A stretch of DNA of 64,000 bases, from positions 2,318,976-2,382,975 of the forward strand of contig CP051242.1 of NCBI GenBank assembly GCA_017795005.1, in the 5' to 3' direction. Below, in pieces: positions 1 to 64,000 of the stretch. The position numbers and the translations under genes were made by a program. This DNA comes from Balneolaceae bacterium. GTDB lineage: Bacteria; Bacteroidota; Rhodothermia; Balneolales; Balneolaceae. Numbering within the stretch: position 1 is the stretch's first letter; every line of letters starts with the position of its first letter. The notes beneath the pieces were generated by a model that saw only the letters and a program-made list of their open reading frames with translations, was not told where the DNA came from and searched no databases.

Positions 1-636
1 ATCCAGGTTAGCCAGAATTTTAACCATTTTGAATGCCACATCTTTACTGAAAGCACCAATCACGTACCGTTTAACCCCGGCTGGATTACTCATTGGCCCG
101 AGAATATTAAAGAACGTTCGGAAACCTAGCGCTCTTCGAGCAGGCATCACATATTTCATAGCAGGGTGAAACATAGGAGCAAACATAAACGCCATTCCCA
201 CTTCATTATAAACCTGAGCAACGGCATTGTTATCGAGTTCAATCTTTGCACCAAGTTTTGCAAGTACATCTGCGCTTCCGCATTTGCTGGATGCACTTCT
301 GTTCCCGTGTTTGATAACTGGAATACCCGCTCCCGCCACTACCACCGACGAAATTGTTGAAATATTAAAAGTACCTGACTTATCTCCTCCTGTTCCAACC
401 AGGTCTACTGCCCCAGCTACATCCACTTTAACTTTTACAGCTTTATCTCTCATTACCCGAACAAAAGCCGTTAGTTCATCTATAGTTTCGCCTTTTACGC
501 GCATTGCGGTAAGAAAGCCAGCAACCTGCTCTGAACTTACTTCCCCATTCATAATCATGTTCATGGAAGAAATTGCCTCTGATGGAGTCAAATCTTCTGA
601 AAATGAAAGCTTCTCTAGTATTTCTTTGATATCCAT
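1..636 (-). CDS. trpD: Anthranilate phosphoribosyltransferase, C-terminus beyond window edge
   Basis: Transfers phosphoribose from PRPP to anthranilate, the second committed step of tryptophan synthesis, in the cytoplasm. The 212 visible residues carry the family glycine-rich PRPP loop GTGGDKSGTF (residues 81-90) and the KHGNRS anthranilate-site motif (109-114). The family is usually about 330-345 aa, so roughly the last third lies left of base 1. The ATG overlaps the trpG stop by one base (TAATG), which implies translational coupling. It is the last trp gene visible, and trpC/F/B/A may follow outside the window. Confidence 0.96.
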   Translation of the reverse strand, partial: MDIKEILEKLSFSEDLTPSEAISSMNMIMNGEVSSEQVAGFLTAMRVKGETIDELTAFVRVMRDKAVKVKVDVAGAVDLVGTGGDKSGTFNISTISSVVVAGAGIPVIKHGNRSASSKCGSADVLAKLGAKIELDNNAVAQVYNEVGMAFMFAPMFHPAMKYVMPARRALGFRTFFNILGPMSNPAGVKRYVIGAFSKDVAFKMVKILANLD

Positions 637-1196
637 TATTTCCTCAACCAATTTGAAATCATTTTTGGTCCTTCGGTTGTTAAAATACTTTCAGGGTGAA
701 ATTGAATTCCTTCAATAGGAAATTCCTTGTGTCGTACTCCCATTACTACATCTTCTGTTCGGGCTGTTACTTCTAATTCCTGCGGTATTGATTCGGGTGC
801 TAATACCAGTGAATGATACCTTGTTGCAGTAAAATCTTCTTCAACCCCTTCGAAAATCGATTTACCATCGTGCTTAACCTGTGACACCTTTCCGTGCATT
901 AAGGTGGGAGCGTAAACCACTTCGGCACCAAATACTTCCCCAATTGCCTGATGACCCAGACAAACTCCAAGAATTGGAATAGATTTACCTAATTCACGGA
1001 TTACTTCTTCGGTAATACCGGCATTTTCTGGCCTGCCCGGACCTGGGGAGATCAGAATCTTTGAAGGATTTAACGCTTTGATTTCCTCCAAGGTCATAGC
1101 ATCATTACGGATCACTTTATACTCATCCGTTTCTGCAGCGACAAGATGTACAAGGTTATAAGTAAAGGAATCGTAGTTATCGATTATCAGGATCAT
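636..1196 (-). CDS. trpG: Anthranilate synthase component II (glutamine amidotransferase)
   Basis: Supplies ammonia from glutamine to TrpE for anthranilate formation. A complete 186-aa class I amidotransferase: nucleophile Cys79 in GVCLGHQ, with His167 and Glu169 in FHPES completing the triad, and the oxyanion loop SPGPGRP near residue 50. The length is normal for a stand-alone TrpG. It is separated from trpS by 84 bases carrying a palindromic repeat and overlaps trpD by one base. It could also serve as PabA, as in Bacillus, but its place in the trp operon favours TrpG. Confidence 0.96.
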   Translation of the reverse strand: MILIIDNYDSFTYNLVHLVAAETDEYKVIRNDAMTLEEIKALNPSKILISPGPGRPENAGITEEVIRELGKSIPILGVCLGHQAIGEVFGAEVVYAPTLMHGKVSQVKHDGKSIFEGVEEDFTATRYHSLVLAPESIPQELEVTARTEDVVMGVRHKEFPIEGIQFHPESILTTEGPKMISNWLRK

Positions 1197-1212
1197 CTAC
1201 ACACCCCTTGAT

Positions 1213-1228
1213 CCCCTCTCAAGAGGGG
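1213..1228. repeat. Palindromic repeat in the trpS-trpG gap
   Basis: An inverted repeat CCCCTCTCAAGAGGGG forms a GC-rich hairpin in otherwise AT-rich DNA. It resembles in style the two purine/pyrimidine-skewed hairpins on the other side of trpS. There is no U-run after it on the minus strand, so it is more likely an interspersed REP-like element or mRNA stabiliser than a terminator. Confidence 0.6.
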
Positions 1229-1280
1229 AAGTCCCTGTGTTAAAATTTTGTGCATGTTAGTACAATTCAATTTCATTGAT

Positions 1281-2267
1281 TTAAAAATTCCTCACTAAAC
1301 CGGTTACTTCTCTGATAGGCTCCATAACGGATTCAGCCCTTTCCCTGGCTTTCTTTCCACCCTCAGTCAACACATCCATTACGTAATTAAGATCTTGCTC
1401 CAGTTCTTTACGTTTTTCGCGTGCATCGGCAAAGTATTCCTCAACGAGTTCCAGCAATTCGAGCTTAGCATGACCGTAACCATAGCCTCCAGCTCTATAT
1501 TTATCAGCAATTTCAGTTTGTTTGGATTCATCAGCAAAGAGCTTTATAAGTGCAAATACATTATCCTTTTCCGGATCTTTAGGTTCCTCAAGTGCCTTTG
1601 AATCCGTTTCAATAGACATCAATACTTTTTTAAGGGGCTTCCCTTCCTCAAACATCGGAATTGTATTCTTGTAGCTTTTGCTCATTTTTCTTCCATCCGT
1701 TCCGGGAACAACCGCCACTGACTTAACAATATATTCTTCCGGAATAATCAGAAACTCACCATCGTAAGCACGATTAAACTTTCCTGCTAAATCCCTGCAA
1801 ATTTCAATATTCTGTTTTTGATCCTCGCCAACCGGGACTACATCAGAGTGATAGATAAGAATATCAGCAGCCTGAAGGATCGGATAGGTGAATAAACCTA
1901 TATTAGGACTTAATCCTGCAGCAATTTTATCCTTGTATGAAACTCCCTTTTCCATCAGACTTACAGGAGTTAGAGTTGCTAATATCCATGCTAACTCGGT
2001 AACCTGAGGCACATCGGACTGAGCAAAGAACGTGGCTTTTTCCGGATTTAATCCTAATGCCAGATAATCCAGAGTAACATCAATTGTGTTTTGATACAGT
2101 TTCTTCCCATCATTAAGTGAAGTCAATGAATGATAATTCGCTATGAAGTAAAAGGCATCTCCCTGATCCTGCATCGCAATATGCTGCCGGATCGCTCCAA
2201 AGTAATTCCCTATGTGAAGTTTTCCTGAGGGTTGAATACCCGAGAGAATAGTTTTTTTCTTTGTCAT
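1281..2267 (-). CDS. trpS: Tryptophanyl-tRNA synthetase
   Basis: Charges tRNA-Trp. A full-length 328-aa class Ic synthetase with the HIGH-type signature KLHIGN at residues 16-21 and KMSKS at 194-198, which closes on ATP. It lies between trpE and trpG on the same strand, an unusual position that would place Trp-tRNA charging in the same transcript as Trp synthesis and under the same attenuator. The gaps on both sides (163 and 84 bases) contain palindromic repeats, as if the gene had been inserted into a trpE-trpG pair. An internal promoter of its own is not excluded. Confidence 0.97.
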   Translation of the reverse strand: MTKKKTILSGIQPSGKLHIGNYFGAIRQHIAMQDQGDAFYFIANYHSLTSLNDGKKLYQNTIDVTLDYLALGLNPEKATFFAQSDVPQVTELAWILATLTPVSLMEKGVSYKDKIAAGLSPNIGLFTYPILQAADILIYHSDVVPVGEDQKQNIEICRDLAGKFNRAYDGEFLIIPEEYIVKSVAVVPGTDGRKMSKSYKNTIPMFEEGKPLKKVLMSIETDSKALEEPKDPEKDNVFALIKLFADESKQTEIADKYRAGGYGYGHAKLELLELVEEYFADAREKRKELEQDLNYVMDVLTEGGKKARERAESVMEPIREVTGLVRNF

Positions 2268-2313
2268 AAAATTTGAGTTGTAGTCAATTCAATACTTTTT
2301 CGACCTCCTCTGT

Positions 2314-2334
2314 CTCCTCCTTCACAAGGAGGAG
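2314..2334. repeat. Palindromic repeat between trpE and trpS (copy 1)
   Basis: A perfect 9-bp inverted repeat CTCCTCCTT / AAGGAGGAG around a 3-base loop (CAC). Its purine-on-one-arm composition is the same as the neighbouring hairpin at 2371-2393 and the one at 1213-1228. It is probably an interspersed palindromic element. Confidence 0.7.
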
Positions 2335-2370
2335 AACTCATTAAATGGAACACTCCAATACACGAAGCTC

Positions 2371-2393
2371 CCCTCTCCTTTTGAAGGAGAGGG
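2371..2393. repeat. Palindromic repeat between trpE and trpS (copy 2)
   Basis: A perfect 10-bp inverted repeat CCCTCTCCTT / AAGGAGAGGG with a TTG loop, followed on the plus strand by a G-run and GTGAG. The hairpin with a trailing GGGGGTGAG has the look of a genome-wide interspersed repeat rather than a site-specific operator. Confidence 0.7.
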
Positions 2394-2430
2394 ATTGGGG
2401 GTGAGATCAAAACAAATTTTTTTTTCTTTG

Positions 2431-3891
2431 TCATTGAATATCTAATGCTATACTTAGTGCCTGAACTAATGCTCCGGCTTTATTCTGAGTTTCTTCGAAT
2501 TCCTTTGTTGGATTGCTATCAGCGACAATTCCTGCACCAGCCTGAATATACACCTTATTACCTGTTACAACCATGGTTCTTATCGCAATACATGTGTCCA
2601 TATTTCCGGAGAAATCGAAATAGCCTACCGCTCCCGCATATATTCCTCTTTTGGTTGGTTCAAGCTCATCAATAATTTCCATTGCTCGTATTTTTGGAGC
2701 CCCGCTCACAGTACCTGCCGGAAAACATTGCATTAATGCATCCACAGAATTTTGCTGTTCCTGAAGCTCGCCAACCACATCACTTACTATATGCATAACA
2801 TGCGAGTAGCGCTCTATTACCTGATTTCGTTCCAGTTTTACAGTACCCGCTTTACATACTCTTGAAAGATCATTTCTTCCAAGATCCACAAGCATAATAT
2901 GTTCAGCTACTTCTTTTGGATCTGCCTTTAAATCTTCTTCCAATTCAAGGTCTTCTTCGTGGGTTTTACCTCTGGGACGAGTACCTGCTATAGGCAATAC
3001 TCTAACTTCCTTATTTTGAACGCTCACAAGTACTTCCGGTGATGAACCAACAATAGTATATCCGTCAAAATCCAGATAAAAAAGATATGGAGACGGGTTT
3101 ACCATACGAAGTGCCCGGTACAACATAAACGGGTCTCCTTCCATATCTGCTTCAAATCGTTGTGATAGCACAACCTGGAAAATATCTCCCTCAAAGATGT
3201 ACTCTTTCCCCTTTTCCACAATCGACTCAAAGTACCCTTGTGACATATTACTCTTCAAGGACTCAGGGTGAATCTGGAAATTTCTTTTTGAATAATCTGT
3301 GTGCATTACTGCCTTTTCCATTTCATCCAGAGAAGTCTGAGCCTGTTTGTATACATCTTCTAAATCTTCAACTTCTTCAGTAAAAACAGTCTTTATAAGA
3401 ACTACCTGATGTTTAACATGATCGAAAGCAAAGATTTCATCATAAAAAGCCCAGTTCGCTTCTGGTAAATTTAGATCGTCTTCCGGAACATCAGGAAGAT
3501 GTTCCACTAGTCTAAAGGTATCATAAGCAGAGAAACCAACTGCTCCTCCTGTTAATCTCGGAAGCTCCGGTAAAAAAGGTTCGGTATATGCAGTAGTCAG
3601 ATTTTTTAACTCCTCAAAATAGGGCGCATTTAATTCCTCTCTTGTTCCAACTTTTTCGAGAAATGTACATGACCCATCAAAAATAAGTCGTTGATACGGA
3701 TTTCTACCAATAAACGAATAGCGCGCGAGTTGCTCTCCCCCTTCCACCGATTCCAGTAGAAAAGGATACTCTGCTCCTTCTCTGATATTCAAAAATAAAG
3801 AAACGGGTGTAAGAACATCTGCCAACAACCTTCTGTAAACGGGAATGGCTGTAAATTTCTTACTAAGTTCTAAAAATTGTTGTTTATCCAT
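2431..3891 (-). CDS. trpE: Anthranilate synthase component I
   Basis: Converts chorismate and ammonia to anthranilate with TrpG. A complete 486-aa protein: the N-terminal regulatory motif LLES (45-48), which in the family forms part of the Trp feedback site, and a C-terminal chorismate-binding domain containing [16 protein letters not shown] and the PIAGTRPRG segment. It is the first enzyme gene of the operon, and its ATG follows the attenuator terminator by about a dozen bases, so read-through of that terminator controls it directly. The feedback motif suggests control at both enzyme and RNA level. Confidence 0.97.
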
Positions 3892-3902
3892 TAATTTAAA
3901 TC

Positions 3903-3937
3903 AAAAAAAAACCCACTCTTCCAAAGGAACAGTGGGT
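3903..3937 (-). terminator. trp attenuator terminator
   Basis: On the minus strand a perfect ACCCACT / AGTGGGT stem (plus positions 3931-3937 and 3911-3917) with an inner TTCC/GGAA stem is followed directly by eight to nine T residues, then trpE. The 5' arm lies inside the segment 3930-3939, which can instead pair with 3975-3984 in the leader ORF, so the terminator and antiterminator exclude each other. Confidence 0.9.
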
Positions 3938-3984
3938 ATGTAAAATTTCTTGTTATTTCATTCAGTTACACAAAATACCCACTG
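3930..3984 (-). promoter_or_regulatory. trp antiterminator pairing
   Basis: Ten bases inside the leader ORF (CAGTGGGTAT on the minus strand, 3975-3984) are perfectly complementary to ATACCCACTG on the minus strand at 3930-3939, which holds the 5' arm of the terminator. A ribosome stalled at the three Trp codons (4002-4010) leaves 3975-3984 free, so the antiterminator can form. A ribosome that reaches the stop codon at 3966 covers it and lets the terminator fold. The geometry is visible in the sequence; the stalling logic is from known trp attenuators. Confidence 0.85.
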
Positions 3985-4040
3985 CTGTATTTAGCTGAAG
4001 GCCACCACCAGGTAGAAGTATGTGCAAATCTGTTTTTCAT
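3966..4040 (-). CDS. trpL: trp operon leader peptide
   Basis: A 24-codon ORF, MKNRFAHTSTWWWPSAKYSS followed by GYFV, with three consecutive Trp codons at residues 11-13. Its position before a terminator that precedes trpE, and its overlap with an antiterminator arm, identify it as an attenuation sensor of charged tRNA-Trp. The bacteroid-trp RNA motif described for Bacteroidetes has the same plan (short ORF with tandem Trp codons, then a terminator). I cannot tell from sequence alone whether this is a member of that family or an independent equivalent. Confidence 0.9.
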   Translation of the reverse strand: MKNRFAHTSTWWWPSAKYSSGYFV

Positions 4041-4047
4041 AACGGCA

Positions 4048-4078
4048 CGAATATAGTAGGGTGTATTTCTAAATGCAA
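4048..4078 (-). promoter_or_regulatory. trp operon promoter
   Basis: On the minus strand TTGCAT (4073-4078) and TATATTCG (4048-4055) lie 17 bases apart. This fits the Bacteroidota housekeeping pattern of a -33 TTG about 20 bases before TAnnTTTG. The expected start of transcription falls within a few bases of the leader ATG at 4040, so the leader mRNA may be almost leaderless. Confidence 0.7.
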
Positions 4079-4144
4079 TGTAAAAGTAATACAATTTAAT
4101 TGAGTTAAACTCGTAGTGGACTTGGCTGCAAGTAATCCTTAACA

Positions 4145-4993
4145 TTGAGCTCTCTCAAAACATCTACAAAACCCAAATTGAAGACGCTTTTACCCTATTC
4201 ATCTATTCTGTTTGTAATTGGACTTTTTTTGATGCATTGTGATGACACCATCAGTCCTGTAAATACTTTTTCAGAGTCTCCCGATGTTAAGCAACTAACT
4301 GTTTCACCTGATGAAGTAACATTCACTCTTGCGGATGGATTTAAGGATACCTCTGTTACCATTCAGATTGACGCCACAATTGAGAATGTGAACGATGATA
4401 CTTTTATCGGATATAGTATTACTGACAGAGGAAATCAGGAACTGCTGATATCAAATGAACTAGTTTCCGGAAATACGGTTAATACCTACAGCTCTGAAAT
4501 AGAACTGGAAACAACCACTACTTCTTTTCTGGATTTACTTATAGAAGTTTTTGCTTATACCGAAGATGGAAAAGGCAATTATATCCAGAAATCACTTGGA
4601 ATAACTGGCTTTTCAAATAACCCTCCCGAAATCCTCGAAGTAAGTAATCCAGACACACTTACTCGACCGGTTTCAGGTGATATTCCAGCTATTTTTACTG
4701 CGACAGTTACAGACCTGGACGGAGATGATACAATTTCCCGTGTTTTAATCAGGATTATTGATTCTGAGGATGGAGAAGTAACTGGCTCCCCTTTTGATAT
4801 GGCTGATGATGGAAACTCGCTTCGGGATGAGACCGCAAATGATAACATTTTTACTTGGTCTCTTAACGTTCCATCAAATCCTGCAAGTGGCAGGATTAAC
4901 CGGGATTACGATATTGAGTATTTTGCAATAGATAAGGGTGGTTTATATAGTGATACTCTTCGAACAACTTTTAGCATTAGAGGGAGTGAATGA
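4145..4993 (+). CDS. Outer-membrane lipoprotein with Ig-like domain
   Basis: The start is TTG; an in-frame stop lies just upstream at 4133 and the next ATG would remove the signal sequence. The N-terminus has a basic stretch, a hydrophobic run (about residues 18-29) and Cys32 in LFLMHC, a relaxed lipobox typical of this phylum. The rest is all-beta, with a C-terminal segment (about 160-280) resembling extracellular Ig/choice-of-anchor domains (NPPEI, VTDLDGDD, MADDG). The stop overlaps the next start by ATGA, so it is the first gene of the surface-protein/glycan operon. The role is unknown; an accessory lipoprotein of the secreted propeller is possible. Confidence 0.75.
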   Translation: MSSLKTSTKPKLKTLLPYSSILFVIGLFLMHCDDTISPVNTFSESPDVKQLTVSPDEVTFTLADGFKDTSVTIQIDATIENVNDDTFIGYSITDRGNQELLISNELVSGNTVNTYSSEIELETTTTSFLDLLIEVFAYTEDGKGNYIQKSLGITGFSNNPPEILEVSNPDTLTRPVSGDIPAIFTATVTDLDGDDTISRVLIRIIDSEDGEVTGSPFDMADDGNSLRDETANDNIFTWSLNVPSNPASGRINRDYDIEYFAIDKGGLYSDTLRTTFSIRGSE

Positions 4994-6627
4994 ATAGATA
5001 TTTAATATTTTTGTTTTTTTGGATATCGACCAGTTTATCGGCTCAAGTAATTGGACCTAGTAATTCTTCTTTTTTTAGCATCCGGCAAAATGGGGTCTCT
5101 TCTATTGCGGCCAATGGGGATACCGTTTGGACAAGCCCGGCATTATCCTACAACATTGGAAACAGCCCTGATTGGATGGCACCAACCGGAATTGATAGTA
5201 TCTATAATGACATTGGAAGAGTTTTCTCTTTGTCGGTGAGTCAAGATACTTTGGTTGCCGGACTTGGGTTTACTTCACAAACTTCAGCGGGTAATCAACC
5301 AGCCGGGTATGGATATTATATTTCTACCGATGGTGGAGAAAACTGGCAGTTCAGTGATTTTTTGTTGGATGAATTTCCTCCTGATAAATGCAATTCCAGA
5401 TCTAACTCATATGTTGAACCAGAAACTCAGGAAGACCTTGATCCCGACTGTTATTCTTTATTTGAATACGGTGGAGAAACATATTTCCGAAAGTTGATTA
5501 TTGTAGCAGAGCAATCTCCACCATACAATGTTGACTTCAGGAATAATGTGGTCTTTTCTACAAACTGGGCATCGGGGTTATTGCGAAGCACTGATTTTGG
5601 AAATAATTGGGAACGGATTGTACTACCACCGTTTGGAGAAGATTTTCTAACCCCTGATCGAAATGATTATGAGTGGGTGGATTGCATAGAGGTTCAAAAC
5701 AGCGTATGTGTCAAATCATTGAATATTTACGACAGTGTTGACGACGATAATTTAAAAGGTTTTTCCGTGCATATTGATTCGAAGAATCGTGTATGGTATG
5801 GAAGCGCTGGAGGAATCAATGTTTCAGAAAATGCACTTACCGCTCCTATTGATAGCATATCCTGGAATAACACTTTAAATATCGGAGCCTCAGATGGTCT
5901 ATTAGGAAGGTGGATTATTGAGATCAAGGAAGATACCTCAACAAGTAAAATCTGGATGACAAACTGGATTGCTGATAGTAATGACCGGTTTGGTATTGTC
6001 GCTACCAGTGATGGTGGTCAGACATTTGAACAACATCTGATTGGGGAAAAAATTCTTGGGTTAGGTTTTAAAGACGGTTATATATTTGCAGCTGGCGAAA
6101 ATGGATTGTTCATTTCTCCGGATGGTGGAAGTACCTGGCGAAAATCTCCACAAGTTAAAAGTGCGAATACCTTTTTGAAGGAATCTGCAGAATTCCAGAC
6201 CGTGGCAGAAACAAATGATAGAGTCTGGATTGGTACTTCTGATGGTATTATCTCAACAAACGATTATGGTGAAAACTGGGAAATCACCAGGGTAAACTTC
6301 CCTCTTTCGGGAGGAAACCAATATGATGATGAGACTAAATCTGTTAATACATATGCCTACCCTAATCCCTATTCACCTGCACAGCATGAATTAGTCAGAA
6401 TCAGGTTTGAAGTAAATAATACTGGTAATGTGGATATCAAAATATTTGATTTTGGAATGAACCTGGTACGGGATCTTGGCTCATACAATGCAAATTCATC
6501 TGGAGTACATGAAGCAATTTGGGACGGAATTGATGGGAAAGGCAGAAATGTAGCTAATGGTGTTTATTTCTATCTAATAGAAGGAAATGGAGATACCATT
6601 GACGGTAAAATATTATTAGTAGAGTAA
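4990..6627 (+). CDS. Secreted Asp-box propeller with FlgD-like C-terminal domain
   Basis: A 545-aa protein with an N-terminal signal peptide ending near SAQV (residues 17-20). Repeated Asp-box signatures (STDGGENWQ, STDFGNNWE, TSDGGQTFE, SPDGGSTWRK, STNDYGENWE) predict a BNR-type beta-propeller over most of the length. The last 90 residues (from AYPNPYSP, through WDGIDGKG and GVYFYLIEG, to GKILLVE) form a FlgD-like Ig domain of the kind used as a type IX secretion C-terminal signal. It overlaps its neighbours by 4 and 1 bases. Being next to two PorV/PorQ-family proteins, it recalls the PorZ member of the T9SS attachment complex, but that equivalence is inference. Confidence 0.8.
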   Translation: MNRYLIFLFFWISTSLSAQVIGPSNSSFFSIRQNGVSSIAANGDTVWTSPALSYNIGNSPDWMAPTGIDSIYNDIGRVFSLSVSQDTLVAGLGFTSQTSAGNQPAGYGYYISTDGGENWQFSDFLLDEFPPDKCNSRSNSYVEPETQEDLDPDCYSLFEYGGETYFRKLIIVAEQSPPYNVDFRNNVVFSTNWASGLLRSTDFGNNWERIVLPPFGEDFLTPDRNDYEWVDCIEVQNSVCVKSLNIYDSVDDDNLKGFSVHIDSKNRVWYGSAGGINVSENALTAPIDSISWNNTLNIGASDGLLGRWIIEIKEDTSTSKIWMTNWIADSNDRFGIVATSDGGQTFEQHLIGEKILGLGFKDGYIFAAGENGLFISPDGGSTWRKSPQVKSANTFLKESAEFQTVAETNDRVWIGTSDGIISTNDYGENWEITRVNFPLSGGNQYDDETKSVNTYAYPNPYSPAQHELVRIRFEVNNTGNVDIKIFDFGMNLVRDLGSYNANSSGVHEAIWDGIDGKGRNVANGVYFYLIEGNGDTIDGKILLVE

Positions 6628-7670
6628 TGAGCAGAATTATCAGAAATATTCTTTTCCTAACTATCCTTTTAATTATGGCTGGAGAAGTATCATATGCCCA
6701 GAATGGAGGGTTTGCAGGAGCAGCAACCCGCCTTGGCAATGGTCCCAGAGCTATGTCGATGGCAAATGCTTTTACAGCTACAACTTCAGAAGGAATCTAC
6801 CCATATTATAATCCTGCACTGGTAGCTGAAAGCAGTGGTTTTAAGCAATTTGATCTGAGTGTTTCGTCAATGTCTTTCGATCGTGTCTTTCAAACGGTTG
6901 GTGGCAACTTTAAACTCCCTCCTAATGCTGGAATATCATTTGGTATCATAAGAGCCGGAGTAAAAGATATTGATGAAAGGTCACTTAGTGGATATCCGTT
7001 GGGGAGTTTTAATGCTTCTGAATATCAATTATTCAGCGCTTTTGGAGTTCAGTTTAGCTCGAAATTTAATGCCGGGATCAGTTTCAAATTAAGTCTGGCC
7101 AATTATCATGAAGACCTTTCTACAGCTAGTTCGGTTGGAGTAGATTTAGGAATCCTTTATAAGATTTCAAACTCTTTTAATTTTGGATTTACCATTCAGG
7201 ATATGTTTGCCAATTACACCTGGAATTCAAAGGATTTATACAATTTGCAACAAAACAGAAATGTTGTAAACACATTCCCTACCCGATTTAAATGGGGATT
7301 ATCTTACCAAAATGAGACCTTTACTGTTGCTTCAGAGTTTGAAGTCCAATCTTATTTATCGGAAGTAGATAAAAGAGAGTTTTTTACTACTAACAATTCT
7401 ACTCCTGACTTTATTGATACCATAAATGAGGTTTCCACCAGTTCAGGAATTTTTAGAATTGGAGGTTCATGGAAAGCTCATGAACGTTTTACACTCCGAG
7501 GAGGATACAGAATCACAGACACCGCTAATAGTGAAAGTGGTTCTATGAGTTCAGGATTTTCTGTAAATCTCCCTTTTGATGCATTATCACCATCTATTGA
7601 TTACGCATTTGTTATTGAGCCTTATAATGTTGCAAACATGCATGTTTTTGCACTACGTTTACACTTATGA
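6627..7670 (+). CDS. PorV/PorQ-family outer-membrane beta-barrel protein
   Basis: A 347-aa protein with a signal peptide (cleavage near SYAQ, residue 25) and the family opening: GFAGAATRLGNGPRAMSMAN then a stretch like YPYYNPALVAE. Alternating beta strands continue to a C-terminal aromatic/hydrophobic strand (FALRLHL). In the family, PorV shuttles T9SS cargo from the translocon to the cell surface and PorQ belongs to the attachment complex. It overlaps its upstream neighbour by one base and the next gene by four. I cannot assign it to V or Q from sequence alone. Confidence 0.8.
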   Translation: MSRIIRNILFLTILLIMAGEVSYAQNGGFAGAATRLGNGPRAMSMANAFTATTSEGIYPYYNPALVAESSGFKQFDLSVSSMSFDRVFQTVGGNFKLPPNAGISFGIIRAGVKDIDERSLSGYPLGSFNASEYQLFSAFGVQFSSKFNAGISFKLSLANYHEDLSTASSVGVDLGILYKISNSFNFGFTIQDMFANYTWNSKDLYNLQQNRNVVNTFPTRFKWGLSYQNETFTVASEFEVQSYLSEVDKREFFTTNNSTPDFIDTINEVSTSSGIFRIGGSWKAHERFTLRGGYRITDTANSESGSMSSGFSVNLPFDALSPSIDYAFVIEPYNVANMHVFALRLHL

Positions 7671-8620
7671 AAAAATATTTTTTACTGCTTTTACTGGTTT
7701 CTTTCTTCTCAGCTCATGCTTACTCCCAGAATAGTGTTGGAAGTGGCCTCCAGCCTTTGGAAATAGGTCCGGGAGCACTGGAATTTTCAGTATCTGAGGC
7801 ATCAGTTGCTTCTCCAAATGGAGCCTCTTCTATTTATGCAAATCCTGCCCTTCTTGCAATGCGTTCTTATTCTTCCATTAGTCTGAGCTATACAAACTGG
7901 ATTTCAGAATCAACCAATTTATTTGGTGGTATAAATCTGAAGAAAGGTAACCGGGCTGTAGCCTTTTCAATATATACAAGTGGAGTTTCCGGTCTTGAAC
8001 AAAGAGATGCTCCCGGTGAATCAAACGGTGATTTTTCAATACAATATGTTTCTATTTCCGGAGCTTATGCGTATGATTTTAAACTTTTCTCAGCCGGAAT
8101 TGCAGCACATTATCTTAATGAGGATGTATTCCCTTACAGAGCTAACGGTTATGCTGTTAATCTGGGACTGGCAAGTTCAATCATGAATGACAGAATTCGA
8201 CTAGGAGCTTCAGTCCTTAATCTTGGCGAAATGGAAGAGCTTAATGAAGATCCGACAGAACTCCCAAGTAGTTTAAATATCGGAATTGCAATTGATTTGA
8301 TGGAATTCACCCATCAGAAAAGTCCTGATCTTCCAGTGCTAATAACTTTACTAGCCGATTTTGTATCACCTTTTGAAAACAATAAACCGGAAAATTTTAC
8401 CGATTATAATCCGGAAGAAAATTATTTTAATCTCGGAATCTCATTTGTAGTTGCAGAAGTAGTACAAATAAATGCTGGGTACAAAACAGGTGACAATACC
8501 CGCCCTGTCTCCTTTGGAGCCGGATTTATTACAGATAAGGTAACATTCAATTATGCACTTATTCCTTTTAATACAGGATTTGGAACTGTACATTCAATTG
8601 GTATTCAATATCAATTGTAG
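7667..8620 (+). CDS. Second PorV/PorQ-family outer-membrane protein
   Basis: A 317-aa protein with a signal peptide (cleavage after about AYSQ, residue 21), the motif GPGALEFSVSEASVASPNGA and the diagnostic YANPALLA, then barrel strands to the C-terminal IGIQYQL. It overlaps the previous gene by ATGA. Two paralogues of different sequence in tandem behind a FlgD-tailed propeller suggest a dedicated PorV-like plus PorQ-like pair for that cargo or for surface attachment. Confidence 0.8.
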   Translation: MKKYFLLLLLVSFFSAHAYSQNSVGSGLQPLEIGPGALEFSVSEASVASPNGASSIYANPALLAMRSYSSISLSYTNWISESTNLFGGINLKKGNRAVAFSIYTSGVSGLEQRDAPGESNGDFSIQYVSISGAYAYDFKLFSAGIAAHYLNEDVFPYRANGYAVNLGLASSIMNDRIRLGASVLNLGEMEELNEDPTELPSSLNIGIAIDLMEFTHQKSPDLPVLITLLADFVSPFENNKPENFTDYNPEENYFNLGISFVVAEVVQINAGYKTGDNTRPVSFGAGFITDKVTFNYALIPFNTGFGTVHSIGIQYQL

Positions 8621-8634
8621 GGAATCTTTCTTTT

Positions 8635-9654
8635 ATGGAGATATCGTCTCTTAAGGAACTTTATTCGAGGGTAAACGAACATGTAAATAAAGTGTTTGTT
8701 GTACCTCTTATCCGATATAATTTCCCCAAAACTGACTATTTGTTCCTTCTGTATGAGGAACTAATCACTGAAAGGGAATTTGAAGTTGTAAGTATAAGTG
8801 TCTTCGCTCACTCCAAATTAGTACTCAAGCCAATATTTTATAAAAATACCATCCTCCACTATCATTGGCTGGAATTTCAGGATTTAAAATCTATGTTAGC
8901 AATGCCATATAAACTTTTATGTATAGCATTGTATAAGCTTTTTGGTGGTACTATTGTCTGGACTGTTCATAATCTGAAACCACACGATAAAAAGTATCTT
9001 TCTCTTCATAAGAAAATTCATTCATGGATGGCGAATATAGCTTCTTTAATACATGTTCATTCTTCTACTTCTGTAGACTCAGTAAGTGAGTATTATGGCG
9101 TCTCAAATGAAAAGATTGTTGTTTTAAAACATCCCGATTTTCCAGTGAAATTACTTCCTAAAACCGACGCCCGAAATCGATTTCTGGAAATATATGGAAA
9201 TGGAAAAAAAGAAATGAATGAACCAGTATTTCTGATTTTTGGTGGTATTAGTGAATACAAAGGCATTCGCGAAATCATTGATTTATTAATACAAAAAAAA
9301 GAACCCTTTACGTTAATTATTGCCGGATATGTGAAAAAAGGGCAAGAATCACTTCACAACTTTATCATTCAGAAAACCATCGATGATAAAAGAGTATTAT
9401 ATATCCCTACTTTTATTCCTGAAGAGCATTATCCATTACTTTTAAATTCATCGGATATTTGCCTTTTCAATTATGATGAAATCTTATCTTCAGGTGGAGT
9501 TAAAATGGTCTTTTCTTATAAAAAAAATATCATCGCCCCAAATAAGGGAGAAATAAGAGAACTTATAAATGAAGACCAAGTTTCTTTATTTAATTCTAAG
9601 AAAGAACTGAATTCGTTGATTAATTCTTTTCTTGAAAGTGATAACGATGCCTAA
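8635..9654 (+). CDS. Glycosyltransferase (GT4-like)
   Basis: A 339-aa cytoplasmic, probably GT-B fold enzyme. Visible hallmarks are HYHWLEFQDL and TVHNLKPHDK in the N-domain and FLIFGGISEYKGIREIIDLL, LIIAGYV and ICLFNYDEILSSGGVKM in the C-domain, the last being the region that binds the sugar nucleotide in family 4. The start is 14 bases after the PorQ-like gene and the stop overlaps the flippase start by 8 bases. The donor and acceptor are unknown. Its context implies assembly of the oligosaccharide that the adjacent flippase exports. Confidence 0.85.
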   Translation: MEISSLKELYSRVNEHVNKVFVVPLIRYNFPKTDYLFLLYEELITEREFEVVSISVFAHSKLVLKPIFYKNTILHYHWLEFQDLKSMLAMPYKLLCIALYKLFGGTIVWTVHNLKPHDKKYLSLHKKIHSWMANIASLIHVHSSTSVDSVSEYYGVSNEKIVVLKHPDFPVKLLPKTDARNRFLEIYGNGKKEMNEPVFLIFGGISEYKGIREIIDLLIQKKEPFTLIIAGYVKKGQESLHNFIIQKTIDDKRVLYIPTFIPEEHYPLLLNSSDICLFNYDEILSSGGVKMVFSYKKNIIAPNKGEIRELINEDQVSLFNSKKELNSLINSFLESDNDA

Positions 9655-11050
9655 ACTAACTCAAAAGATAGCCAGCATTGCCTTCGGAGATATAGTTGGT
9701 CGAGGGATAAGCTTTATTACAACGGTCTATCTTGCAAGAGTATTGGGGGCAGAATCATATGGGATAATCGTAATTGCACTATCTTATCTTGGTTATGCTA
9801 CCTGGTTTGCCGATTTGGGATTAACTCACATAGCTGGTCGTGAAGTTGCAAAAGAACCGGAAAAAAGAATTTTCAGAGCCAGAGAAATTTTCTACCTGAA
9901 AATTGTCCTGAATTTATTTGTTTTAGGTTCGATTCAGTTAATTGTGACCAATATAGACCTTCCTGAAGATCAAAAAGAAGTCATTTTAGCCTTCAGTTAC
10001 GCCCTTATCCCTTATACTTTTATTTTGGAATGGTATTACAATGGAAGGCAGCTTTTTGGGGTTGTAGCATTATCCAAAATTTTAAATAGCACCATTTATC
10101 TAATTTTGGTTGTAATTTTTGTACAGGCAGAAAGTGAACTAATAACAATTCCACTTTACTTTATTGCCGGTTCTGCCGGATCAGCTCTTTTGTTTGTCTT
10201 GTTCTCAATTAAGGAGAAACCTTTTCAACTACCTTTTAGAGGTTTTGGAGTTTTGAAGGATTTATTTCTATCCGCCCTAACCATTGGAAGTGGCACCTTT
10301 TTTACTCAAATGATCCAACTCTTGCCCCCTATTGTAATTGGAATCTTCCTGAGCACTCAGGATGCAGGAGTATATGGAGTTGCAATAAAAGTGATTTTCA
10401 TAGCAATGCTTGTTGATAGGATTTTCGTAAACTTATTACTTCCAAATCTTTCAACTCAATGGACTATTAATAAAACCGGCGCTAAACAAAATGTTAAAAT
10501 AGTTTCCAGGATAATGATTTCTCTCGGTGGGCTTTTATCGTTATTTGTGGCAATATCATCTCCGTTTATTATTGAAATCCTCTTTGGGGCCGAATATAAG
10601 GATGGGAGTATGATCCTTAGCATTCTGTCAATACTCTTGTTTTTCACTTTTTTAAATAGTCTTTTTTCTTTTGGTCTTATAGCTATTGGAAAAGACCATC
10701 AATTTTTCAATTCTACCTTAATCGGTGGGATAGTTGGGTTGGTACTTATCTTGGCTTCAGCACTCACAGGTAATTTAGTGAACCTTACCTTTGCCATTTC
10801 ATTTTCAGAGATTGTATTCACATTTTCTGCCTTTTATTGGTTTAATAAGTACACACAACTTGAGATTCTATCCCCGGTTATTGTTTCTATGCTTATTCTT
10901 GGATTACTATACTATTTATCAATGATTATAGATCTTCACGTATTGATTGAAGCAATCATAGCCACAGCTTTATTCGTGCCTTTAATTCTTATTACCGGGG
11001 TATTGAGACTGGATCATATTCAATGGTTAAAGCAAAAATTGATTTCATGA
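9647..11050 (+). CDS. Oligosaccharide flippase (Wzx/MATE-like)
   Basis: A 467-aa polytopic membrane protein with about 12-14 hydrophobic segments. It starts with the family pattern of an amphipathic KLTQKIASIAFGDIVGRGIS followed by TTVYLARVLGAESYGIIV. I chose the ATG at 9647 (MPKLTQ) over an upstream in-frame GTG-type start because it gives a short 8-base overlap and the usual N-terminus. Wzx proteins flip undecaprenyl-linked glycans to the periplasm. The flanking glycosyltransferases support that substrate class. Confidence 0.88.
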   Translation: MPKLTQKIASIAFGDIVGRGISFITTVYLARVLGAESYGIIVIALSYLGYATWFADLGLTHIAGREVAKEPEKRIFRAREIFYLKIVLNLFVLGSIQLIVTNIDLPEDQKEVILAFSYALIPYTFILEWYYNGRQLFGVVALSKILNSTIYLILVVIFVQAESELITIPLYFIAGSAGSALLFVLFSIKEKPFQLPFRGFGVLKDLFLSALTIGSGTFFTQMIQLLPPIVIGIFLSTQDAGVYGVAIKVIFIAMLVDRIFVNLLLPNLSTQWTINKTGAKQNVKIVSRIMISLGGLLSLFVAISSPFIIEILFGAEYKDGSMILSILSILLFFTFLNSLFSFGLIAIGKDHQFFNSTLIGGIVGLVLILASALTGNLVNLTFAISFSEIVFTFSAFYWFNKYTQLEILSPVIVSMLILGLLYYLSMIIDLHVLIEAIIATALFVPLILITGVLRLDHIQWLKQKLIS

Positions 11051-12591
11051 AAAATCTTTGCATTGGAATCATCAAATTAACACCTGGCTGGAAATCAATA
11101 TTAGACCAGATTGGTGTATGGTATAAAGAAGTAGATGACTACACTGAACTACTACAGAATTTTAGTGTATTAATCATTAACAATACTGTTTCTGAAGAAT
11201 CAGAAGAATTACTTCACCGGTTCAGTGATAGTGGTGGCTCTATACTTGAAACACCTGATGGAGATACTTTTTCTCATGCTCGTTTCACTGTCAAAAAAAA
11301 GGTTAAAACTGTTGTAAATGATTATTCAATTCCATTTTTGGATCATATTCCATTTTTAGACATTTATGAAGAGGTACACTTATACAATGGACAGGATAAT
11401 TTCTCCGGTTTGGTTGATTTTGAACGAGTCCAAAAAGGTATAGTATGCAATCTTGGATTAAATCCGGACACCTTAATTGCAAATAATAGCTATATCAGGA
11501 AACGGTTTTATTACAAAGATGGGAAACATCCTGACGAGCTCGTAAGTAAAGTTTCAAAAGCCCCGCTGGTTGACCTGATACATGCTTTGTTGAAAGAATT
11601 ACATTTTCAACAAGGACTACCCTTTATCAATAAATGGATTTCACCAAAAGAAAAACCCGTCTTTAGTTTTCGTGTAGACAGTGACTATGGAGACCAGAAT
11701 TCAATAAAAGCCCTGTATTCTATAGCTAAAGAATTTAACATTCCGATGACATGGTTTCTTCATGTGGAAGCTCATGAAGAATGGCTTAATTTATTCCATC
11801 AGTTTGAAGGTCAGGAAATTGCCTTGCATGGATATGAACATGGTACATCAAATTCCTACGAGCATGTATTCAATAACATTGAACTTGGGCTTCAAAAATT
11901 AAAAGATGCTGGATTTGACCCAATCGGGTTTTGTGTTCCTTATGGAATTTGGAATAATACTTTGGCTGAAGTCCTCCAGAAATTTCAGTTTGAATACAGC
12001 TCTGAATTTACAGTTGCATATAATGGATTTCCTTTCTTCCCTATTCATAATGGAGCCCAATTATCTACAATTCAGATTCCAATACATCCAATTTGTACGG
12101 GTAGTTTAAATCGAAAAAAAGCTTCCACAGATGAAATGAAAGAATACTTTATGAATCTTTTGGAAGAATATAGTGCCAGATTCAAAAATACTATTTTCTA
12201 CCACCATCCTCTTCAACCAGGAACTGAGCTGTGGAAAGATATTTTTAATAAAGTAAATGAGTCTGGACTTACTAAATTAACCTTTTCAGAATATGCTTCT
12301 TTCTGGAATAAAAGGGGTAATACTAAATATGAAGCCAGGATTAGCGCGGAATCAAATGAACTTGTAATTACTGGTACTGAGCCAGAAGTTTTGCTTCAGG
12401 TATCAAGTGCTCACTCAGAATTTGAACTACTAAAACCTTCCCCTGATGAAAATCTATCAGCCTCTGAAAATTTTAGTTATCATGATTCAGGAGAAAAATT
12501 AACCAACGAGGATATTCAGTCCCTTAAATCAAAAAAGCTTCAACTTCTTAAAACCTCTATGTTAGATTGGAGAAACAGAAAAAGACTATGA
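11047..12591 (+). CDS. Polysaccharide deacetylase-family protein
   Basis: A 514-aa protein starting at the ATG that overlaps the flippase stop as ATGA. The first about 200 residues look like a Rossmann-type or amidotransferase-like domain of unknown role. A NodB-type domain follows (about 205-400), with FRVDSDYGD in place of the usual TFDDG, the metal-binding pair in ALHGYEHG, and FCVPYGIW. The Asp and two His ligands are present, so activity is plausible, but the RVDSD variant leaves the substrate open. There is no signal peptide, so it probably acts on cytoplasmic or lipid-linked glycan. About 110 trailing residues are unassigned. Confidence 0.8.
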   Translation: MKNLCIGIIKLTPGWKSILDQIGVWYKEVDDYTELLQNFSVLIINNTVSEESEELLHRFSDSGGSILETPDGDTFSHARFTVKKKVKTVVNDYSIPFLDHIPFLDIYEEVHLYNGQDNFSGLVDFERVQKGIVCNLGLNPDTLIANNSYIRKRFYYKDGKHPDELVSKVSKAPLVDLIHALLKELHFQQGLPFINKWISPKEKPVFSFRVDSDYGDQNSIKALYSIAKEFNIPMTWFLHVEAHEEWLNLFHQFEGQEIALHGYEHGTSNSYEHVFNNIELGLQKLKDAGFDPIGFCVPYGIWNNTLAEVLQKFQFEYSSEFTVAYNGFPFFPIHNGAQLSTIQIPIHPICTGSLNRKKASTDEMKEYFMNLLEEYSARFKNTIFYHHPLQPGTELWKDIFNKVNESGLTKLTFSEYASFWNKRGNTKYEARISAESNELVITGTEPEVLLQVSSAHSEFELLKPSPDENLSASENFSYHDSGEKLTNEDIQSLKSKKLQLLKTSMLDWRNRKRL

Positions 12592-13607
12592 AAGTAGGAT
12601 TTATAGCCCCTTTGGGAATTGCTTTGGTTAATGGAGGAGTTCGAACTCAGGCACTGCAAACAGCAGCTTCATTAAAGAATCTTGGATTGGATATTGAATT
12701 TATTTCTCCCTGGACTAAAAAAGTTGATGTAGATTTGATGCATATTTTTGTAGCCGGACCTGATACATTCGGAGTGATATCACGTTGCTCGGAACTAGGA
12801 ATAAAAACCGCGCTCTCCCCTGTTTTCTTTTCAAACCGATCTTCTGCTACTATTGCCTCAAGTCTTAAAGCAGAAAAGGTATTTGGCAAAGTAGGATCAG
12901 GAATTCGTTCGGATTTTGGGATAAAAGCACAGGTTTGTAAAATAGCGGATATTATTCTTCCTAATACTTCTGCTGAGGCAGAACTCATAGAAAAAGGGTT
13001 TGGGATTGATCCTTCAAAAATTCAAACCATTCCAAATGGTGTTGAATCCCGCTTTATGAATTCAACTTCCGATTTATTTATCGAAAAGTATGGGCTAAAA
13101 GATTTTGTACTTTTTGTAGGTCAGGCCGGAGCGCCTCGAAAAAATGTGATTAGGCTATTGGAAGCTGCTTCGAAAATTAATGCGCCTATTATTTTGATTG
13201 GAACTCTTTATGATGATAAATATGGCAATAAGTGTAAACAGTTAGCTCAACAAGCCGGAAATGTAACTTTTATTGAAACCCTCGAACATGATTCTGAATT
13301 ACTTGCATCTGCGTATTCAGCCTGCCACACATTTGTACTTCCTTCTCAATACGAAACCCCTGGTATAGCAGCAATGGAGGCGGCTTTAGCAGGCGCTAAT
13401 ATTGCAATAACTGATAAAGGTGGCACGAAAGATTATTTCAAAGAATGGGCTGAGTATTTGAATCCGGAGTCAACATCATCGATTTCAACTGCAGTTAATA
13501 ACTGCCTCAAAAAAGAAAAGGATCCAACACTTAAAGAGCATATTCTGCATAATTATTCTTGGAATAAGGTTGGGGAAAAAACCTTAGAAGCTTATCAGAA
13601 ACTTTAG
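12588..13607 (+). CDS. Glycosyltransferase family 4 protein
   Basis: A 339-aa GT-B enzyme. The N-terminal IAPLGIALVNGGVRTQ loop and C-terminal VLFVGQAGAPRKNVIRLLEA, SQYETPGIAAMEAALAGANI and TDKGGTKDYF are the family 4 donor-site pattern (E-x7-E: EtpgiaamE). The start is the ATG overlapping the deacetylase stop as ATGA. It is the last gene of the 4145-13607 operon, and its TAG abuts the convergent pssA stop with no space for a terminator between them. Confidence 0.88.
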   Translation: MKVGFIAPLGIALVNGGVRTQALQTAASLKNLGLDIEFISPWTKKVDVDLMHIFVAGPDTFGVISRCSELGIKTALSPVFFSNRSSATIASSLKAEKVFGKVGSGIRSDFGIKAQVCKIADIILPNTSAEAELIEKGFGIDPSKIQTIPNGVESRFMNSTSDLFIEKYGLKDFVLFVGQAGAPRKNVIRLLEAASKINAPIILIGTLYDDKYGNKCKQLAQQAGNVTFIETLEHDSELLASAYSACHTFVLPSQYETPGIAAMEAALAGANIAITDKGGTKDYFKEWAEYLNPESTSSISTAVNNCLKKEKDPTLKEHILHNYSWNKVGEKTLEAYQKL

Positions 13608-14435
13608 TCAGCTATAATCCTGAAAGGGTTCTCCTTCTCCGGTATAATCAGAGCTAAAAAATTTAATTCCAGCTGTAATAACAGCTCTCAAAATATAAAT
13701 CAGTATAACGGCCATTAATCCGTATTCCTGGAATGTAACAATCAAAATCAGGTAAATAAAAAAGAGTAAGAAAGACCATTTTTTATTTTTGATTGAGTCT
13801 TTATCAAACCGGGGAATCTTTTCAAATTGAATAGTACTCACCATCAGAAAAGAAACAATGACTACTAACGGGATAAGAACGGTATTTACTCCATTTTTAA
13901 AGAAATCGAACAAGTAAAGATCGTCTCTGAATGTAAGAAAGAAAGCTACAAGGATAATAGCTACTGATGGTATTGGAAGACCTGTAAAGTAGCCGGCTGT
14001 AGGCTGTAACCGTGCGTTTACATTAAATCTGGCGAGTCGAACTGCACCACAAAGCGGGGGTACTGCACTAACAAGAACTCCAAGTAAGTCGTATTCCTGT
14101 AGAGAAAAATTGTAGATCAAAAAACCGGGTGCTACTCCAAACGAGACCATATCACTAAGGGAATCCAGCTCAATACCAAAATCGCTGTCTGCATTTGCAA
14201 GACGAGCCATAAGGCCGTCAAATACATCAAACATACCTGCAGCCATTATTAACCAAGCTCCACGAAATAAATCTCCTTCCGAAATAGAAATAATTGCCAG
14301 AAATCCGGAAAACAGGTTCATCAATGTAAAAAAGCTCGGGACAGCAATACGTTTGTTAACAGGAGGCTTACTATCTCGGATTCTTTCCCTTCGCTCTTTA
14401 AAGCTGTTATATTTTTTTTGAATCGGATATTTCAT
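13608..14435 (-). CDS. pssA: CDP-diacylglycerol-serine O-phosphatidyltransferase
   Basis: Makes phosphatidylserine from CDP-diacylglycerol and serine at the inner membrane. A 275-aa protein with about eight membrane segments and a perfect CDP-alcohol phosphotransferase signature, DG-x2-AR-x8-G-x3-D-x3-D at residues 73-95. It starts one base after the psd stop, so the two sequential phosphatidylethanolamine enzymes are co-transcribed with rseP and dxr upstream. Confidence 0.95.
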   Translation of the reverse strand: MKYPIQKKYNSFKERRERIRDSKPPVNKRIAVPSFFTLMNLFSGFLAIISISEGDLFRGAWLIMAAGMFDVFDGLMARLANADSDFGIELDSLSDMVSFGVAPGFLIYNFSLQEYDLLGVLVSAVPPLCGAVRLARFNVNARLQPTAGYFTGLPIPSVAIILVAFFLTFRDDLYLFDFFKNGVNTVLIPLVVIVSFLMVSTIQFEKIPRFDKDSIKNKKWSFLLFFIYLILIVTFQEYGLMAVILIYILRAVITAGIKFFSSDYTGEGEPFQDYS

Positions 14436-14436
14436 C

Positions 14437-15087
14437 TTAGTTGATTTGCCCCAGAATTGATTGTCCAGCCCAGGTTCGGTCTCCTACTTTAACCTGAATA
14501 TCAACATTTGCAGGAACAATTATATCCATTCGGCTTCCAAACTTCATCATCCCGAAACGTTCTCCGGCAATTAAATCATCACCTTCTTTAATATGATAGA
14601 CAATCCTTCTGGCTAAGAACCCAGTAATTTGTTTAAAGAAAAGTTTAGTGCCAGACTGGTGTAGAACTCCAAAATCCGCTCTTTCATTTTCAATAGAAGC
14701 ATTTTCATCCCAGGCCATTAAATATTTACCAGGATGATATTTCAGATATTCCAGCTTCCCTGAAATCGGATTTCGGTTTACATGAACATCTAGAGGAGAA
14801 AGAAATATGCTTACCTGAGTAGCTTTAGCCTTAAGATATACATCCTCTTCTATCTCTTTGATAAGAACTACTTTTCCATCTGCCGGTGAAATAATCAGGT
14901 TGTCCCCGCTTGGTGTATCACGATCAGGATCTCTGAAGAAATAAATTACAATCCCCCATATCACTCCAAACACAAGATAGATTACATAAGAAAACCAATG
15001 ATCTAAATATGTATAGGTTAAATAAAAAATGATCCCTGTTACAATAGTAACCAGAATCATTGTGGGATAACCGTCTTTTGCAAACAT
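14437..15087 (-). CDS. psd: Phosphatidylserine decarboxylase (short type)
   Basis: Converts phosphatidylserine to phosphatidylethanolamine. A 216-aa proenzyme of the short archaetidylserine-like class: two N-terminal membrane helices (about 9-50), the SPADGKV motif (67-73), LDVHVNR (99-105) and the self-cleavage site KFGSR with Gly184-Ser185, whose serine becomes the pyruvoyl group. Tight spacing with pssA (one base) and rseP (one base) indicates a single transcript. Confidence 0.95.
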   Translation of the reverse strand: MFAKDGYPTMILVTIVTGIIFYLTYTYLDHWFSYVIYLVFGVIWGIVIYFFRDPDRDTPSGDNLIISPADGKVVLIKEIEEDVYLKAKATQVSIFLSPLDVHVNRNPISGKLEYLKYHPGKYLMAWDENASIENERADFGVLHQSGTKLFFKQITGFLARRIVYHIKEGDDLIAGERFGMMKFGSRMDIIVPANVDIQVKVGDRTWAGQSILGQIN

Positions 15088-15088
15088 A

Positions 15089-16423
15089 TTAAAAGTACTT
15101 CAGCACATCATTAAAGATTACGAACACCATCAAAGTAAGCAATACAATAAAGCCAATATTTTGTGCTACTATTTTCACTTTTTCGGAAGGTTCTTTACGA
15201 ACAATACCTTCATAAATGAGGAATACCAGATGCCCTCCATCTAATGCGGGAATTGGTAGTATATTCATAATAGCAAGAGTAATACTTAGTAACGCCGTTA
15301 TTTGCCAAAAACCTTCCCATCCAGATTGATCTGTTGCCTGACGAGTTATGCTTGCAATTGCTATTGGTCCGCCCAAATTCTGACGTACGGAAATATCTCC
15401 CGAAATCATTCTGGAAAAACCACCAATTATCCCAGTAGTTTGTTCCCAGGTTTGATCCCAACCTTCCCCAATGGATCTAATAAAACCTAGTTCTACATGT
15501 TCTCCTCCCGCCATTTCAAGATTTGGTCTACCCACTCCAATCTGATTTGAATCTATATCAGGTGCAATTGAAGCAGTAAAGGTTGAATCGCCCCTTTTAA
15601 TAGTAAAATCCATTTTTCTTCCTTCTGCTGTAGTAACTATGGAAGTCAACTGCATCCAATATTTAATTTCAATGCTGTCAATTTGTATAATCTGATCACC
15701 TGGTTTCAATCCTGCATCATCAGCTGGACTTCCTAGTGAAACACTGGAAATTATACTTGGTAATGCATAGGCAGGACTTATAAAATCCCGTGTTTGCAAA
15801 CTATCTAAAAAACTGGGTGGAACATTTATATCAATTTGCTGACCACCTCTTCTTATCTGGTATGAAAGATTACTTGCTGTTATTTCAGATGGTGCAATTA
15901 AGTCCTCAAAAGCAGAAACTGTTTCCCCATTTACTCCAACAATTTTGTCATCCGTTTGAAAACCAAGCTCCTGAAGTAAACTTCCTTCTGGAATGTATAA
16001 TCCTTCAACATTTTCAAGAGGCAGTGTTAGTTTTCCATTAAACCATGTCATCCCAGTAAAAATGAAGAATGCCAATATCATGTTGAAGATTACCCCAGCG
16101 GTGATCACAATCATACGTTGCCAAACCGGCTTGCTTCGGTATTCCCATGGTTCAGGCTCTTTCTCCAGAAATTCAGTATCCATACTCTCGTCTACCATTC
16201 CGGAAATTTTTACATAGCCCCCCAAAGGAGTGGCCCCGATACAATAATCGGTATCCCCTTTTTGAAAACCCCAGATTCTAGGAGGAAATCCAACCGAGAA
16301 GCGTTCTACACGCATCCCAAATAACTTTGCTGCAAGAAAATGTCCAAGTTCATGGATAAACACCAATATCATTAGTGCACCCATGAATATTCCAATTGTC
16401 TTTAAAATATCTACTATTTCCAT
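15089..16423 (-). CDS. rseP: RIP metalloprotease RseP (site-2 protease)
   Basis: An intramembrane zinc protease that cuts anti-sigma factors and signal-peptide remnants. A 444-aa protein with HELGH at residues 24-28 in the first membrane segment, two PDZ-like regions (about 130-210 and 210-290, the second with GSPADDAGLKPGDQI) and the C-terminal ALDGGHL motif, whose Asp is the third zinc ligand. Gene order dxr-rseP is common in bacteria. Confidence 0.95.
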   Translation of the reverse strand: MEIVDILKTIGIFMGALMILVFIHELGHFLAAKLFGMRVERFSVGFPPRIWGFQKGDTDYCIGATPLGGYVKISGMVDESMDTEFLEKEPEPWEYRSKPVWQRMIVITAGVIFNMILAFFIFTGMTWFNGKLTLPLENVEGLYIPEGSLLQELGFQTDDKIVGVNGETVSAFEDLIAPSEITASNLSYQIRRGGQQIDINVPPSFLDSLQTRDFISPAYALPSIISSVSLGSPADDAGLKPGDQIIQIDSIEIKYWMQLTSIVTTAEGRKMDFTIKRGDSTFTASIAPDIDSNQIGVGRPNLEMAGGEHVELGFIRSIGEGWDQTWEQTTGIIGGFSRMISGDISVRQNLGGPIAIASITRQATDQSGWEGFWQITALLSITLAIMNILPIPALDGGHLVFLIYEGIVRKEPSEKVKIVAQNIGFIVLLTLMVFVIFNDVLKYF

Positions 16424-16424
16424 A

Positions 16425-17573
16425 CTACTTTACTGCCGAGGCATATGCTCTCGTTTCTTTATCAATTTGTTTCAATAAATCTACGCTGACTTCTCCGCGA
16501 GATGTAATGTTATTTAAACTTTTATCTACAATTTTAGGGATGTCAATATAACTAATTTCTTCATCCAAAAAGCGTTGTACTGCTACTTCATTTGCAGCAT
16601 TTAACACTGCAGGAGCAACCCCGCCTGATTCGATAGAATCCATTGCAAGTTTCACACAAGGGAATCGCTCATAATCAACGGGTTCGAATGTGAGTTCGTG
16701 TGTTTCAGACCAATCCATTCGTGGAGTTTCAAGTGGTAAACGATCCGGATAGGTTAATGCATAAATGATAGGAACTTTCATGTCCGGAGGCCCCAATTGC
16801 GCCTTACTTGATCCATCAGTAAAAGTAACGATAGAATGAATAATACTCTGAGGATGAATAACCGGTTCAATTTTAGAAACAGGTAAATCAAACAACCAAT
16901 GCGCTTCAATTATCTCTAAGCCTTTATTCATCATTGTGGAAGAATCGATGGTGATTTTTGCCCCCATATCCCAATTCGGATGATTTAAAGCCTGAGCTTT
17001 GGTAACGTTCTTCATTTGTTCGTATGAATACGTTCTAAATGGTCCTCCACTCGCTGTAATAACAATCTTTTCGATTGATTCTCTGGGCTCACCTACTAAA
17101 CACTGAAGCATTGCACTATGTTCTGAATCAATTGGAATGAGCTCGGAAGTAGATTCATGTAAAGCGTTAAATATTATTTCTCCGCCCACTACTAATGACT
17201 CCTTATTAGCTAGAGCAATTTTCTTTCCTTGTTTGATGGCTTCCAGAGTAGGTAAAAAACCCGCAAAGCCAACAAGAGAATTTAGTACAGTATCAACATT
17301 CGGATTTGAAACTATTGTAGTTAGCTCCTCAAATCCTGAAAGGAGTTCAGTATTTGCGTTAACTCCTTCTTTAAGGTTTTTAAAAAGAATATCCTTACAA
17401 ATGAGTCCAAACTGAGGGTTAAATTCATTGATCTGTCCAATTAATAAATCAACATTTGTGTTTGCAGTTAAAGCAACAATCTCAAATTTATCAGGGTGTT
17501 GACGTACGATTTCTAATGCCTGAGTTCCTATCGACCCCGTTGATCCAAGAATAGCCAGTCTCTGTTTCGTCAA
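16425..17573 (-). CDS. dxr: 1-deoxy-D-xylulose-5-phosphate reductoisomerase
   Basis: Second enzyme of the MEP isoprenoid pathway; rearranges and reduces DXP to MEP with NADPH. A 382-aa protein with the N-terminal Rossmann motif GSTGSIG (10-16), ALANKESLVVGG, the metal/substrate motif IDSEHSAM, and ITASGGPFR and NHPNWDMGAKITIDSSTMMNK in the catalytic domain. It is the first gene of the dxr-rseP-psd-pssA transcript and is preceded by a 422-base gap. Confidence 0.97.
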   Translation of the reverse strand: MTKQRLAILGSTGSIGTQALEIVRQHPDKFEIVALTANTNVDLLIGQINEFNPQFGLICKDILFKNLKEGVNANTELLSGFEELTTIVSNPNVDTVLNSLVGFAGFLPTLEAIKQGKKIALANKESLVVGGEIIFNALHESTSELIPIDSEHSAMLQCLVGEPRESIEKIVITASGGPFRTYSYEQMKNVTKAQALNHPNWDMGAKITIDSSTMMNKGLEIIEAHWLFDLPVSKIEPVIHPQSIIHSIVTFTDGSSKAQLGPPDMKVPIIYALTYPDRLPLETPRMDWSETHELTFEPVDYERFPCVKLAMDSIESGGVAPAVLNAANEVAVQRFLDEEISYIDIPKIVDKSLNNITSRGEVSVDLLKQIDKETRAYASAVK

Positions 17574-17772
17574 AATCTCTTTTTTATTGGAAGCTTAAGT
17601 TAGAGTTTCTTGGTACTTAATTCATTCTTTTCTTAAATAATTTCATAGCTGAGTTCTTTCTTAATTTTAAAACTTAAAGGAAAGCTTCCTGCTCAACCTG
17701 TTTTTAGATGAAAACACTCTTTTAAAGAAAAATCATCGTTTATTATTCAGAAAAAAGGTTTTTAAAATTTAA

Positions 17773-17804
17773 TGTGGATAACTAAGTGGAAAAGTTGTGG
17801 GAAA
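17773..17804. promoter_or_regulatory. Three DnaA-box-like sites at helical spacing
   Basis: TGTGGATAA (17773-17781) is a perfect complement of the DnaA box TTATCCACA. AGTGGAAAA (17785-17793) and TGTGGGAAA (17796-17804) match 7 of 9 positions in the same orientation, 12 and 11 bases apart. About 180 bases of very AT-rich DNA precede them. They lie in the 422-base gap between dxr and the HDAC-like gene. A DnaA-regulated site or a minor origin-like element is possible, and one perfect box alone is weak evidence. Confidence 0.35.
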
Positions 17805-17820
17805 GTAATGGTTTTTTATG

Positions 17821-17850
17821 TTGACTAAGCTTCACTTTTTGTGCTAATTA
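17821..17850 (+). promoter_or_regulatory. Promoter of the candidate small RNA
   Basis: TTGACT (17821-17826) and TAATTA (17845-17850) are 18 bases apart on the plus strand. A perfect 7-bp inverted repeat TTCACTT (17831-17837) / AAGTGAA (17852-17858) brackets the -10 element and may be an operator. No plus-strand gene lies downstream. Confidence 0.5.
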
Positions 17851-17856
17851 TAAGTG

Positions 17857-17978
17857 AACACAGTCAACGAGGACGCCACGGCAAAATCGTTGATCAGGTC
17901 ACACAAACCCCGAGACCTGGTTGTTTAGAACCCTTTCAAACCGAAAGATCTGAAGAAATGAGTTCCGGGTATTTTTTT
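17857..17978 (+). ncRNA. Candidate structured small RNA
   Basis: About 120 bases in a gap flanked by minus-strand genes. In order: a CAACGA/TCGTTG hairpin (17865-17870 with 17887-17892), a 9-bp GATCAGGTC/GACCTGGTT hairpin with two G-U pairs around 17892-17922, a CTTTC/GAAAG hairpin near 17933-17946, then ACCC/GGGT closing and a run of seven T (17972-17978). It is preceded by a good promoter on the same strand. It contains no ORF of note. I do not recognise it as tmRNA, SRP RNA, RNase P RNA or a known riboswitch. Confidence 0.5.
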
Positions 17979-17995
17979 ATGCTCTTAATTAAAGA

Positions 17996-18895
17996 TTAAA
18001 ATCTTTTTTCTTTAGCCACTTCAAACATTTGAGCATGAGCGATGACGGTTTCCTTCAATGTTGGCGCATATCCGCCGGAAAGTAATAAGGTTAAAGGTAC
18101 TTCCTTTTCAGTTATATATTCGATCACAATTCTATCTCTTTCTCTTAATCCTTCTAACGTTAATGAAAGCCTTCCAAAGTGATCCGCTTCAAGGGGATCG
18201 ATTCCTCCAAGATAAAACACTAAATCAGGTCTGAACGAACTGAATATTTTATCTAATGCCGAAATTAAGGCTTTATGATATTCTCTATCTCCTGTTTTAT
18301 CCGGTAATCCAACATCTAAATCGGATGGCGGTTTTACAAAGGGATAGTTTTTCTCTCCATGCATTGAAAAAGTAAATACTTCTTTGTCATTTTTAAAAAT
18401 TTCAGCAGTACCATTTCCCTGATGAACATCGCAATCAATTACAAGTGCAGTATTAATCCATTTCGCTCTTTGGAGAACCTTAATGGCCACGGCTACATCA
18501 TTATATACACAAAATCCTTCACCATGATCAGGCATTGCGTGATGAGTTCCTCCAGCAAGATTACCTGCTAAACCATCCTGGAGTGCCATAAACCCTGCAT
18601 TTATTGTCCCTTGAACAGCATGCCTCGACCGGACGGCCAAACTTTTGGTCCATGGAAGCCCCATTCTTCTGATTTCTTTTTTTGATAATGTACCTTCCCA
18701 AACGGCCGTCGCATACCTTGGTGTATGTGCCGTTATCAGATTTGAGATTTCAACTATTGGAGGCGCTATAACTGAATGATGATTTATGATCCCTTTTTCA
18801 GTTAGGTAGGAATGAAGCCCCTGAAATTTCTTCATGGGAAAAATATGTTCATCCGGAATAGTAGCATAATACTCGGGACAGTAACTAACTCTCAC
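17996..18895 (-). CDS. Histone deacetylase/AcuC-family amidohydrolase
   Basis: A zinc-dependent deacetylase of the arginase-deacetylase fold, 299 aa. Visible active-site residues are the His pair HH118-119 in GGTHHAMPDHGEGFC and the zinc ligands Asp156 and His158 in DCDVHQGNG. A second Asp ligand is likely in YLGGIDPLEAD. Bacterial members act on acetylated small molecules, polyamines or acetyl-lysine; the substrate here is unknown. The start overlaps the pgeF stop by 4 bases (ATGA-type). Confidence 0.88.
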   Translation of the reverse strand: MRVSYCPEYYATIPDEHIFPMKKFQGLHSYLTEKGIINHHSVIAPPIVEISNLITAHTPRYATAVWEGTLSKKEIRRMGLPWTKSLAVRSRHAVQGTINAGFMALQDGLAGNLAGGTHHAMPDHGEGFCVYNDVAVAIKVLQRAKWINTALVIDCDVHQGNGTAEIFKNDKEVFTFSMHGEKNYPFVKPPSDLDVGLPDKTGDREYHKALISALDKIFSSFRPDLVFYLGGIDPLEADHFGRLSLTLEGLRERDRIVIEYITEKEVPLTLLLSGGYAPTLKETVIAHAQMFEVAKEKRF

Positions 18896-19653
18896 TTTAA
18901 CTTATTGAGTTTGATAATCCCGACCATTCTACCACTTTTTTCTTTTTCTCGCCTATAGGAGTAGAACAGATGTTCATGATCGATGGTACATCTTTCATCA
19001 ACTTCTATATTAGTTTCTTTAATACCTGATTTAATAAGATGGTCATTAATAAGTCCTTTTAAGTCAACATGAGGTTTCTTAAAATTTACCCGGTCAATCA
19101 AATGCTCTTCAAATTTATCAGCAACTTCTTCCCCAACTTCGAAATTATGGATTGATAAACAAGGACTTACAAATACTTTGATTTTGGAAATATCTGCTCC
19201 TAATTCAACCATCTTATAAATTGTTTTCGGAACAATTTCGCCTACAGCGCCCCTCCAACCTGCATGTGCTGCACCAATCACTTTATTGACTGAATCTCCA
19301 AATAAAACAGCTCCACAATCAGCAACCTGGATTCCCAACGCAATACCCGGAGTGTTACTTACGAACGCATCTGTTTCTGCATAAATACCTCCATTTGTAA
19401 CTACTTTAACCTCTGTTTTATGTACTTGCTCTGCCAACGCAATATTCGAAGGCTTCATTCTTATTTCTTCAGCAAGCATATTCAAATTATGGAGCAGAAT
19501 ATTTTGATGTTCTTTTGAATTAAAACCAATATTTAGCCCAGGAATTAATTGATCTTCTTCTTTAAGATGTGCGTTTTTCAGGGAAAACCAGGAAAAAATT
19601 CTGGCATCATTTAGTTTTTCGGGTCTTATGAAGTCAATGTGGGAAGATTTCAT
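18892..19653 (-). CDS. pgeF: Multi-copper polyphenol oxidase-like purine nucleosidase (YfiH/LACC1 family)
   Basis: A 253-aa YfiH-family protein. The motif GAAHAGWRGAVGEIV with the upstream VADCGAVLFGD and downstream SPCLSIHNFEVGEE supply the conserved His and Cys zinc ligands. Family members are now described as purine nucleoside phosphorylase/adenosine deaminase-type enzymes, and E. coli YfiH also edits peptidoglycan precursors. It overlaps the aroE stop by 20 bases and the HDAC-like gene by 4, so the three are translated together. Confidence 0.88.
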   Translation of the reverse strand: MKSSHIDFIRPEKLNDARIFSWFSLKNAHLKEEDQLIPGLNIGFNSKEHQNILLHNLNMLAEEIRMKPSNIALAEQVHKTEVKVVTNGGIYAETDAFVSNTPGIALGIQVADCGAVLFGDSVNKVIGAAHAGWRGAVGEIVPKTIYKMVELGADISKIKVFVSPCLSIHNFEVGEEVADKFEEHLIDRVNFKKPHVDLKGLINDHLIKSGIKETNIEVDERCTIDHEHLFYSYRREKEKSGRMVGIIKLNKLK

Positions 19654-20485
19654 CGAGTTTCATTTTAATAAGTCCAATCGGAAAGTCTTTTCCTGTCCAA
19701 AGCTTAAATGATTTTGCTCCTTGATGAATAAGCATATCAATTCCGCCTATTGGAATTCCTCCTGAACGTATCGCTTGTTTTAAAAATTTAGTCTCTTTTG
19801 GATTATAGACTATATCGTAACAAAGCTTTTCTCTCAATAATTCTATCTGATCATCATTAACCGGAGATGCATCGGTATTAGGAATCATTCCTAAAGGAGT
19901 CGCATTAATAATCAACGAACTTTCTTCTGCGAAATCAGCCCAAACATCATAGCCACAGGAAATAAATTCATTTGAATCAGAATATCTTTCAGGTCTTCTT
20001 GATACCATTACTATTTCCTGAAATCCAATTGCTTTCAGTGCATAAATAATTGCTTTAGTAGCCCCTCCGGAACCAAAAACTATTGCGCGGTCAAGGTCAA
20101 CGTAATCCAGATACTCTTCAACCGGGACAGTAAAACCATAAGCATCTGTGTTATCGCCGATTAATTTGCCATTATCTTTAATAATAGTATTGATAGCGCC
20201 GATTTCTTGTGCTACTTCTGTGATTTCATCTACAATCTCAAGGAAGTTTTCTTTATGGGGGATTGTGATATTTGCTCCTAAAAAATCAGGGACGTTAAAG
20301 TGAGCAGCTAACGATGTTATTTCACTCATAGCAACTGCAACGGCATGATATTGAGCATTTAAACCATGTTGTTTTAATGCTGTACTATGCATCAAAGGAG
20401 AAACACTATGACTTACAGGGTTCCCGATTAGTAAGTAATGTGGTGAATTACTTAGTTCTGATTCTTTAAATTTTGTGAATGTCAT
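19634..20485 (-). CDS. aroE: Shikimate dehydrogenase
   Basis: Reduces 3-dehydroshikimate to shikimate with NADPH in the aromatic amino acid pathway. A 283-aa protein with NPVSHSVSPLMHSTAL (shikimate-binding serines), the catalytic Lys in NITIPHKE, the NTDAYG Asp, and the NADP loop VFGSGGATKAI. The start is the ATG 13 bases after the T-run of a terminator belonging to the SRPBCC gene upstream, so it probably has its own promoter or depends on read-through. Confidence 0.95.
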   Translation of the reverse strand: MTFTKFKESELSNSPHYLLIGNPVSHSVSPLMHSTALKQHGLNAQYHAVAVAMSEITSLAAHFNVPDFLGANITIPHKENFLEIVDEITEVAQEIGAINTIIKDNGKLIGDNTDAYGFTVPVEEYLDYVDLDRAIVFGSGGATKAIIYALKAIGFQEIVMVSRRPERYSDSNEFISCGYDVWADFAEESSLIINATPLGMIPNTDASPVNDDQIELLREKLCYDIVYNPKETKFLKQAIRSGGIPIGGIDMLIHQGAKSFKLWTGKDFPIGLIKMKLDEIFPH

Positions 20486-20497
20486 AAATATCGGGCA

Positions 20498-20527
20498 AAA
20501 AAAATGCGCATCTTATGATGCGCATTA
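20498..20527 (-). terminator. Rho-independent terminator after the SRPBCC gene
   Basis: On the minus strand the perfect stem AATGCGCATC / GATGCGCATT around a short ATAA loop is followed by eight T, just before the aroE start. It closes the 20555-21022 gene. Confidence 0.85.
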
Positions 20528-20554
20528 ACAATAAGTAAATAAATTGTGTAAAGC

Positions 20555-21022
20555 TTAAGCTGTTACTTCTTCTTCAGAAACTTCAGCTTGCTCTTCTTTG
20601 AATGTGCCTGACTCAGCAAGACTTTTGAATTTTTCAAGGTCTTTAACAAGCTGTGCCGCTGATTCTTCAATAAAAGCACCTAATTCATCAGTAGGATCGC
20701 CGAAGAAAGTTCGGTAATCAAGAGAAAACTCAACGCGTGTGCGTGTTCCATTGTCAAGTGGAGTAAATCGGATTGTTCCGGTTTGGTTGAGATTACCATT
20801 GATTGTGATCCATGCAAAACGAGTGTTTCGTAAGTTGTCGATCAAATTAGTTGTCCAAACAAATTCTTCACTTCCGATTTTAGTTTTGTATTCGAAAGTT
20901 TGAGAGTTAATTCTTTCAACTGAGTCGATGCGCTCCAGAAACTTAGGGAAGTCAACAGGGTTGCTTAATAGCTCGTAAACTTTAGCAAGAGGCAAATCAA
21001 TTTCGATTCTTTCGTGCGCCAT
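20555..21022 (-). CDS. SRPBCC (START/Bet v1-like) domain protein
   Basis: A 155-aa polyketide-cyclase/SRPBCC fold protein with the pattern IDLPLAKVYELLSNPVDFPKFL at the start of the domain, strands such as RFAWITINGNLNQTGTIRF, and a terminal amphipathic helix. An acidic tail follows (EEQAEVSEEEVTA). Such domains bind hydrophobic ligands or act as coenzyme Q-type chaperones; no specific role can be named. It stands alone between a terminator and a 168-base gap in which I see no gene. Confidence 0.75.
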   Translation of the reverse strand: MAHERIEIDLPLAKVYELLSNPVDFPKFLERIDSVERINSQTFEYKTKIGSEEFVWTTNLIDNLRNTRFAWITINGNLNQTGTIRFTPLDNGTRTRVEFSLDYRTFFGDPTDELGAFIEESAAQLVKDLEKFKSLAESGTFKEEQAEVSEEEVTA

Positions 21023-21190
21023 AATAGATATCTAGGATGTTATAATCGTTGGAATTTAACTGAGATGATCCGTTTTTCTTGGAAACAGGAAGGATTCATC
21101 CATATTGTTCTAAAATACGGATAATATGATTAAGCCTCAATGATCATTCCAGATAAAAAAATAAAATATTTTAAAGGCTTCCTTCTCTCT

Positions 21191-21796
21191 TCAATCAAGT
21201 TTTCCAGAAATCACCTTAAAGATACTTTCATGAATTTCTTCAATGGTCTTTGAAGCTTCAATAATTACAAAGCGTTTTTCTTTTTCGGCTAAATCATCAA
21301 AGCCTTTAATAACTTTGTGAAAGAATTCATCTCCTGAGCTTTCCATTCTATCCTTACTCATATTCGCTCTTCGATCATTTGATTCTTTCAAGCTAAGCCG
21401 AAGGTAAAAAGTAAAATCAGGAGCTCTGTTATGAGAAGCTATTTCATTTATATGATGAATGTTATCCAATGAAAGACTTTCTCTTCCGTATCCCTGATAC
21501 GCCGTAGTTGAGTCATAGAATCGATCTAAGATTACTACTTCTCCTCTTTCAAGAGCAGGAAGAACTTTCTCAGACACTAATTGTGATCGAGCCGAAGAGA
21601 ATAAAAGAAGTTCAGTGACGGGATCAATATCAGAATCTTTGCTTAAAAGAATAGATCTGATCTGTTCTGATAATTCGGTCCCTCCCGGTTCACGAAAAAC
21701 CTGTACAGTTTTTCCTAAAGAAGAAATTTTATCTTTTAATAAGGCTATTTGGGTTGACTTACCACTACCATCAATCCCCTCAAAAGTAATTAGCAT
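21191..21796 (-). CDS. tmk: Thymidylate kinase
   Basis: Phosphorylates dTMP to dTDP. A 201-aa P-loop kinase with EGIDGSGKST (residues 6-15), the DRFYDSTTAYQGYGR motif for dTMP binding, and the REPGG signature in which Arg contacts the phosphate. Fourteen bases separate it from the PspC gene upstream, with which it may share a transcript. Confidence 0.95.
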   Translation of the reverse strand: MLITFEGIDGSGKSTQIALLKDKISSLGKTVQVFREPGGTELSEQIRSILLSKDSDIDPVTELLLFSSARSQLVSEKVLPALERGEVVILDRFYDSTTAYQGYGRESLSLDNIHHINEIASHNRAPDFTFYLRLSLKESNDRRANMSKDRMESSGDEFFHKVIKGFDDLAEKEKRFVIIEASKTIEEIHESIFKVISGKLD

Positions 21797-21810
21797 GTAT
21801 GCCGGATGAA

Positions 21811-22554
21811 TTAAAAATCAAAATCATCCATAAGTTCGACAGGCTCTTTCGGCATTGCAAGTGATAATCCAAAATAGATTAATAAACTTGCCCCATATCC
21901 CATGAAAAATGCTGCGACAAATATAAATCGTACTACTGTAGAACTGATTCCGAAATATTTTGCTAAACCACCGCAAACACCAGCCCATTTCTTATCTGAG
22001 CGTGACTTCATTAATCTCTTAGCATGCCGATAACCGTAAGATCCCATTGCAAAATCTTCGAAGTTCGCAGAACTTGAACTGGATGTGAAATCAGAATCTA
22101 AATCGTTGCGTAAACTACTTTGCGTTTTTGTACCGGAAAATTCTGAACCATGTACATCATCCATGTTTTTTCTTGTTGATGTGGCTTTAGCTCTTCTTTT
22201 TCTGCGTTCTGCTCTTTTATTCTTTTTTTCTCTTTTTCGGTCTCCAACAAAAAACCCAAAACCAATTAAGGTTACGAGCGCTCCTCCAATTAATGGCATT
22301 GAAGAAATTGCTCCTTCCAGAAATCCGGAGAAACCTCCCTGAAATGAAATACCTATAAAACTTAAAATTGCTGAAAGAGAAAGAAAGAGCATGGACAAAC
22401 CTGCTATCGTTGCAAAGTTCCAAATACCCTTACCTGTTTCTTTAGGCTCTTCTTTTAGGAAATTTTGCATCGTATTCTGTAGTTCGAAATCATCGAACTC
22501 AAGTGATGCTGCTCCTGTTTTCGAACCTGTTTTTTGTCTGAATTTTTCTGCCAT
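21811..22554 (-). CDS. PspC-domain membrane protein
   Basis: A 247-aa protein with two central hydrophobic segments (about 45-70 and 80-100), a basic linker (KREKKNKRAERRKRRA) and a C-terminal PspC domain of the form KKWAGVCGGLAKYFGISST followed by two more hydrophobic helices. PspC proteins take part in envelope-stress responses, either as sensor or as toxin-like membrane component. It starts 43 bases after the cyclo-ligase stop. No pspA or pspF is visible. Confidence 0.85.
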   Translation of the reverse strand: MAEKFRQKTGSKTGAASLEFDDFELQNTMQNFLKEEPKETGKGIWNFATIAGLSMLFLSLSAILSFIGISFQGGFSGFLEGAISSMPLIGGALVTLIGFGFFVGDRKREKKNKRAERRKRRAKATSTRKNMDDVHGSEFSGTKTQSSLRNDLDSDFTSSSSSANFEDFAMGSYGYRHAKRLMKSRSDKKWAGVCGGLAKYFGISSTVVRFIFVAAFFMGYGASLLIYFGLSLAMPKEPVELMDDFDF

Positions 22555-22597
22555 TTTTTTTCCTCCGAGACACCGCTACGAAGGTATTAATTGATTG

Positions 22598-23173
22598 TTA
22601 CGAGTATTTAAAGCCTTTTTCAGAAATTAAGCCATTTAGTTTTTTATCAAAAGTATCAGTTGGGATATTTTTCAGAATAAATTCGTCAAACAGTAAACCG
22701 AATGACAAAGCCTTCATCTTTGAAAGAAACCGATCATAAAATCCTTTTCCATAACCAAGTCGATTTCCAGATGTATCTGCTGCTAATAAAGGAACAAATA
22801 CCAGATCAATTGATTCGGTATTAACTGACTTTTTATTTTTCGGTTCTAATACTCCCCATTTATTGGGCTCAAGATCTTTAAGAGAGTTAATTTTCACATG
22901 AGATAAAGTTTTATTCGAAAAATTTGTAATTGGGACAATTACATCCTTCCCTTTTCCCAACATTTGCTGAATTAAATCATGAGTATCAACTTCAAATCTT
23001 TCATTCATAGATATAAAACAATGAATGTATCTAGCTGATTTAAATTCTTCAGAATCTAAAATATGTTTTTTGATTTGATCAGATTTAGCCTTCCATTCTT
23101 CCAGCGATAGAGATTGCCTCTTCTCCATTATTTCCTTCCTGAGCAATGACTTTTGTTCAGAAATTGAATTCAT
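22598..23173 (-). CDS. 5-formyltetrahydrofolate cyclo-ligase
   Basis: Converts 5-formyl-THF to 5,10-methenyl-THF with ATP. A 191-aa protein with the N-terminal KSLLRKEIMEKRQSLS helix, IHCFISMNERFEVDTHDLI, and the glycine-rich folate-site motif RLGYGKGFYDRFL. It overlaps the bshC stop by one base and follows it in the same transcript. Confidence 0.93.
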   Translation of the reverse strand: MNSISEQKSLLRKEIMEKRQSLSLEEWKAKSDQIKKHILDSEEFKSARYIHCFISMNERFEVDTHDLIQQMLGKGKDVIVPITNFSNKTLSHVKINSLKDLEPNKWGVLEPKNKKSVNTESIDLVFVPLLAADTSGNRLGYGKGFYDRFLSKMKALSFGLLFDEFILKNIPTDTFDKKLNGLISEKGFKYS

Positions 23174-24783
23174 TACAGAGTTACTATATGGTGTATAGTC
23201 AGGTTCAATTCCTGTTTTTCAAAATCATTCAAAAGATTTTGAAAAACTTCAGGCCCATATTTATTCATAAAATATACCGGGCTAATCGAACGCTCTTGTA
23301 AACCATCAGGAAATAATTGTGACTTAATTTTAGCAATTCTATTGAGCTGAGTCTGCTCCTGCTGCTTAATAGATCTATAGACTTTCCCTTTAAGCTTATC
23401 CAATTCGTTTGAAAAACCAGCCACAACTTTTCCTGTAGTACCTTCAAGGGTAGGATCAATATCTTTAATGAAAGAGTTTGGCTTTTCGGCAGCCGCATCA
23501 ATGGCTTTTTTCCATTCTCCAAATACTCCTTCAATATCTTTTGAATTTGTTTGATCTACATAAGCAGCTTCTAAATCCTCGATTCGTTGATTATAACTAC
23601 ACATTTCGAATGGAAGCTTTTCAATAATGCGTTCTATTCCACTTTCAATAAGTGTAATGCTAAGACGAGGGAAAATAATTGGCATCTCTAAATCAAATAT
23701 TGGGTACAAATCCTTCATTTGACCATAATAGGCCAGTTCTCCAGGACCTGCCACATAACCTAAAGTAGGGAGTAAAACATCCTGAACAACGGGTCTGATA
23801 AACACATTTGGTGAAAAGTTTTCAGGATTTGCTTCTATCATAGATAGCAATTTATCCTCACCTACTTTTATTTCTCCTGCAACCCAATTCTCACCCGATA
23901 TATCCAGTTTTGTCCTTCTTTTATCTTTGTCAAAATAAAACAGATTGGATTCTCCGACTATTACTTGTCTGTGATATTCGTTTTCTAGCGCCTGACTTTT
24001 CAACTCTAGAGCTTTATAAACCGAAGCCCTCTCATTTATTGATGTTTTAAAAACTACTTTGCACAGATCTTTTATGGGCTTAAAATTACTTCCAACAATT
24101 AATAATCCTTCTTTTGCAAACCAGTAATTTATTAATTGAGCAAAAGCCTGGACATGCGTTTGTCCTTCTTTATAAAACTCACCTAAAGTTTTTAATAGCT
24201 CTTCTGTAAAGTCTGTTTCCTGTAATTCTGATTTAACTTTCTCTTTGAAGTCAGAGATAGAGCCAGTTATAAACTGGTCAGAAACAGGACTTCCATTCCC
24301 TCCTTCTGTTAAACCTACTTTCTTAAATTCATCATAATCCGGTATTCCAATTGAAGCTATCTCTTCAAAATCATGATCTTCATCAGCCAACCAGAATACA
24401 GGAATTACGGGCTTATTTAATTTAATCTCCCATTTTCTTGCTAATAAAATAGTAGTTATTGTTTTATAAATCGTGAAAAGAGGCCCCCCGTAAACTCCTA
24501 ACTGCTGACCCGTTACAATAACTAATGACTCTTCTGTATTAAACTTTTGAAGCTGTTTCTGTTGGTCTTCGGATATCTCTAAATAAGTATGAAACTCTTC
24601 CAAAGCTTCAACAAATTTTTGTTTCTCTTTAGGTTGTAAAACTCGCTGAGCCTTATTCTCTACATCAGAATCTTCAAAAGGATTTACAGAATAGAACTCA
24701 TCCAATGCTGAATAATCTGATAAATAGGTGTTAAATAATTTTGAAAACGGTAGTTGTTGAAATGAACAGTGATTTTTGGTCAC
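23173..24783 (-). CDS. bshC: Bacillithiol biosynthesis cysteine-adding enzyme
   Basis: Ligates cysteine to glucosaminyl malate in the last step of bacillithiol synthesis. A 536-aa protein of the expected length with VTGQQLGVYGGPLFTIYKTI, FWLADEDHDFEEIA and the YVAGPGELAYYGQ motif, and a central to C-terminal coiled-coil region. This implies bacillithiol as a low-molecular-weight thiol, as known for several Bacteroidota-group bacteria. bshA and bshB are not in the window. It lies three bases from the bifunctional nuclease gene. Confidence 0.93.
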   Translation of the reverse strand: MTKNHCSFQQLPFSKLFNTYLSDYSALDEFYSVNPFEDSDVENKAQRVLQPKEKQKFVEALEEFHTYLEISEDQQKQLQKFNTEESLVIVTGQQLGVYGGPLFTIYKTITTILLARKWEIKLNKPVIPVFWLADEDHDFEEIASIGIPDYDEFKKVGLTEGGNGSPVSDQFITGSISDFKEKVKSELQETDFTEELLKTLGEFYKEGQTHVQAFAQLINYWFAKEGLLIVGSNFKPIKDLCKVVFKTSINERASVYKALELKSQALENEYHRQVIVGESNLFYFDKDKRRTKLDISGENWVAGEIKVGEDKLLSMIEANPENFSPNVFIRPVVQDVLLPTLGYVAGPGELAYYGQMKDLYPIFDLEMPIIFPRLSITLIESGIERIIEKLPFEMCSYNQRIEDLEAAYVDQTNSKDIEGVFGEWKKAIDAAAEKPNSFIKDIDPTLEGTTGKVVAGFSNELDKLKGKVYRSIKQQEQTQLNRIAKIKSQLFPDGLQERSISPVYFMNKYGPEVFQNLLNDFEKQELNLTIHHIVTL

Positions 24784-24786
24784 AGG

Positions 24787-25347
24787 CTATCCTTTCATTT
24801 TTTGAATTTGATCACGGAGCTTCGCCGCTTTTTCATAATTTTCTGTTTCAACAGCAGTGTGAAGATCTTGCTCTAGTTTTTCAAGTTTTGATAATTCTTT
24901 GTCTGCTGTTACGTCCTTAGATTTTGAACTTTTTGAGGTTGAAGTAGTCTCTGACTCAGTCAAAATCCCCGCTTCTCCTAATACTTGCTCATTCGTATAA
25001 ATTGGGCAGCCAAACCTTACAGCAAGAGCAATTGCATCGCTGGGTCTTGCATCGACTTCATACAGTTGATCTCCTCGCTCAAAGATGATACGGGCGTAAA
25101 ATGTGCCTTCAGCTAAATCATTTATATAAACTTCTTTCACACTAGAATCGAAACTCAAAATGATGTTTTTAAGCAAATCATGAGTCATTGGTCTAGGAGG
25201 CTTGATATTCTCTAGTTCTAAAGCGATTGCCTGAGCTTCTGATGATCCAATTATAATAGGTAGTCTTCTCGCTCCTTCAGATTCTGAGAGAATAAGAGCA
25301 TAAGCACCACCACTGCTTGGGCTGGTCGAAAGACCTAAAATTTCCAT
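24787..25347 (-). CDS. Bifunctional nuclease-family protein with UVR motif
   Basis: A 186-aa protein: DUF151 domain (MEILGLSTSPSSGGAYALIL, then RRLPIIIGSSEAQAIALELE, and VDARPSDAIALAVR) followed by a C-terminal UVR motif (KLEQDLHTAVETENYEKAAK) as in UvrB/UvrC/ClpC. I chose the ATG at 25347 because it starts at the conserved MEILGLS. An in-frame ATG at 25452 would add 35 residues of no family resemblance. DUF151 members have DNase/RNase activity in plants; the bacterial role is uncertain. Confidence 0.85.
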   Translation of the reverse strand: MEILGLSTSPSSGGAYALILSESEGARRLPIIIGSSEAQAIALELENIKPPRPMTHDLLKNIILSFDSSVKEVYINDLAEGTFYARIIFERGDQLYEVDARPSDAIALAVRFGCPIYTNEQVLGEAGILTESETTSTSKSSKSKDVTADKELSKLEKLEQDLHTAVETENYEKAAKLRDQIQKMKG

Positions 25348-25581
25348 TAATATTTTACTCAATCTAAGTCCTGATTTGCCTGAATAATTTAAATTTAATG
25401 TACTGAAATTTATTAAAGTCTTAAACCGAACAACAGTCAGTTTTATCTTCACTTTCTGTGTATTGAAATAAAAAAATGTTATTTCTTATCGCATCAATTG
25501 CCTAACCCAAAGATGTGATTAATAAGTCTCAAAGTAGTACGTACTCTTAGTATAGAGTTCATTTAAACTAACGAGGACGAT

Positions 25582-26094
25582 ATGAGACATTCAAAGACAT
25601 TCATCGCAATAATTATAGGATTAATAACCGCTTCATGCATTGGGCCAACAGGACCACGCGGACCTGCAGGTCCTGGAACAGAAATTTATTCTTCCACAAT
25701 AGAAATTGTTGCTGATGAAGATTTTGGCGTTGAAGACGAATTCGTTTCTGTAGCATCTTATGGTTGGAATATTTTAGATGTTTCAACCGTCGATGAAGGA
25801 ATTGTAATGGCATACATCAGTTTTCAGGGATCTACAGCCTGGCATGCACTTCCATTAAGTACTCCATTTGAAAATGATATCGTTGTACTCCGTTATTCAT
25901 TTGATATTGAAAACTTTGACCTGATTGTTGAAGGTGAAGTTGCTAATAACAATGAAGCTAATGAAAATCTTTTTGATGGAGATGTACTCAGAGTAGTTGC
26001 AATACCTCCTTCACTTCTGTTAAAAAGTAAAGGATTAGACTATACTGATTATGATGCAGTTGTCGAAGCATATGATTTAGTCTTTAAAGATTAA
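25582..26094 (+). CDS. Lipoprotein with short collagen-like segment
   Basis: A 170-aa lipoprotein. The signal peptide ends with the lipobox ITASC (Cys at residue 19). It is followed at once by GPTGPRGPAGPG, four Gly-X-Y triplets of collagen type. The remaining 130 residues are acidic and beta-rich with no family I recognise. The triplet stretch is too short for a stable triple helix alone, so a trimerising nucleus or a rigid tether on the outer membrane is more likely. A strong terminator follows. Confidence 0.75.
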   Translation: MRHSKTFIAIIIGLITASCIGPTGPRGPAGPGTEIYSSTIEIVADEDFGVEDEFVSVASYGWNILDVSTVDEGIVMAYISFQGSTAWHALPLSTPFENDIVVLRYSFDIENFDLIVEGEVANNNEANENLFDGDVLRVVAIPPSLLLKSKGLDYTDYDAVVEAYDLVFKD

Positions 26095-26116
26095 TTTTAC
26101 TCATAGATGATCTAAA

Positions 26117-26149
26117 AGAGTTGTAATGAAAATTACAGCTCTTTTTTTA
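26117..26149 (+). terminator. Terminator after the collagen-like lipoprotein gene
   Basis: AGAGTTGTAAT / ATTACAGCTCT forms an 11-bp stem with one G-U pair, a GAAA-type loop and a run of seven T. It ends the plus-strand transcript before the RDD gene. Confidence 0.9.
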
Positions 26150-26183
26150 TTTCGGGTGATTAATTTGTTTGGTAAACTCCCGT

Positions 26184-27299
26184 ATGATTAACGATCCTAA
26201 ACAAATTGTTACTCCATTTGCCTTTGAAGTACACCCCAATTTATTGGGATTACCTCTGGCTACTCCTCGCAGACGATTAATTGCATTACTTCTAGATTTA
26301 TTGATCGCCTCTATTCTTACCGCACTTGGAGCCCTACTTCTTGCAACCGCTGCTTGTATTCTTTTTTTCTGGCTGGCTATTCGTACCCGAGGTTCTATTT
26401 GGTGGAAAAACCTTTTTAGGTATGGGGTTGCCGCATTAGTTTCCATTCTTGTATTCGCTCTCACGTTAAATTCCACTAAGAGTGAAGAAGAAATCTCCGT
26501 TCCTGGAGTAGTTACATTTAATAGTCCTTCCGGTGAAACTGTGCAAGGATCAACAGAGCAGATTGATTGGGGGGCTTTCACTCAGGAAATGATGAAGTTA
26601 GGAACGGATGATTCTCTTACTGTTGAAGATCAACTGGAAGAAATCGCTCAGGATCTTGAAAACCAATTATCGGGAAAAGTATCAGGCTCGGGTGAACTTC
26701 CTTTAGAATTTTTTGAAGATAAATTTATCCTTAACCTTGAAAACCTTAAGCTTGCGATAAGCCAGAATGATTCTCTTACAATTGATACACTTAGAGCTCA
26801 AATAGCTCCTGTTATTGCTTTGATTGAATTGAGGCAGAAAGATAATCAAATAGAAGGTCTGGATGCCAGGATTGATAAACTTGAAGATAAAAACGAAGAG
26901 CTTACTGAACTAGCTGAAAACCCAGGTGTTCTCAGAACTTTAAAAGCCACAGCCGAAGATTTTGGATTAAGTGTGGGTTGGATAGGAGTTTATTTTGTTC
27001 TTTGTACTGCGTTATTTCGGGGACAAACTCTTGGTAAAAGATTACTTAGTCTTCGTGTTGTTCGTTTAAATAATAAACCCATTGGACTCCTCTACTCCTT
27101 TGAACGCTTTGGAGGCTATGCTGCAGGAATAGCTACCGGTTTACTTGGATTTGCTCAGATTTATTGGGATGCAAACCGACAGGCAATTCATGATAAAATC
27201 GCAGCTACTGTGGTATTAGATACCCGTAATAAAACTAATGAAAAGTATAAAGGACTTAGGCAGGAAATCCTGAGTGAGGAAAATCTTCTTGAGGAATAA
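26184..27299 (+). CDS. RDD-family membrane protein
   Basis: A 371-aa protein: the N-terminus has an RDD segment (LPLATPRRRLIALLLDLLIA) with two membrane helices, then an unusually long acidic soluble insert (about 105-260, partly coiled coil, LDARIDKLEDKNEELTEL), then C-terminal RDD helices with RGQTLGKRLLSLRVVRL and the QAIHDKIAATVVL motif. I start at ATG 26184, as an upstream TTG adds only five residues. Some RDD proteins are sodium/proton antiporters. The long insert is atypical. Confidence 0.82.
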   Translation: MINDPKQIVTPFAFEVHPNLLGLPLATPRRRLIALLLDLLIASILTALGALLLATAACILFFWLAIRTRGSIWWKNLFRYGVAALVSILVFALTLNSTKSEEEISVPGVVTFNSPSGETVQGSTEQIDWGAFTQEMMKLGTDDSLTVEDQLEEIAQDLENQLSGKVSGSGELPLEFFEDKFILNLENLKLAISQNDSLTIDTLRAQIAPVIALIELRQKDNQIEGLDARIDKLEDKNEELTELAENPGVLRTLKATAEDFGLSVGWIGVYFVLCTALFRGQTLGKRLLSLRVVRLNNKPIGLLYSFERFGGYAAGIATGLLGFAQIYWDANRQAIHDKIAATVVLDTRNKTNEKYKGLRQEILSEENLLEE

Positions 27300-27300
27300 A

Positions 27301-27666
27301 ATGGAATCAGTAAATCTGCAAAATAAATTCAATCTGTTTGAAGACCTTTGGTCTCCTAAAATTATAGCAGAAAGTAACGACCAATTAGTTAAGCTTGCCA
27401 AACTACAGGGAGAATTTGTTTGGCATAATCATGCTGAGGAAGATGAGCTATTCTATATTGTCAAAGGAAAGCTGTTACTCAAATTCAAAGACAGAGATGT
27501 CTGGTTAAATGAGGGTGATTTGTATGTAGTTCCAAAAGGAGAAGATCACCTTCCTGTAGCAGAAGAAGAATGCTGGGTTATGCTTATTGAACCCAGAGGA
27601 ACCAAACATACCGGAAAGCATGATTCTGATTTAACAGTCGAGGAGGCAAACCAAAACTGGATTTAG
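27301..27666 (+). CDS. Cupin-domain protein
   Basis: A 121-aa single-domain cupin. The metal-binding motif appears as WHNHAEEDELFYIVKGKLLL, and the second cupin motif as LYVVPKGEDHLPVAEEE. The ATG is one base after the RDD stop. An in-frame GTG at 27274 overlaps that gene and is less likely. It belongs to the mannose-6-phosphate isomerase-like cupins with no fixed function. Its stop is four bases from the convergent SDR stop. Confidence 0.85.
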   Translation: MESVNLQNKFNLFEDLWSPKIIAESNDQLVKLAKLQGEFVWHNHAEEDELFYIVKGKLLLKFKDRDVWLNEGDLYVVPKGEDHLPVAEEECWVMLIEPRGTKHTGKHDSDLTVEEANQNWI

Positions 27667-27670
27667 CTTA

Positions 27671-28384
27671 TCAAACCGGATTTACATCCCCACCCTGAGC
27701 CGTTAGTAGTATTTCGTCGGCCACGCTTCTTGCACTTAATTCTGAGAGAGCAATAATCAGACGTCCTACATCTTCAGGATCAATTAAATCATTGGGATCC
27801 ACATTTACACTCTCCCATGAAGTCGAATAGGTTTGTCCGAGATTGATAGCAGTAACAGCTATTTTTGACTTCATTAACTCTTTTCGAAGTGAACGGGTAT
27901 ATCCGAGTGTTGCATGTTTACTTGCAGCATATGCCCCACTTGCTCCATAACCCTTCAATGATGCTTCAGAGCAAATATTTACTATTAATGCCCTTTCTTT
28001 TTTATGAAGCTCTGGTAGAACCTGCTGCGTAATATTGAAAGCACCCATTGCATTTACATGAAATTGCTGTTCAAACGCTTCTGCGGTAGTCTCTTGTAGT
28101 TTTTTAAATAAAAATGACCCTGCATTGTTTATAAGAATTCCGGGATTGAGTGCAGAGAAATCAACTGAAGAAATTGTTTTTAAATCCAGCAGATCAGCAA
28201 CAATGACATCTACTTTCTTAGCTCCTTCATCTAAACACTCTTTTTTTGCCTGATTAAGCTCTTCTTCATTTCGGGCAAGTAATACGATTGGTCGGTTAGT
28301 TGTTCTGGCAAATACTTTAGCTATTGAAAGTCCAATTCCTTTACTACCGCCGGTAATAATCACAGACGATTCTTTAAAACTCAT
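27671..28384 (-). CDS. Short-chain dehydrogenase/reductase
   Basis: A 237-aa classical SDR: NADP-binding TGGSKGIGLSIAK near residues 11-23, NNAG (about 86-89) and the catalytic Tyr-Lys in YAASKHA. The Ser precedes it in NICSEASLKGYG. It overlaps queE by one base. It is close to 3-oxoacyl-ACP reductase in style, but its substrate is unknown. The junction with queE may only reflect compact genome packing. Confidence 0.88.
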   Translation of the reverse strand: MSFKESSVIITGGSKGIGLSIAKVFARTTNRPIVLLARNEEELNQAKKECLDEGAKKVDVIVADLLDLKTISSVDFSALNPGILINNAGSFLFKKLQETTAEAFEQQFHVNAMGAFNITQQVLPELHKKERALIVNICSEASLKGYGASGAYAASKHATLGYTRSLRKELMKSKIAVTAINLGQTYSTSWESVNVDPNDLIDPEDVGRLIIALSELSARSVADEILLTAQGGDVNPV

Positions 28385-29040
28385 TAAGGCACCTGTAAAT
28401 ATTTATGCGTTTGAAGGCTAATTCCCCATTCGGGATGTTCTTTGACATAATTTACTATCAATTTAATGGAATCAGGAGTATCCCATTCCGGTTGTAAAAA
28501 CAATTTCGTAGAATCCGGACATTTAGCAGCATTTTCTTCTGCCCAGACTAAATCTTTCTTTGTAAGAACCACTACTTTTAATTCATCCACATAGGGAAAT
28601 ACCTCATCCAATGGTTTCTTAAACCGTTTTGGTGAGAGTGTAATCCAGTCAAAATTTCCTGAAAGCGGTGAAGAACCACTTGTCTCGATATGAGTGTTAA
28701 CCCCAATGTTTTTGATTGAATTAGTAAGTGCATCCAAGTCATGTAATAATGGTTCCCCGCCAGTTATAACAGCAATGGGAGCTCCGCTTTTCTGGACTTC
28801 CGAAACAATTTCATCAACAGTCATTTTAGGATGTTTACTCTCATCCCAACTATCTTTCACATCACACCACCAACATTGCACATCACAGCCTCCCGTTCTG
28901 ATAAAATAGGCTGCTTTTCCAGTATGAACTCCTTCTCCCTGAATGGTATAAAAATGTTCCATTATGGGATATTCAACTCCCGGATATTCTTCGGGATTTT
29001 GTAGTACATCTGAGTCTATATGTTCAAAAGAATTATACAT
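28384..29040 (-). CDS. queE: 7-carboxy-7-deazaguanine synthase
   Basis: A radical SAM enzyme that ring-contracts 6-carboxytetrahydropterin to 7-carboxy-7-deazaguanine on the queuosine pathway. A 218-aa protein with the cluster-binding cysteines C52-x3-C56-x2-C59 in GGCDVQCWWCD, the QGEG motif at about 34-37, and the SAM-site GGEPLL. It overlaps queD by 8 bases. queC and queF are not in the window. Confidence 0.95.
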   Translation of the reverse strand: MYNSFEHIDSDVLQNPEEYPGVEYPIMEHFYTIQGEGVHTGKAAYFIRTGGCDVQCWWCDVKDSWDESKHPKMTVDEIVSEVQKSGAPIAVITGGEPLLHDLDALTNSIKNIGVNTHIETSGSSPLSGNFDWITLSPKRFKKPLDEVFPYVDELKVVVLTKKDLVWAEENAAKCPDSTKLFLQPEWDTPDSIKLIVNYVKEHPEWGISLQTHKYLQVP

Positions 29041-29422
29041 TTTGATCAGTATACTCTACCCAACAGGTATCTGTCTCCCATACAGTTACCGTAAGTTTAA
29101 TATCATCCGGTATTCTTCGTTTTGTTTCCTGATGGATGTATTCTGCAATTCTTTCTGCTGTAGTATTTACCGGCATTAACTCATTCAGATTTCCATGGTC
29201 GAAGCCACCTTTTTCAGAATCTTTAGCTGCCCATTTCAACTCTTTAAAGTCACACACCATATCCTCTGAATTCAGATAAGCAGAGGGATTAAGTTTGTGA
29301 GACTTCGCTGTCATTTTAACTTTGTATGAATGCCCGTGCATTCTTCCACACTTCCCATTATATCCCTCAATAAAATGGGCTGCATCAAACTTAAATTCTG
29401 TATGTAATGTCCAGGTTGGCAT
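29033..29422 (-). CDS. queD: 6-carboxy-5,6,7,8-tetrahydropterin synthase
   Basis: Converts dihydroneopterin triphosphate to 6-carboxytetrahydropterin, the step before QueE. A 129-aa protein with zinc ligands His16, His29 and His31 in FDAAHF and RMHGHSYK, and catalytic Cys25 in NGKCGR. The end carries the substrate-binding Glu in TVWETDTCWVEY. It is the first gene of the queD-queE-SDR transcript, preceded by the terminator of the thioredoxin operon. Confidence 0.95.
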   Translation of the reverse strand: MPTWTLHTEFKFDAAHFIEGYNGKCGRMHGHSYKVKMTAKSHKLNPSAYLNSEDMVCDFKELKWAAKDSEKGGFDHGNLNELMPVNTTAERIAEYIHQETKRRIPDDIKLTVTVWETDTCWVEYTDQNV

Positions 29423-29442
29423 TAATTCTATCGATTATAATT

Positions 29443-29479
29443 CAAAAAAAATCCTCATCTGCTAATTACAAATGAGGAC
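29443..29479 (-). terminator. Terminator of the 31747-29508 transcript
   Basis: On the minus strand TCCTCAT / ATGAGGA pairs around a 13-base loop and is followed by eight T. It sits between the end of the thioredoxin-family gene and the queD start. Confidence 0.8.
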
Positions 29480-29507
29480 TTAAAAATAAGGCTTTTTTTA
29501 TCAAAAA

Positions 29508-30119
29508 TTAACTTATACGTTTTATGGTGCACCCCAATGATTTAGTATTTGGACGACTCAATACCTGTCCTGAGATTAATTCTTCAATCGCATCTTTAAT
29601 ATAATAGTCTTTTACTGATGCAGCATCATTCGCATTGTCATCAATTGCACCGACATAGACCAATTCCATATCACCGTTAAATAGATATACATGTGGAGTA
29701 CGTGAAGCGCCAAAAGCATCTGCCACTACATGGTCTTTATCCAAGACGTACGGAAAATCATATCCTGCTTTTTTTGCGTGTTTAATCATATCGTCCATTC
29801 CATCTCCACGTTCCCGATAATCTTCATTTGGATTTAAAGCAATCATGCCAATATTATTTGCTCTTGCCAAACTTGAAATATCGGGATACCGATCTTGCCA
29901 TTTAATAACCCATGGACATGTATTACATGAAAAAATAACCAACAACCCGTTTTCCTGTGCAACTTCGCTCAGGCTCAGACTTCTACCGGAAACATCTTCC
30001 ATCTTTTGATTTACCATTGGTGCCTTTGAACCCAAAGCAAGTTCTTTTATTTGAAAAGCAGAAACATCCGCTACCATTAAAGAAAACACCACAACCATCA
30101 AATATTTTAAAATTTTCAT
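29508..30119 (-). CDS. Periplasmic thioredoxin-fold redox protein
   Basis: A 203-aa exported protein. The signal peptide is about residues 1-21 (MKILKYLMVVVFSLMVADVS). A thioredoxin/AhpC-TSA fold follows with the pair Cys65-x2-Cys68 in FSCNTCPWVIKW. Family proteins with this CNTCPW motif are annotated as redoxins. I prefer the ATG at 30119 over the one at 30134, because the latter lies inside the preceding gene and spoils the signal peptide. It follows a TlpA-like gene by four bases, so the two may act as a periplasmic thiol pair. Confidence 0.85.
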   Translation of the reverse strand: MKILKYLMVVVFSLMVADVSAFQIKELALGSKAPMVNQKMEDVSGRSLSLSEVAQENGLLVIFSCNTCPWVIKWQDRYPDISSLARANNIGMIALNPNEDYRERGDGMDDMIKHAKKAGYDFPYVLDKDHVVADAFGASRTPHVYLFNGDMELVYVGAIDDNANDAASVKDYYIKDAIEELISGQVLSRPNTKSLGCTIKRIS

Positions 30120-30123
30120 AATA

Positions 30124-30609
30124 CTAACCCTCATTTAATGCTTTTAAAAGTTCCGATTCAAATATTTCGAATTCCTGTTTCCCCTCCCATTCTGCTGATA
30201 CAGATCCATTTCTAGCGTAAATCACAGTATAGGGTAAAGCACCAGACCAAGTATCGGAAATTGTGCTAATAAATTCATTGTCATTTCCCACTTTATAATA
30301 GGTTGTAAAGTTTACACCTTGCGTTTTCATGAACTCTTTTGCTTCTTCTTTAGCTTCTGAAAAATCACCGGATACAAAAATAAGTTCAAATTCATCGTCA
30401 TATTTTTCTTTTAATTCCATGATATAGGGGAATTCTTCCACGCAGGGAATACACCAAGTTGCCCAGAAATTAACTAACACAGGTTTTTCGCCTTCAAAAG
30501 AAGCCACTTTTTGGACAATCTCAGAAGCAGTAGCATCTACCATGATTTCTTCCGACTTCTGCTCAGCGCAACTTAATAAAACAAGTGTTAAGACAATAAT
30601 AACTCTCAT
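30124..30609 (-). CDS. TlpA-like thioredoxin lipoprotein
   Basis: A 161-aa lipoprotein: lipobox LLSC with Cys14, then a thioredoxin fold whose active site is Cys53-x2-Cys56 in ATWCIPCVEEF. It is probably a periplasmic disulfide reductase that keeps an envelope or cytochrome-maturation substrate reduced. It overlaps the ATL gene by one base upstream and leads into a second thioredoxin-fold protein. Confidence 0.88.
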   Translation of the reverse strand: MRVIIVLTLVLLSCAEQKSEEIMVDATASEIVQKVASFEGEKPVLVNFWATWCIPCVEEFPYIMELKEKYDDEFELIFVSGDFSEAKEEAKEFMKTQGVNFTTYYKVGNDNEFISTISDTWSGALPYTVIYARNGSVSAEWEGKQEFEIFESELLKALNEG

Positions 30610-30956
30610 TAGTTTTTCTCCAGTTCAAAAGGATTCCAAAAATGCTTCTCCATATTTACGGTAAACTCTTCTTTAAATTCAACCCCTTCCTGTTCCAAGC
30701 GCTCTCTCATGGTATCTCCTTCAAAATGATGACGACCCGAAAGTTGTCCTAATCTGTTTAATACCCTGTGAGCAGGAATTTCAAAGCCTAGCTCAGCACT
30801 TACATAGTTGTTCATGGCGTACCCAACCATTCTGGCTCCTGATTCTACACCCAGATATTTAGAAATTGCGCCATAACTTGTCACTTTTCCAATAGGAATT
30901 TGCGCCACTACCTCATACACCCTTAAATAAAAATCGTTCGGCTTCTTATCACTCAT
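30609..30956 (-). CDS. Alkyltransferase-like protein (ATL)
   Basis: A 115-aa protein with the MGMT DNA-binding fold (PIGKVTSYGAISKYLG, Arg-finger region GARMVG with Arg42). The acceptor site PCHRV of alkyltransferases is here PAHRV (61-65), so the cysteine is Ala62. ATL proteins bind O6-alkylguanine without removing the alkyl group and flag it for nucleotide excision repair. It overlaps the DUF2520 gene by four bases. Confidence 0.9.
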   Translation of the reverse strand: MSDKKPNDFYLRVYEVVAQIPIGKVTSYGAISKYLGVESGARMVGYAMNNYVSAELGFEIPAHRVLNRLGQLSGRHHFEGDTMRERLEQEGVEFKEEFTVNMEKHFWNPFELEKN

Positions 30957-31747
30957 TTCAATAAATCATACATTCTGAATTTTATAGAATGCTCGGTTAT
31001 CTCACTTCCAATAAGTTCAAGAGTCAATAAACCCAGTTTCTTATAGATTTCCAACAATTCAGGTTTCCCCTCCAATAGCTTAATGTGTTTTTGTACAGTC
31101 TGAATATCTCCTCTTGAGATAGGACCTGTTAACGCTTTTGAAGGGCTAAGTTTTTCCAGATTCTGAAGAACAGACCCCATCAAGGGTAAAAAAGCATCCA
31201 TTAATTCCCTTTGGGAAAGCTCTGTTGACTCAGACACTCTCAAAGCAAGGTCGGCAAGTGTTACCATGTAATTGGAAGCTATTACTGCTGATACATGAAG
31301 TAATTCCTTTTCTTTTGGAGTAACTATGAATGATTTTGCATCAATATCCAGTACTAACTTTTGTAATTCTTTAATCGCATCATCATCCCCTTCCAGATCA
31401 AAATAAATATCCTCAAAAGTATCTGTTTCCTGAGATACCGCCTGTAGAGGATGAAAACATCCTATTGAGGCTCCCTTTTCCTTTAGTTCAATCAGTATAT
31501 TTGATGAAACTGCACCGGAACAATGGACAAAAACTTTCCCTTCTAAATTCTCTAAATCTGATGCAATTTTCCCAGCCACTTTTCTAATCTCTGAATCAGG
31601 AGTGGTGATAAAAATGATATCTCCCAATCTATCATAAGAATCTCCCTTTTTTAATTCAGTTGTACTATATCCGACCTTTTCAAAAGCCTTTGAAAGTGCT
31701 TTACCCAGTTTACCAAGGCCTATAATACTGATTGTTTTAATTGACAT
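30953..31747 (-). CDS. Rossmann/DUF2520-domain dehydrogenase-like protein
   Basis: A 264-aa protein with an N-terminal NADP-binding motif GLGKLGKALSKAFEKVGYS and a C-terminal helical DUF2520 domain (GCFHPLQAVS, LHVSAVIASNYMVTLADLA, ALTGPISRGD). It is related to F420-dependent NADP oxidoreductase and ketopantoate-reductase-like enzymes. The reaction is unknown. It overlaps the ATL gene by four bases and lies six bases after the phosphopantetheinyl transferase. Confidence 0.85.
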   Translation of the reverse strand: MSIKTISIIGLGKLGKALSKAFEKVGYSTTELKKGDSYDRLGDIIFITTPDSEIRKVAGKIASDLENLEGKVFVHCSGAVSSNILIELKEKGASIGCFHPLQAVSQETDTFEDIYFDLEGDDDAIKELQKLVLDIDAKSFIVTPKEKELLHVSAVIASNYMVTLADLALRVSESTELSQRELMDAFLPLMGSVLQNLEKLSPSKALTGPISRGDIQTVQKHIKLLEGKPELLEIYKKLGLLTLELIGSEITEHSIKFRMYDLLK

Positions 31748-31753
31748 TCTATT

Positions 31754-32377
31754 CTAATAAGCAATTGATATACAATGGTTCAAAGCATTGAAACAAATAC
31801 CTTTCAATTCTTCTTTTTGATTGATTGTAATAGTAAATCGTCCATTACTGAATTTTTCAAGTTCTAACTCTTTAAGGTTCGTTCTTAAACCAGTGCCAAG
31901 ACTTTTCACTGAAGCTTCTTTCATTGTCCACAGTGATATGGGATCTTCTTCCCCATAAATTTCCCATTCATTTTCGCTTAAAATTCGTTTTACAATCGCA
32001 GGATTAACTTTCCGGTCAAGCGTTTCTACATCCAATCCAATATCTAATGAAGCTGATACTGCACAAAAAACCAACTCTCTGGTATGTGAAAAACTAACGA
32101 ACTTTCTTCCAAGTTCAGTTTCTAAAAACGGTTTACCAAGCTCTTCTTTCTTTAATTCAAAAAATTGAGAATCCCAGTTTAGTCCCTCAACTAGTTTTTT
32201 TAGAAGATGTCGGGCTGCTAAAAATTCTCCTTTCCGTTGTTCGCTGGTAAAACTATCCAGTAAGGCTTTATCCTTTTCTGTCAAAATAGTATCACTTAAC
32301 GAGGGGTTCACTTCGGCCCAACCCAAAATTATTTCCTTTGGAAAGTGTGGAATTTGAGAAGTATTTACAACGTTCAA
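31754..32377 (-). CDS. 4'-phosphopantetheinyl transferase (Sfp type)
   Basis: Loads phosphopantetheine on carrier proteins. A 207-aa Sfp-type protein with the magnesium-binding pair in IGLDVETLDR and the WTMKEASVKSLGTGL motif holding the catalytic Glu and Lys. VSFSHTRELVFCAV is the CoA-contact strand. There is no adjacent NRPS or PKS gene. It is divergent from lysS across a 98-base gap that should hold both promoters. Confidence 0.9.
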   Translation of the reverse strand: MNVVNTSQIPHFPKEIILGWAEVNPSLSDTILTEKDKALLDSFTSEQRKGEFLAARHLLKKLVEGLNWDSQFFELKKEELGKPFLETELGRKFVSFSHTRELVFCAVSASLDIGLDVETLDRKVNPAIVKRILSENEWEIYGEEDPISLWTMKEASVKSLGTGLRTNLKELELEKFSNGRFTITINQKEELKGICFNALNHCISIAY

Positions 32378-32475
32378 TGAATGAGAATAAAGGTTAAGGT
32401 TAATGCCACAATTTTCTACACAATTCGGTATTTTTGCAACCTTTGATTCGCTAAAACCAGAAACTAAATTAATTT

Positions 32476-34017
32476 ATGTCGAACCAGGAAACTTCACTCT
32501 CCGAACAGGAAGAAATCAGACGAGAGAAACTTACACAACTTAATGAACTTGGAGTAAATCCGTATCCTTATTCTTTTGAAGTTACATACAACAGTAAATC
32601 GATCAAAAACAATCCTGAATTAATCAGAGACGAGGAATCTAATCCGGATTCAGACTTAGTTTCTATAGCGGGTAGAGTTATGACCCGACGAATCATGGGT
32701 AAGGCTGCATTTTTCAATTTACAGGATTCTGAAGGAACCATTCAGGTATATATTCGGCGTGATGATGTAGGAGTTGAAGAATACAATACTGTTTTCAAAA
32801 AACTAGTGGACATTGGTGATATCGTCGGAATTAAGGGTTTTGTATTTAAAACCAGAACCGGTGAAACTACCGTGCATGCAGAGCACTTTGAGTTCCTTAC
32901 CAAAACTATCCGCCCTATTCCGATCCCGAAAGAAGTAGAAAATGAGGATGGAGAAAAAGTAATATTTGACGCTTTTGCAGATAAGGAACTTCGTTATCGC
33001 CAACGCTATGTTGATTTGATTGTAAATCCTGATGTAAAAGAGACATTCATTAAAAGAACGAGAATGGTTCAAACCATGCGGAATTTTATGAATGAACGAG
33101 GCTATCTGGAAGTTGAAACCCCAATTCTTCAGCCTATCTATGGAGGAGCTACCGCACGTCCGTTTACAACGCATCATAACACACTTGATATGGATTTGTA
33201 CCTAAGAGTCGCTAATGAGTTGTACCTCAAGCGATTAATTGTGGGCGGATTTGATGGTGTTTATGAATTTTCCAAGGATTTCAGAAATGAAGGATTATCC
33301 CGTTTTCATAATCCCGAATTCACTCAGGTTGAGTTATATGTAGCTTATAAAGACTACAATTGGATGATGGAATTCACCGAGAAGATGATCGAGAAAGTGG
33401 CCCTTGAATTGCACGGTTCAACTAAAGTACAGGTTGGTGAATATGAGATTGAGTTTAAAGCTCCATGGCCTCGGGTACCTATGTTTGAAGCAATTGAAAA
33501 AGAAACAGGTCATGATCTCTACGGCAAAAATCTTGATGAATTAAAAGCTGTGGCAAAAAAACTTCATATTCAAATTGATGCGTCTTTTGGATCCGGGAAG
33601 ATCATAGATGAAATATTTGGGGAATTTGTTGAACCAAAATTAATTCAGCCTACCTTTATTACAGACTACCCCGTTGAAATGAGTCCTTTAACCAAAAAAC
33701 ACCGGTATAAAGAAGGACTTGTTGAACGTTTCGAGTGTATTTGTAACGGTAAGGAAATCGCCAATGCATATAGTGAGCTTAATGACCCAATTGATCAACG
33801 TGAACGATTAGAAGATCAGGCAAAACTCCGGGCAGGTGGTGATGATGAAGCAATGACTATTGATGAAGACTTCATCCGGGCACTCGAATATGGAATGCCT
33901 CCTACTGCCGGAATTGGTATTGGAATCGATCGCCTGAGTATGATTATGACCAATTCTGATTCAATCAGAGATGTACTCTTTTTCCCACAGATGAAACCTG
34001 AAACGACTTCGTCGTAA
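32476..34017 (+). CDS. lysS: Lysyl-tRNA synthetase, class II
   Basis: Charges tRNA-Lys. A complete 513-aa protein: N-terminal OB-fold anticodon domain (about 60-150, [21 protein letters not shown]), class II motif 2 ([17 protein letters not shown]) and motif 3 at the end ([18 protein letters not shown]). There is no T-box-like leader upstream. Confidence 0.97.
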
Positions 34018-34102
34018 ATACCAAATTTCAAATTCCAAATGACAAGTCTTAGCCGATAACTTAGAGCTTATGATTTGAAGTTTGTTTGGTATTTGGAATT
34101 TG
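34018..34102. repeat. Imperfect inverted-repeat element between lysS and the LolC/E gene
   Basis: CAAATTCCAAAT (34029-34040) and ATTTGGAATTTG (34091-34102) are exact inverted repeats of 12 bases. ATACCAAA (34018-34025) and TTTGGTAT (34085-34092) are a further 8-base pair. The whole fits an 85-base mobile-like palindromic element, without coding capacity. Confidence 0.55.
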
Positions 34103-34121
34103 TTTTTTGGAATTTAATCAT

Positions 34122-35348
34122 ATGAAATTCGAATCCTATTTAGCTCTCAGATATTTTAAAGGAACGCGTAAAGGTGCGCGATTTCTTTCCTTTATTAAGG
34201 CTATGAGCATAACCGGTGTAGCAATTGGTTCTGCAGGGCTTTTGATTGCACTCTCTATTGTTCATGGGTTTAAATCTACCATTAATGATAAGGTATTAGG
34301 ATTTGCTCCTCATTATTTGATCACCAATTATACCAATGCTCCACTTTATCGAGCTGATACGTTAATGACCTATCTCGATCGCTTCGATGAAATTGAAGTG
34401 AAGCAGGTTATCAATCAGGGGCAGGTAATGATTCAAACAAAAAACGGAGTAACCGGAACCGAACTTAGAGGAGTTGATAAGAATGTAAATATCTCGAATC
34501 TAACAGATTATGTTTCTGAAGGGGAATATAATCTTTCGGAAAATTCATCGGGATATCCGGGTATTGTTTTGGGTTCTAGGCTCGCTCAAACCATTCGGGC
34601 TGAATTAGGAAGCATTGTTACGGTTTACACAATTTCTGGGACTCCCAGTTTATCGAATTCCCCGGAAATTCAGCAGTTTGAATTAACAGGCATATTCAGA
34701 ACAGGAATTGATTTTTTTGATGGAATTTATGCTGTTACCTCAAAACAGTATACAGATAAACTATTTGGTATTGATCCTCTGCAGGGACAAGGAATCGAAA
34801 TTAAGCTTAAGGATGCAGATCAGATATCTTCCTTTGACAGAAAACTCGAGGATGCCCTTCCCTTCCCTTACAACAAGCAATCTATCCAACAACGTTACGG
34901 TAACATTTTTGCCTGGGTAGAGCTTCAGGAGCAAATGATACCGCTGGTTATAAGTGTAATGATTATTGTGGCGGCTTTTAATCTGATTGGAACCATTTTG
35001 ATGATGGTTCTTGAACGCACCAAAGACATCGGAATACTTAAAACGATTGGAAGCAGATCTTCTATAATCAGAAAAGTATTTCTCCTGGAAGGTTTAATGG
35101 TAGCCGGAATTGGACTTACCATTGGCATAGCTATCTCTTTACTGTTTGCCTGGCTTCAAATCAATTACCAGATAATCCCACTTTCTGAAGAGAATTATTA
35201 TATGAGCTATGCTCCGGTAGAACCTCAATTTCTGGATTTTGTAATTACATCCGTTATTACCATAATACTTTGTGCACTTGCATCCTGGCTCCCGGCCAGG
35301 ATTGCTGCTAAAACAGATCCTTTGAAAGTAATTTCGTTCGGACGGTAA
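34122..35348 (+). CDS. ABC permease of the LolC/LolE/FtsX family
   Basis: A 408-aa inner-membrane protein: an N-terminal amphipathic FESYLALRYFKGTRKG segment, first membrane helix (about 28-48, ITGVAIGSAGLLIALSIVHG), a periplasmic MacB-type domain, and three C-terminal helices including the FtsX motif TKDIGILKTIGS and ILCALASWLPARIAAKTDPL. It probably extracts outer-membrane lipoproteins with a LolD ATPase encoded elsewhere. I chose the ATG at 34122, because an upstream TTG lies in the repeat element. Confidence 0.88.
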   Translation: MKFESYLALRYFKGTRKGARFLSFIKAMSITGVAIGSAGLLIALSIVHGFKSTINDKVLGFAPHYLITNYTNAPLYRADTLMTYLDRFDEIEVKQVINQGQVMIQTKNGVTGTELRGVDKNVNISNLTDYVSEGEYNLSENSSGYPGIVLGSRLAQTIRAELGSIVTVYTISGTPSLSNSPEIQQFELTGIFRTGIDFFDGIYAVTSKQYTDKLFGIDPLQGQGIEIKLKDADQISSFDRKLEDALPFPYNKQSIQQRYGNIFAWVELQEQMIPLVISVMIIVAAFNLIGTILMMVLERTKDIGILKTIGSRSSIIRKVFLLEGLMVAGIGLTIGIAISLLFAWLQINYQIIPLSEENYYMSYAPVEPQFLDFVITSVITIILCALASWLPARIAAKTDPLKVISFGR

Positions 35349-35355
35349 TTTTTTT

Positions 35356-35997
35356 CTAATCCTTTCCCGGATCGATTAACTTCCTTGCAATTCCTTTGGA
35401 AACAGCCTCAGAACGACTATGGACCTCCAGTTTCTGATAGATATTACGGATATGATGCCGAACCCCATCCACAGAAAGAAATATTGATTTCCCAATAGCT
35501 GCATATGATTTACCGGTCGCCAGTTCTTTGAGAATCTCAAGTTCGCGTTCACTTAGCTTTTCTTCTTCTTTGATCTCAGGAGCATGGAGCGTTTTTAGAA
35601 TTTTGCGTGCAATATTTGGTGTAATTGGGGAGCCTCCTGAAAAAGCATCTTTTACGGCTGCTACCATTTCATCGGGAGTAACTTTTTTCATCAGGTATCC
35701 AACTGCACCTGCTTTTATGGCATTGAAAATGTTTTCATCGTCATCGAAAACAGTAGCCATAATTACATGCATTGTCGGGAATGAATTTCGCACATGTTGT
35801 ACGCCTTCAATTCCCGACATCCCCGGCAAGCCAATATCCATAATCACTACTTCTGCTTTCTTAAATTCTGAAGAAGTAAATGCTTCTTCACAGCTTCCAA
35901 AACTTCCGATTACGCATAAACCGGGATCATAATCAATAAAGGTTTCCCAGCCTTCTCTCATGTACTTGTTGTCTTCAATAATAACTACTTTAATCAA
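35356..35997 (-). CDS. NarL/FixJ-family response regulator
   Basis: A 213-aa regulator: receiver domain with the acceptor Asp54 in VIMDIGLPGM, then a LuxR-type HTH (KLSERELEILKELATGKSYA, IGKSIFLSVDGVRHHIRNIYQKL). The TTG at 35997 is the likely start. It gives the family length, LIKVVIIEDN is the usual receiver opening, and GGAG stands seven bases upstream. In-frame starts at 36060 and 36132 would add extensions without resemblance to the family. It follows its partner kinase, and a 7-2-7 palindrome lies between them. DNA-binding output is inferred to include that palindrome. Confidence 0.85.
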   Translation of the reverse strand: MIKVVIIEDNKYMREGWETFIDYDPGLCVIGSFGSCEEAFTSSEFKKAEVVIMDIGLPGMSGIEGVQHVRNSFPTMHVIMATVFDDDENIFNAIKAGAVGYLMKKVTPDEMVAAVKDAFSGGSPITPNIARKILKTLHAPEIKEEEKLSERELEILKELATGKSYAAIGKSIFLSVDGVRHHIRNIYQKLEVHSRSEAVSKGIARKLIDPGKD

Positions 35998-36165
35998 TGA
36001 ATTACTCCGTATTACTTCTTTGTTTAGGATAGCATAACCGTCTGTATGAGTATATAGCATAATTGTTGGATTAAATAATCCAGTCCCGATCAAAGGACAG
36101 AACAGGATCTCTATGTTTTGTGTGAAGGACACGATAGAGTTTACCTGCTTTTACAAATAATTACG

Positions 36166-36181
36166 CTACATACCTATGTGG
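36166..36181. promoter_or_regulatory. 7-2-7 palindrome, copy A
   Basis: CTACATA-CC-TATGTGG, one mismatch from the shared CCACATA-NN-TATGTGG. It lies directly after the kinase stop codon and upstream of the response regulator. On the minus strand it is preceded by CTTTGTAAA, similar to CTTTAAAAA before copy B. It is a candidate binding site of the NarL-family regulator. Confidence 0.55.
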
Positions 36182-36182
36182 T

Positions 36183-39044
36183 TTACAAAGGTAATTCCAT
36201 TCTCCAACGGGTTCCGAAATCTTCCTCTGAATGAATCTTGATGATCGCTCCGATCTTGGCTGCTCTTTTCCTGATGTTTTGGACTCCATTTCCTTCCTGA
36301 ATTTCATCCAGATCAAATCCTATTCCATTATCCTGCACAATTAACTTCAGTAAACCATTTTCAACATCCATGATCACATCCAGCCGTGTTGCTTTGGAAT
36401 GCCGAACTGCGTTTGTAATCATTTCCTTGAAAATCATCCACAGGTGTTGACGGACTTCCATGCTAAGTTTTCCGGGAATTTGTTCCGTGATATTCAGAGT
36501 ATATTCCAATTCTTTACTTTCCAGAAGGTCTGAAGCAAAACGACGACATTTGGATAAGAACAACTCCCAACTATCATTTTCAGGGTTGATGGACCAAACT
36601 ATATCCGTAATTTTCTCTTTGGCATCACCTGCACTTTCAGTAATCAGAGAAATAAAATGTGCTGATTTAGATTCATCTTTATCCCGTTTGATAGCTTCTG
36701 CAAAATAACTGATCCCTGTAAGTGTGGCACTCACTTCATCGTGAAGATCGCTGGCTATTTTGGTCCGCATTCGCTCCACTTTTAACAGCTGATTTACCCG
36801 AATCTTGTATCCCGTATACAGTAATCCAGAAAAACTTATGAAGTACAACATATACGCCCACCAGGTTCGGTACCAGGGAGGAAGTACGGTGAACGCGACT
36901 TGATCCGGTTTTCCATCTACTTCATAAACATTCCGGCTTCTGACTTTAAATATATATTCCCCTTCCGGGATGTTGGTATAATCTTTCTGGGTTTCCAGCG
37001 ACCATTCACTCCAATCGCTGTCAAAACCCTCCAGTTTGTAGGAATAGGTATTTCTGGTCTCATCTATATAACTGGCAGCCGCATAATTAAACCGCACTTC
37101 ATTGTCTTCATAAGGAAGAACAATGGGCTTCACTGGTTCGCCAAATCCGCCATAGATTAGAGAATCCCGTTTAACGTAAATGTCTGTGATGTTGGTTTTG
37201 AAATCGGTTTGGTAGTTCCAGTCTGTTTTTCTGAGTCTATGTAAGCCATTATCTCCCCCAAAAAATAATTCAGTAGAGAGAGAAAAGAGATCAAATATAT
37301 TTTCTTTGTTCAATAGTGGAGCAAACCTTTCGAAAGCAGTTTTCCAAACATTTTTTTCTCTATAAACAAGTTTCAGTTTTTTATCATTAATGAACCAAAT
37401 AGAATCATTATTAACTTTATGAAATCGAAAAACTTGTTTTTCAGAAATCGTGAAATTTCCAAAACTCAAATCTTTGATAAATTTATTACTATCCTTTTCA
37501 AATTTGAAGAGCCCGTTACTTGTTCCGATTCTAAGTGTATTATCTATTATATTAGCATCCCATATCTTAAATCCCTCAAGGCCCGATATTTGTTCTTTAT
37601 AAATCACAGAATCTTCAGCTACTTTGATTCTAAAAACATCATTTTCTCTAGTTAAACCCCATGCAAACTTATCATCATACAAAACTTTTATTACTGAATT
37701 ATTGGATGAAAGGATGCGCTTTGAATACTCATTTTTTTTTAGGTCATAAATATAAATACCTTCGTCTTTGGCAAAAAACACCTTTTCGTTTTCATAAAAA
37801 AAGAAATCATTTACTATTTCATCTGATATGAGTTCAATCTTGTTTTCATCAATAACATAGATACCTTCCAAAGATGAGCCAAGGACATGTGATTGATTCG
37901 ATAGAACCTTTCTGAAATTGCCATTGATAACCTTATTAAAAGTAGTCAACCCCCTTTCCGATTTTTTAGAAGAAAACAAACCTCTATCTGTTCCAATAAA
38001 AAATGAATTCCCTTTAGAGTTGATTGAGTTAATATTTCCTTCTAGTAGATGCTGAGCATTGTATGATTCAAAAGGTACATTAATCAATATTTTGCTTACA
38101 CCATCGCCTGTTGCAAGCCAAAGAACACCTTCTTGATCAATATTTAATCCAAGAATTGTGTTATCAGAAATTGGAGTGTTATCCTGTTCATTCTTTTCTT
38201 TAAGGATAAAATTTAGTTCTCCTTTTTTTGTAAAACTTACAATACCAGATCCAAGAGTTCCCAAAACAAAATTAGAGGAGTCAATCCAGGAACCTCTATA
38301 AACCTCTACATTATCTAAAAATTCACCTGCTTCCGTTTCCAAAGAACTTACTTTCTCATCTTTATAAACATATAACCCACTATTCAAAGATCCGATAATC
38401 CAATCATTTTTATCTCTTAATACTACTTGTGGATATTTCATATTCAGAGAATCTAATCCATTTAATTTTTTAAAACTGCTTCCTTCTAGTTCAAAAAATT
38501 CTCCGTTATTTTTTTTTACTAAAATGCTATCACCTAGTTGAAAAGATGCATATGGTTCAAAAGAAGGATTTAAAAATTCAGTTTTAATATTATTCCAAAC
38601 TATAAATCCATCTCTGGTCTGAAAAAATATTTTATTCTTCGACTCAAAAATATTCCAGATATCACCAATTAATGAATCAGCGATATTAAATTCATCCTTA
38701 AGACTTTTTGGTGCAATTGCATTCGATGAATCATACTTAATTATACCAAAATCATTTTCTCCACCATAGTATAAACTACCTTCTGATGAGATGAATAGTG
38801 ATAAAACATACGTTGAATTTGGAACATGTCTCCAATCCCATTTTACTCCATCGAACCAAACTAGACCTTGACCATTACCTATAAATATGAAACCGTTCGA
38901 GTCTTGAACAACTGAATAATTTTGCTTAAAAAGCTCGAATTCCTTTAGGTCGTAGCTTTTGTTAATAGGAAACCCCTGTCCGGTAACACAAACAGGGGTT
39001 AGTACTATTAAAATAAACGTAATTTTTATTCGATGATAATTCAA
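36183..39044 (-). CDS. Propeller-type sensor histidine kinase (reg_prop/Y_Y_Y/HisKA_3)
   Basis: A 953-aa membrane kinase with a signal peptide (about 1-23), a large periplasmic two-component-regulator propeller (about 30-600, with blades such as GNGQGLVWFDGVKW), a Y_Y_Y domain (about 650-725, FDSDWSEWS), one membrane helix near 735-755, HisKA_3 with phospho-acceptor His768 in SDLHDEVSATLTG, and HATPase_c with NAVRHSKAT and DNGIGFD. There is no receiver. The start is TTG, 14 bases after the GGGG-protein stop. The propeller half is markedly AT-rich (about 28-30 percent GC in sampled blocks) and the kinase half is 35-52 percent, so the gene looks composite. Confidence 0.88.
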   Translation of the reverse strand: MNYHRIKITFILIVLTPVCVTGQGFPINKSYDLKEFELFKQNYSVVQDSNGFIFIGNGQGLVWFDGVKWDWRHVPNSTYVLSLFISSEGSLYYGGENDFGIIKYDSSNAIAPKSLKDEFNIADSLIGDIWNIFESKNKIFFQTRDGFIVWNNIKTEFLNPSFEPYASFQLGDSILVKKNNGEFFELEGSSFKKLNGLDSLNMKYPQVVLRDKNDWIIGSLNSGLYVYKDEKVSSLETEAGEFLDNVEVYRGSWIDSSNFVLGTLGSGIVSFTKKGELNFILKEKNEQDNTPISDNTILGLNIDQEGVLWLATGDGVSKILINVPFESYNAQHLLEGNINSINSKGNSFFIGTDRGLFSSKKSERGLTTFNKVINGNFRKVLSNQSHVLGSSLEGIYVIDENKIELISDEIVNDFFFYENEKVFFAKDEGIYIYDLKKNEYSKRILSSNNSVIKVLYDDKFAWGLTRENDVFRIKVAEDSVIYKEQISGLEGFKIWDANIIDNTLRIGTSNGLFKFEKDSNKFIKDLSFGNFTISEKQVFRFHKVNNDSIWFINDKKLKLVYREKNVWKTAFERFAPLLNKENIFDLFSLSTELFFGGDNGLHRLRKTDWNYQTDFKTNITDIYVKRDSLIYGGFGEPVKPIVLPYEDNEVRFNYAAASYIDETRNTYSYKLEGFDSDWSEWSLETQKDYTNIPEGEYIFKVRSRNVYEVDGKPDQVAFTVLPPWYRTWWAYMLYFISFSGLLYTGYKIRVNQLLKVERMRTKIASDLHDEVSATLTGISYFAEAIKRDKDESKSAHFISLITESAGDAKEKITDIVWSINPENDSWELFLSKCRRFASDLLESKELEYTLNITEQIPGKLSMEVRQHLWMIFKEMITNAVRHSKATRLDVIMDVENGLLKLIVQDNGIGFDLDEIQEGNGVQNIRKRAAKIGAIIKIHSEEDFGTRWRMELPL

Positions 39045-39058
39045 TTATTTAAGATGGT

Positions 39059-39487
39059 TCATCCGCCACCGCCCACTGGTGGGTGCTTGATATTAATGTT
39101 AATATGAGTATCAGATTGAGGATGAGGGCAATTATTTTGTTTTATGAGAATTAGAGTATATTTCTTTGAAGTTATTATCCCAGGATAAGGTGTTCCTGGA
39201 ATTTCTTCCATCTCAATTAAGTCTACAATAAAACTTTTTTGGATATAGTCTTTGCAACCAGTAGCATATTCAATCTCAAAATAATACTTTGCTTCGTTTT
39301 TATGGTCAATATCTTGAGTAGATAAAAAAGACAAATGAATTTCAGGTGCATCATAATCTTCAATTTCAACTCCACCTGCTCCTTTAATTATTTTTTTCCT
39401 TACTGTACCCCCAACACCACAAAAGGCATTTAAAATAATTTCTTTGGTATTATTTGTAGTTGTTTTATTTGTAATTGAAATAGACAT
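39059..39487 (-). CDS. Uncharacterised 142-aa protein with GGGG C-terminus
   Basis: I do not recognise a family. There is no signal peptide or membrane segment. The N-terminus is Ser/Thr/Asn-rich (SISITNKTTTNNTKE), and a GGTVRKKIIKGAGGVEIEDY stretch and beta-type segments follow. It has three Cys (23, 78, 120), and the tail is NIKHPPVGGGG. It lies 10 bases after the subtilase and 14 before the kinase, so the three genes form one transcript. A flexible poly-Gly terminus may be a protease recognition or conjugation tail. It could be a peptide precursor, an inhibitor/chaperone of the protease or a modifier; none is proven. Confidence 0.65.
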   Translation of the reverse strand: MSISITNKTTTNNTKEIILNAFCGVGGTVRKKIIKGAGGVEIEDYDAPEIHLSFLSTQDIDHKNEAKYYFEIEYATGCKDYIQKSFIVDLIEMEEIPGTPYPGIITSKKYTLILIKQNNCPHPQSDTHININIKHPPVGGGG

Positions 39488-39497
39488 TTTTTTTTAT

Positions 39498-40871
39498 TTA
39501 AAGGTTATTTAGTACTGAAATATTTTGATCTGTAGGCGCTTGTATGAAGCCAAATCCAGTATCAAAAAAATTGTTTCCATCTTGAATTGTTTTTTTTGAA
39601 GTCTCTTTCAGAACCTTTCTTAGGTTTTGAATATTAAACTCTACGTTCTTCGACTCAAAAGCATTAATCCACAATGCAATTACTCCAGAAACATGTGGAG
39701 CAGCTGCACTTGTATCCCAGAATTCTTTATAGGATCCATTGTCAGATACTGTACATGTATAGTCTCCTGGAGCTACAAAATCTATCCCTCTGTTTTGTTT
39801 ACTGTCCAAGATTAATAATCCTTCATACTTAGTAACTGCCCCTACGCTTAATACGTTATTTGCAATTTCTGGGAATCTTACATATCCAAGGTGAGCATCT
39901 CTCGAATACTCTCCAAAAAAAGAGCGTGAACTTCCATTACCAGCAGAAGAAACAAACACAGTGGGCTTTGAGTATTGGACAAGGTTGATTAAAAATTCAA
40001 TTGTTCTGACTGTCTCTTGAAAAATCCAGAATATCTTGTTAATAACATCTACTTTAAATTGATCTTGTTTATTTTTGAGTTCCTCTAATAATAAAGGAGC
40101 AACACTTTTACCAAACGACATTGAAATTATATCTGCACCCTCCCTACACGACCATAAAATTGCTTCATACAAATCGATTATATCAAAGTATTTGAAACTT
40201 GGTATTACTCGGGAAACAATTAACTTCTCAATATTCCTAGCTAAGCCGATTCTCATTAATTTTGAGTATTTTCTAAAGTATACATCTCTAGAGCAAATTA
40301 TTGATGCGCACTGAGTCCCATGCATTCCCCCAACTAATTTACTCCTGTCACCTAATTTTTCTACAAAATTTTTGAATGCTATCTTTTTCTCATTATCCAC
40401 TACATCGTTTAAGTAGGAAAGTCCACTATTCGATATATTAATCCCATCATCTATTATCGCAATTTTTACACCACTTCCACAGAAATCTGATTTATTAGCC
40501 CCTATTTCCGAGATCCCCCAAGAAGCCCCATTTGAAAAGTTTGAACAATCTTCACTCCGTTTTTCAAAGGTTTGAAGACCTTTTAGCTTAATTTTTTGAT
40601 CATTAAAAAAAGGAGAAATCCATATTACATCTTCTCGCCTTGACTTTTTTAGTAACATTTTATCATCAAGGTATTCCTTAGATACTTGGAGGAGACTTAT
40701 ATCAAAATCATTTGTAGGTATAATAGAACCTGTAGTTGAATCTCTTTTTAATGGATTCCCTAAGTAATAGAATAGTATGTAGAAATCAGACTTTGGAATA
40801 GATATATGATTATTTTTTATTCTGTAATAAAAATTATCTTTTAGTATCCGATTCTTAGACTTGAATATCAC
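39498..40871 (-). CDS. Subtilisin-like serine protease (S8) without signal peptide
   Basis: A 457-aa subtilase with a complete triad: Asp141 (IAIIDDG), His184 (GGMHGTQCA), Ser388 (WDTSAAAPHVSG) and oxyanion Asn312 (SSAGNG). Residues 1-130 may be a prodomain. No hydrophobic N-terminal segment is seen, so it is probably cytoplasmic or released in another way. The start is GTG. Cytosolic S8 proteases mature peptides in cyanobactin and some lanthipeptide systems, which is a precedent for a role in processing the neighbouring 80-aa protein. It is first in the protease-GGGG-kinase-regulator gene set. AT-rich codon use matches the island. Confidence 0.88.
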   Translation of the reverse strand: MIFKSKNRILKDNFYYRIKNNHISIPKSDFYILFYYLGNPLKRDSTTGSIIPTNDFDISLLQVSKEYLDDKMLLKKSRREDVIWISPFFNDQKIKLKGLQTFEKRSEDCSNFSNGASWGISEIGANKSDFCGSGVKIAIIDDGINISNSGLSYLNDVVDNEKKIAFKNFVEKLGDRSKLVGGMHGTQCASIICSRDVYFRKYSKLMRIGLARNIEKLIVSRVIPSFKYFDIIDLYEAILWSCREGADIISMSFGKSVAPLLLEELKNKQDQFKVDVINKIFWIFQETVRTIEFLINLVQYSKPTVFVSSAGNGSSRSFFGEYSRDAHLGYVRFPEIANNVLSVGAVTKYEGLLILDSKQNRGIDFVAPGDYTCTVSDNGSYKEFWDTSAAAPHVSGVIALWINAFESKNVEFNIQNLRKVLKETSKKTIQDGNNFFDTGFGFIQAPTDQNISVLNNL

Positions 40872-40959
40872 AAATATTGGCTTTTATGCAATTACGTTAA
40901 AGCCCGGCAGACGTCCCCGTACATCCCTAATGTCTTTTAGCCTTTTCGAATTAAAATTA

Positions 40960-40977
40960 TTGGCACCTAAATTGCAA
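40960..40977 (+). promoter_or_regulatory. Sigma-54-type promoter motif reading to the right
   Basis: TTGGCACCTAAATTGCAA matches the -24/-12 sigma-54 consensus (YTGGCACNNNNNTTGCW) with the exact ten-base interval between GG and GC. It faces the plus strand, away from the protease gene, in the 304-base gap. No plus-strand ORF follows; the nearest terminator-like hairpin is at 41121-41149, so a transcript of about 165 bases is possible. Confidence 0.4.
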
Positions 40978-41080
40978 ATCTAATATTCATAGTAATGTTT
41001 TAGTAACATGCTGTAATATCAGGTTTAACTTTAAGGTGTTTAATTTGAATACAGGATAGCTACTACAAATAAAGCTCTCA

Positions 41081-41096
41081 CCACATATATATGTGG
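41081..41096. promoter_or_regulatory. 7-2-7 palindrome, copy B
   Basis: CCACATATATATGTGG, a perfect 16-base palindrome in the gap upstream of the subtilase operon (210 bases before its GTG). The flank TATGTGGTGAGAG on the minus strand resembles TATGTGGTGATAG at copy C. It is followed on the plus strand by five T, so a role as hairpin in a plus-strand RNA is also possible. Confidence 0.6.
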
Positions 41097-41120
41097 TTTT
41101 TAAAGACTGGATGTGTTTCA

Positions 41121-41149
41121 ATAAAAAAGCCACCTGATTGGGTGGCTTT
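41121..41149 (-). terminator. Terminator of the 80-aa peptide gene
   Basis: GCCACC / GGTGGC stem extended by AAA/TTT with a six-base loop and, on the minus strand, a run of T. It is near-identical to the ald terminator at 41501-41528. It can probably act in both directions. Confidence 0.8.
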
Positions 41150-41175
41150 GTATTTTTAAAAAATATGAAACTTGA

Positions 41176-41418
41176 TTAACATATCTTTTTTATTAGCTTT
41201 ATTGCCCACTTAAGAAGCTTACATATACGCTTCCATTTTCCGGTAGCATTTTTGCAAATTTCTTCTACTAAAGGTTCTAATATAGAAAGAACTACTTCAC
41301 AAACATTCCCTTTCTCGGCAAGAGTTGAAACTCCTTTAGCTGACCTAGCTGACTCATATGTGTTAACCTTTGCTTCCAGGTCATCCAATAATTTTGAAGA
41401 AATTAAATTTTCATCCAT
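41176..41418 (-). CDS. 80-aa peptide precursor-like protein, cationic four-Cys tail
   Basis: Of no known family to me. Residues 1-39 are mixed-charge and helical (MDENLISSKLLDDLEAKVNT and on). Residues 40-80 hold four cysteines at 40, 55, 66 and 80, and after residue 55 there are nine Lys/Arg and no acidic residue (CKLLKWAIKLIKKIC at the end), an amphipathic, membrane-active type of sequence. The split suggests a leader plus core, as in ribosomally made antimicrobial or signalling peptides, with a possible saposin-like disulfide pairing. There is no GG leader-cleavage site or signal peptide. Palindrome C stands 65 bases upstream. A terminator follows, so it is a single-gene transcript. Confidence 0.7.
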   Translation of the reverse strand: MDENLISSKLLDDLEAKVNTYESARSAKGVSTLAEKGNVCEVVLSILEPLVEEICKNATGKWKRICKLLKWAIKLIKKIC

Positions 41419-41482
41419 AACTTTGCGTTTTGTTAATATTAAAATGTTGACCTCAATTAACTTTGCTTCAGAGTAACTATCA

Positions 41483-41498
41483 CCACATAACTATGTGG
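41483..41498. promoter_or_regulatory. 7-2-7 palindrome, copy C
   Basis: CCACATA-AC-TATGTGG, with perfect heptamer arms, upstream of the 80-aa peptide gene and just after the ald terminator. Its position 65-80 bases before the ATG suits an activator site. Confidence 0.6.
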
Positions 41499-41500
41499 AA

Positions 41501-41528
41501 ATAAAAAGCCACCCGATCGGGTGGCTTT
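41501..41528 (-). terminator. Terminator of ald
   Basis: GCCACCCGATCGGGTGGC is an 18-base perfect palindrome (41508-41525) followed on the minus strand by a T-run. It separates ald from the island. Confidence 0.85.
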
Positions 41529-41587
41529 GCTATTTTTAAAAATCTATATGGGAAAGATCCCGGATCTTAGTTCGGGATGTCCTTCGG

Positions 41588-42703
41588 TCAATTCAATACG
41601 GTTTCTACTGGTTCCCAATCCATACCAAAGGCATTCGCTACGTCTTCATACACAATGGTTCCGTGTGCAACATTAAGTCCCATTTTTAATTCAGGATCAT
41701 CATTTAATGCTTTTTTCCAGCCTTTGTTAGCTAAAGCAGTAGCGTAAGGAAGCGTAACGTTGGTAAGTCCAAGTGTGGAAGTATATGGTACAGCTCCCGG
41801 CATATTTGCCACACAGTAGTGAACCACATCATCCACAACATAAACCGGATCTTTATGGGTAGTTGGTTTTGATGTTTCAAAACATCCACCCTGATCGATT
41901 GCGACATCAACCAATACTGTACCCGGGCGCATTTCTTTCAACATCTCCCTGGTAATAAGATGTGGAGCCTTTGCTCCCGGTTTTAACACTGCGCCGATTA
42001 TTAAATCAACGGATGGAAGCAATGCGCGGATATTTGCTTCAGAAGAAAAGAAGGTATGCACATTTTTAGGCATAACATCTTCCAGATAACGTAAGCGTTG
42101 CATATTGATATCCATTATGGTGGTATCAGCACCCATACCCGCAGCAATTTTTGCAGCATGAACTCCTACTATTCCACCACCAAGAACCAATACTTTAGCT
42201 GGTTGAACACCGGGAATCCCTCCCATCAACATTCCCCTTCCGCCTTTAGGTTTTTCAAGATATACAGCACCTTCCTGAGCAGCCATTCGTCCGGCTACTT
42301 CACTCATAGGGATTAATAACGGAAGTGAACCATCAGCCTTTTCAACAGTCTCATAGGCAATAGCAATACACTTTGAATCAACAACTGCTTTAGTTAACGC
42401 TTCATCCGCAGCGAAATGGAAATAGGTGAAAATTACCTGCCCTTCTCTCATTCTTGGATATTCTTCAGCAATAGGCTCTTTAACTTTCATGATCATTTCT
42501 GCTTTTGCCCAAAGTTCTTCAACATCATCCAGTATGTTAGCACCAGCGTTAATATAATCTTCATCAGTGAATCCACTGCCAATACCAGCCCCTTTTTGAA
42601 TAAATACCTGATGACCGTTCCTTTTCATTTGGAGTGCTCCTCCAGGTTGTAAGGCAACTCGGTTTTCATGTGTTTTTATTTCTTTGGGTACGCCAATAAT
42701 CAT
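41588..42703 (-). CDS. ald: Alanine dehydrogenase
   Basis: Interconverts L-alanine and pyruvate plus ammonia with NAD. A 371-aa protein of the usual length, with ENRVALQPGG near the N-terminus, the catalytic His in TYFHFAAD, and the NAD loop VLGGGIVGVHAAKIAAGMGA. The end DVAIDQGGCFETSKPTTH is typical. It is an ordinary-composition gene that marks the right edge of the AT-rich island. Confidence 0.96.
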   Translation of the reverse strand: MIIGVPKEIKTHENRVALQPGGALQMKRNGHQVFIQKGAGIGSGFTDEDYINAGANILDDVEELWAKAEMIMKVKEPIAEEYPRMREGQVIFTYFHFAADEALTKAVVDSKCIAIAYETVEKADGSLPLLIPMSEVAGRMAAQEGAVYLEKPKGGRGMLMGGIPGVQPAKVLVLGGGIVGVHAAKIAAGMGADTTIMDINMQRLRYLEDVMPKNVHTFFSSEANIRALLPSVDLIIGAVLKPGAKAPHLITREMLKEMRPGTVLVDVAIDQGGCFETSKPTTHKDPVYVVDDVVHYCVANMPGAVPYTSTLGLTNVTLPYATALANKGWKKALNDDPELKMGLNVAHGTIVYEDVANAFGMDWEPVETVLN

Positions 42704-42839
42704 GATCAGTTATTTAAAAGTTGGATTTTTTTGAGAACCAAAGGTAGGGATTTTCTACAAAAAAACGCTTCCCAAATTTTGTAAATGATACCATTCTCAG
42801 TATCTACCAATCTGATTAATATTCGACTTAGTTTTTAAA

Positions 42840-44375
42840 ATGGAAAAAAACACTCCTTCAATTTACATTGGTTTCTTATTCTTCTTAATAAGCATTTTAG
42901 GATGTAAATCTTTGTCGAACACAACTCCGGTTAATTCTACTCACCCAAAAATTGAAAGAGAGTTTAGAGGTGCCTGGGTAGCTTCAGTGGCTAATATTAA
43001 TTGGCCAAGCAGACCCGGGCTTTCCGTTGATGTCATGAAATCAGAAGCAATTTATTTACTTGATTTACTAAGTGAGACAAATTTTAATGCAGTAGTGTTG
43101 CAGGTTAGACCACAAGCTGATGCTTTATATAATAGTGATTTAGAACCCTGGTCCTATTATTTGACAGGTGAACAAGGAAAAGCTCCTGATTATAATTTTG
43201 ATCCATTACAATTCTGGATTGATGAAGCTCATAAAAGAGGAATTGAACTGCATGCATGGCTAAACCCTTACCGAGCTCATCATACTACAGGAGGTAAAAT
43301 TTCTGACCATTCTGTAGTAAAAAAGAAGCCGGAAATGGTACTTGAGCTGAAAAATGGATATTGGTGGTTCGACCCATCTTTAAAGGAAACCCAGGAGCAT
43401 TCATTCAACGTGGTTATGGATATAGTAAAACGATATGATGTGGATGGAATCCATTTTGATGACTACTTTTATCCCTACCCGGATTATAATAATGGGGAAG
43501 ATTTCCCGGACCATAAAAGTTGGGAACAGTATCAAAATTCGGGAGGAAAATTAAGTCGAGGAGATTGGAGACGAAAATCTGTAAATGATTTTATCTCAAA
43601 AGTGTATACCTCTATCAAAAAAGAAAAGCCTCATGTTAAGTTTGGATTAAGTCCATTTGGTATTTGGAGACCTGGGTATCCAAATTCGATACAAGGTTTT
43701 GACCAATATGATGTCTTGTATGCAGATGCTAAAAAATGGCTTAATGAAGGTTGGATTGATTATTTCACACCTCAATTATATTGGCCAATAAACCAAATCC
43801 CTCAAAGTTTCCCCGTTTTGTTAGGTTGGTGGAATAATGAGAATACCAAAAACCGATTTATTTGGCCGGGGATGAGTATTGGCAGATTGAGTGGAGAAAG
43901 GCAGCTTGATGAGGTTTTAAATCAAATTATGATTACCCGCGGAATGAATTCCGATGCCCCAGGAACTATTCATTGGAGCATCGCACCTCTGGTAAATAAT
44001 GATTCATTACGAATCGATCTAAAAAACGGGCCTTACCGAACTCTCGCCATGGTTCCTGAAATGACATGGGGGAAAATCGAAAAAAAAGCTCTTTCTCCTG
44101 ATCTAAGAATAGAATATCAAAGGAATGGGACTATTTTAATTAACTCTGAAATGGTAAATAAAGATATTTCGAAATGGGTGGTTTACACAAAGTATGGGGA
44201 ATCCTGGTCAGTAAGATTTTTCAATAGAGAAACAAACATATTCCCAGTTAATTATTATAAGATATCCTATCCTCTTAAAAGAATTGATATCATTGAAAAA
44301 ATCGAAGTGACCTATATCAACAAGTTCGGAAAAGAGAGTACTCCCTTCATTTTAATTCCAGAAATAAAATTCTAG
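42840..44375 (+). CDS. GHL10-type glycoside hydrolase lipoprotein
   Basis: A 511-aa lipoprotein: lipobox SILGC (Cys22), then a DUF187/GHL10 (beta/alpha)8 barrel with EFRGAWVASVANINWPSRPG, VVLQVRPQADALY, LHAWLNPYRAHHTTGG, GIHFDDYFYPYPD and FGLSPFGIWRPG. Relatives cleave uncommon bacterial cell-surface or peptidoglycan-related glycans. The C-terminal about 90 residues are beta-rich. It is probably outer-membrane anchored. An 81-base gap precedes the metalloprotease gene. Confidence 0.9.
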   Translation: MEKNTPSIYIGFLFFLISILGCKSLSNTTPVNSTHPKIEREFRGAWVASVANINWPSRPGLSVDVMKSEAIYLLDLLSETNFNAVVLQVRPQADALYNSDLEPWSYYLTGEQGKAPDYNFDPLQFWIDEAHKRGIELHAWLNPYRAHHTTGGKISDHSVVKKKPEMVLELKNGYWWFDPSLKETQEHSFNVVMDIVKRYDVDGIHFDDYFYPYPDYNNGEDFPDHKSWEQYQNSGGKLSRGDWRRKSVNDFISKVYTSIKKEKPHVKFGLSPFGIWRPGYPNSIQGFDQYDVLYADAKKWLNEGWIDYFTPQLYWPINQIPQSFPVLLGWWNNENTKNRFIWPGMSIGRLSGERQLDEVLNQIMITRGMNSDAPGTIHWSIAPLVNNDSLRIDLKNGPYRTLAMVPEMTWGKIEKKALSPDLRIEYQRNGTILINSEMVNKDISKWVVYTKYGESWSVRFFNRETNIFPVNYYKISYPLKRIDIIEKIEVTYINKFGKESTPFILIPEIKF

Positions 44376-44456
44376 TACTTATAAAACTATTTTACGAACA
44401 GCTCCCTCTTTTTTATCTAATTTGCTACAATAAATTAACTACAGTTTTTTACTCTG

Positions 44457-46928
44457 ATGACTAACAGAACTACTAAAATATTTACACTTTTACTTTCTAT
44501 AAGTTTAATTCTGGGATGTAGTGGTACAAAAAACACTGCAAATAATTCTTCACCTCAGAATAACCAAAAACAAGCCCGAGCAGCTTCCTCAAATGGTATT
44601 AAACCTTTTTCTGAAGTCATTAAGTCATCTGCTGAAAAAGACGAAGGATTATTTAATGTTTACCAACAAGGCGAAGATATTTTATTTGAAATACCAAACG
44701 ACTTATTAGGTCGCGAAATGCTCTTGGTTAGCAGGGTTGCGGGTGTTCCCCCTGGGTTTTCCGGATTTAATTCTGCAGGATCTAAGTCTGAAGAACAAGT
44801 CATCTCCTTTAACCGAAATGGAGATAAAGTATTCATCCGAAAAAAATCATATAACGCAGTAGCAAATGAAGATGATCCGGTACTTAGTTCTGTAATTGCT
44901 AACAATCTGGAGCCAGTGCTAGCAACTTTTGACATTGAAGCGTTAAGTGAAGACTCTTCGGGAGTAGTTATTGATGTAACTGATTTTTTTACCAGTGATG
45001 TAGAAGCAATTAGTGGACTCTCTTCTTTCCAAAGAAGAAATTATCAGGTGAGAAGACTTGATTCAGATCGCAGTATGGTAGAATCAATTAAAAGCTTCCC
45101 GGAGAATATTGAAGTCCGACAGTTAATGACTTACATCTCTGCGAACCCTCCTTCAAGTAGAGATGCCCAGACCCTTACCCTTTTAACAAGTCAGTCTATG
45201 GTTCTACTTCCCGAAGAACCCATGATGAAGCGTTATGCAGATTACCGTGTTGGATATTTTTCTATTCGCCAAATCGATTACAGCTCAGATGCACCTAAAG
45301 CAGAAACTAAAGAGTACATCCGGAGATGGAGACTGGAACCTAAAGATCCGGAAGCATATGCCCGTGGAGAGCTAGTAGAGCCGGTAACACCGATTGTATA
45401 TTACCTTGATCCGGCTACTCCGGAGAAATACAGATCATATATCATACAAGGTGTATTAGATTGGAATGAAGCATTTGAAGCTGCAGGATTTAAAAACGCT
45501 GTTCAACCAAAACTCCCTCCTTCTCCTGAAGAAGATCCTGACTGGAGTCCGGAAGATATCCGATATTCGACGATCAGATGGGTTGCTAGTACGGTTAGAA
45601 ACGCAGTTGGGCCGAGTGTTTCAGATCCTCGTTCCGGAGAAATAATTGAGAGTGATATCGTTTGGTATCATAATCATATGCGTTCCTATCGTAATCGTTT
45701 GATGATTGAAACCGGCGCAGCTAATCCAGCTGCCCGTTCACTTCAGCTTCCTGATGAGTTAATTGGAGAAACTATGAGAAGAGTAATATCTCACGAAATC
45801 GGTCATGCAATCGGTCTTCCACATAATATGCAGGCAAGTGCTGCTTACCCGGTTGATTCACTACGTTCCGGTACTTTTACGCAGGAATGGGGAATTGCAA
45901 CTACAATAATGGAGTATGCCCGACAAAACTATATTGCTCAGCCTGGCGACGAAAATATTCGTTTTATCAGACAAATCGGTCCATATGATAAATACTCTGT
46001 GAACTGGGGCTATCGTGTGATCCCATCAGCTGAAACACCGGAAGATGAGAAAGCTATTCTCGATTCATGGATTGAAGAAAAAGCAGATGATCCCGTTTAT
46101 CGTTTTGCCTCCTCAACCGGATACGATCCTTCAGCTCAAACAGAAGACTTATCCAATGATCCCGTTAAAGCTAGTACCTATGGTTTAATGAACCTAAAGC
46201 GAGTGGTTCCTAATTTAATTGAATGGACTTCTGAAGCTGGAGAGGATTATACAGAACTTACTGAGATATATCGTGAACTGGTTGGACAATGGTCGAGATA
46301 CGCCCGACATGTTGCCACCAATATTGGAGGTGTATACCAAACCCGTAAAACTTCTGATCAAAATGGTTGGGTTTACACGCCAGTTTCAAAAGAGTATCAA
46401 AAAGAAGCAATGGAGTTTTTAAATGAACATGCTTTTTCAACTCCGGCTTGGCTATTGGATGAAGATATTCTCAGAAGAATCGAGCATAACGGAGCGGTAG
46501 AACGTATAAAAAATCTTCAGGCTGGCATTCTCAGATCCACTATGAACGCAGGTGTAATGACTAGACTATCAGAACAGGAATCATTTGATGATAATGCCTA
46601 TTCCCTACTTGAGATGTTAGGTGATTTAAGACAGGGAATCTGGAGTGAAGTTTATAACAATCAATCTACGAATGCATACAGACGTTCCCTTCAGAGAGAG
46701 TACATAAGTTATATACACACTATGTTTGAAGATGATGTAATTGAAGGCAGATTCGGATCCCCTGATTTAGATATCAAAGATTCGGATATCCGTCCGGCTC
46801 TTCGCTCTGAGTTGGTTCAATTACGATCTGATGTACGAAGTGCCCGATCAAATATCAGAGATCGGGCAACCCGTGCTCATCTTGATGATATAACGGCTCG
46901 AATAGATGAAATACTTGATCAGGATTAG
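44457..46928 (+). CDS. Zinc-dependent metalloprotease lipoprotein (DUF5117/DUF5118 type)
   Basis: An 823-aa protein with lipobox LILGC and the extended zinc motif HEIGHAIGLPH (His446, Glu447, His450, His456), of the metzincin-like HExxHxxGxxH kind. The upstream half contains the DUF5117-type region with VSRVAGVPPGFSGFN, and VIYYLDPATPEKY precedes the catalytic domain. It is likely a periplasmic or outer-membrane protease; the substrates are unknown. A strong terminator follows. Confidence 0.9.
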   Translation: MTNRTTKIFTLLLSISLILGCSGTKNTANNSSPQNNQKQARAASSNGIKPFSEVIKSSAEKDEGLFNVYQQGEDILFEIPNDLLGREMLLVSRVAGVPPGFSGFNSAGSKSEEQVISFNRNGDKVFIRKKSYNAVANEDDPVLSSVIANNLEPVLATFDIEALSEDSSGVVIDVTDFFTSDVEAISGLSSFQRRNYQVRRLDSDRSMVESIKSFPENIEVRQLMTYISANPPSSRDAQTLTLLTSQSMVLLPEEPMMKRYADYRVGYFSIRQIDYSSDAPKAETKEYIRRWRLEPKDPEAYARGELVEPVTPIVYYLDPATPEKYRSYIIQGVLDWNEAFEAAGFKNAVQPKLPPSPEEDPDWSPEDIRYSTIRWVASTVRNAVGPSVSDPRSGEIIESDIVWYHNHMRSYRNRLMIETGAANPAARSLQLPDELIGETMRRVISHEIGHAIGLPHNMQASAAYPVDSLRSGTFTQEWGIATTIMEYARQNYIAQPGDENIRFIRQIGPYDKYSVNWGYRVIPSAETPEDEKAILDSWIEEKADDPVYRFASSTGYDPSAQTEDLSNDPVKASTYGLMNLKRVVPNLIEWTSEAGEDYTELTEIYRELVGQWSRYARHVATNIGGVYQTRKTSDQNGWVYTPVSKEYQKEAMEFLNEHAFSTPAWLLDEDILRRIEHNGAVERIKNLQAGILRSTMNAGVMTRLSEQESFDDNAYSLLEMLGDLRQGIWSEVYNNQSTNAYRRSLQREYISYIHTMFEDDVIEGRFGSPDLDIKDSDIRPALRSELVQLRSDVRSARSNIRDRATRAHLDDITARIDEILDQD

Positions 46929-46933
46929 TCCTA

Positions 46934-46966
46934 AAAAAGGCTCCAAAATAGAGCCTTTTCTTTTTT
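46934..46966 (+). terminator. Terminator after the metalloprotease gene
   Basis: AAAAGGCTC / GAGCCTTTT forms a 9-bp stem with a seven-base loop, then C and six T. Confidence 0.9.
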
Positions 46967-47053
46967 CTGTCTTTCTCTCCTCTGCATTAACATAAGATGA
47001 TTCTAATCGCATTTAATTCAGGATAGCGCCAAATTTGGGGATTAATTATCATC

Positions 47054-49174
47054 ATGTATAAGAAGTTAACCCTACGGAACCGGATTTTTCTTATTACCTC
47101 GTGCCTTATCCTCCTCGCATACGCACTGGTACTATTATTCTTACGCCCTAAATACAGGGAAGCAATTATTAATGAGCGTACTACTATTGTTTCTCAATTA
47201 CAGGAGTATTCACTCCGAAGAACTGATGAAACTATTCGAAACTGGTTAAATGCTACTTCTATACTTGCAGAAAATATTAGTTCGAATCCGGGTGAAACGG
47301 AAGGAATTGTTCGCGGAGCAATTAATTACACCCCTGGATTAGTAAGAATTACTTTGTCTGAAGAAGGTTCAGATGAAATGTTGGACTTCACCCGTACCAT
47401 TTATCAGGGATTAAATTTCCCTGGTTCGGTGAACGAATGGTACGAATCAAGATTGGATCAAAGAGTTAACGTTGCATGGCTCCCTGACACAACCGATGTG
47501 ATTGATATTTTTATTGCACAACGTGTTATACAAATAGATTTGGGGAACGGGGATCAGTTGTTATTTACGTTAAACATGTTTTTTGACGCCAAGAGACTCA
47601 CATATGAACTCATCGATATTCCTCTTGGTGACGGAAAATACAAAGCGAATATCGTAAGTGATCTTGGTCAGCATATTGTTATCGACGATTTCACTTTCCC
47701 TTCTGAACTTTTTGGGGATGCTAGTTTTTCAGAAGAAAAGGAAATAAGCTTTAATAATGACCGATGGTTTGTAATGTCATCACGCTTCGAAACCATTCCT
47801 TTTTGGCATCTAATAGCTGTAGAAGATGATTTTGTACTGGAGCCAGTAAACCGGCTGATATTGTTTTCATTATTTGCCGGACTTGGTATCCTCTTCCTTA
47901 TGGTGATTGTGAGCTGGTATGTAAGTAACAGAATGAATAAACCTATTTCACAAATTCTGGAAGATGTAGATCACATCAGTAATCTTGAGTTTGATCATTC
48001 CATTCGAAAAGTTGATTTGCCTGAATTTGGAGTAATGCAAGAAACACTAGAAGACATTCGCATCACTCTTCATCGGTATCAAAAAATTAATGTTGAAAAA
48101 ATAATCCTCGAAGAATGGAAAAACAGGTATATGATGACCTATTCCGAGGACTTTATTGGTATTCTTGATAATGATGGCAAGTTCAGATTTGCCAATAATC
48201 ACTTTGTCCAGTTTATCGAATCGTTTGGCTTTAACCCAAAAGAAGTAACATTTGATGAACTCCTGAATACCTCTAAACTGGAATTAAGTAAGTCGAACCA
48301 GACGGTTCATTATCCAAACCCTTATACGATAAAGATAAATCAGGCTGAACTCGCTCATTTTATGGATGAGGAAACAACTTATTTTTATGATTATCAGTAC
48401 GTGGCTTTCGAAGATGAACAGAATAATTCACAGGGCGCACTTGTAGTTCTTCACGATAAAACAAAAGATCGTTTACTAGATATTAAACGTACAGACATGA
48501 TTAATATCATTGTTCATGAGCTTAAAAACCCAATTACCGGTGTTGTCGGTTTATCAAAAATTATGATTGATAACACTGAAATGAGTGTTGAAGAAAATCA
48601 AGAGTTATTGAAAGAGATCTATCTTTCTGGTGAACGAATGAACGACCTTGTTAATCGTTTTCTGGATGTACAACGGCTTGAGCATGGAAGGATTCCGGTT
48701 GAGTTTAATCCGGTAGACCTGTTCCATCTGGTAAATGATGTAAAGAGTATATCGAACGCATTATTGTCACAGAAGAACCTTAAAATTACGATTTCCGCAA
48801 AAGGGACAAGTTTCATAGTTTCCGGTGGCAAGGATTTGTTGTTTGATGCGGTACAAAACCTTGTTAGCAACGCAATTAAGTATGGTGATCCTGATCGTAC
48901 AATAGATATTGAACTGGAAGATAACTCAGATCATATTGAAGTAAGTGTTACCGATCACGGTTATGGAATCAGTATTGAAGACCAACAGAAAGTGTTTGAT
49001 AAGTTTTTCAGGGTTCGTTCTAACATCAAATCCGCCAAAGAAAAAGGAACCGGACTGGGATTAGCTTACGTTAAAGAAATTATGCACAGACACAATGGTG
49101 ACGTACAACTTGAATCTAATGAGGAAATAGGTAGCCGGTTTACCTTGATCTTTCCAAAAGATGAAACTGAATAA
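47054..49174 (+). CDS. Membrane PAS sensor histidine kinase
   Basis: A 706-aa kinase: membrane helix at about 10-30, a periplasmic region of about 240 residues, a second helix at about 274-297, HAMP (about 300-345), a PAS domain (about 370-470), HisKA with phospho-acceptor His488 in VHELKNPITG, and HATPase with NLVSNAIKYG, DHGYGIS and GTGLGLAY. No response regulator is adjacent. The next two genes start five and seven bases after each stop, so the kinase is co-transcribed with a FecR-like and a giant PKD protein. Confidence 0.9.
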   Translation: MYKKLTLRNRIFLITSCLILLAYALVLLFLRPKYREAIINERTTIVSQLQEYSLRRTDETIRNWLNATSILAENISSNPGETEGIVRGAINYTPGLVRITLSEEGSDEMLDFTRTIYQGLNFPGSVNEWYESRLDQRVNVAWLPDTTDVIDIFIAQRVIQIDLGNGDQLLFTLNMFFDAKRLTYELIDIPLGDGKYKANIVSDLGQHIVIDDFTFPSELFGDASFSEEKEISFNNDRWFVMSSRFETIPFWHLIAVEDDFVLEPVNRLILFSLFAGLGILFLMVIVSWYVSNRMNKPISQILEDVDHISNLEFDHSIRKVDLPEFGVMQETLEDIRITLHRYQKINVEKIILEEWKNRYMMTYSEDFIGILDNDGKFRFANNHFVQFIESFGFNPKEVTFDELLNTSKLELSKSNQTVHYPNPYTIKINQAELAHFMDEETTYFYDYQYVAFEDEQNNSQGALVVLHDKTKDRLLDIKRTDMINIIVHELKNPITGVVGLSKIMIDNTEMSVEENQELLKEIYLSGERMNDLVNRFLDVQRLEHGRIPVEFNPVDLFHLVNDVKSISNALLSQKNLKITISAKGTSFIVSGGKDLLFDAVQNLVSNAIKYGDPDRTIDIELEDNSDHIEVSVTDHGYGISIEDQQKVFDKFFRVRSNIKSAKEKGTGLGLAYVKEIMHRHNGDVQLESNEEIGSRFTLIFPKDETE

Positions 49175-49179
49175 AAAGA

Positions 49180-50952
49180 ATGAATAAAACGGTATTAAGC
49201 AGTCTTCTGATATTATTAGTTTCGTCTTATTCCGTTTTCGGACAAAACAATACAGTTACCTTCCCTTCTTCAGAGCTCCAACAAATGGCTCTCCGATATT
49301 CCGGAAACACGTTAAATTGGCCGGTAATTGTTAGCCTGGCTGATCATGATATTCCAAGCAATACTTTTAGTTTATCCTCCGCTGATATACTACAGCTTCA
49401 AAACCTATCAAATGTTTCTTCCGAAGTTTCTGAAAGTGAGGATAAAATGAAAGAACTGATTTCTTCAGGAGCAACTATATTCGCAAAAGAAAAGCTTAAT
49501 GAAGTAAATACTTTGCACAAAGAATACATAGACGCGATCCAGGCCGGAGAACTTGAAATTGCCCTTGAAAAAGGCTCTGCTATTCCCGACGCTGTAAGCG
49601 AACTTGAAGTTACTTTAACTGAAAACAGACTGGTACAGGTTCAGGCTCAGTTAGCTAAAAAAGAAGGCAATGTAGATAAACGTCTAGGGCTTTTGGGAGG
49701 TTGGAATGACGCTGTTATCGGAGACCTTTTTAAAGAATCTGATGGATTAAGAACATTAGCAGAAAGCTATGCCAGCCTTGCGTTTACAGATGGTAGCTCA
49801 GTACAGGTTGACCCAAATACAGTCGCTGTAATAAGGAAATCCAGAATCGATAAACTGGATGAAAGTGCCGATACTGAGATAAGTCTTGTTCAAGGCGGTT
49901 TATTGGCAAAACTATCTGCTGCCGGAAAAGAGAAAAGTCGATATATATTAAATGCAGGCGCCTCCACATCTGAATTAAAAACTCAGAATTTTTATGCAGA
50001 ATCTGATGGAAATGAAACGGTAAAACTAACCAATTACGATGGTGTTGCAGACATTAGTGCTAATGATGTTACGATCACTATAAAAAAGAATGAAGGAACT
50101 ATTGTGAGGGAAGGTCAACCCCCCGCTCCTCCCATTCAATTATTACCTGCTCCAAAACTTGCCTGGTCAACCACTGATACGATCGTTTATCGAGATAACA
50201 TCGTCTTTTCTTTTAATCCTGTTCTTGATGCCGCATCATACCGGGTTCAATACAGTTCAAGTCCATCTTTTGATAAAGATATTAATGAAATCACCTTACG
50301 GTCTACTTCCACTGCTATTCAAAACTTAGCTCTTGGAAGAACCTATATAAGAGTTCAGGCGGTTGATGAGCTTGGATTAAGAGGCCCTTACACTGAAGCC
50401 ACACGAGTAATTAGAAATGTAGATAATCAGCCGCCACCTCTATTTATTGATGGTTTTGAAAATAATATCATCTTTACACTCGATAACTCCTATATGATTC
50501 AGGGGGTAACAGAGCCCGATGCAAGACTGGAATTTGATAATAGAAGAATCCCGGTGCAACGTTCAGGCCAGTTTATTTATCAAATTCAAAACCTTCAAAC
50601 CGATCAAACTATAATTGCAAAAGCTGTTGACGGATCTGGTAATACTAATGAGCAACAAGTAAGAATTGTAAAACTTACCGAATCTGAATTATTTTCATTC
50701 TCGCTGAGTGGCGCTACTTTAGGACAAACTATTAGAGTTAACAGACCTACAGTAACCTTATCATCTACCGCATATCCGGGACTGGAAGTGATTATTAATA
50801 ATGAAGGTAACACCCGAAGAGTACAAACTGATTCTCAAGGTAGATGGGGTATAACAATGAACATGCAACAAGGTGAACTTTCTGTTACATTTAGAGATAT
50901 TAAATCTGGTGTAGATTACCTTACTAAATCATTTACAGTACAAGCTAATTAG
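49180..50952 (+). CDS. FecR-like domain protein with Ig repeats
   Basis: A 590-aa exported protein (signal peptide about 1-21, SYSVFGQ). Residues 150-330 resemble a FecR/LysM-type domain (FTDGSSVQVDPNTVAVIRKS, VQGGLLAKL, GVADISANDVTIT). After a proline linker (GQPPAPPIQLLPAPKLAW) there are fibronectin/Ig-like segments (about 335-590). There is no sigma factor or anti-sigma partner nearby, so it is not a classical iron-signalling FecR. It may be a periplasmic or surface partner of the neighbouring PKD protein and kinase. Confidence 0.75.
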   Translation: MNKTVLSSLLILLVSSYSVFGQNNTVTFPSSELQQMALRYSGNTLNWPVIVSLADHDIPSNTFSLSSADILQLQNLSNVSSEVSESEDKMKELISSGATIFAKEKLNEVNTLHKEYIDAIQAGELEIALEKGSAIPDAVSELEVTLTENRLVQVQAQLAKKEGNVDKRLGLLGGWNDAVIGDLFKESDGLRTLAESYASLAFTDGSSVQVDPNTVAVIRKSRIDKLDESADTEISLVQGGLLAKLSAAGKEKSRYILNAGASTSELKTQNFYAESDGNETVKLTNYDGVADISANDVTITIKKNEGTIVREGQPPAPPIQLLPAPKLAWSTTDTIVYRDNIVFSFNPVLDAASYRVQYSSSPSFDKDINEITLRSTSTAIQNLALGRTYIRVQAVDELGLRGPYTEATRVIRNVDNQPPPLFIDGFENNIIFTLDNSYMIQGVTEPDARLEFDNRRIPVQRSGQFIYQIQNLQTDQTIIAKAVDGSGNTNEQQVRIVKLTESELFSFSLSGATLGQTIRVNRPTVTLSSTAYPGLEVIINNEGNTRRVQTDSQGRWGITMNMQQGELSVTFRDIKSGVDYLTKSFTVQAN

Positions 50953-50959
50953 AGGATTC

Positions 50960-53900
50960 ATGTTCAAACGAATTACACTCGTTTTAGTAGTTCTTTTATT
51001 AAGTGTTCCTGGGTTCAGCCAGGAAATTTATCTTTCTATTTCCGGACGTACTTCCTCTATCGTCAGCGGAGATAATCGTCATCAATATGATATTTGGATT
51101 AAACCAGAAGCTGGAGCTCAACCCGGAATTCTTCAAATTTTTGATGCAGGGCTCGGAGGAGCAGTAGACTTAATAACTCAGGAAGACCCTAATACTATTA
51201 CAACCTTCGATTTATATTCTTTCGATGAGGTTTTCCAAAAAAATGGAAATTCTGTTACACAGAAAACAACCCCTTCTACTCCTACTAATCAACTTATAGC
51301 AAAAGCTGAAGAACGTTTCAGGAACCGCTGGGTACCATTGGCAAATATCCCATCTGCCGGAAATGGATACATTGTAAGGGTATATACTGATCAGGGAGAT
51401 GATGTAAATAGTTTTAATCTCAGAGTAGTTGGAGCGAATGGTCAGGTTTTAAGCGGTTCTTCCTGGAAAATAATAGCCGTAGATCTTTCTATCGGGGTTT
51501 ATCGTTCAACAGCAAATACTCTTTATCAACTCAAGCCTTACGTAGAAAATCAAACATCTGGTACACCCGATTTAGTTGTAAGTGGAGAAGAAGATTCTCA
51601 GGTTAATAAAATTGACGCATTTGGAAACACTTATCCTGTTTCCAATTCACAAATACCTGATACCCGATTTGGAATCAATAATAACTGGGGACTTCAATTA
51701 AGTGGCTCCAGAAGCAGAATTAATACCTTAACCGTTTTTGGGAACAATCAACCCGTTTTATGGGAATTTGAACCTGTTGCTCTGACGGAATTTGAAAAGC
51801 CATTGCTGACGATTAATGAAATTGAAGCTGCGCAATGTACCGAAAAGAGATTTGAACTCACCGGAACAGTTTTTACCCAAAGGGATTTAGCTAACGCTCG
51901 TTGGGTTTTAAGAAATACAAATATTGGCTCGGGGGCCTCTCCCACTATTGCCTTTGAAGACCGAGGCCAAATTCCTGTTGATGTATTAATTCCAAATGAT
52001 CGTTCTTATTTCCCTCAATATTGGGCGTATAACAAAATTGTATTTGTAAATACACCCCCAATTGCTCGTCTTGTTTCCCCAAAAGAAATTATTTCGCCTT
52101 CTGAAATACTAACCCTATCTGCTGCTGAATCTTATGATCTAGAGGGTCAGGAAGTAACTATTACCTGGTTTGTAAATGGAACAAGAAGAGCAACCGGTTC
52201 CACATTTAACTTTTCAAATACTATTTCCGGGTTATATACCATTTCTATTCAGGTTACTGATGGGGGCGCCTCTCAAAGATGTAGTATTGCTCAGGAACAA
52301 ATTAATGTTAGAGTAAATACTCAACCATATGCAGAAATCGACGTTGTTCCTGTTTCCGGAACCGATGATCCAATTGTTCTCAAAGTAACTAATCAAACTG
52401 ATTCCGATAATGATGCCCTGAGCTATAGCTGGGCTGGTATTGGAGTTCAACAGGGTGAAACATCAGATAGTATTATAGTCCGGCATCAGGAACCGGGAGT
52501 GTATCCAGTTCGATTAACCGTGAACGACGGTTCGGGAGCTCAAAATGCGATTTACTCTGTGAACAGAGTGTATGAAGTGAATGCTGCCCCTATTCCGGTG
52601 TTTTCAGTACCGGCTAATGTTGCTCCGGGTGATGTTTTTCCTCTTAACGCGATTGAATCTTCCGATCCCAATCAGGACGAATTAGAATACATCTGGCAGG
52701 TTAATAATGAAGAAGTAGCCAGAGGCGATATCTCTACTCTATCTTTAAGTGAGCCAGGCATTTATGACATTAAACTTATTGTTGATGATAAGCGCGAAGT
52801 GAGTAACTCGGTTCAGTCATTAACGAATAGAATTCAGGTTAATGCACCACCACAGCCAGTTATAACAGCTGTTCCGGTTACATCAAATGCCAACGTCAAT
52901 TTCGAAGCTACACAAAGTGTTGATACAGAATCTGAAATTCAAACTTTCAACTGGGATTTTGGAGACGGTAACCGTGCTTCTGGTCCAAGAGTAAGTCACA
53001 CTTATCAACAAACCGGAAGTTATACAGTTAAACTTACTGTTGATGATGGGGCTAACTTAAGAAACAGTGTTCAGACCTCTGAACATGTAATTGTAGTAAA
53101 CAGTTATCCCGTTTCTGATTTCTCCTCTCCTGCAGTAGTTTCACCAGGTGTTCCTTTTACCGTTGATGGAAGTTTAAGTACCGATGCCGATGGATCCATA
53201 ACAAGATATGAGTGGTCTACAAATGGTAATCCGGCTGGTACTGGTCAAACTAATTCAATTACTCTGACTAATCCCGGTCTGCATACTATTTCACTTTCAG
53301 TAAATGATAATTCAGGTTTTGATCAGGCTAAAGGTTTCAAATCAAAACTAATTCGGGTTAATGAAGCTCCCGTACCTGTTTGGAGAACCGATCCTGTGGA
53401 ACTAATACCTGATACAGAAATTAAATTTCTTGCTGATAAATCTTTCGATAATGACGGATCCATAGATTCCTATCTGTGGGAATTTGAAGACGGAACTGAG
53501 TTGAAAGGAATGCAAATTCAGCGAATTTTTACTGAAGGTGGTCCAAAACGATTCACACTCACCGTGACTGATAATGACCGTCTTGAAAATTCTACTTCAG
53601 TAATCGAAGGTATTGTAAATGTAAACCATCAACCTTACATCGTAACTGAACCTGTAGTGCGTTCGAATTCAACTACGGTACGTCTTGATGCATCAAAGAG
53701 CTATGATTTAGATAACGACGCTCTTTCATTTGAATGGACTTTACCGGATGGCACCAAACGACGTGAATCTACGTTCAGTTGGACTGCACCTGAACCAGGA
53801 ATTCATTTTATAGGATTAACAGTTAAAGATGGTCTTGGTCTGGGTAATAGTACAAATACCGAGTCAGTTCGGGTTATGGTTAACAGACCTGTTCAGGCTG

Positions 53901-55675
53901 TTGTTGACTCTGTAATTACCTCCTGTACTGGTCAAACAGTTCTGTTTAATAGTTCCAGAAGTTTCGATCCCGATGGAGATGCTTTTAAGGCAAACTGGAG
54001 TTTTGGAAATGGACAAACTTCTGAAGAAGCAAATCCATCCTATGTTTATGAAACTCCAGGGGTCTATGAAGCCAGATTAACCTTAGATGATGGCTTTTCA
54101 AGACAACCATCAGTAGCAAAAATTCCGGTTATTATTGAAGGGTCTCCGGTTGCGAAGATGAACATTACAGAAACAACGATTTGTGTTAATACAGCCCTTA
54201 GTTTTGACGGCTCTCAAAGTACCGATCCTTCTGGTTCCCTCCCTGCTATGAGTTGGGACATGGGTGATGGAAATTCTGCAACAGGCGCTAAATACAGACA
54301 CATCTTTACCGAACCAGGTGAATATACAGTAACTCTTACGGTAGAAGGTTCAGGCTCAGGTCAATGTAGTAACATCAGCCAAACTACCGCAAAAGTAACG
54401 GTTGTTGAAGGACCGGTAGCTAATTTTGACTTGCCTGAATGGATTGCTCCTGGTGAACCAATTATACTTGATGGCTCAACTTCTTCTGCAGATGGTGGCT
54501 TTAAATCTGCTAAATGGGTTATAGATACTGAGAATAGCTCAGAAGAATTGGATGGCCTTACTACTACCTATTCGTTCTCTGAACCGGGTGAATATTTTGT
54601 TACTCTGAATCTGGAAACCAATACCGATACAGATTGTAACACCGTAAGTCTTACAAAAACTATAAAAGTAAACGCAAGTCCTGTAATTGTCTGGAATCTC
54701 CCTGAAAATGTACCCGCTGGAGAAGATCTTAAACTGGATGCTTTTTCTAGCTCTGATGAGGATGGATTCATCAAGCAATTTAAGTGGTACATCGATGATG
54801 GTTTTGTAAGCTATAATGCAAGTGAGCTGGTTAAAGCCATAACTCCTGGAAGACATAAGGTAACCTTAGAAGTACGTGATAACTCCGCAGCTTCAAACAA
54901 TATGGTTACTATGGAAAAGTATTTCTTTGCAAACAGTGCTCCAAAACCGACTATTCAGGGACCAGAAGTAGTTTACCAAAATCAGGATATAAGTTTACGT
55001 TCCGGACTTTCTCAGGATAGAGACGGAGATTTATTAAGTACCACATGGAAACTTGATGGAAACGTACTACCCTTCCCGCAGTTTACAGTTTCTGAAGCCA
55101 GAACCTACAGAGTTACATTAATTCAAAATGATGGTCGTGGTCTTTCTAACTCAATTGATTCTACCATACTTGATATTCATCCGGTAAAAATTCCTGATGT
55201 AAATCCTGTGTATCCCAAAAGGATTGCTGTAGGTGGAGTGATTTCAATTCCAAATATGAACATCTCCAACAACTGGACTTTCGCAAATCAAAACTTCTAT
55301 GAAACTACCTGGAGAGCAGCTTCTGCCGGAAATAAAACGTTTGATTTAGCCTGGACTCCATTAGGTATGGAATTAAGCAGGAAGTCCTTCCCTATTACCG
55401 TCGTAGAACCATTGAAGTTTACAGAACAAATTACACCGTTAATTATTGAATGGAATCCGGTAAATCCTACAGCTGTCCTTAAAGCCCCTGCTGTAAACCG
55501 TCCTTCTTCCGAAGTTCAGATAATTTGGAAACAAGGTGGTCAAGAAATTGGTCGTGGTACTCAAATCAGTCCACGACTCATAAGAGGTCAAAACAGGTTT
55601 ACAATAGAAGTTTCTGATCTAAAAGTAGAACAATCCAGACCAGTGAGTATCGACTTAATTGTGACCACACAATAA
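50960..55675 (+). CDS. Giant PKD-repeat surface protein
   Basis: A 1571-aa exported protein: signal peptide (about 1-20, ending GFSQ), an N-terminal about 350-residue region with a DUF-like start (LSISGRTSSIVSGDNRHQYD), then twelve PKD/Ig-like domains each introduced by a VN.xP-type boundary (for example VNAPPQPV, VNEAPVPV, VNASPVIV). The clearest have WDFGDGNRASG, WSFGNGQT and WDMGDGNSATG. I see no T9SS-type C-terminal domain. Long PKD chains act in adhesion or substrate binding. It is the last gene of the operon with the kinase and FecR-like protein. Confidence 0.85.
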   Translation: MFKRITLVLVVLLLSVPGFSQEIYLSISGRTSSIVSGDNRHQYDIWIKPEAGAQPGILQIFDAGLGGAVDLITQEDPNTITTFDLYSFDEVFQKNGNSVTQKTTPSTPTNQLIAKAEERFRNRWVPLANIPSAGNGYIVRVYTDQGDDVNSFNLRVVGANGQVLSGSSWKIIAVDLSIGVYRSTANTLYQLKPYVENQTSGTPDLVVSGEEDSQVNKIDAFGNTYPVSNSQIPDTRFGINNNWGLQLSGSRSRINTLTVFGNNQPVLWEFEPVALTEFEKPLLTINEIEAAQCTEKRFELTGTVFTQRDLANARWVLRNTNIGSGASPTIAFEDRGQIPVDVLIPNDRSYFPQYWAYNKIVFVNTPPIARLVSPKEIISPSEILTLSAAESYDLEGQEVTITWFVNGTRRATGSTFNFSNTISGLYTISIQVTDGGASQRCSIAQEQINVRVNTQPYAEIDVVPVSGTDDPIVLKVTNQTDSDNDALSYSWAGIGVQQGETSDSIIVRHQEPGVYPVRLTVNDGSGAQNAIYSVNRVYEVNAAPIPVFSVPANVAPGDVFPLNAIESSDPNQDELEYIWQVNNEEVARGDISTLSLSEPGIYDIKLIVDDKREVSNSVQSLTNRIQVNAPPQPVITAVPVTSNANVNFEATQSVDTESEIQTFNWDFGDGNRASGPRVSHTYQQTGSYTVKLTVDDGANLRNSVQTSEHVIVVNSYPVSDFSSPAVVSPGVPFTVDGSLSTDADGSITRYEWSTNGNPAGTGQTNSITLTNPGLHTISLSVNDNSGFDQAKGFKSKLIRVNEAPVPVWRTDPVELIPDTEIKFLADKSFDNDGSIDSYLWEFEDGTELKGMQIQRIFTEGGPKRFTLTVTDNDRLENSTSVIEGIVNVNHQPYIVTEPVVRSNSTTVRLDASKSYDLDNDALSFEWTLPDGTKRRESTFSWTAPEPGIHFIGLTVKDGLGLGNSTNTESVRVMVNRPVQAVVDSVITSCTGQTVLFNSSRSFDPDGDAFKANWSFGNGQTSEEANPSYVYETPGVYEARLTLDDGFSRQPSVAKIPVIIEGSPVAKMNITETTICVNTALSFDGSQSTDPSGSLPAMSWDMGDGNSATGAKYRHIFTEPGEYTVTLTVEGSGSGQCSNISQTTAKVTVVEGPVANFDLPEWIAPGEPIILDGSTSSADGGFKSAKWVIDTENSSEELDGLTTTYSFSEPGEYFVTLNLETNTDTDCNTVSLTKTIKVNASPVIVWNLPENVPAGEDLKLDAFSSSDEDGFIKQFKWYIDDGFVSYNASELVKAITPGRHKVTLEVRDNSAASNNMVTMEKYFFANSAPKPTIQGPEVVYQNQDISLRSGLSQDRDGDLLSTTWKLDGNVLPFPQFTVSEARTYRVTLIQNDGRGLSNSIDSTILDIHPVKIPDVNPVYPKRIAVGGVISIPNMNISNNWTFANQNFYETTWRAASAGNKTFDLAWTPLGMELSRKSFPITVVEPLKFTEQITPLIIEWNPVNPTAVLKAPAVNRPSSEVQIIWKQGGQEIGRGTQISPRLIRGQNRFTIEVSDLKVEQSRPVSIDLIVTTQ

Positions 55676-55755
55676 AAAGTAAAGATTGAAGCTTTTCTTT
55701 TCGTAAAAAAAGTTGGTAGTTTGATACGTTATTTAATCATTCTAATCGATTTCAT

Positions 55756-57108
55756 TTGAAGATCGTAATTATTGGAGCCGGAGAAATTGGATACGATCTG
55801 GCTAGTGTATTATCCAAAGAAAAACATGATGTTACGGTTATTGACCGTGAGAAAGAAAGTTTATCAAGAGTAGCAGAATCGCTGGATGTTTTAACCATCG
55901 AAGGAAATGCCACTTCCGGAAAAGATTTGGTTAAAGCAGGCGTTAAAGAATCTGATATCGTAATTGCCGTTACCAGCATTGATGAAGTAAATATGATCAC
56001 TTCTATGATGAGTAAAAGACTCGGTGCTAAAATGGTAATTGCACGTGTTCGGAGTGATGAATTTTCTCAAAGTAATGCGCCTATAACTGCAAACGATCTG
56101 GGAATCGATGTAATGATTCATCCGGAGTTGAGTGCTGCTCAGGAAATCGCTCAACTTTTGAAACGATCTGCAGCAAGTGATGTAATCAATCTGGCTGAAG
56201 ACCAAATGCAGCTTATTGGAATTCGTTTAGCTCGAAACTCCCCTCTTATTGGTAAATCCTTGAAAGACTATGCGCAGGAATATTCTGATATCACTTTTAG
56301 GGTAGTAGCAATTGGACGCCGTGGACTTACACTAATTCCGAAAGGTCCTGTAAAACTTCAGGCTTTTGACCAGATTTTTATTCTGGCTAAAACCGAAGAC
56401 ATTCCAAAAATTGTAGAAACTACCGGAAAAAAAGAAACCGTATTAAACAGGATCATGATTGCCGGTGGTTCGGGTATGGGCGCTATGATTGCACGTCTTT
56501 TATGTAACGATCCGAGCAAAGGTTGGAATGTAAAACTGATTGAACCAGATTATTACCGCGCAGAAGAACTGGCTATCGAGTTGAAAAATGGAATGGTTCT
56601 TCATGGCAATCCAACAGATCCCGATTTACTGGCAACTGAAGGTATTACTGATATGGATGCTTTTATTGCAGTAACGGATGAAGAGGAATCAAATATCATC
56701 TCATGCTTAATGGCAAAACACCTGGATGTTAAAAAGACGGTTGCCTTGGTCTCAAAACCTGATTTCATTCCCCTAAGTCAAACCATCGGGCTTGATGCTG
56801 TTATTAACAAGAAAGTTGCTGCCTCAAATGAAATACATCGCCATGTACGTCAAGGTAAAGTAATTTCTGTAACTGAACTTAGGGGTATCAATGCAGAAGT
56901 GATTGAATTACAAGCATCCCCTAAATCAAAGGTTGTAGGTAAAGAAATTCAAAACCTCAAATTACCGGATGGCTGTGTTATAGGAGGAGTTCTATGTGAT
57001 GGTTCCGTTGAAATTGCTACGGGTATTACTGTTATAAAACCTAATGACCGGGTAATGGTTTTCTGTTTACCGGATGCAGTAAATAAAGTAACCAATCTAT
57101 TCCGATAA
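55756..57108 (+). CDS. trkA: Trk potassium uptake regulator TrkA
   Basis: A cytoplasmic gating subunit of the Trk potassium channel. A 450-aa protein with two RCK units: the first NAD-binding motif IVIIGAGEIGYDLASVL, the second IMIAGGSGMGAMIARLL, with RCK_C segments between and after. The start is TTG at 55756. Its TAA overlaps the trkH ATG by one base. Confidence 0.94.
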   Translation: MKIVIIGAGEIGYDLASVLSKEKHDVTVIDREKESLSRVAESLDVLTIEGNATSGKDLVKAGVKESDIVIAVTSIDEVNMITSMMSKRLGAKMVIARVRSDEFSQSNAPITANDLGIDVMIHPELSAAQEIAQLLKRSAASDVINLAEDQMQLIGIRLARNSPLIGKSLKDYAQEYSDITFRVVAIGRRGLTLIPKGPVKLQAFDQIFILAKTEDIPKIVETTGKKETVLNRIMIAGGSGMGAMIARLLCNDPSKGWNVKLIEPDYYRAEELAIELKNGMVLHGNPTDPDLLATEGITDMDAFIAVTDEEESNIISCLMAKHLDVKKTVALVSKPDFIPLSQTIGLDAVINKKVAASNEIHRHVRQGKVISVTELRGINAEVIELQASPKSKVVGKEIQNLKLPDGCVIGGVLCDGSVEIATGITVIKPNDRVMVFCLPDAVNKVTNLFR

Positions 57109-58625
57109 TGGCTGAACGCCGTTCAATAAGCTCACTAAATCGCCCCAGAATAGATTTCCGGGTAATTTCAGGGATTTTAGGTTCTTTCATCTTCTTTATG
57201 GGATTCGCCCTTCTGCTTCCACTTATCATTGATTTAATTTATCAGGAGCATATGTGGCATTCCTGGCTAATTTCGGCCGGAATCGCATTTAGTGTAGGTG
57301 GAGCCCTTTGGTATTTCTTTAAGCCTGAAGAAGAAGCTCGCATCAGAGAAGGTTTCATGATTGTGAGTTTAACATGGCTCCTCCTTTCTTTAGTTGGTGC
57401 ACTACCCTTCGTTATTTCAGGAATTTTACCCAGCTATACCGATGCTGTCTTCGAAACGATGAGCGGTTTAACCACCACCGGATCAACTATACTTGGTGGA
57501 ACTACTAGTGATGGTTTTTTTAATCCTCAGATAGAAGAATTACCAAAGAGCTTTTTATTCTGGAGATCTCTTGCTCACTGGCTGGGAGGAATGGGAATCA
57601 TTGTATTATCGCTTGCCATTCTACCTTTGTTAGGGATTGGAGGAATGCAGCTATTTCAGGCAGAATCTCCGGGGCCAACTACCGATAAACTTACCCCTCG
57701 AGTTCAGGAAACGGCTAAGTTATTGTGGGTTGTTTATGTTGCCTTTACCGGTTTAGAGTTTCTCTTACTATGGATTCATCCCGCCATGGATTGGTTTGAA
57801 GCCCTAAACCATGCTTTTGCAACCCTTGCAACAGGCGGGTTTTCAACTAAAAATGCAAGCATTGCAGCTTTTGATTCGGCTTATATCGATGTAATCATAA
57901 CTCTCTTTATGTTTCTCGCCGGAATTAACTTTGCAATGCATTTTCGTTTAATAAAAGGCGATACGGAAAGTTTTTTCAACAACCGGGAAACCCGCTTCTA
58001 CACGCTAATAGTGTTAATTGGAATCATAGGTATTTCTTTCTCCCTTTGGCATTTTGATGGCCGACCAATTCTGGATGCTCTTCGATATGGATCTTTTCAG
58101 GCGCTGGCAATAATTACCACCACCGGTTTTGGCACCGATGATTATGAATTATGGTATTCTTTTGGGGCGTTTTTACTCTTCTTATTCTTTTTCACTGGCG
58201 GTAGTGCCGGATCTACAAGTGGTGGAATAAAAATGATTCGCTGGATGATTATGATCAGGAATACCGGAAGAGAGATCAAACAGATCATTCACCCCAAAGC
58301 TATCCTTCCGGTTCGTATTGGTGATAAAGCCATTAATAGTGACATCCAACGTACCGTACTTAGTTTCTTCATTCTTTACCTCTGTATTTTTGCTATTGGT
58401 GCTTTCATTATAAGTCTTTTCGGGTACGACTTACTTTCTTCAGTAGGTGCAAGTATAGCAGCGCTTGGAAATATTGGACCCGGTTGGGGTGAGTTTGGTC
58501 CTACCGATAGCTTTGCTCAACTCCCCTATCTTGGGAAATGGGTTTTAATTCTGTTGATGATGATTGGGCGTTTGGAAATCTTTACGGTACTCATCATATT
58601 TTCTCCGTCTTTCTGGAAGCAGTAA
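57108..58625 (+). CDS. trkH: Trk potassium uptake channel TrkH
   Basis: The potassium-conducting subunit, 505 aa, with four MPM repeats. The selectivity-filter stretches are FETMSGLTTTGST, FATLATGGFSTKN, ALAIITTTGFGTDD and ALGNIGPGWGEFG. The second-repeat helix-break residues are intact. It is coupled to trkA by a one-base overlap. A 27-base gap then leads to the GH26-like gene. Confidence 0.95.
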   Translation: MAERRSISSLNRPRIDFRVISGILGSFIFFMGFALLLPLIIDLIYQEHMWHSWLISAGIAFSVGGALWYFFKPEEEARIREGFMIVSLTWLLLSLVGALPFVISGILPSYTDAVFETMSGLTTTGSTILGGTTSDGFFNPQIEELPKSFLFWRSLAHWLGGMGIIVLSLAILPLLGIGGMQLFQAESPGPTTDKLTPRVQETAKLLWVVYVAFTGLEFLLLWIHPAMDWFEALNHAFATLATGGFSTKNASIAAFDSAYIDVIITLFMFLAGINFAMHFRLIKGDTESFFNNRETRFYTLIVLIGIIGISFSLWHFDGRPILDALRYGSFQALAIITTTGFGTDDYELWYSFGAFLLFLFFFTGGSAGSTSGGIKMIRWMIMIRNTGREIKQIIHPKAILPVRIGDKAINSDIQRTVLSFFILYLCIFAIGAFIISLFGYDLLSSVGASIAALGNIGPGWGEFGPTDSFAQLPYLGKWVLILLMMIGRLEIFTVLIIFSPSFWKQ

Positions 58626-58652
58626 ACTTGTTAGAACAAAAAATCCATAAGC

Positions 58653-59759
58653 ATGTTTTTTCAAAAACTACATTTTCCTAGAATTAAAAAAATAGTCTCT
58701 TTGCTAGGGATTTCTTTATGCACCCTTACTTGTAATGCACAGGATTCTACTTCTGTAATAGATGATATGCTCTCAAATATTGATAGAAAGATTGATCCTT
58801 ATTTTGTGTACGAATATGAGCAAACCAAATTTGTACCTCCTTCAGGTAAAACCCTGCTTATCATGGGGCAAACTGTACAAGACATCGATGATTACATGAA
58901 TAATTTTTCGGATCAACCTATTCCCGGTGGTTGGTCTGCTTACTGGGGAATTCCGGAATTTAATGGCATAACCGAAACCCATACTAATCAAAACGGAAGT
59001 TCTCACAATCATCAAATGTTGGTTGACCGCTTCCCAAATACGGCTATCCAAAGTGGATTATGGATGGTAGGTACATGGGATGTCGCAAAAAGAACCGCAG
59101 ACGGAGAGTTTGATGAAGTAATTAGACAGTACAGTGACTGGGCTAAATCCATTAACCGTCCTATCTATCTTAGAATCGGGTATGAATTCGATGGACCTCA
59201 CAATGAACTTGAGCCAACGGAATATGTAAATGCATATCGGCACATTGTAGATATGATGAGATCCCAGGGAGTTGAAAATGTAGCTTTTGTTTGGCACTCA
59301 TACATTTTTGCTCCCTACAATGGTAATTCGCTTGCCAGCTACTATCCAGGCGACGAGTATGTAGATTGGGTTGGTGTATCATTATTTGGTTTACTTTATC
59401 AGGATGCAGATTTGATGCAATATGGAAATGCTGTACTTGAATTTGCCAAAGAACACAAAAAACCGGTAATGGCAGCTGAATCGAGTCCGGTTAATGGAAT
59501 CTACCCAGAAAACCTTGAAACATGGTATACCTGGTTCAGCAACTTCTTCTCGGTATGCTATAACAAAAACATAAAGGCGATCAGCTTTATTAATACCAAT
59601 TGGGAACAGTATAGCATTGATGGAATTGGCAGTTGGAGAGATGCACGGCTGGCAAATAATGAATTGATTTCCAAAGCGTGGTTTCTTGAAACAAATAAAG
59701 ATCGTTACCTAAAGCAATCAGAAAGTTTATTTGAAGAGCTTGGATACACTCATGATTAA
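58653..59759 (+). CDS. GH26-like exported glycoside hydrolase
   Basis: A 368-aa exported protein with a signal peptide cut around TCNAQ (residue 30; a Cys at 27 might be a lipobox). The TIM barrel has candidate acid/base Glu178 in RIGYEFDGPH and nucleophile Glu276 in MAAESSP, as in family 26 mannanases/beta-glycanases. Substrate binding is suggested by FVWHSY and AISFINTNWEQY. It is followed after 134 bases by a sugar-type MFS gene, so it may deliver oligosaccharides for uptake. Confidence 0.8.
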   Translation: MFFQKLHFPRIKKIVSLLGISLCTLTCNAQDSTSVIDDMLSNIDRKIDPYFVYEYEQTKFVPPSGKTLLIMGQTVQDIDDYMNNFSDQPIPGGWSAYWGIPEFNGITETHTNQNGSSHNHQMLVDRFPNTAIQSGLWMVGTWDVAKRTADGEFDEVIRQYSDWAKSINRPIYLRIGYEFDGPHNELEPTEYVNAYRHIVDMMRSQGVENVAFVWHSYIFAPYNGNSLASYYPGDEYVDWVGVSLFGLLYQDADLMQYGNAVLEFAKEHKKPVMAAESSPVNGIYPENLETWYTWFSNFFSVCYNKNIKAISFINTNWEQYSIDGIGSWRDARLANNELISKAWFLETNKDRYLKQSESLFEELGYTHD

Positions 59760-59809
59760 ATGATCTATTCATGAGAATTTTTCCCATAAAATCGCTTTTT
59801 AAAGTTAAA

Positions 59810-59819
59810 AAAGCGCTTT
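59810..59819. promoter_or_regulatory. LacI-family-like operator
   Basis: AAAGCGCTTT is a 10-base palindrome with the AGCGCT core typical of LacI/GalR-type operators. It is 75 bases upstream of the MFS transporter start and just downstream of the GH26-like gene. There is no LacI gene in the window. Confidence 0.35.
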
Positions 59820-59893
59820 AATTATTGATTGAAACGCAGTACGTTAAGCCATTCTTTTGCACTTCAATTAACACTAACTAACCAACTTAATAC

Positions 59894-61120
59894 ATGGAAC
59901 AGGACATTAACCGTAGCAGGCTGTTTATTGCCAGCTGTTTTGCCCTTTTAACCACCGCTTTCGCTTTCGGTATCAGAGCCGGAATTATGAATGATCTTGT
60001 CGCAGATATGAGTATGAGCGACACCCAACTTGGCTGGATTAACTTTATGGGGATATTTGGTTTTCCGATTGCTACACTGATAGGTGGACCATTATATAAC
60101 TCACTCGGTCCAAAGAAAATTGGTGATATTGCTTTCATCAGTCATATTGTCGGGATCACTTTCTCTATTTTCTCTGGTAGTTTTTACTGGCTCTTTTTCT
60201 CCACCTTCTTTATCAGTTTTGGTAATGGTATGGTTGAAGCGGCTTATAATCCAATGATTGCCAATATGTATAAAGCCGAAGAACGTGCTAAAATGTTAAA
60301 CTTGTTCCACGTTTGGTTTCCTGGTGGAATAGCTATCGGTTCTATCATTGTAATTCTGGTTGCAAATTTTGGCGGTGGATGGCAGGTAAAACTTGGAATG
60401 ATGTACATCCCTGCCCTAATCTATTTCTTCATGTTTCGTGGACAAAAATTCCCGGAAGCGCCCGAAGAAACCACTACCTCTACTGCAGAGAATATGAAAG
60501 CCATTCTTCGCTCTCCCCTTTATTGGTTGATGCTGGTTTGTATGGCGTTAACTGCGACAACCGAATTAGGAACACAATCCTGGGTAGAACGAATCCTTGC
60601 TAATTCAGGTGCACAACCATTATTAGTGCTTGCCCTTGTAACTGGTATTATGGCTGTTGGAAGAACCTTTGCAGGTCCGCTTATTCACCGTTTAAATATC
60701 ACCGGAGTACTTCTTGCTTCTGCGGTTATTTCTACTATTGCCATTTTTATGATGAGTATGGCTACCGGAGCAATGGTTTATATTGCAGCAGTTCTGTTTG
60801 CAATCGGTGTATGTTATTTCTGGCCTAATATGATTTCCTTTGTTGCTGAATACACTCCACGAACAGGTGCCTTAGGAATGTCCTTAATTGGTGGAGTTGG
60901 GATGTTAGGACTTTCAATCTTCCAGCCAATTATTGGTAGCTGGATTGAAGGTCACAGAGCAACCGAAGCTGCTAACGGACTTACAGGAGATGCATTGGAG
61001 TTGGCTGCCGGACAGGCAACACTTGCTAACATAGCCATTCTACCACTTATTCTAACCGTTGTTTTTGCTGGAGTATTCTTCTACATCAAAACGAGGTATA
61101 AAAAAGAAGACCACGTTTAA
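59894..61120 (+). CDS. MFS transporter, sugar (FHS-like) type
   Basis: A 408-aa major facilitator protein with 12 hydrophobic segments. Motifs include FGNGMVEAAYNPMIANMYKAEERAKMLNLF, the loop-type motif found in sugar-type transporters, and WPNMISFVAEYTPRTGALG in helix 10. The substrate is unknown; a saccharide from the GH26-like enzyme is a fair guess. It ends at a bidirectional terminator. Confidence 0.85.
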   Translation: MEQDINRSRLFIASCFALLTTAFAFGIRAGIMNDLVADMSMSDTQLGWINFMGIFGFPIATLIGGPLYNSLGPKKIGDIAFISHIVGITFSIFSGSFYWLFFSTFFISFGNGMVEAAYNPMIANMYKAEERAKMLNLFHVWFPGGIAIGSIIVILVANFGGGWQVKLGMMYIPALIYFFMFRGQKFPEAPEETTTSTAENMKAILRSPLYWLMLVCMALTATTELGTQSWVERILANSGAQPLLVLALVTGIMAVGRTFAGPLIHRLNITGVLLASAVISTIAIFMMSMATGAMVYIAAVLFAIGVCYFWPNMISFVAEYTPRTGALGMSLIGGVGMLGLSIFQPIIGSWIEGHRATEAANGLTGDALELAAGQATLANIAILPLILTVVFAGVFFYIKTRYKKEDHV

Positions 61121-61142
61121 AAATAGTCTCTTCTTAGAAATT

Positions 61143-61172
61143 AAAAGGCAGCTCATATGAGTTGCCTTTTTT
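61143..61172. terminator. Bidirectional terminator between MFS and RND genes
   Basis: AAAAGGCAGCTC / GAGTTGCCTTTT with an ATAT loop forms a stem with one G-U pair and T-runs on both strands. It serves the two convergent genes. Confidence 0.9.
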
Positions 61173-61173
61173 G

Positions 61174-63666
61174 TTAAAATCTAATCCAATTCCTGTCCTC
61201 AAGCCACTGAATTAATGCAGGCAAGAAGGTAATAGAAGTTAATAGAGTCATTCCAATCCCAATGACTGCCATTACTCCGAGAGATTGCAATCCCGGATGT
61301 GCTGCAAAGATCAATCCTGCAAATCCGAGCATAGTAGTAAAAGATCCCATCGTAATGTGTTGTCCTGTACTGGATAAAACTGCCCACATACTATTCTTCC
61401 CTTCATCTCGGTAGCGGTGAGCTAGGTGAGCACCACTGTCTACCCCAATACCCAAAATAGCAGGTAGTACGACCAGATTATAGAAATTGAACTGTAGCCC
61501 AAAAATCAACATTATTCCGAACATCCATAATAGACCTACTGCTATTGGTAGCATGGCAATGACCGACCAGCGGAATGAACGGAATGTAAAAACCATAAAA
61601 ATATAAATAATAATAAAGGTGGCCCCCACCATATAGGGACTTTCTGTTCGCATTAAATCAAGCATAGAAGCGGCAACAATACTGGTACTGGCTGCATGAT
61701 AAGTTTTGCCATTTTCAAGACGTACTTCTCCTACATCATCTTTAAAAGCAATAGATTTACGTCCGTCAGATAAGCCCACGGAAGGATAAATAATTACAAA
61801 CCGTCCTACCTCTCCGTCTTTTGTAATAAACCGTGATTTGAGGTAATCTGGTATTTGATCCAATGTTAGGGGCTCAGTAGTTCGAGAAGCTCTTCGAAGT
61901 TTATCAAGATCTTCATCGTCACGGTCTATTATAAAAGGATCTTTGAGTAATCCTCTGATTCTGGCAATAGCTTCCAGTTTTTCATCTTCTTCTTCCTCTG
62001 TGGAAGGGAAACGTTCCTGAAGTGATTCAATACTTAGAATGGTAGGTGATACCGTATCTTGCTCTTGAATTTCATTAAGTTTTGCCACCAACATTTCAAC
62101 TTCATCGTTAGAATCAGCGATAATATATGCGGGGTTTCTTTTGTTGGAATCATTTACCTGACCTGCCACTGCTCTGAATTTTTCATATTCAGGAAATTTT
62201 GGCTCTAGTTTTCCGGTATCGTACTGGAAGCTAAGATTTCCACTATACGCAATAACTACTCCTGATATAATTAATCCAACGATTACAATACTTCTGGCAA
62301 ATGGATAACGCTTTTGAGATATGTTATGAAATTCTTCGTCATGACTGAATAAAATAAGATTGAAGCGTTCAAAAATAACCAATAAAGATGGAAGCACATA
62401 TAACATTGTAAACAGTGCAAGCATAATCCCGGTCCCGGAAATAAATCCAAACTCAGAGAATCCTCTGAAATCAGCAAACATCAAAACATAAAGTGCACAG
62501 GCAGTAGTAAAGGCACTTACAAGAATGGCTTCCCCGGTTTTCTCATTTGTGGCATAAATTGCTTCTTCTACATTCATACCTCCAGACCTTAACTCGATGT
62601 AGCGAGCGTAGTAGTGTATACCATAATCAATTCCTAGTCCGAATAGAATTACAAATAATACGGAAGTCATGGTATTCAACATACCCAAGTAGAAATAGGT
62701 CAACCCAAAAGTCCAGAGCAGACTAATTAATAGAGGTATCCCTATGATTAAAACTGGTATTGGGATTCGAATAACATGACTCCAGACTGAGTACTTTCCT
62801 TCACCATTATTCCCTTTACGATAATGGAGATATTTTTTTATGAAGAAATAAAGCATTACTAACAGGATTACACTACCAATACCTGACGCAAAGCTACTTA
62901 TTACATCATTCATTATTGATGTTAACTCCTCAAGATGCCTTTTTAAGCGCCCCCCGAATTGTACTTCCATTTCAGGGTGATAAGAAGATGGATTTAATGC
63001 CGTGATAAGAGAATCATAAGTAACAAACATATCCTCCAGATACTTGATATCACTTTTTGATCCTGTAGGAAAAAACTTCAATACCATAATAGTACTGTCT
63101 TCATTTACAGGGTATTCTGAAGGAACTAAAGTGTTATAGCTTTCCTGAAAGTTTTCAGCACGATTATCCTCCTCTTCCTCTTCATCCCCTAAGTCGAAAT
63201 AAAAAGGGTTTGCTTCTTCTTTGGCTTGTTGTATTTCATCCTGCAGCCATTTTGTTAAATCTTCAAGTTCTTTATTACTCGCTAGATATAAAGCATTATT
63301 CTGAATAAACTCAGTATTTTTTGTGTACTCCGCTCTCTTGAAGTACACATCCTGATATCTTTGGTAATACAGTTCAAGTGTTTTCGGTATTAAGACTTCA
63401 GCAAATGCTTTGTTGGCTTCGAAACTAGGAGATTTAATTGCAACCTGCATCTCAGTTTCCCCACCGACATTTTCTTTCAATTGCTCTAAGGCCAAAACAT
63501 TAGGATGGTCTTCAGGGAGGAGATTTGCGATATCCGTATCTACTTTTAAATTCGAAGCGAAATATCCAGCTGTAATTGCAATTAGTATGCTAAAAAACAA
63601 TAACAGGTAAGGATGATCTATGTTTAGTTTTAAAAGAGGTTTGAGTTTCTGAAGAAAAAATTTCAT
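61174..63666 (-). CDS. RND/MMPL-family membrane exporter
   Basis: An 830-aa protein with the RND plan: one N-terminal helix, a periplasmic loop of about 230 residues, six helices (about 270-470), another loop with coiled and charged parts, and the last helices. It carries the GLGIDYGIHYYARY and GIGVDSGAHLAHRYRDEG motifs of the permease core. It looks like an HpnN/MMPL-type lipid exporter more than a drug pump, because periplasmic adaptors and OMFs are absent. The stop is next to the bidirectional terminator. Confidence 0.85.
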   Translation of the reverse strand: MKFFLQKLKPLLKLNIDHPYLLLFFSILIAITAGYFASNLKVDTDIANLLPEDHPNVLALEQLKENVGGETEMQVAIKSPSFEANKAFAEVLIPKTLELYYQRYQDVYFKRAEYTKNTEFIQNNALYLASNKELEDLTKWLQDEIQQAKEEANPFYFDLGDEEEEEDNRAENFQESYNTLVPSEYPVNEDSTIMVLKFFPTGSKSDIKYLEDMFVTYDSLITALNPSSYHPEMEVQFGGRLKRHLEELTSIMNDVISSFASGIGSVILLVMLYFFIKKYLHYRKGNNGEGKYSVWSHVIRIPIPVLIIGIPLLISLLWTFGLTYFYLGMLNTMTSVLFVILFGLGIDYGIHYYARYIELRSGGMNVEEAIYATNEKTGEAILVSAFTTACALYVLMFADFRGFSEFGFISGTGIMLALFTMLYVLPSLLVIFERFNLILFSHDEEFHNISQKRYPFARSIVIVGLIISGVVIAYSGNLSFQYDTGKLEPKFPEYEKFRAVAGQVNDSNKRNPAYIIADSNDEVEMLVAKLNEIQEQDTVSPTILSIESLQERFPSTEEEEDEKLEAIARIRGLLKDPFIIDRDDEDLDKLRRASRTTEPLTLDQIPDYLKSRFITKDGEVGRFVIIYPSVGLSDGRKSIAFKDDVGEVRLENGKTYHAASTSIVAASMLDLMRTESPYMVGATFIIIYIFMVFTFRSFRWSVIAMLPIAVGLLWMFGIMLIFGLQFNFYNLVVLPAILGIGVDSGAHLAHRYRDEGKNSMWAVLSSTGQHITMGSFTTMLGFAGLIFAAHPGLQSLGVMAVIGIGMTLLTSITFLPALIQWLEDRNWIRF

Positions 63667-63886
63667 CTAGGAGGTTTACTAATCATTATCTTATAAATCA
63701 GGCAGTGTTAAAGATAACTAACTTTCTGAATGATTTATTTATAGAATAAGTATTTATTTTTTTCGTTTATCTAATGCTCTTACATCTATTTTAAACTAAC
63801 GATTTTAATCAGGGAAATAATTCATAGAGGGCATTTATTATTATAAAAAGCTGAAACTCAGATCAAGCTATAGCATCAAGAAATCC
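63667..63886. other. Intergenic region between RND exporter and next gene
   Basis: 220 AT-rich bases between divergent genes. It must hold the promoters for both, but I see no clear -33/-7 pair, operator or hairpin that I would defend. Confidence 0.4.
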
Positions 63887-64000
63887 ATGGCACAAAAATT
63901 TATTCTTATACTTGTTGTTTTTTTATTTACTCCAACCTGGGTAAATGCCCAGCTTATTCAGAATCCTGAGCCTACTCTTCGGGATGCCACAGATGAGGAT
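63887..64000 (+). CDS. Exported protein, N-terminus only
   Basis: The ATG at 63887 opens a frame that runs off the window: a hydrophobic signal peptide MAQKFILILVVFLFTPTWVN followed by AQLIQNPEPTLRDATDED. Only 38 residues are visible, so no function can be given beyond secretion. Confidence 0.7.
   Translation, partial: MAQKFILILVVFLFTPTWVNAQLIQNPEPTLRDATDED

What the first reader, a model, noticed from the sequence alone, without database searches (positions are those of the whole stretch)
35356..41528. A self-contained peptide/protease/two-component island, apparently undescribed
Seen in sequence: on one strand, an 80-aa cationic Cys-bearing protein, a signal-less S8 protease, a 142-aa protein ending GGGG, a propeller histidine kinase and a NarL-type regulator, with one shared palindrome before three of the units and an AT-rich composition. 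Known: S8 proteases process peptides in cyanobactin and lanthipeptide systems, and extracytoplasmic propeller kinases sense soluble ligands. Inference: the peptide (matured by S8, helped by the GGGG protein) is made under kinase control and may itself be the ligand or an effector against neighbours.
Basis: partly seen in the sequence, partly recalled or inferred. Interest (0 to 1): 0.85.

Follow-up and report, generated by a model that had tools for sequence, protein, structure and literature searches.

The report
Swappable sensor-and-partner cassette in Balneolaceae
What looked like a one-off peptide and protease island is one version of a signalling locus in which related bacteria keep the same kinase and regulator but carry different sensor halves together with matching small partner proteins, much as some Gram-positive bacteria do with their self-recognition signals.

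Summary
In detail: an 80-aa cationic Cys peptide, S8 protease, 142-aa protein ending GGGG, propeller histidine kinase (HK) and NarL regulator (RR) lie on one strand. A palindrome precedes three units; the genome's only two exact copies lie here. The interpretation needs replacing. The recurrent unit is small protein–HK–RR: 41 of 43 assessable HKs in the order have a small ORF directly upstream, usually with a short proline tail. In several Balneolaceae genera the small gene and the HK's sensor half are exchanged as one cassette; kinase half and RR stay. G398 and G258 share RR 100%, kinase 97%, but sensor 27% and small protein 25%. The kinase tree fits genera; the sensor tree follows small-protein class across genera (partial Mantel p=0.0002; AU tests). 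This is the mosaic of agr/comQXPA pherotype loci, without their genes. S8 with the 142-aa type recurs in one other genome; the 80-aa peptide in none searched. Best reading: a polymorphic self-sensing locus with the small protein as ligand, and peptide and protease as allele-specific outputs. The polymorphism is shown; ligand function is inferred, and most small proteins lack a signal peptide.

The parts
35356..36060 (-). NarL-type response regulator (ORF open to 36132; start 36060 gives 234 aa and matches the G139 homologue)
   Evidence: Response_reg and GerE; 62% identical to the G065 RR, 89% to G139
36166..36181 (.). palindrome CTACATACCTATGTGG between HK and RR
   Evidence: a palindrome with at most 2 mismatches lies after the HK stop in 28 of 41 loci (18 of 27 of the window's family)
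36183..37223 (-). HK conserved part: Y_Y_Y, membrane helix, HisKA_3, HATPase (about residues 608-953)
37224..39044 (-). HK variable part: signal peptide (by eye) and extracytoplasmic propeller sensor (residues 1-607), inside the swapped cassette
   Evidence: no DNA match to G139 or G077 inside it; 28% protein identity to G139 against 90% for the kinase part
39059..39487 (-). 142-aa small partner protein, no signal peptide, inside the swapped cassette
39062..39109 (-). C-terminal tail THININIKHPPVGGGG (counterpart in G065: THIDVNIVHPDTD)
39498..40871 (-). signal-less S8 peptidase with D141/H184/S388 (triad assigned from recall of S8 motifs); allele-specific cargo
40899..40941 (-). conserved 43-nt leader element just before the cargo; left border of similarity with G139 and G077
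   Evidence: no Rfam match
41081..41096 (.). exact palindrome CCACATATATATGTGG before the S8 operon
41126..41150 (-). terminator hairpin after the 80-aa gene (read by eye)
   Evidence: a Phe_leader match below its gathering score covers it
41176..41418 (-). 80-aa peptide: Cys 40/55/66/80, anionic helix 39-56 and cationic helix 61-79
   Evidence: AlphaFold2 hairpin, block pLDDT 86-89; charge +8 in residues 57-80
41483..41498 (.). exact palindrome CCACATAACTATGTGG, starting 80 nt before the 80-aa ATG

Best explanation
The locus is one allele of a polymorphic signalling locus of Balneolaceae and their order: small partner protein, extracytoplasmic propeller HK, NarL RR. Shown: between close relatives in several genera the small gene and the sensor half of the HK gene are replaced together, with borders upstream of the first cargo gene and at about HK residue 560-690; kinase half and RR are retained; sensor type and small-protein type travel together across genera. 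Inferred: the small protein, probably through its short proline-containing C-terminal tail, is the cognate ligand (or ligand precursor) of the sensor propeller; phosphorylated RR binds the CCACAT-N4-ATGTGG palindromes and raises expression of its own operon, closing a self-sensing feedback loop; in this allele it also switches on the S8 protease and a cationic, Cys-paired helical hairpin peptide that may act on neighbours. Functionally this would resemble agr or comQXPA pherotype systems in a Gram-negative lineage.
For: Same four genes and palindrome in G065. Same-genus genomes G139 and G077 carry, at the same site between ald and the LolC-like gene, a related kinase half and RR with other cargo: a trypsin-like protease + 196-aa protein, or a 130-aa protein alone. 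G398 against G258: RR 100, kinase part 97, sensor 27 (551 aligned), small 25% (71 aligned); DNA 96% right of HK residue 635 and 86-91% left, no match between. No DNA match inside the cassette in 11 of 13 close pairs; the two exceptions are the pairs with the most similar sensors. Kinase tree of 26 rows fits genera (7 changes, the minimum); sensor tree needs 11, with all 3 g1 rows and all 5 g2 rows apart. The 5 exported GH[IV]CxP..C-type tails, a class noted before the tree was built, form one 100/100 sensor clade from three genera. Partial Mantel small~sensor given kinase: r=0.46, p=0.001 (39 loci); r=0.34, p=0.0002 (17 loci); within-genus shuffles p=0.0006; small~kinase given sensor: p 0.94 and 0.70. 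AU tests reject three genus/species groupings for the sensor and two class groupings for the kinase. Small ORF directly upstream in 41 of 43 assessable HKs (judged by reading).
Against: No binding, expression or phenotype data. Neighbouring genes can be co-inherited by linkage alone. Most small proteins, the 142-aa one included, show no signal peptide, while the sensor is extracytoplasmic; only the 5 GHxC-class proteins, G258's, and the first of two tandem copies in G046 and G127 look exported, so a route out is missing. Small-protein classes are mostly not demonstrably homologous (profile comparison A-B 0.14%, A-C 47%, B-C 31%, D-E 94% probability). The tail consensus is loose: 28 of 41 match one regex, and rows are related. 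HP tails occur in more than one sensor clade. Genera g6 and g188 are not hypervariable (sensor 57-88%). G077 stands apart from the other g1 kinases (64 and 61%). The RR may have targets outside the locus (total of 172 forward 1-mismatch sites against 83 for the reversed control in 16 genomes), so the loop need not be closed. The 142-aa structure model is unusable (pLDDT 34).
Confidence: 0.5

Rival explanations
1. The small protein is a co-encoded feedback regulator or accessory subunit of the HK (a CpxP-like inhibitor or a ligand-presenting protein); sensor and partner co-evolve because they bind, but the sensed signal is environmental.
For: Same co-inheritance data; exported lipoprotein-like versions exist; the palindromes in the operon give feedback by themselves.
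Against: Does not by itself explain why whole sensor and partner are replaced at the same site in near-identical backgrounds; many partners look cytosolic.
Confidence: 0.25
2. A conflict or defence locus: variable cytosolic effectors (S8, trypsin-like protease, small protein, cationic peptide) kept under one envelope-sensing two-component system; variation reflects an arms race with phages or competitors.
For: Proteases of two unrelated families without signal peptides in the same slot; one of the next S8 relatives lies beside a caspase and a CHAT protein; generic PADLOC subtilase match.
Against: Proteases seen at 3 loci only; the recurrent partner is the small protein; PADLOC gave only this generic single-protein match for the window proteins tested (PHROGs not searched).
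Confidence: 0.15
3. Linkage only: a recombination hot spot imports sensor halves adapted to different environmental ligands, and the small gene merely travels along.
For: The small gene lies beside the sensor-coding half; borders lie in conserved flanks.
Against: A small gene is found at 41 of 43 loci, and none with such a tail at 7 more distant propeller-HK loci (one of these does have a 137-aa tail-less ORF 110 nt upstream); class-specific tails are conserved while bodies diverge.
Confidence: 0.1

Closest known systems
comQXPA (Bacillus) and agr (Staphylococcus) pherotype loci
   Same: Variable signal gene(s) plus variable sensor half of the HK, conserved kinase half and regulator; one operon. 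comQXPA polymorphism and exchangeable comQ-comX-comP read in passages of PMC4408185; the split within ComP, and agr, are recalled.
   Different: No ComQ, AgrB or peptide exporter recognised; partner is a protein of mostly 80-260 aa, usually without signal peptide; sensor is a propeller, not a membrane bundle; Gram-negative order.
Three-component bacteriocin regulons (plantaricin type; recalled)
   Same: Signal-like protein, HK and RR, plus a cationic peptide gene under the same promoter element.
   Different: No bacteriocin exporter or immunity gene recognised beside it; the 80-aa gene was found in one genome only.
Bacteroides propeller hybrid two-component systems of polysaccharide loci (recalled)
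   Same: Reg_prop/Y_Y_Y propeller sensor and neighbouring regulated genes.
   Different: Separate HisKA_3 kinase and NarL regulator; no glycan genes in the unit; swapped small protein.
S8 proteases of RiPP systems (PatA, LanP)
   Same: S8 beside a small peptide gene.
   Different: PatA model matched only at E=0.004 over part of the S8 core; no modification enzyme among the five genes; best solved-structure matches are intracellular serine proteases.

Membership tests
agr/comQXPA-type pherotype locus | hypervariable signal gene and sensor half beside conserved kinase half and RR | tested here: met
   (for the Balneolaceae genera g1, g2, g5; not for g6 and g188)
agr/comQXPA-type pherotype locus | peptide-processing/export gene (AgrB, ComQ) | tested here: not met
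   none among the five window genes by profile; the other loci were only read by eye as ORF lists, one print partly cut
agr/comQXPA-type pherotype locus | secreted signal activates cognate HK only | not testable with these tools
   needs bench work
RiPP system with S8 maturation protease | conserved precursor peptide beside the protease | tested here: not met
   80-aa gene absent beside the G065 S8 and without credible relatives in 92 genomes
S8 subtilase | D/H/S triad and family profile | tested here: met
HisKA_3 / NarL two-component pair | phosphoacceptor kinase, receiver and GerE domains, co-directional | tested here: met
antimicrobial or saposin-like peptide (80 aa) | disulfide helical hairpin with known fold relatives | tested here: inconclusive
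   hairpin predicted; PDB fold search gave nothing at E<=0.001

The most novel reading that the evidence does not exclude
An undescribed Gram-negative self/non-self recognition system: each lineage carries one of many interchangeable ligand–receptor alleles (small tailed protein + propeller sensor half) feeding a common kinase–regulator chassis, with allele-specific weapons (protease, cationic hairpin peptide) attached to the same regulon. For signal-less alleles the small protein could be a danger cue released when kin lyse.
Probability: 0.35. Interest if true: 0.92.

Novelty: new variant of a known kind. Interest (0 to 1): 0.8.

Why it matters
Polymorphic ligand–kinase loci are known to me mainly from Gram-positive bacteria. 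A locus where two close genomes share an identical regulator and a 97% identical kinase half but 27% identical sensors, each with its own small protein, points to selection on recognition. It gives defined pairs for testing cell-to-cell recognition in a group for which my few open-access searches found no described peptide signalling, and a possible reason why propeller kinases are so variable.

Tried and rejected
Tried without result: viral contigs with S8 and the leader element; genome contigs with the small-protein pair and the S8 pair, which returned only CP030887.1, very probably G065 itself; plasmids with the 142-aa and 80-aa proteins and phages with the 80-aa one; PDB sequence search for the 80-aa and 142-aa proteins; AlphaFold for the 142-aa protein; PDB fold search for the 80-aa model; Rfam, which gave only three matches below their gathering scores, at the terminators; RNA fold of the leader element, z-scores -0.83 to 0.62; Pfam for the 452-aa gene behind the off-site palindrome (no family). 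Palindrome sites elsewhere: 16 genomes have 6-17 forward sites at up to 1 mismatch against 0-9 for the reversed control (172 against 83 in sum); locus sites explain part of the excess; list cut, not followed up.

Rejected: peptide–protease RiPP island (80-aa not found again); GGGG as a functional signature (G065 lacks it, though several HP-tail proteins end in Gly); one common fold for all small proteins (one search does not show it).

Rows left out: of 51 order genomes with an HK match 44 were read as cassette loci; G163 and G054 were read only as controls, G301, G409, G428, G429 and G443 not at all. L124 and L134 are cut by contig ends; L137 has no small ORF; L135's 38-aa ORF is doubtful. 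The 41-row table of small proteins includes L135 and only one of L136's two. Mantel used 39 of these 41 (two under 60 aa dropped). Trees used 26 rows, genera g1, g2, g4-g8 and g10 only. The 339 control proteins still hold at least some second copies (L108, L109, L136), which works against the contrast.
Full report
What is there. S8, HK and RR have clear profiles; the 80-aa and 142-aa proteins match no Pfam or NCBIfam family above cut-off. The S8 keeps its triad and has no signal peptide. The palindrome CCACAT-N4-ATGTGG occurs exactly twice in the 3.75-Mb genome, before the 80-aa gene and before the S8 operon, with a one-mismatch copy before the RR. The window genome shares its family code with G065, which is very probably the MAG named Balneolaceae bacterium CP030887.1.

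A second copy of the operon. G065, another genus of the family, has S8, a 148-aa partner, HK and RR in the same order and strand. The partner ends DTHIDVNIVHPDTD where ours ends DTHININIKHPPVGGGG. The only exact palindrome in the 3.49-Mb G065 genome lies just before its S8 gene. The 80-aa gene is not beside it. This S8 type is rare: 2 of 92 family genomes, the window's included, at E<=1e-25.

The same site in sister genomes. In G139 and G077 (same genus) the stretch between ald and the LolC-like gene holds the related kinase half and RR but different cargo: a trypsin-like protease without signal peptide plus a 196-aa protein in G139, a 130-aa protein alone in G077. DNA similarity between window and G139 covers the flanks, the RR and the HK down to residue 607, then stops; it returns for about 200 nt before the cargo, around palindrome and leader, and at ald.

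An order-wide locus. A search with the kinase half found 51 of 128 genomes of the order at E<=1e-60. I read 40 further loci, which with G065, G139, G077 and the window give 45 HKs, 43 not cut by a contig end. In 41 of 43 there is a same-strand ORF of about 47-264 aa, which I judged by reading to be the small gene, ending within 300 nt of the HK start or overlapping it. An RR was found within 1.6 kb downstream in 34 of the 41 tabulated loci; in the four g8 loci it lies upstream of the small gene instead, and at L129, L138 and L139 none was found there. At seven more distant propeller-HK loci (five outside the order, two paralogues in g2) no small ORF with such a tail was seen, though one has a 137-aa ORF 110 nt upstream. 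Beyond the order, a 394-genome phylum sample gave five genomes at E<=1e-70, with 37-42% identity.

Tails. The small proteins mostly end in a short stretch of hydrophobic-x-hydrophobic-x-x-Pro character: proline in the last 12 residues in 40 of 41 against 143 of 339 other proteins of these loci; one regex 28 of 41 against 27 of 339; [IV]xHP 9 of 41 against 4 of 339 (rows are related, so p-values flatter). One class (G139, G398, G038, G026, G069) ends GH[IV]CxP...C or SHLCDP...C; all five have a hydrophobic N-terminus. Within classes the tail is the best conserved part by eye. Across classes homology is mostly not shown.

Cassette exchange. Within genera: G398/G258 RR 100, kinase 97, sensor 27, small 25% (71 residues aligned); G139/window 89, 90, 28%, small 32% over only 31 residues; G038/G026 89, 84, 32, 34%; by contrast g6 and g188 pairs keep sensors at 57-88%. 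In 13 close pairs the right block begins at HK residue 563-689. A left block ends 28-379 nt before the first cargo gene in 9; 3 pairs have none; in G046/G127, whose cargo is itself similar, it runs into the cargo. 11 of 13 pairs have no DNA match inside the cassette. The kinase tree of 26 rows needs 7 genus changes, the minimum, with g4 nested among g1 and g7 among g5; the sensor tree needs 11 and separates all g1 and all g2 rows. Sensor clades match small-protein classes: the five GHxC proteins in one 100/100 clade from three genera; window with G065 (97/96); G077, G092, G293 and G089 (100/99). HP tails are found both in the window/G065 clade and in a second, weaker grouping (83/86). AU tests reject window+G139, g2 and G398+G258 as sensor clades and the GHxC class and window+G065 as kinase clades; these groups had been noted before the trees, the tests were decided on after them. 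Partial Mantel tests agree.

Regulation. A palindrome with at most 2 mismatches lies 0-35 nt after the HK stop in 17 of the 18 Balneolaceae loci first tested. Over all 41 loci it is 28 of 41, 18 of 27 within the family; g188 and some others have the variant CCGCAT-N4-ATGCGG, up to 112 nt away. Before the cargo a palindrome-like site with 0-4 mismatches starts 69-89 nt before the start codon in 12 of 12 g2, g5 and g7 loci, and 225-308 nt before it in the 5 g1 and g4 loci, which add a conserved leader element; G207 lacks a good one. The 80-aa gene has an exact copy starting 80 nt before its ATG. Elsewhere in the window genome one of four 1-mismatch sites lies 59-74 nt before a 452-aa gene with a signal-peptide-like start and no Pfam family: a candidate further target.

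The 80-aa peptide. AlphaFold predicts a helix 8-27 and a hairpin of helices 39-56 and 61-79. Cys 40/80 and 55/66 are at matching distances from the turn (15 and 14 residues), so two disulfides closing the hairpin are geometrically sensible (inference). Both hairpin helices are amphipathic (7 and 23 of 2000 shuffles reach their moments) and the second is strongly cationic. It resembles a membrane-active peptide; that is inference.

How it most likely works. Co-inheritance of sensor and small protein across genera, on a kept kinase and RR, is what a ligand–receptor pair under selection for diversity would give, and is the mosaic known from comQXPA (polymorphism read in passages of PMC4408185; the split within ComP is recalled) and agr (recalled). 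Linkage alone would give part of it. The missing step is export: most small proteins look cytosolic. Non-classical release, lysis, or proteolysis by the attached S8 or trypsin-like protease are possible; none is shown.

Literature. Searches in the open-access library for Balneolaceae or Bacteroidetes kinases with hypervariable sensors, propeller kinases or peptide pheromones listed no description of this locus (listings only, three of them empty). A conflict-system paper (PMC7159879, passages only) describes variable protease systems of another build.

Noticed in passing
window 40899-40941: 43-nt leader element CTAAAAGAYATTAG...GTACGG.GACGTCTGCCG conserved just before the cargo in 3 g1 loci, with a divergent form in 2 g4 loci, whatever the cargo is; no Rfam match or fold signal.
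   Followed up: partly
L006 84-1516 (G000:C1:1662359-1663791): Palindrome CCACATGCTTATGTAG 59-74 nt before a 452-aa gene with a signal-peptide-like start and no Pfam family: a possible target of the RR outside the window.
   Followed up: partly
L108 6974-8079 and L109 6951-8061 (oriented so that the HK is on the + strand): Tandem small ORFs, one with and one without a signal-like start, ending in the same HHP or QHP tails.
   Followed up: no
L110-L112, L115-L117, L119 after the RR (oriented): A palindrome (0-1 mismatch) about 190 nt before an AtuA-like (by recall) 456-aa gene, suggesting a further regulon member in g5 and g7.
   Followed up: no
L057 1365-5773: S8 relative in another family (G149) beside a caspase-domain protein and a CHAT protein.
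   Followed up: partly
window 41126-41150 and 41505-41528: Two near-identical terminator hairpins (GCCACC...GGTGGC), each followed by a palindrome, as if the terminator-promoter segment had been duplicated when the 80-aa gene was added.
   Followed up: no
L117 4837-5718 (oriented): IS110-like transposase (by eye) upstream of the G400 cassette.
   Followed up: no

Follow-up and report, generated by a model that had tools for sequence, protein, structure and literature searches.

What does an 80-residue protein with no relative in the collections searched do, and to which system does its gene belong? For orphan small proteins, the lack of context usually makes tests of function impossible. In the present case, an operator in common with the adjacent kinase/response-regulator system supplies a concrete inducer, a co-expressed gene set and a clean duplication history. 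The gene considered here lies in a Balneolaceae genome; the window is the whole 64,000-nucleotide stretch of DNA that was analysed.

41176..41418, minus strand: orphan reading frame of 80 codons with ATG start; Cys at 40, 55, 66 and 80; predicted helices 8-27, 39-56 and 61-79

The 80-residue reading frame and its composition

The encoded protein has the sequence MDENLISSKLLDDLEAKVNTYESARSAKGVSTLAEKGNVCEVVLSILEPLVEEICKNATGKWKRICKLLKWAIKLIKKIC. The first-pass annotation placed a small acidic-leader, cationic-core protein at 41176-41418; these coordinates are right, and the correct strand is the minus strand (41418..41176); many stops interrupt the matching frame on the plus strand. The composition described there is borne out by the translation. 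All four Cys are present, residues 1-55 have a net charge of -6, and nine Lys/Arg with zero Asp/Glu are found past residue 55. On inspection, no GG leader, signal peptide or transmembrane segment can be seen, and the N-terminal half is long and acidic.

Given the Cys frequency of the window, at least 4 Cys in 80 residues has a probability of 5e-4; the count is weak evidence alone, since 14% of nucleotide-shuffled reading frames also have at least 4. The charge split and amphipathicity exceed chance expectation. Among neighbouring proteins, none of 14,979 windows of 25 residues has at least nine Lys/Arg and no Asp/Glu, and none of 8,814 windows of 18 residues matches the hydrophobic moment of 0.77. 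In these post hoc tests, 0.035% of residue shuffles of the protein attained the moment and 0.02% the charged tail. Each was attained in about 0.4% of nucleotide-shuffled reading frames, so AT-rich composition alone does not account for them. When the 379-bp segment is shuffled, 1% of the shuffles contain an ATG reading frame of at least 80 codons; the codon-usage score was equalled or beaten by 87 of 2000 shuffles, which amounts to modest evidence of coding.

No match above cut-off was obtained for the protein among the Pfam, NCBIfam, PHROGs and PADLOC profiles, and no relative was found among PDB sequences, plasmids, phages, viral contigs and genome contigs. The same was true of 98 relatives, 245 genomes of the class and 394 of the phylum, and the gene is absent from both available congeners (L023 and L024). 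Weak matches (E 0.02-1) were attributed to chance, several of them containing internal stops; the coding sequence around one of them, L028, is GC-rich and so unlike that of the query. Three small cationic Cys-containing reading frames near kinases of other genera passed the filter, and all look like chance. The searches thus returned neither close homologues of a known cytosolic family, which the first-pass annotation had named as evidence against a peptide, nor homologues of any kind. The reading frame is real and, in these comparisons, species-restricted, present in one Balneolaceae species only.

Arrangement of the locus and a duplicated block

Read along the minus strand, the locus starts with alanine dehydrogenase, followed by a terminator, a dyad, the 80-residue gene, a second terminator and dyad, the conserved leader, the S8 subtilase, the 142-residue protein, the histidine kinase, a further dyad and the NarL-type response regulator. 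The intergenic elements around the 80-residue gene are as follows.

41505..41528, minus strand: intrinsic terminator of ald, in the first copy of the duplicated block
41482..41499, minus strand: putative operator dyad TCCACATAGTTATGTGGT of the 80-residue gene
41455..41460, minus strand: candidate -10 box TTAATT of the 80-residue gene, 21 nt past the dyad and imperfect against TAnnnT
41126..41149, minus strand: intrinsic terminator behind the 80-residue gene, in the second copy of the block
41080..41097, minus strand: putative operator dyad ACCACATATATATGTGGT of the operon for protease, small protein and kinase, with TATCCT 21 nt downstream
40905..40941, minus strand: conserved leader element GCTAAAAGACATTAGGGATGTACGGGGACGTCTGCCG, single copy, common to the two congeners

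The terminator-plus-dyad block is present in two copies, 85-86% identical, that bound a segment of about 0.4 kb with the 80-residue gene; the second terminator lies 26 nt past the stop codon. In the two congeners, one terminator and one dyad lie between alanine dehydrogenase and the leader. The block, found once in each congener, is therefore shown to be duplicated here, with the 80-residue gene between its copies. The leader element, upstream of the operon, is identical or nearly so in the congeners despite different downstream genes, and is a possible RNA regulatory element. An Rfam search of the locus, leader included, returned nothing at gathering score; sub-threshold Phe_leader matches were traced to the terminator hairpin only.

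Putative operator and promoter

The dyads belong to a consensus element of Balneolaceae that consists of ACYACATN4ATGTRGT and, exactly 21 nt further downstream, TAnnnT. Counting dyads with at most 1 mismatch gave 45 intergenic dyads (90 strand readings) at about 24 loci; of these 45, 31 have TAnnnT at precisely 21 nt, and the next best offset reached 5. Loci carrying the operator-promoter were recorded in the window (36165-36182, 41080-41097 and 41482-41499) and at L059-L078, L121 and L191-L199. The dyad of the 80-residue gene has one mismatch to the consensus and lies 63 nt upstream of the ATG. Because its -10 box misses TAnnnT, this promoter may be weak or decaying.

36165..36182, minus strand: putative operator dyad ACCACATAGGTATGTAGC before the response-regulator gene, with TAAACT 21 nt downstream

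The dyad recurs at the corresponding kinase/response-regulator loci in other genera. Elsewhere, operator-promoters precede response-regulator genes, operons beside the kinase for proteins with a C-terminal HP, AtuA-family genes and a few small-protein genes; the position before response-regulator genes reads as autoregulation. The host genome was searched by pattern with at most 2 mismatches, and of the sites examined only four fell outside reading frames, three of them at this locus and the fourth before a 452-residue secreted orphan. A dispersed repeat was considered and rejected, as exact copies of the dyad CCACATANNTATGTGG were located at just two positions of the genome. By its distribution the consensus dyad appears to serve the adjacent two-component system as operator, and its conserved linkage suggests that the NarL-type response regulator binds it. 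Likely, then, the 80-residue gene belongs to the regulon of this system.

Other genes of the proposed regulon

39498..40871, minus strand: S8 subtilase, first gene of the operon; D/H/S triad motifs by inspection, no obvious signal peptide
39059..39487, minus strand: 142-residue small protein with C-terminal tail DTHININIKHP, common to kinase-linked proteins of other genera
36183..39044, minus strand: sensor histidine kinase with Reg_prop (weak), Y_Y_Y, HisKA_3 and HATPase_c
35356..36132, minus strand: NarL/LuxR-type response regulator with Response_reg and GerE, candidate regulator of the 80-residue gene

The nearest named relatives of the kinase are from Rhodohalobacter, Fodinibius and Balneola, which places the genome in Balneolaceae. 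The small proteins whose genes lie immediately upstream of the kinase evolve fast (window 39059-39487; L060, L062, L063, L066, L072, L073 and L121). In common they have a short tail at the C-terminus, in forms such as DTHINxNIxHP, DVDPxVxHP or GH(V/I)CDPxxxxC, and some have signal peptides while others do not. Structure prediction for the 142-residue protein from 17 diverse alignment rows gave a pLDDT of 46 and was unusable.

The first-gene protease belongs to the S8 subtilases both in this genome and in genome G042 of another genus (L063:4541-5770), is trypsin-like in congener G001 (L023:3278-4150), where it accompanies a 196-residue protein, and is absent in congener G002, whose cargo is a 130-residue protein alone. 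From these gene contents, protease cargo reads as interchangeable between Balneolaceae loci. In the G042 operon the S8 protein is 30% identical, the tail DTHI(N/D)(I/V)NI(K/V)HP is shared, and the dyad stands directly before the protease with no gene of the 80-residue type upstream. Because this operon does without such a gene, the 80-residue protein is not required by the protease and is not its obligate partner; an obligate protease-propeptide pair was accordingly rejected as the default.

The 452-residue secreted orphan (L098; G000:C1:1662362-1663717) stands behind the same operator, with TAAAGT at 21 nt, and has no relative in 58 related genomes. In other genera, AtuA-family (PF07287) genes lie behind the operator-promoter beside the response regulator (L191, L192, L193, L194 and L196). 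Two small secreted proteins of 89 and 107 residues behind this promoter (L198, dyad 6590; L199, dyad 6096) share a C-terminal SKVLP motif and are possible signalling peptides. In L060 and L062, short reading frames with a common TSSIFAQSRR occupy the leader of the small-protein operon, where a leader peptide or a conserved RNA is possible. In G051, a 123-residue Cys-containing orphan without a Pfam match (L081:1029-1400, minus strand) follows a near-perfect dyad by about 100 nt. Literature searches on this operon type gave nothing directly relevant.

Predicted structure and proposed role

The AlphaFold2 model, made from the single sequence without an alignment, has moderate confidence (pTM 0.47) and contains three helices, 8-27, 39-56 and 61-79, in place of the four-helix fold suggested at first. 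The N-terminal part is uncertain, and the C-terminal helical hairpin (39-79) has a pLDDT of 86-89. In this hairpin an acidic helix (residues 40-55, net -4) is paired with a cationic one (residues 65-80, net +5, hydrophobic moment 0.74). A Foldseek search of the model against the PDB gave a best E of 6.4 and nothing relevant. The earlier idea of a membrane-active peptide survives in part: the C-terminal helix is indeed cationic and amphipathic, to a degree that is statistically unusual, and a membrane-active or strong surface-binding role is plausible, while the bacteriocin or saposin part is not upheld. The helix probably binds membranes or a partner.

Our leading reading, to which a probability of about 0.4 is given, is that the two-component system next door controls the gene as a species-restricted output, and that the product is a three-helix protein of the cytosol with a cationic helix acting at the inner membrane. 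When the kinase is active, the response regulator would bind the dyad at the -35 position, and a short mRNA ending at the downstream terminator copy would be made. Its translation product would be a cytosolic 80-residue three-helix protein, in whose C-terminal hairpin (39-79) an acidic helix is paired with a strongly cationic amphipathic one. In solution the former would keep the latter masked; on contact with the anionic inner membrane, or with an acidic partner, the cationic helix would be freed and would insert peripherally. As neither an export signal nor a transporter is seen, action would be intracellular, at the membrane, with the subtilase and the small HP-tailed protein as co-outputs. 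In the reducing cytosol the four Cys would probably be free or metal-binding, unless the protein is released.

A broader and doubtful extension is a Balneolaceae "cargo" regulon, in which an autoregulated kinase/response-regulator pair and its operator-promoter would be fixed, the outputs (subtilase or trypsin-like protease, HP-tailed protein, small peptides) would be replaced from species to species, and the 80-residue protein would be a lineage-specific effector acting on membranes, brought in when the operator block was duplicated. No description of such a Balneolaceae regulon was found. If the regulon assignment of the gene holds, the locus would be a worked example of a new small gene entering an existing regulatory circuit, and would outline for Balneolaceae a two-component regulon in which proteases and small proteins are exchangeable cargo. 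The surrounding regulon is of more interest than the 80-residue protein by itself.

Alternative explanations

Four other explanations were weighed, ranked here from a partner-binding modulator through an unselected proto-gene and a secreted bacteriocin to a subtilase-activated self-toxin. The hairpin might never contact a membrane, and might instead bind and tune a regulon partner, be it the subtilase, the HP-tailed protein or the kinase/response regulator. The operator common to the gene and these candidate partners, the lack of an export signal, and acidic and basic faces that could form a binding surface are consistent with such a soluble modulator. There is also precedent, as small regulon proteins that inhibit their own kinase are known (PMC8404706), for example MgrB acting on PhoQ. 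However, orthologous systems in other genera work without the protein, and cationic helices with a moment of 0.74-0.77 more typically bind membranes; we regard this explanation as unlikely, though less so than the other three. Somewhat less probable is a proto-gene, an open frame that arose when terminator and operator were duplicated locally and that is now transcribed without any function under selection. The absence of relatives in any database or genome set searched, the duplicated block on both sides, the modest codon bias, a length reached in 1% of shuffles and the imperfect -10 box all agree with this, but moment and charge split are attained by at most about 0.4% of shuffled reading frames.

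A secreted antimicrobial peptide, exported without a signal peptide and perhaps released by the co-regulated subtilase, is improbable. It would account for a cationic amphipathic helix with Trp and Cys and for a protease within the same regulon, whereas saposin-like bacteriocins lack Cys (PMC6072434) and no family or fold match was obtained. Nor does the window's reading-frame list hold a transporter, immunity or processing gene specific to this locus; neighbouring genes are conserved in congeners, including the sole nearby ABC-type permease gene (34086-35348). Still more remote is altruistic death by a toxin acting inside the cell, which would depolarise the membrane of its own producer once the subtilase had freed the cationic tail from the acidic half, in a manner gasdermin-like in logic only. 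One regulon does contain a protease and a membrane-prone cationic tail, and, as conflict systems do, it has cargo that varies and is specific to lineages; yet the S8 operon of G042 has no such gene, and the PADLOC profiles gave no defence-family match.

Comparison with known systems

Secretion or immunity functions are encoded in the gene clusters of leaderless and circular bacteriocins (PMC6131525). Lacticin Q, aureocin A53 and the circular AS-48 resemble the 80-residue protein as cationic, Trp-containing amphipathic helices (PMC6072434, PMC6131525). They have no leader or signal and are active as translated; by inspection the 80-residue protein shows neither a GG leader nor a signal peptide, but its N-terminal half is long and acidic. 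In contrast to them, it has four Cys where they have none, this acidic half, no accompanying transport or immunity genes, and a Balneolaceae rather than a Gram-positive host. NK-lysin and other SAPLIPs are likewise helical, with helices bracketed by Cys, but mostly have three disulfides (six Cys; PMC6072434), against four Cys and three predicted helices here. The saposin-like assignment fails on this count and for want of a Foldseek match. As two defining features of bacteriocins were tested and neither was found, the protein is not classed as one; literature on Balneolaceae bacteriocins yielded nothing directly relevant.

MgrB is similar in being a small, regulon-made protein beside its kinase, but it is an inner-membrane protein, whereas no transmembrane segment is seen here by inspection. 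Phenol-soluble modulins are Cys-free peptides of 20-45 residues with a dedicated exporter and direct response-regulator control. The 80-residue protein is longer and contains Cys, and no sequence relation to them was found. It resembles them in its signal-less amphipathic helical character and in its presumed control by a response regulator, and may work like an amphipathic membrane-binding peptide.
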